IMG/VR virus record: IMGVR_UViG_3300006749_000200
Span: 1-20,076 of that record
Source of the DNA: a virus
Strand: one strand, 5' to 3'
DNA: 20,076 nt
The notes under the pieces were generated by a model that saw nothing but the letters and a program-made list of their open reading frames with translations, ran no database searches and was not told where the DNA came from. The translations under genes and the position numbers were made by a program. Shown here in pieces: positions 1 to 20,076 of this stretch (the first letter of the stretch is position 1; each line of letters starts with the position of its first letter).

Positions 1-2
1 AG

Positions 3-122
3 ATGTTCGCTCAGAGACACAAGGAGATTGAGGCCAAGTGCGGAGAGCAGAGGCTCGTGATAGAGGATACCATCGAGAAGTTAGAGGTCCTGCTTGGTAG
101 GCTTAGGAAAGTGATTGAATGA
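3..122 (+). CDS. 3' end of an unidentified gene (39 codons visible)
   Basis: An open frame runs from the left edge to a TGA at 120-122. The first ATG is at position 3, so either this is a 39-aa protein or, more likely, the gene begins outside the window. The visible part is charged and predicted helical (for example TIEKLEVLLGRLRKVIE), which fits a short coiled coil. Its stop overlaps the ATG of the next gene as ATGA, indicating coupled translation. I do not recognise a family. Confidence 0.5.
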   Translation: MFAQRHKEIEAKCGEQRLVIEDTIEKLEVLLGRLRKVIE

Positions 123-415
123 GTGATAGATTCGCGAGCATAAAACACGCGGAGTTTGAGTTGCTGATGAACATACTCAGGGAGACTGACATACAAGGGT
201 GGGCCGAGCGAGGCGTGCCCGGTATGCGGTCACCCAAAGACGCAGATGACGAGTATGCCTTGAAGAGGGCGCGTTCCGCTGTGCAGAATATCAGGAAGGT
301 CATACTCAACATGGCATCCAAGAGAGTGTCCTTCCTACCTGAAGGACATGTCTACGAGGGATGGGACGGTCACAGGGACGGACTGATACCACCAGCGAAT
401 GAGGGATGGGATTGA
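119..415 (+). CDS. hypothetical protein, 98 aa
   Basis: ATG at 119 overlaps the upstream stop (ATGA) and sits directly after the translation-start box AGTGATTGA at 110-118, which recurs in this window. The product is small, soluble and charged. It has a helical N-terminal part with regularly spaced aromatic and leucine residues, and a C-terminal tail with a repeated G-W-D (GWDGHRD, then EGWD at the end). There are no cysteine clusters, signal peptide or membrane segments. No family recognised. It is the last gene before a promoter, so it probably closes a transcription unit that starts left of the window. Confidence 0.6.
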   Translation: MSDRFASIKHAEFELLMNILRETDIQGWAERGVPGMRSPKDADDEYALKRARSAVQNIRKVILNMASKRVSFLPEGHVYEGWDGHRDGLIPPANEGWD

Positions 416-422
416 TTGAATC

Positions 423-445
423 TTTCTTTAAATAGAGTTAGATTT
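423..445 (+). promoter_or_regulatory. archaeal TATA promoter, copy 1
   Basis: The element TTTCTTTAAATA followed by GAGTTAGATTT lies in the 47-bp gap after the 98-aa gene. TTTAAATA at 427-434 is a canonical archaeal TATA box. Adding about 25-27 bp from its centre predicts transcription starting near 455-457, just before the next ATG at 463. The same 23-bp block, with one mismatch, precedes the clamp loader gene at 3812-3834, which strongly supports a functional promoter recognised by host TBP/TFB. Confidence 0.75.
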
Positions 446-462
446 AGGCATAAGTGATTGAC

Positions 463-1044
463 ATGAAAAAGAAAATTGAACAGATGGATTGGACTGATGG
501 CTCAGGTAAAGCCCTGTCGAATTTGGCTAAGGCCATGACCAGCATCGAGCGTGAGAAGCATGACAAGGCAAGCGAGTACTACTCAGACCCCATGCTGTTC
601 GTGAAGGACCTGAACACAGGCTCCTCGGTCATGCTCGTCCCATCGAGCGATGACACAGGGAAGACGCATGGTAGAGGGTACAGAAGGTGCTCAATGGTCA
701 GGCAGAGGATACCGAACAAGGTCCCGCCGAAGTTGCAGATAGCGGTCTTGCTGGACATGCTCGTGGGTATGCTCGTCCCGAAGGGAGAGGATGTCACAGG
801 GCCACTTGGAAAGGCTGCGTATAGGAGAATCGCTGAAGCGATGGTAAAGGCGCAGAATGCAGATTCTTGGTTGAAGAACAATGCGAAGCACGCTACCTCT
901 GTGCAAGAGGTCATGGGACAACTGCTGGAGATGACGTGGACTGAAAGAGCGGGAGACTCCTTGCTCAACATGATAGCACTGCCACTTGATGGTACAGATG
1001 TCACGATGGAGGACCTACAGGAGATGGTGATTGATGAGCGATGA
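463..1044 (+). CDS. hypothetical protein, 193 aa
   Basis: First gene downstream of the promoter at 423-445. I choose ATG 463 because AGTGATTGA (453-461) lies just before it as at other starts here. An in-frame GTG at 454 would add three residues (MID) and would suit a leaderless mRNA. The product is mostly alpha-helical and charged, with a central basic stretch around RGYRRCSMVRQRIPNK and a hydrophobic helix around AVLLDMLVGMLVP. No catalytic motif, zinc site or signal peptide is seen. No family recognised; as the lead gene of its unit it may be an early regulatory or replication-associated protein (inference only). Confidence 0.6.
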   Translation: MKKKIEQMDWTDGSGKALSNLAKAMTSIEREKHDKASEYYSDPMLFVKDLNTGSSVMLVPSSDDTGKTHGRGYRRCSMVRQRIPNKVPPKLQIAVLLDMLVGMLVPKGEDVTGPLGKAAYRRIAEAMVKAQNADSWLKNNAKHATSVQEVMGQLLEMTWTERAGDSLLNMIALPLDGTDVTMEDLQEMVIDER

Positions 1045-1690
1045 AATGACGAGAGGAGAGGCCGAGTGTGTGCAATGTGGCACGACATTCAGTTTCAGGC
1101 TCAAGAGAGGTAGAAGGCCGAGACTGTGCGGCCATGATTGCAAGAAGGCATACAGGAATGACAAGATAAGAGCGAGCAGGAAACCATCTGTAAGGATGTA
1201 CAACTGCATCACTTGCGGTGTCGAGTGCTCACAGACGGGACTGGGGCCGGGTAGGAAGTATTGCGTTGACTGCAACCCAAGGAACATGAACAGGGTCAGG
1301 ACCTTCACATGCGACGTATGTGGGAAGGAGGGTCAGCAGACGACTAGAGGTACGGCTAGGAAGAGATGCATCACATGCAAGCCCGAGGTCGAGCGTGAAG
1401 CAGTAGTCAGGACGTTCACCTGCGAGGTATGTAACGAGCCCGGTGTGCAGACTGGCAAAGGTCCAACGAGAAAGAGGCACGAGCACTGTAAGCCGAAGTT
1501 GGATGGTAAGGTGAGAACCTACACATGCGTTGACTGTGGCAAGGTCAATCAGCAGTTCGGCAGGGGAAGGCTGAGAGTCAGATGTATCGAGTGCAAGCCT
1601 GATTTGAGTGTATTTAAACCTCAAAACGATGAGCACACGCAGAAAGCAATAGAGATAATGAATGCGCTTGGCATAGAGGGGGCTTTGTGA
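1034..1690 (+). CDS. tandem zinc-ribbon protein with five CxxC...C units
   Basis: A 218-aa protein starting at ATG 1034, placed by GGTGATTGA at 1026-1034 and overlapping the upstream gene by 11 bp. It contains five consecutive cysteine units at residues 12-36, 58-80, 93-115, 130-152 and 165-187. Each reads roughly C-x2-C, a short G/R/K-rich loop, then C-x2-C. Units 2-5 recur every 35-37 residues with conserved linkers (RTFTC or RTYTC before, CKP or CNP after). Unit 4 has His in place of its third Cys (H149-E-H-C152). The last ~30 residues are a helical tail. Each unit should bind one zinc and the loops are strongly basic, so nucleic-acid binding or scaffolding is plausible. The exact family is not recognised. 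Confidence 0.75.
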   Translation: MSDEMTRGEAECVQCGTTFSFRLKRGRRPRLCGHDCKKAYRNDKIRASRKPSVRMYNCITCGVECSQTGLGPGRKYCVDCNPRNMNRVRTFTCDVCGKEGQQTTRGTARKRCITCKPEVEREAVVRTFTCEVCNEPGVQTGKGPTRKRHEHCKPKLDGKVRTYTCVDCGKVNQQFGRGRLRVRCIECKPDLSVFKPQNDEHTQKAIEIMNALGIEGAL

Positions 1691-1905
1691 TGGCTTGTCC
1701 GGGCTGTAGAGCGAGACATGAGGACGAGTGTATATGTTGCACGCATTGGAACTGGCAGATTGTGTCTTTAGAAGAATGGGATGACAAGACGATGTGCTTC
1801 AGCGTAAAGTGCAAGGAGTGCGATTTGAGGGGATACGTCGAGTATACAATCAACGAGGACAAGACCACGATGGACATCATAAACGAAGTGATTTGGGATG
1901 AGTAG
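1690..1905 (+). CDS. small Cys-rich zinc-binding protein, 71 aa
   Basis: ATG at 1690 shares its A with the preceding TGA stop (1688-1690). Seventy-one residues begin with CPGC, then CICC, and later CKEC (in the segment SVKCKECDLRGYVEY), a pattern that fits one or two zinc sites. The C-terminal 20 residues are acidic. It directly follows the five-unit zinc-ribbon gene and probably works in the same context, perhaps transcriptional or protein-protein adaptation, but nothing in the sequence fixes a function. It overlaps the next gene by 8 bp. Confidence 0.6.
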   Translation: MACPGCRARHEDECICCTHWNWQIVSLEEWDDKTMCFSVKCKECDLRGYVEYTINEDKTTMDIINEVIWDE

Positions 1906-2203
1906 TTTCCAAACACACGGATACAGGCTCGGGATGCTCTTCGGATTGAAGCCTAAGCAAGTCATGGAAGGCGTCAGGTTGTACAACACAATCATCACTC
2001 ACGACATGTGGAACAGTAAGAGGTCAAGGGTATCGCTGATGACGGATTGCATGTATCTGATGGGCAAGAAGTACGAAACAGGCATAACAATTGAAAAGGC
2101 AAAGGTACTCACAAGGGAAGAGTTCGGTGTGGAGACACAGCCGAGGCCCAACACTTGGAGTGAACTGCGTGATGTTATACTCAGACATAGCAAGTCTCCA
2201 TGA
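1898..2203 (+). CDS. hypothetical protein, 101 aa
   Basis: ATG 1898 overlaps the end of the zinc protein gene by 8 bp, and the 3' end overlaps the next gene (start 2172) by 32 bp. The protein is helical and moderately basic. A hydrophobic middle (YNTIITHDMW, LMTDCMYLMG) is followed by a charged region ending in RHSKSP. The pattern GLKPKQVMEGVRLY resembles a short helix-turn-helix-like segment, but not strongly enough to call. No family recognised. Confidence 0.5.
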   Translation: MSSFQTHGYRLGMLFGLKPKQVMEGVRLYNTIITHDMWNSKRSRVSLMTDCMYLMGKKYETGITIEKAKVLTREEFGVETQPRPNTWSELRDVILRHSKSP

Positions 2204-3449
2204 GCATTATTACTACGGTAGGAAGAATCCACTGATAGAGACTCTCAGAGAGGCAGAAGACCAGTATATATCCGATTTGGCTACCATACTGTTCGCAGAG
2301 AGGTGCGAGGTGTGGTCGTTCGCGAAGATGGTATCACACGTGGCACGCACCACAGAAATCTTTCCTGATGTCGTAATCGATGTGGTGAAGAATAAAGAAG
2401 GCTTGATTGACAATCTAGTGAGTGAGTCAGGCAATGCGAAGAGATGGAGCGTATCTAAGGCTGCGAGCATGATGATTGCTTTCACCAAGCAGACATCACC
2501 CATCACCTTCCTAGACATAGCGAAGGAAATCAACCAAGTCGAGGCCCGTCTTTTCTGGAGGACCGTGTTAGGTGCTCGCAAGAGGATAACCAAAGAGACA
2601 TTCTTGAGAGCAGTCTTGCGCAACGGCGTGGATGGGAGTGTATTGTTGCGTGGTAGGTTGCTTGGTGATAACATAGAACTCCATGATGCCATACAGACCA
2701 TGCTGCACTCTCCTGAACGATTCAGCGATGACTCATTCACAATCTACGTACCTAGAAGGGTGAAGGCTTGGAGAAACACAGTGAACTTGAAAGAGTACAA
2801 TGGTGGTCTGTGTCAATTGATAGAGGGGAAAGGCAGCAGAACCATAGAACACAGGGATGACTGTGTTGTGGAGAAATCGAAGCAGGGTCAGATTTACGAT
2901 GCGTTCTTCCCTGATGAGCCTGATTTGTCATTGAATGAGAGATTGTCGAGGCTCAGTGGGCTTGATGTGCTGATGCCCGTTGCAATACCATCTTGGTCAA
3001 CCATAGAGGACTGGGCAGAGAAGAACACGGTCAGGTTTCCGAATACGAATCCGTATGATGTTCAACAGGAAGGCGCTCATATACTCGTCCTTGATTACCA
3101 CATACACCCTGTGCGTCTCTCATGGTACAAGGCGGGTGAGATTGATATCGAACTGGGTATCGAAGTGCTTGATGGCACTGACTACTTCCAAGTCGGGAGT
3201 GTGAAGACGACTACTCTCGATGAAATGTCTTATGTCTACAGGGCATTGAAGCGTTATGATGTGAACGAATTACCGAATGTTGGCATCAAGTACGAATTAC
3301 CAGCACATACTTGTGTTGTTATGTCTGTATCCTCTCCCTCATTTAATTCGACTGGGATGTGTTTTGAGCACGCTGTCTTCCACCAGATTGAGAATAACAT
3401 GGGAATAACCGACCTTACTCAGTTGGTTGATTTGATGGTGATGGAATGA
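2172..3449 (+). CDS. divergent ATP-dependent DNA ligase-like protein, active site degenerate
   Basis: Start ATG 2172 has GGAGTGA at 2157-2163. The 425-aa product follows the archaeal/eukaryotic DNA ligase plan by eye. Residues ~90-150 resemble the end of the DNA-binding domain (ARLFWRTVLGARKRITKE). Residues 207-215 (KEYNGGLCQ) sit where motif I (K-x-D-G-x-R) belongs. Residues 242-261 (YDAFFPDE then NERLSRL) resemble motif IIIa, E300-G motif IV, and W318-Y-K motif V. Residues 337-352 (DYFQVGSVKTTTLDEM) resemble the OB-domain start, and a C-terminal SVSSPSF segment matches the ligase tail. The expected catalytic Lys aligns with Glu208 (K207 is one residue off), and the stretch that should carry motif III is missing: motif I to IIIa is only ~33 residues. 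It may be a ligase pseudo-enzyme, a nicked-DNA binding factor, or a highly diverged active ligase. The assignment is inferential. Confidence 0.45.
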   Translation: MLYSDIASLHEHYYYGRKNPLIETLREAEDQYISDLATILFAERCEVWSFAKMVSHVARTTEIFPDVVIDVVKNKEGLIDNLVSESGNAKRWSVSKAASMMIAFTKQTSPITFLDIAKEINQVEARLFWRTVLGARKRITKETFLRAVLRNGVDGSVLLRGRLLGDNIELHDAIQTMLHSPERFSDDSFTIYVPRRVKAWRNTVNLKEYNGGLCQLIEGKGSRTIEHRDDCVVEKSKQGQIYDAFFPDEPDLSLNERLSRLSGLDVLMPVAIPSWSTIEDWAEKNTVRFPNTNPYDVQQEGAHILVLDYHIHPVRLSWYKAGEIDIELGIEVLDGTDYFQVGSVKTTTLDEMSYVYRALKRYDVNELPNVGIKYELPAHTCVVMSVSSPSFNSTGMCFEHAVFHQIENNMGITDLTQLVDLMVME

Positions 3450-3820
3450 ATGAGAAGTTCTTCATGAGAATCGGTGTACTGCTCTACGGTATAAGATTCA
3501 GTGTGAGATTGAAGAAGGATAAGAACTCCAAGTTCGGCTATCGCGGGGAGATGACGATGAGACACCCGGAACCAGAGGTGCTGCATGATGTATTGGGTAA
3601 AGAGCAAACGGTCTACTCATCGAAGAGCGATATTCAGAAGATGGTGAACTACATCGAGAAGACGTGTAATGCCTACAACTGCTGGAACCTTCTTCATGAC
3701 AAGAAAGGTCTTGAGATAGTAAAATGGGGTTTGAAGAATCCATTTCCCAGTGACTGGGAATCCATGAAGATGTGGGCTAGTGAGTTTGATGAGATGATGG
3801 AAAAACCTGTGTTTCTTTAA
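3446..3820 (+). CDS. hypothetical protein, 124 aa
   Basis: ATGA overlap with the ligase-like gene (ATG 3446). The 124-aa product begins with a basic region (RIGVLLYGIRFSVRLKKDK) and has several aromatic residues (YNCW, VKWGL, SDWESMKMWASEF) in its second half. No cysteine motif, P-loop or membrane segment is seen. Its last codons overlap the second promoter element (3812-3834), so it ends the first transcription unit. Function unknown. Confidence 0.55.
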   Translation: MNEKFFMRIGVLLYGIRFSVRLKKDKNSKFGYRGEMTMRHPEPEVLHDVLGKEQTVYSSKSDIQKMVNYIEKTCNAYNCWNLLHDKKGLEIVKWGLKNPFPSDWESMKMWASEFDEMMEKPVFL

Positions 3821-3834
3821 ATAGGGTTAGATTT
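3812..3834 (+). promoter_or_regulatory. archaeal TATA promoter, copy 2, for the replication operon
   Basis: The 23-bp block TTTCTTTAAATA plus GGGTTAGATTT matches copy 1 (423-445) at 22 of 23 positions. The TATA box is TTTAAATA at 3816-3823. Its centre lies about 25 bp before the clamp loader ATG at 3844, which predicts a leaderless or nearly leaderless mRNA. It overlaps the 3' end of the upstream gene and probably drives the long unit that begins with the clamp loader. Confidence 0.75.
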
Positions 3835-3843
3835 GCAAATGTC

Positions 3844-4791
3844 ATGTGGAATGAAAAGTCGAGGCCTAGTCGTGTTGAAGACATAGCAGGTAACTCCGAG
3901 TTGAAGTCCAATATACTATCTTGGCAGACTAATGGAGCCCCTGCTGCCCTTCTTTTCGTAGGTCCACCGGGCACCGGTAAGACCACCACTGCTAGAGTCA
4001 TAGCGAATATGATGCTAGGAGATGATGTAGAAGTCAATTATGAGGAGACCAATGGCTCTGATGACAGAGGGATATCATTCATCCGTGAGGACTTGAAGAC
4101 GTTCCTCCGTGTAAAACCGTTAGGCGTTGAGAGGAAGGTCATTCTGATAGACGAGGCTGATGGGCTAACGACTCAGGCACAGGATGCCATGCGTCAACTC
4201 ATAGAGAACTACTCACACAATGCTCTCATAATAATGACAGCGAATGAGATGGAGAAGATTAGACCTGCCATCCGTTCAAGGTGCGCCACTTACAGATTCA
4301 AACCGCTGACGCCAACAGAGGGGGCTGCGAGGCTCTGGGATGTCTGTAAGACATGTGGTGTCCCTGATGGTGTGCTCAATGAATGGTCGAAGAGCCTACC
4401 TGCTTTGGTCGAGCACATGAATGGTGACCTTCGCTCATGCATTAACATCTTGGAATCACTACCACAAACCACTCTAGCGCTCTACAACAGAGTTGAGAAG
4501 ATACAGGCAATGGCATCGGTTGACTTGGCAGAACTCGTAGCCGAGGGCCAGTTCATGAAACTGAGGAACAAACTTCATCTGATGCTAGATAACGGCAGTG
4601 ACTTGCGAGCGGTGATGAGCGTGCTTTACAGGGATATGAAGAAGCAACTCGACGCATCGCTGACCGATACGAGCCTATTCGACGCGATGGTGGCCTATGG
4701 GGATATCATGACCCACATCTACACATGGCCTGACAATGCACATTCCTTCTGCGACTACATGGTCGCAGCAATAAGAAGGGAAACAAGGTGA
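3844..4791 (+). CDS. rfcS: clamp loader ATPase, RFC small-subunit type
   Basis: A 315-aa AAA+ protein, close to the usual ~320 aa of archaeal RFC small subunits. It should load the sliding clamp onto primed DNA using ATP. Visible motifs: an RFC-box-like N-terminus (W2-N-E-K-S-R-P), Walker A G40-P-P-G-T-G-K-T47, Walker B with D103-E-A-D106, and the SRC motif with its arginine finger at S145-R-C147. These are followed by a lid domain and a helical collar. It is first in its operon, just after promoter copy 2, with the ssDNA-binding, PCNA-like and polymerase genes downstream. No second, large RFC subunit is in the window, so it may form a homo-pentamer or combine with host RFC-L (inference). Confidence 0.92.
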   Translation: MWNEKSRPSRVEDIAGNSELKSNILSWQTNGAPAALLFVGPPGTGKTTTARVIANMMLGDDVEVNYEETNGSDDRGISFIREDLKTFLRVKPLGVERKVILIDEADGLTTQAQDAMRQLIENYSHNALIIMTANEMEKIRPAIRSRCATYRFKPLTPTEGAARLWDVCKTCGVPDGVLNEWSKSLPALVEHMNGDLRSCINILESLPQTTLALYNRVEKIQAMASVDLAELVAEGQFMKLRNKLHLMLDNGSDLRAVMSVLYRDMKKQLDASLTDTSLFDAMVAYGDIMTHIYTWPDNAHSFCDYMVAAIRRETR

Positions 4792-4796
4792 ACACA

Positions 4797-6176
4797 ATGA
4801 GTGAAGAACATAAAGCCGAAATGGAAAAAATGATGAACGACAGTAGTGGTGCTGGAAATCCTTTCAACAAGGCACAGCAGATGCAACAGCAGCAGAGCGA
4901 GCAGACTCTGCCGCAAGGTGTTCTTGAGAGAATCGAGAAGACCGCTGAGAGGACGGGTGAGTCCAAGCAGGAGGTTGCAAACTTCTATCTGAACTACATA
5001 CAGAAGGAGTTCGGATGCGATGATTGGTCTTCTGAGGATGAGGACTTACTCATAGATTGGGCTGAGTCGGCATTCGTAGCGACTAGGAAGGGACCGACCA
5101 CAGGTGCTGGAAACGAGATGTACGTCGGACAATTCGTAGGCGTCGATGCTCGTTCCGACAACCGTGGCACAGGTCTGATGAACTGGATATCGAGGTTGTA
5201 CAGGAACGACCCGAACGAGGCAATGGCACGTGGTGCGGGTCACTACGTCGTCAGCAATGGCCTTTGGAGTGTTGAGACCGCCAATGGAAAGATAGATACC
5301 TCGCAATCAGCGGAGGAAGAGCCTGCTTGTGGTATACACTTGGGCGGCAACGACTACATCTGCTTCGTCAGCAAGAACGGTAGCCCGTACAGCGTTGATG
5401 AGATGGGCAGGTACGCTTGGTTCCTCGGCAACTCCAAGGAAGCCTTCGTCAATGAGGGAAGAATCGAGTTGTGGCGTGTGGACCTGAAAGGCGAGGACAC
5501 CGCTAGGAGAATCAGAGTTGGAGAGCCATGCGTCATATCAGCAAGGCCACCACGCGAGAATGATGAGTACAGGAAAGACGTGCTCGATACGAGAGAGGGC
5601 TTCATAGACACAATCAATTATCGTGATGACTTCGTTGACGAGGACGTCAGGAAACTGCTCAAGCCATCGATTTACTGGACAAGTAGCGAGTTCCATGACA
5701 TGTTCGTGAATCTCAGTGAACTAACCGAGGCATACGAGTCAGGCTCAAGAGAATGGTCTAGCAAGGATGGAAGGTCAGGTCGCACCGGTCCCTTGGTATT
5801 CGTGAAAGGCAACGTGGTCCGTATGTCAACAGACGCACGTGAAACCGAGTACGACGAGGGAGGCAGGTCATACAGCCTCTCCGTGTCATCAACCGGATTA
5901 CAATCGATGTACGGCGGAGGTGCTGGTTCAGAGGTGCTTTGCAACATAGGAAGCGCTGTCCATGACATGACCACGCCCTTCCACTTCACGGACACAGACG
6001 GTGAGAAGTACAACTATGCCGAAGGCAGTACCATCTTCGTGTTCGGTCGTATAGGCATGATGAGAAGAGACAACACAGAGGTTCCCAAACTGACAGCGTT
6101 CGGTATCTATTGCGACTCACGTCGCGCTCGTAAGGGTGCGTCGGGTGGTAATGCAGACCCATCGCAGTTTGAGTGA
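4797..6176 (+). CDS. probable OB-fold ssDNA-binding protein (RPA-like)
   Basis: The start is ATG 4797 with AAGGTGA (4785-4791) upstream; an in-frame GTG at 4788 is the alternative. The 459-aa product has an acidic, Met/Gln-rich N-terminus with a Q tract at residues 27-36. A long middle is rich in beta-strand and aromatic residues. The C-terminal region (~331-440) has an OB-like strand pattern (GPLVFVKGNVVRM and, from ~411, STIFVFGRIGMM), and the tail is S/G-rich. Its place between clamp loader and recombinase genes, its acidic character and the OB-like strands suggest replication protein A function. I see no zinc finger, which many archaeal RPAs carry. Other possibilities are a different replication accessory protein or a virion protein. 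Moderate to low certainty. Confidence 0.45.
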   Translation: MSEEHKAEMEKMMNDSSGAGNPFNKAQQMQQQQSEQTLPQGVLERIEKTAERTGESKQEVANFYLNYIQKEFGCDDWSSEDEDLLIDWAESAFVATRKGPTTGAGNEMYVGQFVGVDARSDNRGTGLMNWISRLYRNDPNEAMARGAGHYVVSNGLWSVETANGKIDTSQSAEEEPACGIHLGGNDYICFVSKNGSPYSVDEMGRYAWFLGNSKEAFVNEGRIELWRVDLKGEDTARRIRVGEPCVISARPPRENDEYRKDVLDTREGFIDTINYRDDFVDEDVRKLLKPSIYWTSSEFHDMFVNLSELTEAYESGSREWSSKDGRSGRTGPLVFVKGNVVRMSTDARETEYDEGGRSYSLSVSSTGLQSMYGGGAGSEVLCNIGSAVHDMTTPFHFTDTDGEKYNYAEGSTIFVFGRIGMMRRDNTEVPKLTAFGIYCDSRRARKGASGGNADPSQFE

Positions 6177-6188
6177 GGAGATGATTAA

Positions 6189-6398
6189 ATGGCAAAGAAA
6201 ACATTAGCAGACATAAAGAAAGAGAATGATGAATTGAAAGCAGCGGCAGCGAGAGTCCCAGAACTTGAGCAGCATATCGCTAAGATGCAGTTGACAACAA
6301 GCCTGCTTGAGAGGCACGCTAACACCGTGATGCAAGCAAGCCAAGCGCTCCTGCGTGACATTGAAGCACTGAACAAGGCAAGTGGAGGGCAGGGTTGA
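6189..6398 (+). CDS. small coiled-coil protein, 69 aa
   Basis: ATG 6189 is preceded by GAGGAG at 6175-6180. The 69-residue product shows heptad-like spacing from residue 4 to ~60 (LADIKKENDELKAAAARV, then LEQHIAKMQL and ALLRDIEALNKA), so it probably forms a dimeric or trimeric coiled coil. Its stop overlaps the ATG of the RecA-like gene. It may act as an accessory or mediator for the flanking ssDNA-binding protein and recombinase. That role is inferred only from position. Confidence 0.6.
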   Translation: MAKKTLADIKKENDELKAAAARVPELEQHIAKMQLTTSLLERHANTVMQASQALLRDIEALNKASGGQG

Positions 6399-7345
6399 TG
6401 GCTGGTTTCGGAAAGACCGCTGCGGCACAGGCAGAGTTGAACGACGCTGCCTTGCCGTCGCACGAGAGGAAGAATCCCTTCGCCGCTCTTGAGGCGGAGA
6501 TGTCAACCATGTCCGACAGGATAGGGCACACATTCGTGGGCTTGGTCGGTAATGAGAACACAGGGAAGACAGCCGTCGTCACCTCGGCGTACAACAAGTA
6601 CGTGAGCGAGGGCGGGGAGAAGAGCCTGTGGGCATTGGACTTCGATGGGGGCGCTCAAGCGAACAAGAGCGCCTTCTATCCTGACTTGGACTCCATCGTG
6701 GTGTGGGAGCCGTACGTCTACATGACGAACGACAGGACGGCCATAGACTACCCTGAGACGCACAACAGGACGATGAGACTCCTACAGTACGCTGTGCACA
6801 ACAGCGAGAAACTATGGGGTGTGCTCATCACTGGACTTGACGGCTTCGATAGCGTGTGTATCAACAACATGAGGATACACGACCTCGGGCTCAGCAAGGA
6901 TGCGATTTCCGCTGCTGACGTACGTGGAGCAGGAGCAGATAACAGACGAGTCGAGTTTCAGTGGGACTGGGGACTGCGTAAGACGAGGTTCCTGCAACTG
7001 ATAACGCTGTGCAGGGGTCTTGTGAAGAAGGGAGTCAGGGTGTTCCTTGAGACTCATCTAGCACAGACCAATGAAAACGACGAGCGTTCACTGCGACCCA
7101 TGAGCGGAACGAGACCGGCATGGGAGAAATCAACCGCTGGACTCGTGTTCCAAATCATTCTCTTTGAGAGGGAGGATGTCAGGGACGAGAGCGGGAACCT
7201 GACCAACCAGCGCTTCACTGCGACATACGAGAAGAGCAAGACTGATGCTGGTCTACAGGGTCAGAGGCGCATAGTTCTCACCACCGAGGCTGGTGGTAAG
7301 CCAGTCTGGTATGGTTTGCAGGAACTTGAAGAAGGGCGGCTTTGA
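6398..7345 (+). CDS. RecA/RadA-superfamily ATPase, Sak4-like
   Basis: Start ATG 6398 shares its A with the preceding TGA. The 315-aa product carries Walker A G51-N-E-N-T-G-K-T58. A Walker B-type segment VLITGLDGFDS has D148 and D151, and a later strand ends in ETHLAQTN, like the sensor region of RecA-fold proteins. The RADxxR-like loop and N-terminal HhH domain of host RadA are absent, which favours the phage Sak4 / AAA_24 group over a full RadA. The likely role is ATP-dependent strand annealing or recombination-driven replication, working with the neighbouring ssDNA-binding protein. Superfamily confident, exact subfamily less so. Confidence 0.75.
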   Translation: MAGFGKTAAAQAELNDAALPSHERKNPFAALEAEMSTMSDRIGHTFVGLVGNENTGKTAVVTSAYNKYVSEGGEKSLWALDFDGGAQANKSAFYPDLDSIVVWEPYVYMTNDRTAIDYPETHNRTMRLLQYAVHNSEKLWGVLITGLDGFDSVCINNMRIHDLGLSKDAISAADVRGAGADNRRVEFQWDWGLRKTRFLQLITLCRGLVKKGVRVFLETHLAQTNENDERSLRPMSGTRPAWEKSTAGLVFQIILFEREDVRDESGNLTNQRFTATYEKSKTDAGLQGQRRIVLTTEAGGKPVWYGLQELEEGRL

Positions 7346-7346
7346 T

Positions 7347-8108
7347 ATGGTTAAGGTAGTCCTTGATGCTAAGGTATGGAAATCCATGCTGTCTTCGATA
7401 GGAGACAAGATGGAGGATGTGCGCATCGTCGCATCGTCTGATGACTACATCGAGTACGATGCGGCGTTGAGCACGCACTACATACATTACAAGCAGAAGC
7501 ACGATGATGCTGTCAAGGCTGCTGGAAACCTGACATTCTCCGATATGAAGAAGACGAATGCGTTCCTGTCCAAGTCGAAGGGAAACGTCACAGTCTCCGA
7601 GTTGAATAACAAGTTGGTGATGCAGAATGGAAGTAAGAAGATATCCATCCCTGTGCAGTCATGCAAGACAGCGCAACTCGCGCCCACCATGTCTAGGCTC
7701 ATATTAGAATGTGAGACAGGTCAGTGGAGGAAGTTCGGAAGGAACACAGAACTGAGCACACATGGCAAGGTTCTGTTCTCAGACCTGATTGACGGGGCCA
7801 ATATAGCGAAGTCGCTCAGCGTTGACTCTGAGTTTCAAATCAAGGCGAATGCGGAGGAGAGCGAGATAGTGCTCCATGCCTACAAGAGAGGCGGCTCTGC
7901 ATTGACATGCTCAGCAGATGTGGAAGATGCCGAAGGACCGAATCACACGATAGTATCGTCGTTCGGCTCTTGGCTGCTCTCCGCATTGTCCGTCTTGGAT
8001 GACAAGACCCTATCCACATTCCACTGCGGTGACGCAGCACCTCTGATAGTTGTGCAGAGTGGAGAGGATTGGGAGCGTAAGATAGTAGTGATAGACCAAG
8101 AGGCTTGA
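7347..8108 (+). CDS. pcn: PCNA-like sliding clamp
   Basis: ATG 7347 lies one base after the preceding TGA and gives 253 aa, the usual PCNA length (~245-260). The sequence is divergent but has the PCNA rhythm of alternating strands and short helices. It has an N-terminal VVLDAKVWKSMLSSIGD helix, a central connector around residues 110-130, and a C-terminal half with LLSALSVLDDKTLSTFHCG then APLIVVQSG, resembling the last clamp strands. It lies between the recombinase and DNA polymerase B and in the same unit as the clamp loader, which supports its role as processivity factor. I see no obvious canonical PIP-box at the polymerase C-terminus, so the contact may have diverged. Confidence 0.75.
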   Translation: MVKVVLDAKVWKSMLSSIGDKMEDVRIVASSDDYIEYDAALSTHYIHYKQKHDDAVKAAGNLTFSDMKKTNAFLSKSKGNVTVSELNNKLVMQNGSKKISIPVQSCKTAQLAPTMSRLILECETGQWRKFGRNTELSTHGKVLFSDLIDGANIAKSLSVDSEFQIKANAEESEIVLHAYKRGGSALTCSADVEDAEGPNHTIVSSFGSWLLSALSVLDDKTLSTFHCGDAAPLIVVQSGEDWERKIVVIDQEA

Positions 8109-8110
8109 GT

Positions 8111-10477
8111 ATGATAATCGATTACTTCTTCCCGAACGGATTCGATTTCGTGGAGGAGCCTCATCTGTATCTGCGTACGAGGGACGAGAAGGGAAACTTG
8201 CAGAGCGATATAATCACACCACAGGATGACAGGTACATCTCCCCATTCTGCTGGATACCCGTTGAGACCCCTAGAAGGTCGATTGACAGGATACAGAGGA
8301 TGTTCACAGGTCTTGCAGTGCATTGGGATGTACGTGCTAAGGGCAGGGACGGTATTGAACTCATGAAAGTGACAGTGCCCAATCCCTCTCAACTGTGGAA
8401 ACTCAAGGACCAGATACGAACGTACGAGGCTGATGTGCCATACGAGGACCAAGTGCTCCTACACATGTTTCCTGAGAGGCTCAGCATGCCTGACTTTCAT
8501 CCGAGGGTGTGGTACTTCGACCTTGAGTGGGACGTCAATACGGATGCCACCACTGTGATGGCGGTTGACGATACCCATGCCAAGCACCCTATCGTCTTCG
8601 CTTGGAGTCAGGAGAGCGAGGGACAGGATGGCGTGACCATCGACTTCATCGACAGGGAAGGGGGATATGAGAGGAGGTTGTACGGCTCAGAAGGTGAGAT
8701 GCATGATGCCTTCCTCGACTACATGGAGGAGTGCGACCCTGACATACTCATAGCACACGCAATCGCTTGGGCAGACCTTCCACACCTGATGAGGCGTCTG
8801 AGCGACCCTGACAGGCTCAGTCCTGTAGGCAACGTGATGAGGCCGCATGTGAAGAACGGATACAAGGAGACAGCACAGCCAATCACAGGTCGTCTGATAC
8901 TGGACACAGCAGCCAAAGGCAATACAGGGAGCGGCATAGAGTCATTGTGGATTAAGTCGGGAAGGGGAAACCTACCCAACCGTAAACTACAGACCATCGC
9001 TGAGGAACTCGGTCTCTCAGGAAAGATACAGGAAGATGAGGATGGGAACAAACTCGATGTCAGGACATGGTGGTACAGTCACTTCGATTTGTTCGTGGAC
9101 TACTGCCTTGTCGATACCACGGAGTTGCGTAAGATTTGCGACATGATAAACTTCGTTCCCTTCTTCACGACGGTCCAACGGTTCTGCGGCGTTCAGATGA
9201 AGAGCACGCACAGAGTCACCAACTACCTACGTGGTATGTTCGGGCGCTATACGGAGTTGAAGGCTCCCTCATCCTTCAGATACAACAGGGAGCATCTCAA
9301 GGCGGCGAATGTCTTTGCTAAGGAGGGTGGTCTGTACGAAGGCGTCCTGCTCGGTGACTTCGCCTCCCTGTACCCTCAGATAATGATAGGGGCCAACCTG
9401 TGCCCTACTACGAAATACACAGGTAAACCACGTGAGGGAATCATCACCATGCCTGATGGTTCAATGTGGTTGCCCTCTAGTGAGAAGAAGGGTATACTCC
9501 CAACTATAATGCAGGACCTTCTAACACTGAGAAAGGAGTACAAAGCAAAGATGTACGACGCTACCACGAATGAGGAGAGACTCAAGTGGGACATGATGCA
9601 ACTTGCTGTGAAGATTCTAGCGAATGCTGCCTATGGGTACGTGTCGCAATCCAAGGTGGGAGGCATGTGGACCGACCCCGATGTTGGTGGGGCAATCACG
9701 TCAATGGGACGTAAAGCCATAGACACACTGGCATCCAAAGCGGAGGAGAAGGGCTACAAGGTCCTTGCAGGACACACTGACTCCTCCTACATACAAGTGC
9801 CATTCGATGAGGTGAATGCGCTTGTCGAGTATCTTAATGAGTCCATACAAGCAGAATTGCTCTCGACACTCATCGTTGAGGCCGAGGCATATTTCGATTA
9901 CTTCTTCATAGGCTCATCTAAGAATAGGAACTTCGGTATCATAAAATGGCCGGAGAGTAAGAAAGGACACCTGAAGGTGACAGGGTTTGAGCATAAGTCA
10001 GCAAATGCATCACCAATCACCAAAGAGATTCAGAATCAAATTTTCCATCTAATAGGCAGCGGTGCCAGTGAGAGTGATGTATCGGAGTTGATAAGACCGA
10101 TAGCATTGAGATTAAAGAAGGGACAGTATACCGCTAATGAATTAGCGCCTTATGGTAGGTTAGGTAAAGCAAAGTACGAGAGAGTACCACCTAACGCCGC
10201 TAAAGGCGCGATATACTACAACGAGCACTTGGCTACCAATGACCCTATTCGTGTGTTCGATAGCGCACAGTGGCTATATGTCAATGAGGTTCCAACTGGT
10301 AAGCCCTACACTAACATCGTATCATACAGGGATGAATCCGAAGTAAAGGACTTCTCGATTGACTACAACACAATGGTTGACAAATTCATCAAAGCAAAGA
10401 TAAAACCCATCTATGACGTCCTTGGTTGGGACGTTGGTTATGCTTGCGGTGATAAGGTTCCAAAGAAATATTGGTGA
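8111..10477 (+). CDS. polB: family B DNA polymerase with 3'-5' exonuclease
   Basis: The replicative polymerase, 788 aa, starts at ATG 8111; a TTG at 8105 would add two residues. Exonuclease: Exo I D137-L-E139 in YFDLEWD, Exo II in HAIAWADLPHL, Exo III in DYCLVDTTEL, so proofreading appears intact. Polymerase: a YxGG-like segment EGGLYEG, motif A D416-F-A-S-L-Y-P, motif B K501-I-L-A-N-A-A-Y-G509, motif C H555-T-D557-S. Motif C has His where most family members have the first Asp of DTD; the second, metal-binding Asp is kept. Motif B has NAAYG instead of the common NSxYG. There is no intein. It lies between the clamp and a MazG-like gene. Confidence 0.97.
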   Translation: MIIDYFFPNGFDFVEEPHLYLRTRDEKGNLQSDIITPQDDRYISPFCWIPVETPRRSIDRIQRMFTGLAVHWDVRAKGRDGIELMKVTVPNPSQLWKLKDQIRTYEADVPYEDQVLLHMFPERLSMPDFHPRVWYFDLEWDVNTDATTVMAVDDTHAKHPIVFAWSQESEGQDGVTIDFIDREGGYERRLYGSEGEMHDAFLDYMEECDPDILIAHAIAWADLPHLMRRLSDPDRLSPVGNVMRPHVKNGYKETAQPITGRLILDTAAKGNTGSGIESLWIKSGRGNLPNRKLQTIAEELGLSGKIQEDEDGNKLDVRTWWYSHFDLFVDYCLVDTTELRKICDMINFVPFFTTVQRFCGVQMKSTHRVTNYLRGMFGRYTELKAPSSFRYNREHLKAANVFAKEGGLYEGVLLGDFASLYPQIMIGANLCPTTKYTGKPREGIITMPDGSMWLPSSEKKGILPTIMQDLLTLRKEYKAKMYDATTNEERLKWDMMQLAVKILANAAYGYVSQSKVGGMWTDPDVGGAITSMGRKAIDTLASKAEEKGYKVLAGHTDSSYIQVPFDEVNALVEYLNESIQAELLSTLIVEAEAYFDYFFIGSSKNRNFGIIKWPESKKGHLKVTGFEHKSANASPITKEIQNQIFHLIGSGASESDVSELIRPIALRLKKGQYTANELAPYGRLGKAKYERVPPNAAKGAIYYNEHLATNDPIRVFDSAQWLYVNEVPTGKPYTNIVSYRDESEVKDFSIDYNTMVDKFIKAKIKPIYDVLGWDVGYACGDKVPKKYW

Positions 10478-10671
10478 TGAAAATGAGTAGAATAGAAGAT
10501 GAAGTATGCAAGAAGATACAGGAAAGAGCGAAGATTGGACTAGACAAATACGGGGTGACGATGCAGAGGACGGACTTTGACTTCGTGACTTGGTTAATCT
10601 ATCTCCAAGAGGAACTGATGGACGCAGTAGTCTATCTACAGCGCGTGATAGAGGACAGTGGCGAGGAATGA
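10477..10671 (+). CDS. MazG-like all-alpha NTP pyrophosphohydrolase
   Basis: A 64-aa protein; ATG 10477 overlaps the polymerase stop (TGA 10475-10477), with ATG 10483 as an alternative. It matches the short phage-type pattern of all-alpha NTP pyrophosphatases: IQERAKIGLDKYGVTMQRTD, then WLIYLQEELMDAVVYLQRVI. The EELMD segment carries the acidic, metal-binding residues. It probably hydrolyses a (d)NTP to the monophosphate and cleans or tunes the nucleotide pool, which fits its place right after the polymerase. A full active site uses more acidic residues than one helix, so it likely works as an oligomer. Confidence 0.7.
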   Translation: MKMSRIEDEVCKKIQERAKIGLDKYGVTMQRTDFDFVTWLIYLQEELMDAVVYLQRVIEDSGEE

Positions 10672-11669
10672 TATTCCACAAGTTCAATCCGAATGAGGAG
10701 AGTTTCACCCATAGTGCGAACTATGCCACTGAGGAACTCAAGGAGTCTTACGAGGAGTCATCCTACGCTTGGCCTGAGAAGGGCAGCAGGCTACGGATAA
10801 CGAAGTCATCACTTGGTAATTTCAAGTGGTGCCCACAGCAGTATTACTTCAGCACAGTGTTGAGAATGCCCAGTGATGAAACCGAGGCTATGGTTCGCGG
10901 TACTAACGTACACAATGTGGTGGAGTACTTCTGGAAGAGAGCCGAGGAAAACCTCGATGAAATAGTATCTCTGATGAATGACGACAAACACGCTGTCGCT
11001 AAACAACTCGCTGAGTCATTTGTGGTATGCCCTGATGAGGGATGGAAGCATGACGAGGCCGAGTGTCTGGATGTGTGGTTCAACTGGCAGTGGTTGCGCT
11101 TCCTAGTGTGCTACACCGACAAGACACCCAAACTTTGGCTACCGGTCGGGAATGAGTACGAGGCTCATGCGACTGAGGAGATAGAAGTGGATGGGCAAGT
11201 CGTGCCTGTGCATTACAAGGGATACATAGACAGAATATTCGATGATGGTGAGGGTGGCTTCATCATCATGGAGTTGAAGACCGGGAAGTGGGTCAACAGA
11301 CCATACAAGATGACGAGCATGAGGTTTGAGATGAACTTCTACCGGCATCTCCTGATGAAGTCAGGACAACCCGATTACCTCCCTGTTTCACAATGGGCGT
11401 GGGAGTTCCCTAACGGTAAGGTCAACAACGGTGATGAGGCGAAGTGGGTCATAGAAGATGTATCGAGGATTGCGCGTTACAGCGACAAATCGATAGTGAA
11501 TACAACCAAGAAATTGGTAAAGGCACATATAGAGAATCAATTCCCACCTATACACAGCGATTCCTGTAAGGTAAACTGTGGCTGCATCAGAAGGGCATGC
11601 GGCAACTGCTCTTTCATACACATATGCCCTGCGTTTAGCGTTCCTGATATTCAGGAGGTATCACAATGA
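10668..11669 (+). CDS. PD-(D/E)XK nuclease with Fe-S cluster, Cas4/RecB-like
   Basis: ATG 10668 overlaps the previous TGA and gives 333 aa. Core nuclease residues: H82 in GTNVHNVVE, D188 in YKGYIDR, and E202-x-K204 in IIMELKTGKW, followed by the QxxxY-like helix FEMNFYRHLL. One cysteine (C55 in KWCPQQYYF) precedes the core. A C-terminal cluster (C300, C304, C306, C311, C314, C320) can supply the other ligands of a 4Fe-4S cluster, as in Cas4 and AddB. The role is probably DNA end processing for recombination or replication, next to the Sak4-like ATPase and the ERCC4 nuclease. With no cas1 or CRISPR array nearby, adaptation in cis is not suggested. Confidence 0.85.
   Translation: MIFHKFNPNEESFTHSANYATEELKESYEESSYAWPEKGSRLRITKSSLGNFKWCPQQYYFSTVLRMPSDETEAMVRGTNVHNVVEYFWKRAEENLDEIVSLMNDDKHAVAKQLAESFVVCPDEGWKHDEAECLDVWFNWQWLRFLVCYTDKTPKLWLPVGNEYEAHATEEIEVDGQVVPVHYKGYIDRIFDDGEGGFIIMELKTGKWVNRPYKMTSMRFEMNFYRHLLMKSGQPDYLPVSQWAWEFPNGKVNNGDEAKWVIEDVSRIARYSDKSIVNTTKKLVKAHIENQFPPIHSDSCKVNCGCIRRACGNCSFIHICPAFSVPDIQEVSQ
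11653..11659 (+). promoter_or_regulatory. strong Shine-Dalgarno AGGAGGT
   Basis: AGGAGGT lies 6 bp before ATG 11666. It is the best match to the archaeal 16S 3' end in this window and sits inside the end of the nuclease gene, so the downstream 107-aa protein is likely translated at a high rate independently of coupling. Confidence 0.7.
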
Positions 11670-11989
11670 ATGAAGAAATAATGAAAATGGAAGAAACGAG
11701 ATTGACTGGAAAGTTGAATGAGACAGTTGAATGGATAAACAAGAGGGTGATGATGGAGAACTTCATGTTGAAGGGTGAACTACCCAAGGTGAGTATTCAC
11801 CTCGCTGTCTACGGTGTCCATGGTGACGAGGTTAGAGTCAGCAACGGGTATCAACAGACACTGGATGGCGGTGGTTATGCTGCGTTCGACGTAAGTGTGA
11901 ACCCAGTGGCTTTCGCCAAGTACGGTGACTCTGCACCGCAAGTCATAGGCAACAAGGCAATCGAACTCTACAGAAAATACGTAGACTAG
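11666..11989 (+). CDS. hypothetical protein, 107 aa
   Basis: ATG 11666 with AGGAGGT six bases upstream; its 5' end overlaps the nuclease gene stop by 4 bp. The product has an N-terminal charged helix (EETRLTGKLNETVEWINKRV), a beta-rich middle (VSIHLAVYGVHGDEVRVS), a glycine turn (LDGGGYAAFDVSV) and a C-terminal helix ending in ELYRKYVD. No metal-binding or nucleotide-binding motif is visible. The strong ribosome-binding site suggests an abundant protein. Function unknown; position between nuclease and primase suggests a replication accessory. Confidence 0.55.
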   Translation: MNEEIMKMEETRLTGKLNETVEWINKRVMMENFMLKGELPKVSIHLAVYGVHGDEVRVSNGYQQTLDGGGYAAFDVSVNPVAFAKYGDSAPQVIGNKAIELYRKYVD

Positions 11990-11997
11990 GTGTTTGG

Positions 11998-13092
11998 ATG
12001 TCTTTCATAGCATTCGATTACCCTAGAGAGGTTCTCATAATAGGGGACAAGACCACTCGTGGTTACAGGAGAATCGTTCATGATAGACGTGAGTTGCAGA
12101 GGTACTGGGAAGGGAGAAATGGAATCTCAAACGCTTACTTCACAGCATACGGATATAGAGGGACTACACCTCCTAAGCACCACAGGGTGGATTACAACAC
12201 ACCTGTCATCAGGCATTTCGTGTTAGACTTCGACTGCAAGGACTTCAAGCAGAGAGGTGTCGAGGTTGAGTTCTCTTTCATGCATGAGCAGGTGAAGAGG
12301 CTACACAAGCATCTCATTGACAATGACTACATGCATTACGTCTGGTTCAGCGGTGGTGGGTTTCACTTGTGGATTCCCATAGATGAGACGCTGATGCCAA
12401 CGAACGGATTTGAGGTTACACGGATAAAGAACGGGGGTAAGAACCTACTCAGAAAATGGCATGATAGTTTGAATATATCATGTTGTGACCCCACTGTCGC
12501 ATTCGACATGTCAGGTATGATTAGAATTCCAAACTCATACAACATGCGAAGGTCATGTTGGAGCATACCTCTGGAATCGGATGAGATAATGAATCTCGAT
12601 TACTATGAACTACTGGATATATCACAAGATGCGCGTGAGGGGTACATTTCTCTTGGAACTACACCTCTGCATCTTGAACTACCGGTGAAAAGAGCAATAC
12701 AATTCACTAGACGGAAGAGACAGGTTGACCTACCTGATATATCACATGACAAGATGCTGATACTACCCTGTCTAGCACAGTCAGCGCTTGGAGAGGGAAA
12801 CCCCATACACAAGGCACGCTTCCACCTAGTCAGTTATTTGGCTGCTAGATTGAGATGGTTCTTTCCCCCTGACAGTGTGAAGGAGAATGAGAGAATCGAG
12901 CACATAGAGAAGATAGTCGATTTCTGCGGTGCGCAGGGTTGGGTTGACTATGACGAAGATATAACCAGAACTCAAGTCACAAGCATAGTAGAAACAGGAT
13001 ACTCATTGTCAACGTGTAAGACACTGATAAGCGAGGGTCTCTGTAGTGGTATATGCCGTTATTACGATGGCACTGCTGAGGGATTGATATGA
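11998..13092 (+). CDS. archaeo-eukaryotic primase, fused PriS-PriL type
   Basis: A 364-aa protein at ATG 11998, with AGGTG at 11988-11992. Catalytic domain: D77-F-D79 in FVLDFDCKD (metal ligands), S118-G-G-G-F-H123 in WFSGGGFHLWIP (nucleotide binding), and D170-MSGMIRIPNSYNMRR (third motif). The C-terminal third resembles the Fe-S domain of the large subunit PriL: C258 in LPCLAQ, then NPIHKARFHLVSYLAARL, then C340, C349 and C353 (CKTLISEGLCSGIC). Normal PriS and PriL are separate proteins; here both functions sit on one compact chain, as in some archaeal plasmid primases. It should synthesise primers for PolB. The Cys spacing (82, 9, 4) is tighter near the end than in cellular PriL. Confidence 0.88.
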   Translation: MSFIAFDYPREVLIIGDKTTRGYRRIVHDRRELQRYWEGRNGISNAYFTAYGYRGTTPPKHHRVDYNTPVIRHFVLDFDCKDFKQRGVEVEFSFMHEQVKRLHKHLIDNDYMHYVWFSGGGFHLWIPIDETLMPTNGFEVTRIKNGGKNLLRKWHDSLNISCCDPTVAFDMSGMIRIPNSYNMRRSCWSIPLESDEIMNLDYYELLDISQDAREGYISLGTTPLHLELPVKRAIQFTRRKRQVDLPDISHDKMLILPCLAQSALGEGNPIHKARFHLVSYLAARLRWFFPPDSVKENERIEHIEKIVDFCGAQGWVDYDEDITRTQVTSIVETGYSLSTCKTLISEGLCSGICRYYDGTAEGLI

Positions 13093-13316
13093 AACACACA
13101 TTGAGTCAGAAGTGCTCTGAATGCGGTGGACCAAGGTCATCGAATAATGTAAAGAGCAGGTCATCCTATTCAGGTGTCTGCAACAAGTGCATGGTGAGAC
13201 CGAAGAACGGCGACAGATGCAAGTACGTTAACAAGAAGGATAAGAGATGTGCTATGAGAAAGTATAGAAAACACCCTGATTACTGTCATTTTCACGGAGG
13301 TAAGAGAAGTGCCTAA
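13089..13316 (+). CDS. small zinc-finger protein with C-terminal HGG motif
   Basis: ATGA overlap with the primase gene; 75 aa. The N-terminal half has C9-x2-C12 and C31-x2-C34, one zinc ribbon. The C-terminal half has C44, C54, C66 and then HFHGG (CHFHGGKRSA), resembling the short CxxHGG elements common in phage proteins. The protein is strongly basic (many Lys and Arg), which suggests nucleic-acid binding. It lies between primase and ERCC4 nuclease genes. Function unknown. Confidence 0.65.
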   Translation: MKHTLSQKCSECGGPRSSNNVKSRSSYSGVCNKCMVRPKNGDRCKYVNKKDKRCAMRKYRKHPDYCHFHGGKRSA

Positions 13317-14007
13317 ACCTGATTTGATTGTAGACAGCAACGAGAGAGGAACTCTGTGTGAGTCGGTCATCAGAAAGGCGCACAAAGTGGGTCTTGTCGT
13401 CCTTCGCAAGCAATTGGTAGTTGGTGATTACCTCTCAGGTCAGGCGTGTATAGAGGCCAAGAGCATAGGGGACCTCTTTCAATCAAGCCATAGCGGTCAT
13501 CTTTGGCGTCAGTTGGACAATATGGATGCCAACTATGAGAGATTCTTCCTCGTAATCCATGGTTCGATATCGAAGCATGTGGCTATGGCTAAGCAGAATG
13601 GCAAGAAGATAACATACAGCCGCGTGCAGAATGAATTAACCGGTACCATAGCGAGGGTGATGGCTGATTTCGATTGTCAGGTTTTCTTCACTGAGAACAC
13701 CAGCGAGGCTGCCATGTTCATAGTGAAACTTCACGATAAACTGCACAAGCCAGCGTCAAGCCACGGTGCTCGTGGTATCAGGAGAGTCAGCACTAATGAC
13801 GTAAGGCTCGATATGTTGATAGCCATACCGGGAATAGGCAAGGAGATGGGTGAGAGGATGCTTGAGAAATGCGGCAGCATAGAGGAGATGGCATTTTCTG
13901 AATCCTTGAAGGCTGTCAAGGGAATGGGTGAGGTCATGAGGAAGAGAGTGGTTGAAGTCATTACCTCGGAAGAGCCCATACACGTCGAACGAAAGAAGGG
14001 GAGATAG
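13309..14007 (+). CDS. XPF/MUS81-family (ERCC4) nuclease with HhH2
   Basis: GTG start at 13309, preceded by GGAGGTAAG at 13295-13303 and overlapping the zinc-finger gene by 8 bp; 232 aa. The ERCC4 domain shows D9-S-N-E12-R (VDxRE-like), G39-D40-Y, and E49-A-K51-S-I-G-D55 where the family signature ERKx3D is expected. The Arg is replaced by Ala, while the acidic and Lys residues are kept. Residues ~165-220 form tandem helix-hairpin-helix motifs (IPGIGKEMGERMLEKCG; VKGMGEVMRKRVVEVI). This is the domain order of archaeal XPF and Hef C-termini without a helicase. It probably cuts branched DNA, such as flaps or Holliday/replication forks, during viral replication or before packaging. Confidence 0.9.
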   Translation: MPKPDLIVDSNERGTLCESVIRKAHKVGLVVLRKQLVVGDYLSGQACIEAKSIGDLFQSSHSGHLWRQLDNMDANYERFFLVIHGSISKHVAMAKQNGKKITYSRVQNELTGTIARVMADFDCQVFFTENTSEAAMFIVKLHDKLHKPASSHGARGIRRVSTNDVRLDMLIAIPGIGKEMGERMLEKCGSIEEMAFSESLKAVKGMGEVMRKRVVEVITSEEPIHVERKKGR

Positions 14008-14010
14008 TCA

Positions 14011-14020
14011 TTATTATTAT
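14011..14020 (+). promoter_or_regulatory. possible TATA promoter for the helicase-exonuclease-thermosome unit
   Basis: The 36-bp gap after the ERCC4 gene is the only clear break between 6189 and 17917. It contains TTATTATTAT, centred about 28 bp before ATG 14044, and a second AT-rich run CATTTTATA near 14033-14041. The second would point to a start near 14064 and hence to the in-frame ATG at 14077. No Shine-Dalgarno is visible, consistent with leaderless initiation. Weak but reasonable. Confidence 0.35.
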
Positions 14021-14043
14021 GTTTCAACATTCATTTTATACAA

Positions 14044-15474
14044 ATGAATTATATGCTGACCCCTTCTGGGGTAACTATGCGTAAGGCGAGTGAATATAGA
14101 GCATCAAGAAAATACGGAATTCTGAAAGGCTATACTGACCATTTCAACGCTACATCGATTGACAATGACATACCCGGACTACTGTCATTCTTCTTCATCC
14201 AAGGACAGGTAGCGGTACCATATGTGAGGATACCATGGGGTTCCTCGCATCTAGACCCTAGGAATCACGTGTTTTGGATTCAATCAAGCAGGACTGGCAA
14301 GTCCATAGCGTGGGAGTTCGTCGGTGACGTCCTGAAGGACATTGGAATCAACAGCGACCTATACACGACCGGTACAGATGCCGGTCTCATTGGCGGGTTT
14401 GAGATGGAGGAGGATGGTGAGGGCAACAAGATTGCTATTCTCAAGGAAGGTATGCTGACGGGTCAGAAGGCATTGAATTTCGATGAAGGTTCAATCATCC
14501 TCAACCCAAACAAGCATAGTCAGGAGACTGTCCTGTACCTGCAATCCGCATGCAACCCGGTGGGAAGCAACAACAACATGCTCGTCAAACACACTAAAGC
14601 GGGTAGGATAGAAACTGAATCACTTGTATCTCTGTGGATTACGACATACCCGCCATCTGGTGTGAAGGAGTACGTGTTGACAAAGGGTATCTTCCAGAGG
14701 GTCCTGCTCTACTGGAGCAACTGGACGATGGAGAGAAGGAAGGCTGTCAGCGAGATAAGGGCTGAGAGCGCATTCAAGATGACTGCTCCTATGAAGGTCT
14801 CATATGATGACATAACGAGTTATTTCACAGACCTTGAGTTGAGGTTGAGGAACAGGGTCCTCAATATCACAGAGACAACATTCGTTGAATGGGATGCGAT
14901 GAGCAGGCCGGACAAAGAGGCTCTCGTTCAATCAGTGATGGACAAGATGTTCACCGCTGATGAGAACACCTTCTATCCTGCGCTGCTGGATGCCATAGAT
15001 GACTACTACACATTGTTGAATGGTTTGAACCCGAACATACTGGAAGTCGTGTCATCATTCATTCCAGCCATGGAGAACAACACTCTCATCTTCGCTACTC
15101 ACATTGCTATGCTGGATGAGTCATGGGTCGTTACAGGAGAGCACGTTGACATGGCTAAGGACATACTCTATGACATCTTCAGGAACCTGATACTTTGGCT
15201 TGAGGATGAGGTTGAGATTGGACCGAAGGTACAAGAGAAGGCCAACAACAAGAGCAAGTGGGTAAACGCCTACAACGGTGTGGATGGCGTCGAACTAGGA
15301 AACAGGGGTGATGGCTGGCGCAGTAAGACGAAGGTCATCAGGTCATACGAGCAGCAGAACACTGTTTCTCAGGGTAGCGCTTACAATAACTTCGATAAGT
15401 GGGCTAGGAGCATGTTCGACACGACGAAGGATGGGCGCGTGGTGTTCATCAGACTCAAGGAGAACTTGGAATGA
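14044..15474 (+). CDS. P-loop ATPase, candidate replicative helicase
   Basis: A 476-aa protein from ATG 14044; in-frame ATGs at 14053 and 14077 are alternatives. A P-loop-like segment at residues 80-87 reads Q-S-S-R-T-G-K-S (WIQSSRTGKSIAWEFVGDV). The lysine and serine are normal but the first position is Gln instead of Gly or Ala. A Walker B follows with D147-E148 in LNFDEGSIIL. Further on, SLWITTYPP and GIFQRVLLYW look like a sensor strand and an arginine-finger segment. The C-terminal half is helical. The order resembles AAA+/DUF3987-like helicases found with primases. With no MCM or SF2 helicase visible in the window, this is the best candidate to unwind DNA. The family is not firmly recognised. 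Confidence 0.6.
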   Translation: MNYMLTPSGVTMRKASEYRASRKYGILKGYTDHFNATSIDNDIPGLLSFFFIQGQVAVPYVRIPWGSSHLDPRNHVFWIQSSRTGKSIAWEFVGDVLKDIGINSDLYTTGTDAGLIGGFEMEEDGEGNKIAILKEGMLTGQKALNFDEGSIILNPNKHSQETVLYLQSACNPVGSNNNMLVKHTKAGRIETESLVSLWITTYPPSGVKEYVLTKGIFQRVLLYWSNWTMERRKAVSEIRAESAFKMTAPMKVSYDDITSYFTDLELRLRNRVLNITETTFVEWDAMSRPDKEALVQSVMDKMFTADENTFYPALLDAIDDYYTLLNGLNPNILEVVSSFIPAMENNTLIFATHIAMLDESWVVTGEHVDMAKDILYDIFRNLILWLEDEVEIGPKVQEKANNKSKWVNAYNGVDGVELGNRGDGWRSKTKVIRSYEQQNTVSQGSAYNNFDKWARSMFDTTKDGRVVFIRLKENLE

Positions 15475-16079
15475 GCAATATACTCTCGCTTGATATCGAA
15501 ACTGCTAACTTTTCTTGGGAGATAGGTGGATGGAACAACATGTCCTTGTTTGAGCCTAGCGTGGTCGCGACTTGGGATGGCAGCAACGCCAACGTCTTCA
15601 CTAAAGGAGAAGTCGAAATGGACAACACGCAAGTCCATGACCTTCACCCTCAAGTCTTAGGTGACTTCCTACAGGAGCACATAGAGAAAGGCGGTAAGAT
15701 ACTCGGTCATAACATCAAATCATTCGACCTACCTGTGATAAGAGATGCATTGGACTGTTGGGCTGTTGGGGACATCATGGGCAAGTCCGATGTCATCATA
15801 GACACGAAGAACCTATTCTCAAAGCACTCATTGTCATATGGCAAGTTGCTGACTAGCCTAAACGACTTGGCTCGCTGCAACTTGGATGAGGTCAAACTCA
15901 TGGAGAGTGCAGACGCGCCTATAGCATGGCGTGAGGGACGACACAACGAAGTCGCTGAGTATTGCCTAAAGGACGCTCAGTTGACATACGACCTGTACAT
16001 GAAGGGCAGGGAAGATGGATTCCTAAAATCAAGGTGCCTTGAGACTGGGAACATAATAGAAGTTGAATTGGAGTGGTAA
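15471..16079 (+). CDS. stand-alone DEDDy 3'-5' exonuclease (RNase H-like fold)
   Basis: ATGA overlap with the ATPase gene; 202 aa. The four-acid pattern of DnaQ-type exonucleases is present: D8-I-E10 (LSLDIETANF), D86 in GHNIKSFDLPVI, and Y164-C-L-K-D168 in AEYCLKDAQLTYDLY, where Tyr four residues before the last Asp makes it DEDDy. An intermediate segment (DTKNLFSKH, then YGKLLTSLNDLAR) also fits. Since PolB already has its own intact exonuclease, this separate enzyme may trim ends in recombination, remove RNA/DNA primers or degrade host DNA. It lies next to the P-loop ATPase. Confidence 0.85.
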   Translation: MSNILSLDIETANFSWEIGGWNNMSLFEPSVVATWDGSNANVFTKGEVEMDNTQVHDLHPQVLGDFLQEHIEKGGKILGHNIKSFDLPVIRDALDCWAVGDIMGKSDVIIDTKNLFSKHSLSYGKLLTSLNDLARCNLDEVKLMESADAPIAWREGRHNEVAEYCLKDAQLTYDLYMKGREDGFLKSRCLETGNIIEVELEW

Positions 16080-16080
16080 A

Positions 16081-16251
16081 ATGAACGAAGAAGAATACAG
16101 ATTAAAAATAGCATTAGATAGACTGATTACAGCGATATCGAGTGGGGCTGCGTTGTCAGACCTCATGAGAATGACAGCACAAATATCAGTGGCCGTCGGC
16201 TGGCCTTTTGGGGAGAACGGCGAAAATAAAGAAGGAAGTGAAGAGGAATGA
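16081..16251 (+). CDS. hypothetical protein, 56 aa
   Basis: ATG 16081 lies one base after the exonuclease stop, with GGAGTGGT just upstream. The 56-residue product is mainly helical (YRLKIALDRLITAIS, then LSDLMRMTAQISVAVG) with an acidic tail, and its stop overlaps the chaperonin ATG. It could be a small partner of the chaperonin or exonuclease. No family recognised. Confidence 0.55.
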   Translation: MNEEEYRLKIALDRLITAISSGAALSDLMRMTAQISVAVGWPFGENGENKEGSEEE

Positions 16252-17747
16252 GCGAAGAAAGAAAAGACCCGTTGCACAGCAACATAAGAGCAGCAAGAGC
16301 GATAGTGAACACAGTGAGGACCACACTCGGCCCGAGAGGTCGAGACAAGATGATGGTCGATGCAGGTGGTAATGCCATCATCACGAACGATGGTGCGACC
16401 ATATTGCGTGAGATAGAGGCAGGCCATCCTGCTGCTAAGATGATTATAGACATCAGCAAAACTCAGGAGAGCCTGTGCTACGACGGAACGACATCTACGG
16501 TGGTCCTAGCAGGACAGATGCTGGCTGACTCTGAGAACCTCTTCAGCAAGGGCGTTCACCCGTCGCTGGTGTGTGATGGCTACAACAAGGCGGCACGCAT
16601 GGCTGTCGAGTATCTCGATGAGAATCTATCATACGAGCCTGATGAGGACGACCTGCTGCGTGTGGCTGAGACGGCAATATCAGGAAAGACCCTAGCGTCA
16701 GCGAAAGACATAGTATCGAGGCTCTGCGTTGATGCAGTGAAAGCCGCTGGTGATGCTGACAAGGTGAACGTGCTGTCCTTCCCCGGTGGGGCACTGACTG
16801 ATTCTCATTTATTCAGAGGTGTGGTGGTCAATAGGGACTATGCTATTGAGATGGATATACCCGTCGAATCCAACGTCGTTCTACTGATGAGTGGTCTGGA
16901 GTCTGAGAAGGAGATGGAGCACTTGCAGATACAAGTGACTGACATGAGACAGTACGAGGCTGTGCGTCAACGTGCTGGACAGACACTGACACAGAATGTC
17001 AAAACGGTGGCATCCATGCTACCAAACGGTGGTGTGCTTTTCACGAGGGACAATGTGGAAGACTCAGCCTTAGCCTACCTGCACAAGAACGGCATAGCAG
17101 TGGTTAAGAGAGTGCAAGAGAGCATCATGCGCTCCTTGTCGTCGGCCATAGGAATCCGAGTCTCGCATTCAATCGATGACTTAGAAGCAGCAGCACCATG
17201 CAAGATAGTCAGGCAGAAGCACAATGATGTGCACTATCTTTTCGTGGAGGGAGAGGTTGAGTCAACTCAATCGACTCTAATCATACGCGGTGCAAGTCAC
17301 ACAACTCTTGATGAGGTCGAGCGTGGATTCGATGACGCTCTTGGTGTCGTATCACTGGTTATGAACGGAGGGAGGATTGTCGCTGGTGGCGGCTCCACGT
17401 ACGCTGCCATAGCCAGTCATCTCAGAACCGAGGCACCGAAGATACAGGGAATGGAGCAGATGGCAATCAACTCATTCGCTGATACACTTGAGATTATTCC
17501 AGCGACCATAGGTGAAGTAGCGGGACACACTCCGTTGAATTGCGTGTTCTCACTCAGGAACGCGATAGCAGAGGGTATGTACACGTTCGGGCCTGATGTG
17601 GAGAAGATAAACGAGATAGTGGACATGAAGGAGATTGGAGTCGTTGAACCAGTGCAACTCGTTCGTCAAGCCATACTCAGCGCAACTGAAGTCACTACTG
17701 CTATTCTGAAGATAGACGACATAGTGGTGAAAAGAGGCGAGCAATGA
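16248..17747 (+). CDS. thsA: group II chaperonin (thermosome subunit)
   Basis: A 499-aa subunit of the ATP-driven folding chamber; cellular subunits are ~540-550 aa. ATP-binding and hydrolysis motifs: TTLGPRGRDKMM (residues 25-36), TNDGATIL (46-53), D79-G-T-T-S in the CYDGTTST segment (cellular form GDGTT), catalytic D363 in FDDALGVV, and AGGGSTYAAIA near 378. The last lacks the Glu that usually follows GGG by two residues. The apical domain keeps the helical protrusion that acts as a built-in lid (GLESEKEMEHLQIQVTDM). The Gly/Met-rich C-terminal tail is absent. Only one subunit gene is present, so a homo-oligomer or mixing with host subunits is possible. It may fold viral capsid or replication proteins. 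Confidence 0.95.
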   Translation: MSEERKDPLHSNIRAARAIVNTVRTTLGPRGRDKMMVDAGGNAIITNDGATILREIEAGHPAAKMIIDISKTQESLCYDGTTSTVVLAGQMLADSENLFSKGVHPSLVCDGYNKAARMAVEYLDENLSYEPDEDDLLRVAETAISGKTLASAKDIVSRLCVDAVKAAGDADKVNVLSFPGGALTDSHLFRGVVVNRDYAIEMDIPVESNVVLLMSGLESEKEMEHLQIQVTDMRQYEAVRQRAGQTLTQNVKTVASMLPNGGVLFTRDNVEDSALAYLHKNGIAVVKRVQESIMRSLSSAIGIRVSHSIDDLEAAAPCKIVRQKHNDVHYLFVEGEVESTQSTLIIRGASHTTLDEVERGFDDALGVVSLVMNGGRIVAGGGSTYAAIASHLRTEAPKIQGMEQMAINSFADTLEIIPATIGEVAGHTPLNCVFSLRNAIAEGMYTFGPDVEKINEIVDMKEIGVVEPVQLVRQAILSATEVTTAILKIDDIVVKRGEQ

Positions 17748-17917
17748 TGGGTAGGTTCATGGACAAGTTACGCGTATCTTGTCGCAAGTGCAATCATGAG
17801 CACATACCAAGGAGGCTTTCAGCGAGGTATCACGATGGATTACGAAGGAGAATCCATCTTTGGGAATGCAAGGAGTGCGGTCATATATGGCGCGACTCCG
17901 CATTCAAGAAGACTTGA
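17744..17917 (+). CDS. small zinc-ribbon protein, 57 aa
   Basis: ATGATG at 17744 overlaps the thermosome stop. The 57-aa product has two CxxC knuckles, C13-R-K-C16 and C42-K-E-C45 (HLWECKECGHIWRDS), separated by a basic stretch. This is the shape of a single zinc ribbon as in transcription-factor or ribosomal-type ribbons. It is the last gene of the long (+) chain. Probable nucleic-acid or protein binder; no specific function can be given. Confidence 0.65.
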   Translation: MMGRFMDKLRVSCRKCNHEHIPRRLSARYHDGLRRRIHLWECKECGHIWRDSAFKKT

Positions 17918-18098
17918 GGTGCTAGGGCTACGTGCATGTTGCTAAAGCATTGTATACAAGGGAGGTTTGTGTGGTAAAAACGGGGAAGACATTTCACTTC
18001 ACTCCCATCACATCGTAGTTTTCGTTCAATTCCCTACGTCCCGTTTCCCTCCCATATATACACAATGTTCATTTACAAGCCGGTGCATTTTCTACACC
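17918..18098 (+). other. intergenic region, 181 bp
   Basis: No convincing gene, tRNA or strong hairpin is visible. There is one weak inverted repeat (CGTAG 18014-18018 with CTACG 18034-18038), a purine-rich stretch (AAGGGAGG) and a pyrimidine-rich stretch (CCCGTTTCCCTCCC) before a TATA-like box. A weak open frame crosses it from 17967, but the translated sequence has no protein-like pattern. It separates the long replication units from two tiny genes at the convergence point. Confidence 0.5.
18053..18060 (+). promoter_or_regulatory. possible TATA box CATATATA
   Basis: CATATATA at 18053-18060 sits at the end of the intergenic region, with a pyrimidine-rich block just upstream. A start about 26 bp downstream (~18083) would leave a short leader before ATG 18099. 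There is no experimental or repeat support, unlike the twin promoters at 423 and 3812. Confidence 0.4.
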
Positions 18099-18221
18099 AT
18101 GGAACGGAACTGTCAATGGTTCAACGAGTGGGCTAGTGAGACTATGGAAGATATACACATAGAGCAACCACGCACGAATCGCTTCATGGCAACGTTGATG
18201 ACCCTTCTGAGGCTACATTGA
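18099..18221 (+). CDS. small hypothetical protein, 40 aa
   Basis: From ATG 18099 the frame encodes 40 residues beginning MERNCQWFNEWASETMEDIH and ending in a short hydrophobic/basic helix (MATLMTLLRLH). I prefer this start over the TTG at 17967 because a TATA-like box lies between the two and the upstream translation looks random. The stop overlaps the next ATG (TGATG). Unknown function; the gene could still be spurious. Confidence 0.4.
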   Translation: MERNCQWFNEWASETMEDIHIEQPRTNRFMATLMTLLRLH

Positions 18222-18412
18222 TGAGATTCCACTCAGCACAATATGCAGTGAGCAGTTTCCTCATAGCAGCGGTTCTAATCGCATATACCGCGCTAATGAC
18301 CGTGTTCATCGTGCAAGAGGGCGTTGAACTGAAGAGTCTCCTTATTGTATACACGAATATAGTATTCATATGTATAACAGTGCAGATGCATGTATCAAGT
18401 AGGATTACTTAG
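18221..18412 (+). CDS. small membrane protein with two transmembrane helices, 63 aa
   Basis: ATG 18221 shares its A with the preceding stop. The 63-aa product has two hydrophobic segments, residues ~9-31 (AVSSFLIAAVLIAYTALMTV) and ~38-56 (SLLIVYTNIVFICITVQM), separated by a short acidic loop (QEGVE). Size and topology resemble small phage membrane proteins such as holins, but there is no lysis enzyme next to it, so that role is a guess. It ends 3 bp from the stop of the converging (-) methyltransferase gene. Confidence 0.55.
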   Translation: MRFHSAQYAVSSFLIAAVLIAYTALMTVFIVQEGVELKSLLIVYTNIVFICITVQMHVSSRIT

Positions 18413-18415
18413 GTA

Positions 18416-18964
18416 TCATAGACTTCCCCAAAAACCGATGTTGTCGGTGAATTGGGAGTAGTTGTTGATTATCATAGTCTGATACTCATTATCCTTCAAT
18501 GGATTGTCCCACAGTTTAGTATCGCCCCACACTGTATCGAATGAACTACCTGCTGGTGGTGTCCAAGTCTCAAAGTCAGCCACTACCAGTGTGAATGTAT
18601 CATCCTTGGCACAATGGTCCCAGACCAAATCAACTACATCCTGCTCAAGTTCAACCACTGTCACGGATGTCACATTCGGGTTGTCTATCAGAGCCTGATG
18701 CACCATGCCTAACCCTAGACCACCAATGAGTACATCACCAGTGGCATTATCCCAAAGCCACTGATGCTCCATGTACTCTGCTTGTGAGTCCTGCATGATG
18801 GGCATGGGACACGCATCCTTGATGAGAACAGTGTGATTGTCATACGGCTCTGACTTCATCTCAAGATACTGCTGCCACATCCTCTCTTGTGTCTGAGTAT
18901 CATGGTGCGCTATGGTGTAGTCACCTTGCGTTCCTTCAGGTATGCTCACTTCTATTCTCGTCAT
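18416..18964 (-). CDS. SAM-dependent methyltransferase, spermidine synthase-like
   Basis: A 182-aa Rossmann-fold protein. Motif I is GDVLIGGLGLGM (residues ~76-87), followed by a strand ending in VTVVELEQD (acidic residue for SAM ribose), then TLVVADFETW and FDTVWGDTKLWDN (post-I motifs). The segment EYMEHQWLWDN before motif I is typical of the spermidine-synthase-like proteins often seen in phage structural regions. The start is ATG 18962-18964 with GGTGATTGA directly before it, overlapping the upstream gene's stop. Target unknown: possibly virion protein or DNA methylation. A true polyamine synthase is less likely given the short length. Confidence 0.75.
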   Translation of the reverse strand: MTRIEVSIPEGTQGDYTIAHHDTQTQERMWQQYLEMKSEPYDNHTVLIKDACPMPIMQDSQAEYMEHQWLWDNATGDVLIGGLGLGMVHQALIDNPNVTSVTVVELEQDVVDLVWDHCAKDDTFTLVVADFETWTPPAGSSFDTVWGDTKLWDNPLKDNEYQTMIINNYSQFTDNIGFWGSL

Positions 18965-18973
18965 TCAATCACC
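18965..18973 (-). promoter_or_regulatory. GGTGATTGA start box of the methyltransferase gene
   Basis: On the (-) strand GAGGTGATTGA directly precedes the ATG. GGTGAT can pair with the AUCACC at the archaeal 16S 3' end. The same nine bases precede the structural gene start at 19678 and, on the (+) strand, the start at 1034. Confidence 0.6.
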
Positions 18974-19678
18974 TCAGTCCTCAAATGTGTATTTTATCAC
19001 TAGGTCTGATGCACTTGTCGTTCCGTTGCTGTTCGTGGCATCTGCTCCGATGGTGAATGTCACTGTGTCTCCGTCTGATGGGAAGATGAGGCCACCTCTC
19101 CCACCACCCCAATTAATATCACCAAACGCACCTATGCCTTGTGTATCACCAAGACCAGTACCATAAGTTAACGCGTCTTGGTCTGTTGATGCTGACGAAC
19201 TCCCAATTGGAAATGATATAGAAGCACTACCAGCACTGAGACTCGATGACACGCTCAAACTCCATTGGAAACTTGTCGCACTGCTTTCTACTATGTATCC
19301 TAGAAACGCTATCGACGCTTTAAATGAGTGCCCTGAGTAAGCAGCGTTCAAGTCGCTTGCGGAATTCGATATGTCTATTGTTATGTCTGCCTGTCCGTCG
19401 GTGAAATCACTATGCGATACATCGAACTGGTCTGCACCATCCGGGTTGGAGGCGTTTTGTGCGTTGCTTATCTCCTGTGCATTCATTTTGAAATTAGCAG
19501 ACGGGTTTCCGCTAGATGCAGCGGCTATACCAACGTTTGTTGGATTCGGTGATGTACCTTGAAGAGATGGCGCACTACCGCCACCGCCACCGCCACCGCC
19601 ACCGCCACCGCCACCGCCACTGGCATTGGCAGTCTCAAGTTGCTGTGCAGTTCCAGCGACACCAAGTATGAAACCCAT
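18974..19678 (-). CDS. structural protein with poly-glycine linker, fibre- or spike-like
   Basis: A 234-aa protein rich in Ser, Ala, Gly, Asn and Thr with few charged residues, typical of exposed virion proteins. A short hydrophobic N-terminus (MGFILGVAGTAQQLETANA) leads to 14 consecutive glycines (~residues 21-34), then a low-complexity segment. The region from ~75 is beta-rich (ADITIDISNSASDL, SFQWSLSVSSSLSAGS) and ends in GDTVTFTIGADATNSNGTT. This suggests an N-terminal anchor, a flexible linker and a beta-sandwich or receptor-binding head. It lies directly between a fibre-like gene and the methyltransferase. No specific family recognised. Confidence 0.65.
   Translation of the reverse strand: MGFILGVAGTAQQLETANASGGGGGGGGGGGGGGSAPSLQGTSPNPTNVGIAAASSGNPSANFKMNAQEISNAQNASNPDGADQFDVSHSDFTDGQADITIDISNSASDLNAAYSGHSFKASIAFLGYIVESSATSFQWSLSVSSSLSAGSASISFPIGSSSASTDQDALTYGTGLGDTQGIGAFGDINWGGGRGGLIFPSDGDTVTFTIGADATNSNGTTSASDLVIKYTFED
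19578..19619 (-). repeat. perfect hexanucleotide repeat, 7 copies
   Basis: Seven tandem copies of CCGCCA on the (+) strand (GGT-GGC or equivalent alternating Gly codons on the (-) strand) encode the 14-glycine linker of the structural protein. Unit length is a multiple of three, so slippage would change linker length by two glycines per unit without a frameshift. Confidence 0.9.
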
Positions 19679-19687
19679 TCAATCACC
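19679..19687 (-). promoter_or_regulatory. GGTGATTGA start box of the poly-Gly structural gene
   Basis: On the (-) strand GGTGATTGA abuts the ATG at 19676-19678. The TGA inside GGTGA is also the stop codon of the upstream fibre-like gene (19683-19685), so termination and initiation signals are merged. Confidence 0.6.
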
Positions 19688-20076
19688 CAATGTATATCCA
19701 AGTGTTCGCAGCCACGGCGATGTATGTCCTCGCTGTCTCATCGTCCATGGCAGCATGGGTCGTCCATCCTGATGCTATCGCATTCGACCCTCCCAAAACC
19801 GGAGTCGCTGCACTACCTTTGTTGTTGATGACAACGAACTGCTGTCCTTTTATGGCGGTTGATGGTAATGTCAATGTTCCTCCTGTCCAATAGACATAAG
19901 AGCCACTTTCTTCATCAGTCAAAGTGGTATTCGATGATACGGCTACGACGCTGCTTATCATGTTTCTAACACCGTTGGCTCCAACGGTCATGAAATCAGT
20001 CTGACTGTTTCCTTGTAGACCTCTAAAGATAATTTGACCATCCTTTGACCCCTCAGTGACATCTAGTATCTCGGCT
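19683..20076 (-). CDS. fibre-like virion protein, C-terminal part (5' end beyond window)
   Basis: The frame is open to the right edge without a stop, so the gene continues outside. An internal ATG at 19989-19991 is not needed as the start. The in-frame sequence before it (ILDVTEGSKDGQIIFRGLQG, then NSQTDFMTVGANG) is protein-like and resembles repeat or beta-helix segments of phage fibres. The visible 130 residues end in a beta-rich, small-residue domain (GTLTLPSTAIKGQQFVVINN, then TYIAVAANTWIYIG), a pattern common at the tips of tail fibres or appendage proteins. Probable role: host attachment or tail structure. Confidence 0.6.
   Translation of the reverse strand, partial: AEILDVTEGSKDGQIIFRGLQGNSQTDFMTVGANGVRNMISSVVAVSSNTTLTDEESGSYVYWTGGTLTLPSTAIKGQQFVVINNKGSAATPVLGGSNAIASGWTTHAAMDDETARTYIAVAANTWIYIG

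Follow-up and report, generated by a model that had tools for sequence, protein, structure and literature searches.

A very probably catalytically dead descendant of the three-domain magrovirus replication-cluster DNA ligase

Introduction

The middle domain of the poxvirus protein A20 is an inactive DNA ligase, and A20 is part of the polymerase processivity factor (PMC11142717). Structural work without catalysis is also described for DNA ligase IV, which is reported still to support end joining when catalytically dead (PMC3694833, PMC9638927); the inactive ligase IV proteins were made by engineering point mutations into an active enzyme, whereas the protein considered here appears to belong to a natural dead family. 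In magroviruses, a DNA ligase is encoded by almost all vOTUs (PMC10160649), an ATP-dependent ligase is listed in the ICTV profiles (PMC12999244, PMC10768690), and the viruses are thus described as needing hardly any replication factors of the host (PMC10768690). The magrovirus ligase has been placed beside the prohead protease (PMC7318539).

Here we analyse a ligase-like gene in a virus record of 20,076 bases, the whole of which is referred to below as the window. According to Pfam, the window encodes an AAA clamp loader, a family B polymerase, a PD-(D/E)XK nuclease, an ERCC4 nuclease and a Cpn60/TCP-1 chaperonin, a gene content that fits a magrovirus of marine Poseidoniales archaea.

Results

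The gene and its neighbourhood

The plus-strand open reading frame (ORF) at 2172–3449 opens with an ATG at 2172, encodes 425 residues and closes with a stop codon at 3447–3449; it contains the K207-E208-Y-N-G stretch reported in a preliminary description of the sequence. The start Met is shared by the relatives in the family alignment. The features of the gene and of the replication genes that follow it are:

2172–3449, plus strand: pseudo-ligase gene, 425 residues, first in the ligase-RFC-RPA-PCNA-PolB run (ORF, fold, family and synteny)
2172–2756, plus strand: residues 1–195, helical and DNA-binding-domain-like (all-helix model; boundary approximate)
2793–2804, plus strand: motif I position, E208-Y-N-G211 as against K-Y-D-G, with Lys to Glu and Asp to Asn (HHalign and family alignments)
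2805–2894, plus strand: shortened segment at the place of motifs Ia and III of intact ligases (motif spacing)
2895–2900, plus strand: motif IIIa remnant Y242-D243 (D243 invariant in the family)
3024–3041, plus strand: motif IV region N285-TVRF-P290, R288 conserved, motif Glu absent (model strand 286–288; alignment uncertain)
3075–3092, plus strand: motif V strand A302-HILVL-307, Lys absent (model strand 303–307; alignment uncertain)
3093–3446, plus strand: OB-fold domain, with motif VI (RFPRxxRxRxDK in intact ligases) lacking its basic residues
3446–3820, plus strand: 124-residue protein between the pseudo-ligase and RFC (ORF; no Pfam hit)
3844–4791, plus strand: RFC small-subunit-like clamp loader (PF00004 AAA, 2e-19; DNA_pol3_delta2, 1.4e-15)
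4788–6176, plus strand: RPA-like protein, tentative name (no Pfam hit; conserved gene order)
7293–8108, plus strand: PCNA-like protein, tentative name (no Pfam hit; conserved gene order)
8105–10477, plus strand: family B DNA polymerase (PolB), unsplit (PF00136, 5.9e-35)

The names RPA-like and PCNA-like, and likewise primase-like and MCM-like, are given to proteins with no Pfam hit and follow resemblance and gene order only. The start of the pseudo-ligase gene (2172–2203) overlaps the end of an upstream 101-residue ORF (1898–2203) that has no Pfam hit, and a similar ORF occupies this position in L005. Elsewhere in the window, a thermosome (Cpn60/TCP-1) gene at 16248–17747 is 78% identical to L073, and a minus-strand ORF at 18974–19678 encodes 234 residues with an unbroken glycine run near the N-terminus; the adjoining minus-strand ORFs may belong to the late module.

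Predicted fold

Pfam gives no hit for the window protein at E values of up to 10, and the protein fails the cut-offs of PF04675, PF01068 and PF04679; no ligase came up when the protein and its family were searched with HMMER in Pfam, PHROGs, NCBIfam and PDB sequences. The sole ligase-named hit, to DNA_ligase_OB in one family member (E 0.099), is at chance level and was discarded.

An AlphaFold2 model built from an alignment of 19 relatives (mean pLDDT 76.3, pTM 0.49) gives a different picture of the same protein in fold searches. Its best Foldseek match is the archaeal ATP-dependent DNA ligase 3rr5 (E 4.8e-11), all PDB matches below E 0.001 are ATP-dependent DNA ligases, and viral ligases stand on top of the BFVD list. 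The best whole-chain structural matches are the ligases of Thermococcus (3rr5), Pyrococcus furiosus (2cfm) and Archaeoglobus fulgidus (3gde), with which the window protein shares 11–14% identity and from which it differs by the loss of the active site. VIA-align matches residues 1–425 to the A. fulgidus ligase with Z 13.4, the rmsd of 14.9 over 352 residues being attributed to domain arrangement. In the VIA rows, residues 1–195 line up with human ligase 1 beginning at its residue 287, and the same region aligns with the PF04675-positive domain of the intact sister ligases described below. A second AlphaFold model, of the long-form distant relative L065 (pLDDT 81.8), yields a Foldseek E of 8.1e-15 and a VIA Z of 15.1, and its nucleotidyltransferase (NTase) domain superposes on ligase III-alpha with 2.9 Å over 163 residues. 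Whole-chain matches in both Foldseek and VIA thus place the fold composed of a DNA-binding domain (DBD), an NTase domain and an OB domain in two family members; given the pTM of 0.49–0.50 and the large whole-chain rmsd, the way in which the domains are arranged in the models is provisional. The fold search backs the DNA-binding domain, motif IIIa (YD243) and OB domain that had been recognised by eye, and a ligase fold is present in the predicted structure.

Profile homology and loss of the catalytic motifs

When the profile of the dead family was compared with that of intact sister ligases, HHalign gave an end-to-end match of 401 columns with a probability of 97.8% (E 9e-13). Control profiles, whether ligase profiles reversed or column-shuffled or profiles of neighbouring genes, reached at most 0.5%, and the resemblance is therefore not one of chance. 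The late ligase family, considered as the closest source of the pseudo-ligase, was rejected on a match of 40 columns with a probability of 1.0%.

The same alignment sets E208 on the Lys of KYDGNRYQ (EYNGGLCQ in the window protein), both for the whole family and for the long-form subgroup taken separately, in agreement with the earlier claim that the acceptor Lys is lost. A hand alignment that placed motif I at E218-G-K-G was ruled out by the profile alignment and the long-form relatives, which assign the E208 column. The Lys, Asp and Arg of motif I are all lost in the window protein. Among the 33 distinct sequences of the dead clade, none has KxDG; all eight members of the window's subgroup carry E or D at the Lys position, which elsewhere is D (L012), N (L062, L063), E (L066, L023–L026) or K (L064, L065, L067, as KYNG), while in several other members motif I is not recognisable. 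The L064/L065/L067 subgroup keeps the Lys, yet has lost the motif V and VI residues.

Motif I and motif IIIa are separated by 35 residues in the window protein, 70 in the long forms and 88–97 in intact ligases, which upholds the earlier observation that the motif III region is missing: about 55 NTase residues with motifs Ia–III are deleted relative to the intact sisters, and motif III with its catalytic acidic residue is absent. The long forms retain a motif Ia-like RDRSG, against FNRKG. The window sequence has no motif IV (EGxxxK), V (KxK) or VI (RxDK), the exact alignment of IV and V being uncertain; the motif IV/V-like segments of the preliminary description can thus be recognised by position, but their catalytic residues, and those of motif VI, are gone. 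Net charge of the whole protein is –2 to –25 in the dead family versus –16 to +4 in intact ligases, and the extra acidity lies mainly in the NTase and OB parts, the DBD having a net charge like that of intact ligases.

Intact sister ligases in the same gene slot

A magrovirus contig that had been misbinned in a 'Maricaulis' MAG (L075) came up in a search for reference ligases; it encodes a split PolB and a 518-residue ligase that clears the PF04675, PF01068 and PF04679 cut-offs (the one sister tested). On this contig the ligase gene is followed by several small genes and then by RFC, RPA-like, PCNA-like, PolB-N, PolB-C, nuclease, primase-like, ERCC4, MCM-like and exonuclease genes, which is the order of the window. 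A viral scan added 68 further split-PolB contigs with an intact ligase (L082–L149); these viruses are probably Aoguangviridae-like. Motif I reads KYDG[NA]RYQ in all 67 intact-clade ligases that cover it, and motif VI (RFPR...DK) is present in 67 of 68.

Intact and dead genes alike precede RFC, RPA-like, PCNA-like and PolB in all contigs long enough, except that in L005 PolB stands ahead of the PCNA-like gene. The gap from the ligase gene to RFC is 26–849 bp in the dead clade versus 1.6–2.9 kb in the intact clade. The split-PolB magrovirus ligases (L075, L082–L149) therefore resemble the window protein in gene slot, three-domain plan and end-to-end profile homology, and differ from it in being 505–549 residues long with all catalytic motifs intact, against 425 residues without the catalytic residues.

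In a tree of RFC, dead (30 rows) and intact (47 rows) viruses are split by one branch recovered in all bootstrap trees (100/100). The tree is unrooted, and the intact state is taken as ancestral because it matches cellular ligases. HHalign, synteny and the RFC tree together give full-length profile homology within a shared slot, as descent would leave. Intact KxDG homologues, which the preliminary description had named as a finding that would speak against it, are confined to this separate sister clade; standing in the same slot, they support degeneration.

A family of at least 33 relatives under purifying selection

Relatives were gathered through profiles of PolB, the RPA-like protein and the pseudo-ligase family; the collection scans were seeded from short peptide patterns and so are non-exhaustive, which makes the family count a lower bound. 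At least 33 distinct relatives were found, 29 of full length (419–470 residues, trimmed) and L189, L190, L191 and L193 in addition, with identities to the window protein from 93% down to 20%. Wherever a related contig extends to the slot, the gene is there, ahead of RFC, RPA-like, PCNA-like and PolB. GenBank phage records contained no relative of the window protein, of L016 or of the late degenerate domain described below, and the first scan of a genome collection with the family profile returned zero relatives. The only copy in a cellular bin, L080, is on a magrovirus contig that was wrongly binned with a bacterial MAG. The MAG labelled Maricaulis (G023; L073, L075, L080) holds at least two magrovirus contigs, one per clade, which points to misbinning.

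Invariant or nearly invariant residues (window numbering) are E11, G16, S84, W129, F144, D243, R257, R288, D334, G335, G411 and Q417, D243 and R257 being the only invariant ones in the NTase region. Judged from the sequences, this is a set that could not form a nucleotidyltransfer site.

The reading frame is open in all 33 or more members, and the gene is present in every contig covering the slot. Between the window protein and its 92%-identical relative, dN/dS is 0.071, which indicates purifying selection; PolB (0.054) and RFC (0.076) are comparison genes, and PolB, RFC and RPA together range over 0.054–0.077. Close pairs of pseudo-ligases give about 0.07–0.19. At longer range the pseudo-ligase diverges faster than its neighbours, with 40% identity between the window and L036 versus 48–60% for RFC, RPA-like, PCNA-like and PolB.

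Other ligases in the two clades

A second PF01068 protein of 838–875 residues occurs in 13 of 14 intact-clade records, with intact motifs in all 11 that were read out. Its dead-clade equivalents are late-module ORFs of 1,718–1,890 residues (L041–L047, L162–L167, L194, L195) just upstream of a prohead-protease-like gene, the place assigned to the magrovirus ligase in the literature (PMC7318539). Their ligase domain lacks a Lys at the spacing of KxDG and has lost the Glu of motif III and that of motif IV where these could be aligned; the degraded domain was found in 15 of 17 dead-clade contigs of at least 67 kb, a set in which all contigs may be incomplete and which includes two (G009, G092) whose replication slot was not seen.

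A KxDG ligase is present in three of these 17 contigs (G003, G008, G006), and in the other 14, which may be incomplete, no ligase with intact motifs was found. G003 and G008 carry an extra small KxDG ligase of 379–386 residues, possibly an acquired replacement. A truncated relative lies at a contig end in G081 (L039, L040 and L161 are the loci concerned). G006 (IMGVR_UViG_3300030110_002054; L025, L038) combines a dead-clade replication module with a late ligase 48–62% identical to those of the intact clade, and is perhaps a recombinant virus or a chimeric assembly. The 15 related records searched for them yielded neither an NAD-dependent ligase nor an RNA ligase, save weak hits to the latter within the L038 ligase of G006.

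Discussion

Sequence and structure prediction make it very probable that the window protein is a catalytically dead descendant of the three-domain ligase of the magrovirus replication cluster. The preliminary description had left the choice between a pseudo-enzyme and an unusual compact ligase; the former is strongly supported, and the latter is unlikely. That a dead ligase occupies the slot in which sister viruses hold an intact one suggests retention for a structural job, and the explanation that we favour overall, with some reserve, is a dead ligase descendant kept as a non-catalytic replisome subunit. The ATP-dependent DBD-NTase-OB ligase of the replication cluster has very probably lost catalysis and would have stayed on as a structural subunit at the viral replication fork, where its DBD and OB domains may contact DNA or other replisome proteins. 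Nick sealing would fall to the ligase of the host, and in a few viruses to the extra small ligase. Retention of the DBD and OB domains beside clamp loader and polymerase, with catalysis lost, fits such a role. The more acidic NTase and OB parts favour protein contacts over DNA wrapping, and DNA could still be bound by the DBD; simple retention of DNA wrapping is what the acidity argues against. Among non-catalytic jobs, that of a replisome scaffold is somewhat better than an even bet.

The non-catalytic alternative is that the dead ligase holds nicks or 5' ends, excluding host ligase and nucleases or timing Okazaki sealing, and is not structural. It would account for a DBD kept in model and sequence with a charge like that of intact ligases, and for a gene that stays beside the clamp loader; we regard it as unlikely, since the NTase and OB parts have turned more acidic, motif VI has gone, together with most of the basic residues that would face DNA, and clustering with RFC and PolB is unneeded for such a role. 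Far less probable is a compact enzyme, nucleotidyltransferase or ligase, that has rebuilt its active site and remains active. Purifying selection and the subgroup that keeps its Lys as KYNG agree with it, and Lys-x-Asn-Gly is found in active tRNA ligases; however, the NTase region is invariant at two positions only, most members in which the motif can be recognised carry E, D or N in place of the Lys, and the window protein is without the motif I Lys, III Glu, IV Glu, V Lys and VI RxDK.

Open frames in all members, a slot filled wherever it is covered and the low dN/dS values make a decaying, functionless gene marginally less credible again, although divergence faster than that of the neighbouring genes is what decay would produce. 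The lowest probability of all goes to an unrelated helical and OB protein matched by chance in AlphaFold and Foldseek: the failure of HMMER to name a ligase and a pTM of about 0.5 would suit it, but two models, profile–profile homology with clean controls and a slot shared with an intact ligase stand against it.

The replisome-subunit reading resembles poxvirus A20 in that a dead NTase-OB ligase module is encoded with viral replication machinery (PMC11142717), the two proteins being compared by general ligase fold only. The ends of A20 bind its partners D4 and E9; the window protein, for its part, has a complete DBD-NTase-OB shape, comes from an archaeal virus with RFC and a PCNA-like protein, and has a living intact sister clade. 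Its dead ligase fold and its clustering with replication genes are observations made on genes and models. A report of a dead replication-cluster ligase in magroviruses was not found in the literature consulted, which sustains the earlier impression of an undescribed form as far as this virus group is concerned; an inactive ligase domain in a viral replication protein as such is known, namely that of A20 (PMC11142717).

A wider proposal, which we put forward tentatively and hold at rather less than even, is that the active sites of both ancestral ligases of the dead clade, that of the replication cluster and that of the late module next to the prohead protease, have been lost while both proteins were kept as non-catalytic parts in replication and packaging, with the host sealing nicks. 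For annotation, the statement that almost all magroviruses encode a ligase (PMC10160649) is to be read beside the 14 of 17 long dead-clade contigs for which none with intact motifs was found.

The clade would represent a natural, clade-wide case in which a replication ligase became a protein that is no longer an enzyme. An intact sister clade is available for comparison, and the partly degraded KYNG subgroup and the long form lie between the intact and the dead state. It would be the second case, after poxvirus A20 and in a different virus group, of a ligase becoming a probably structural replication protein.
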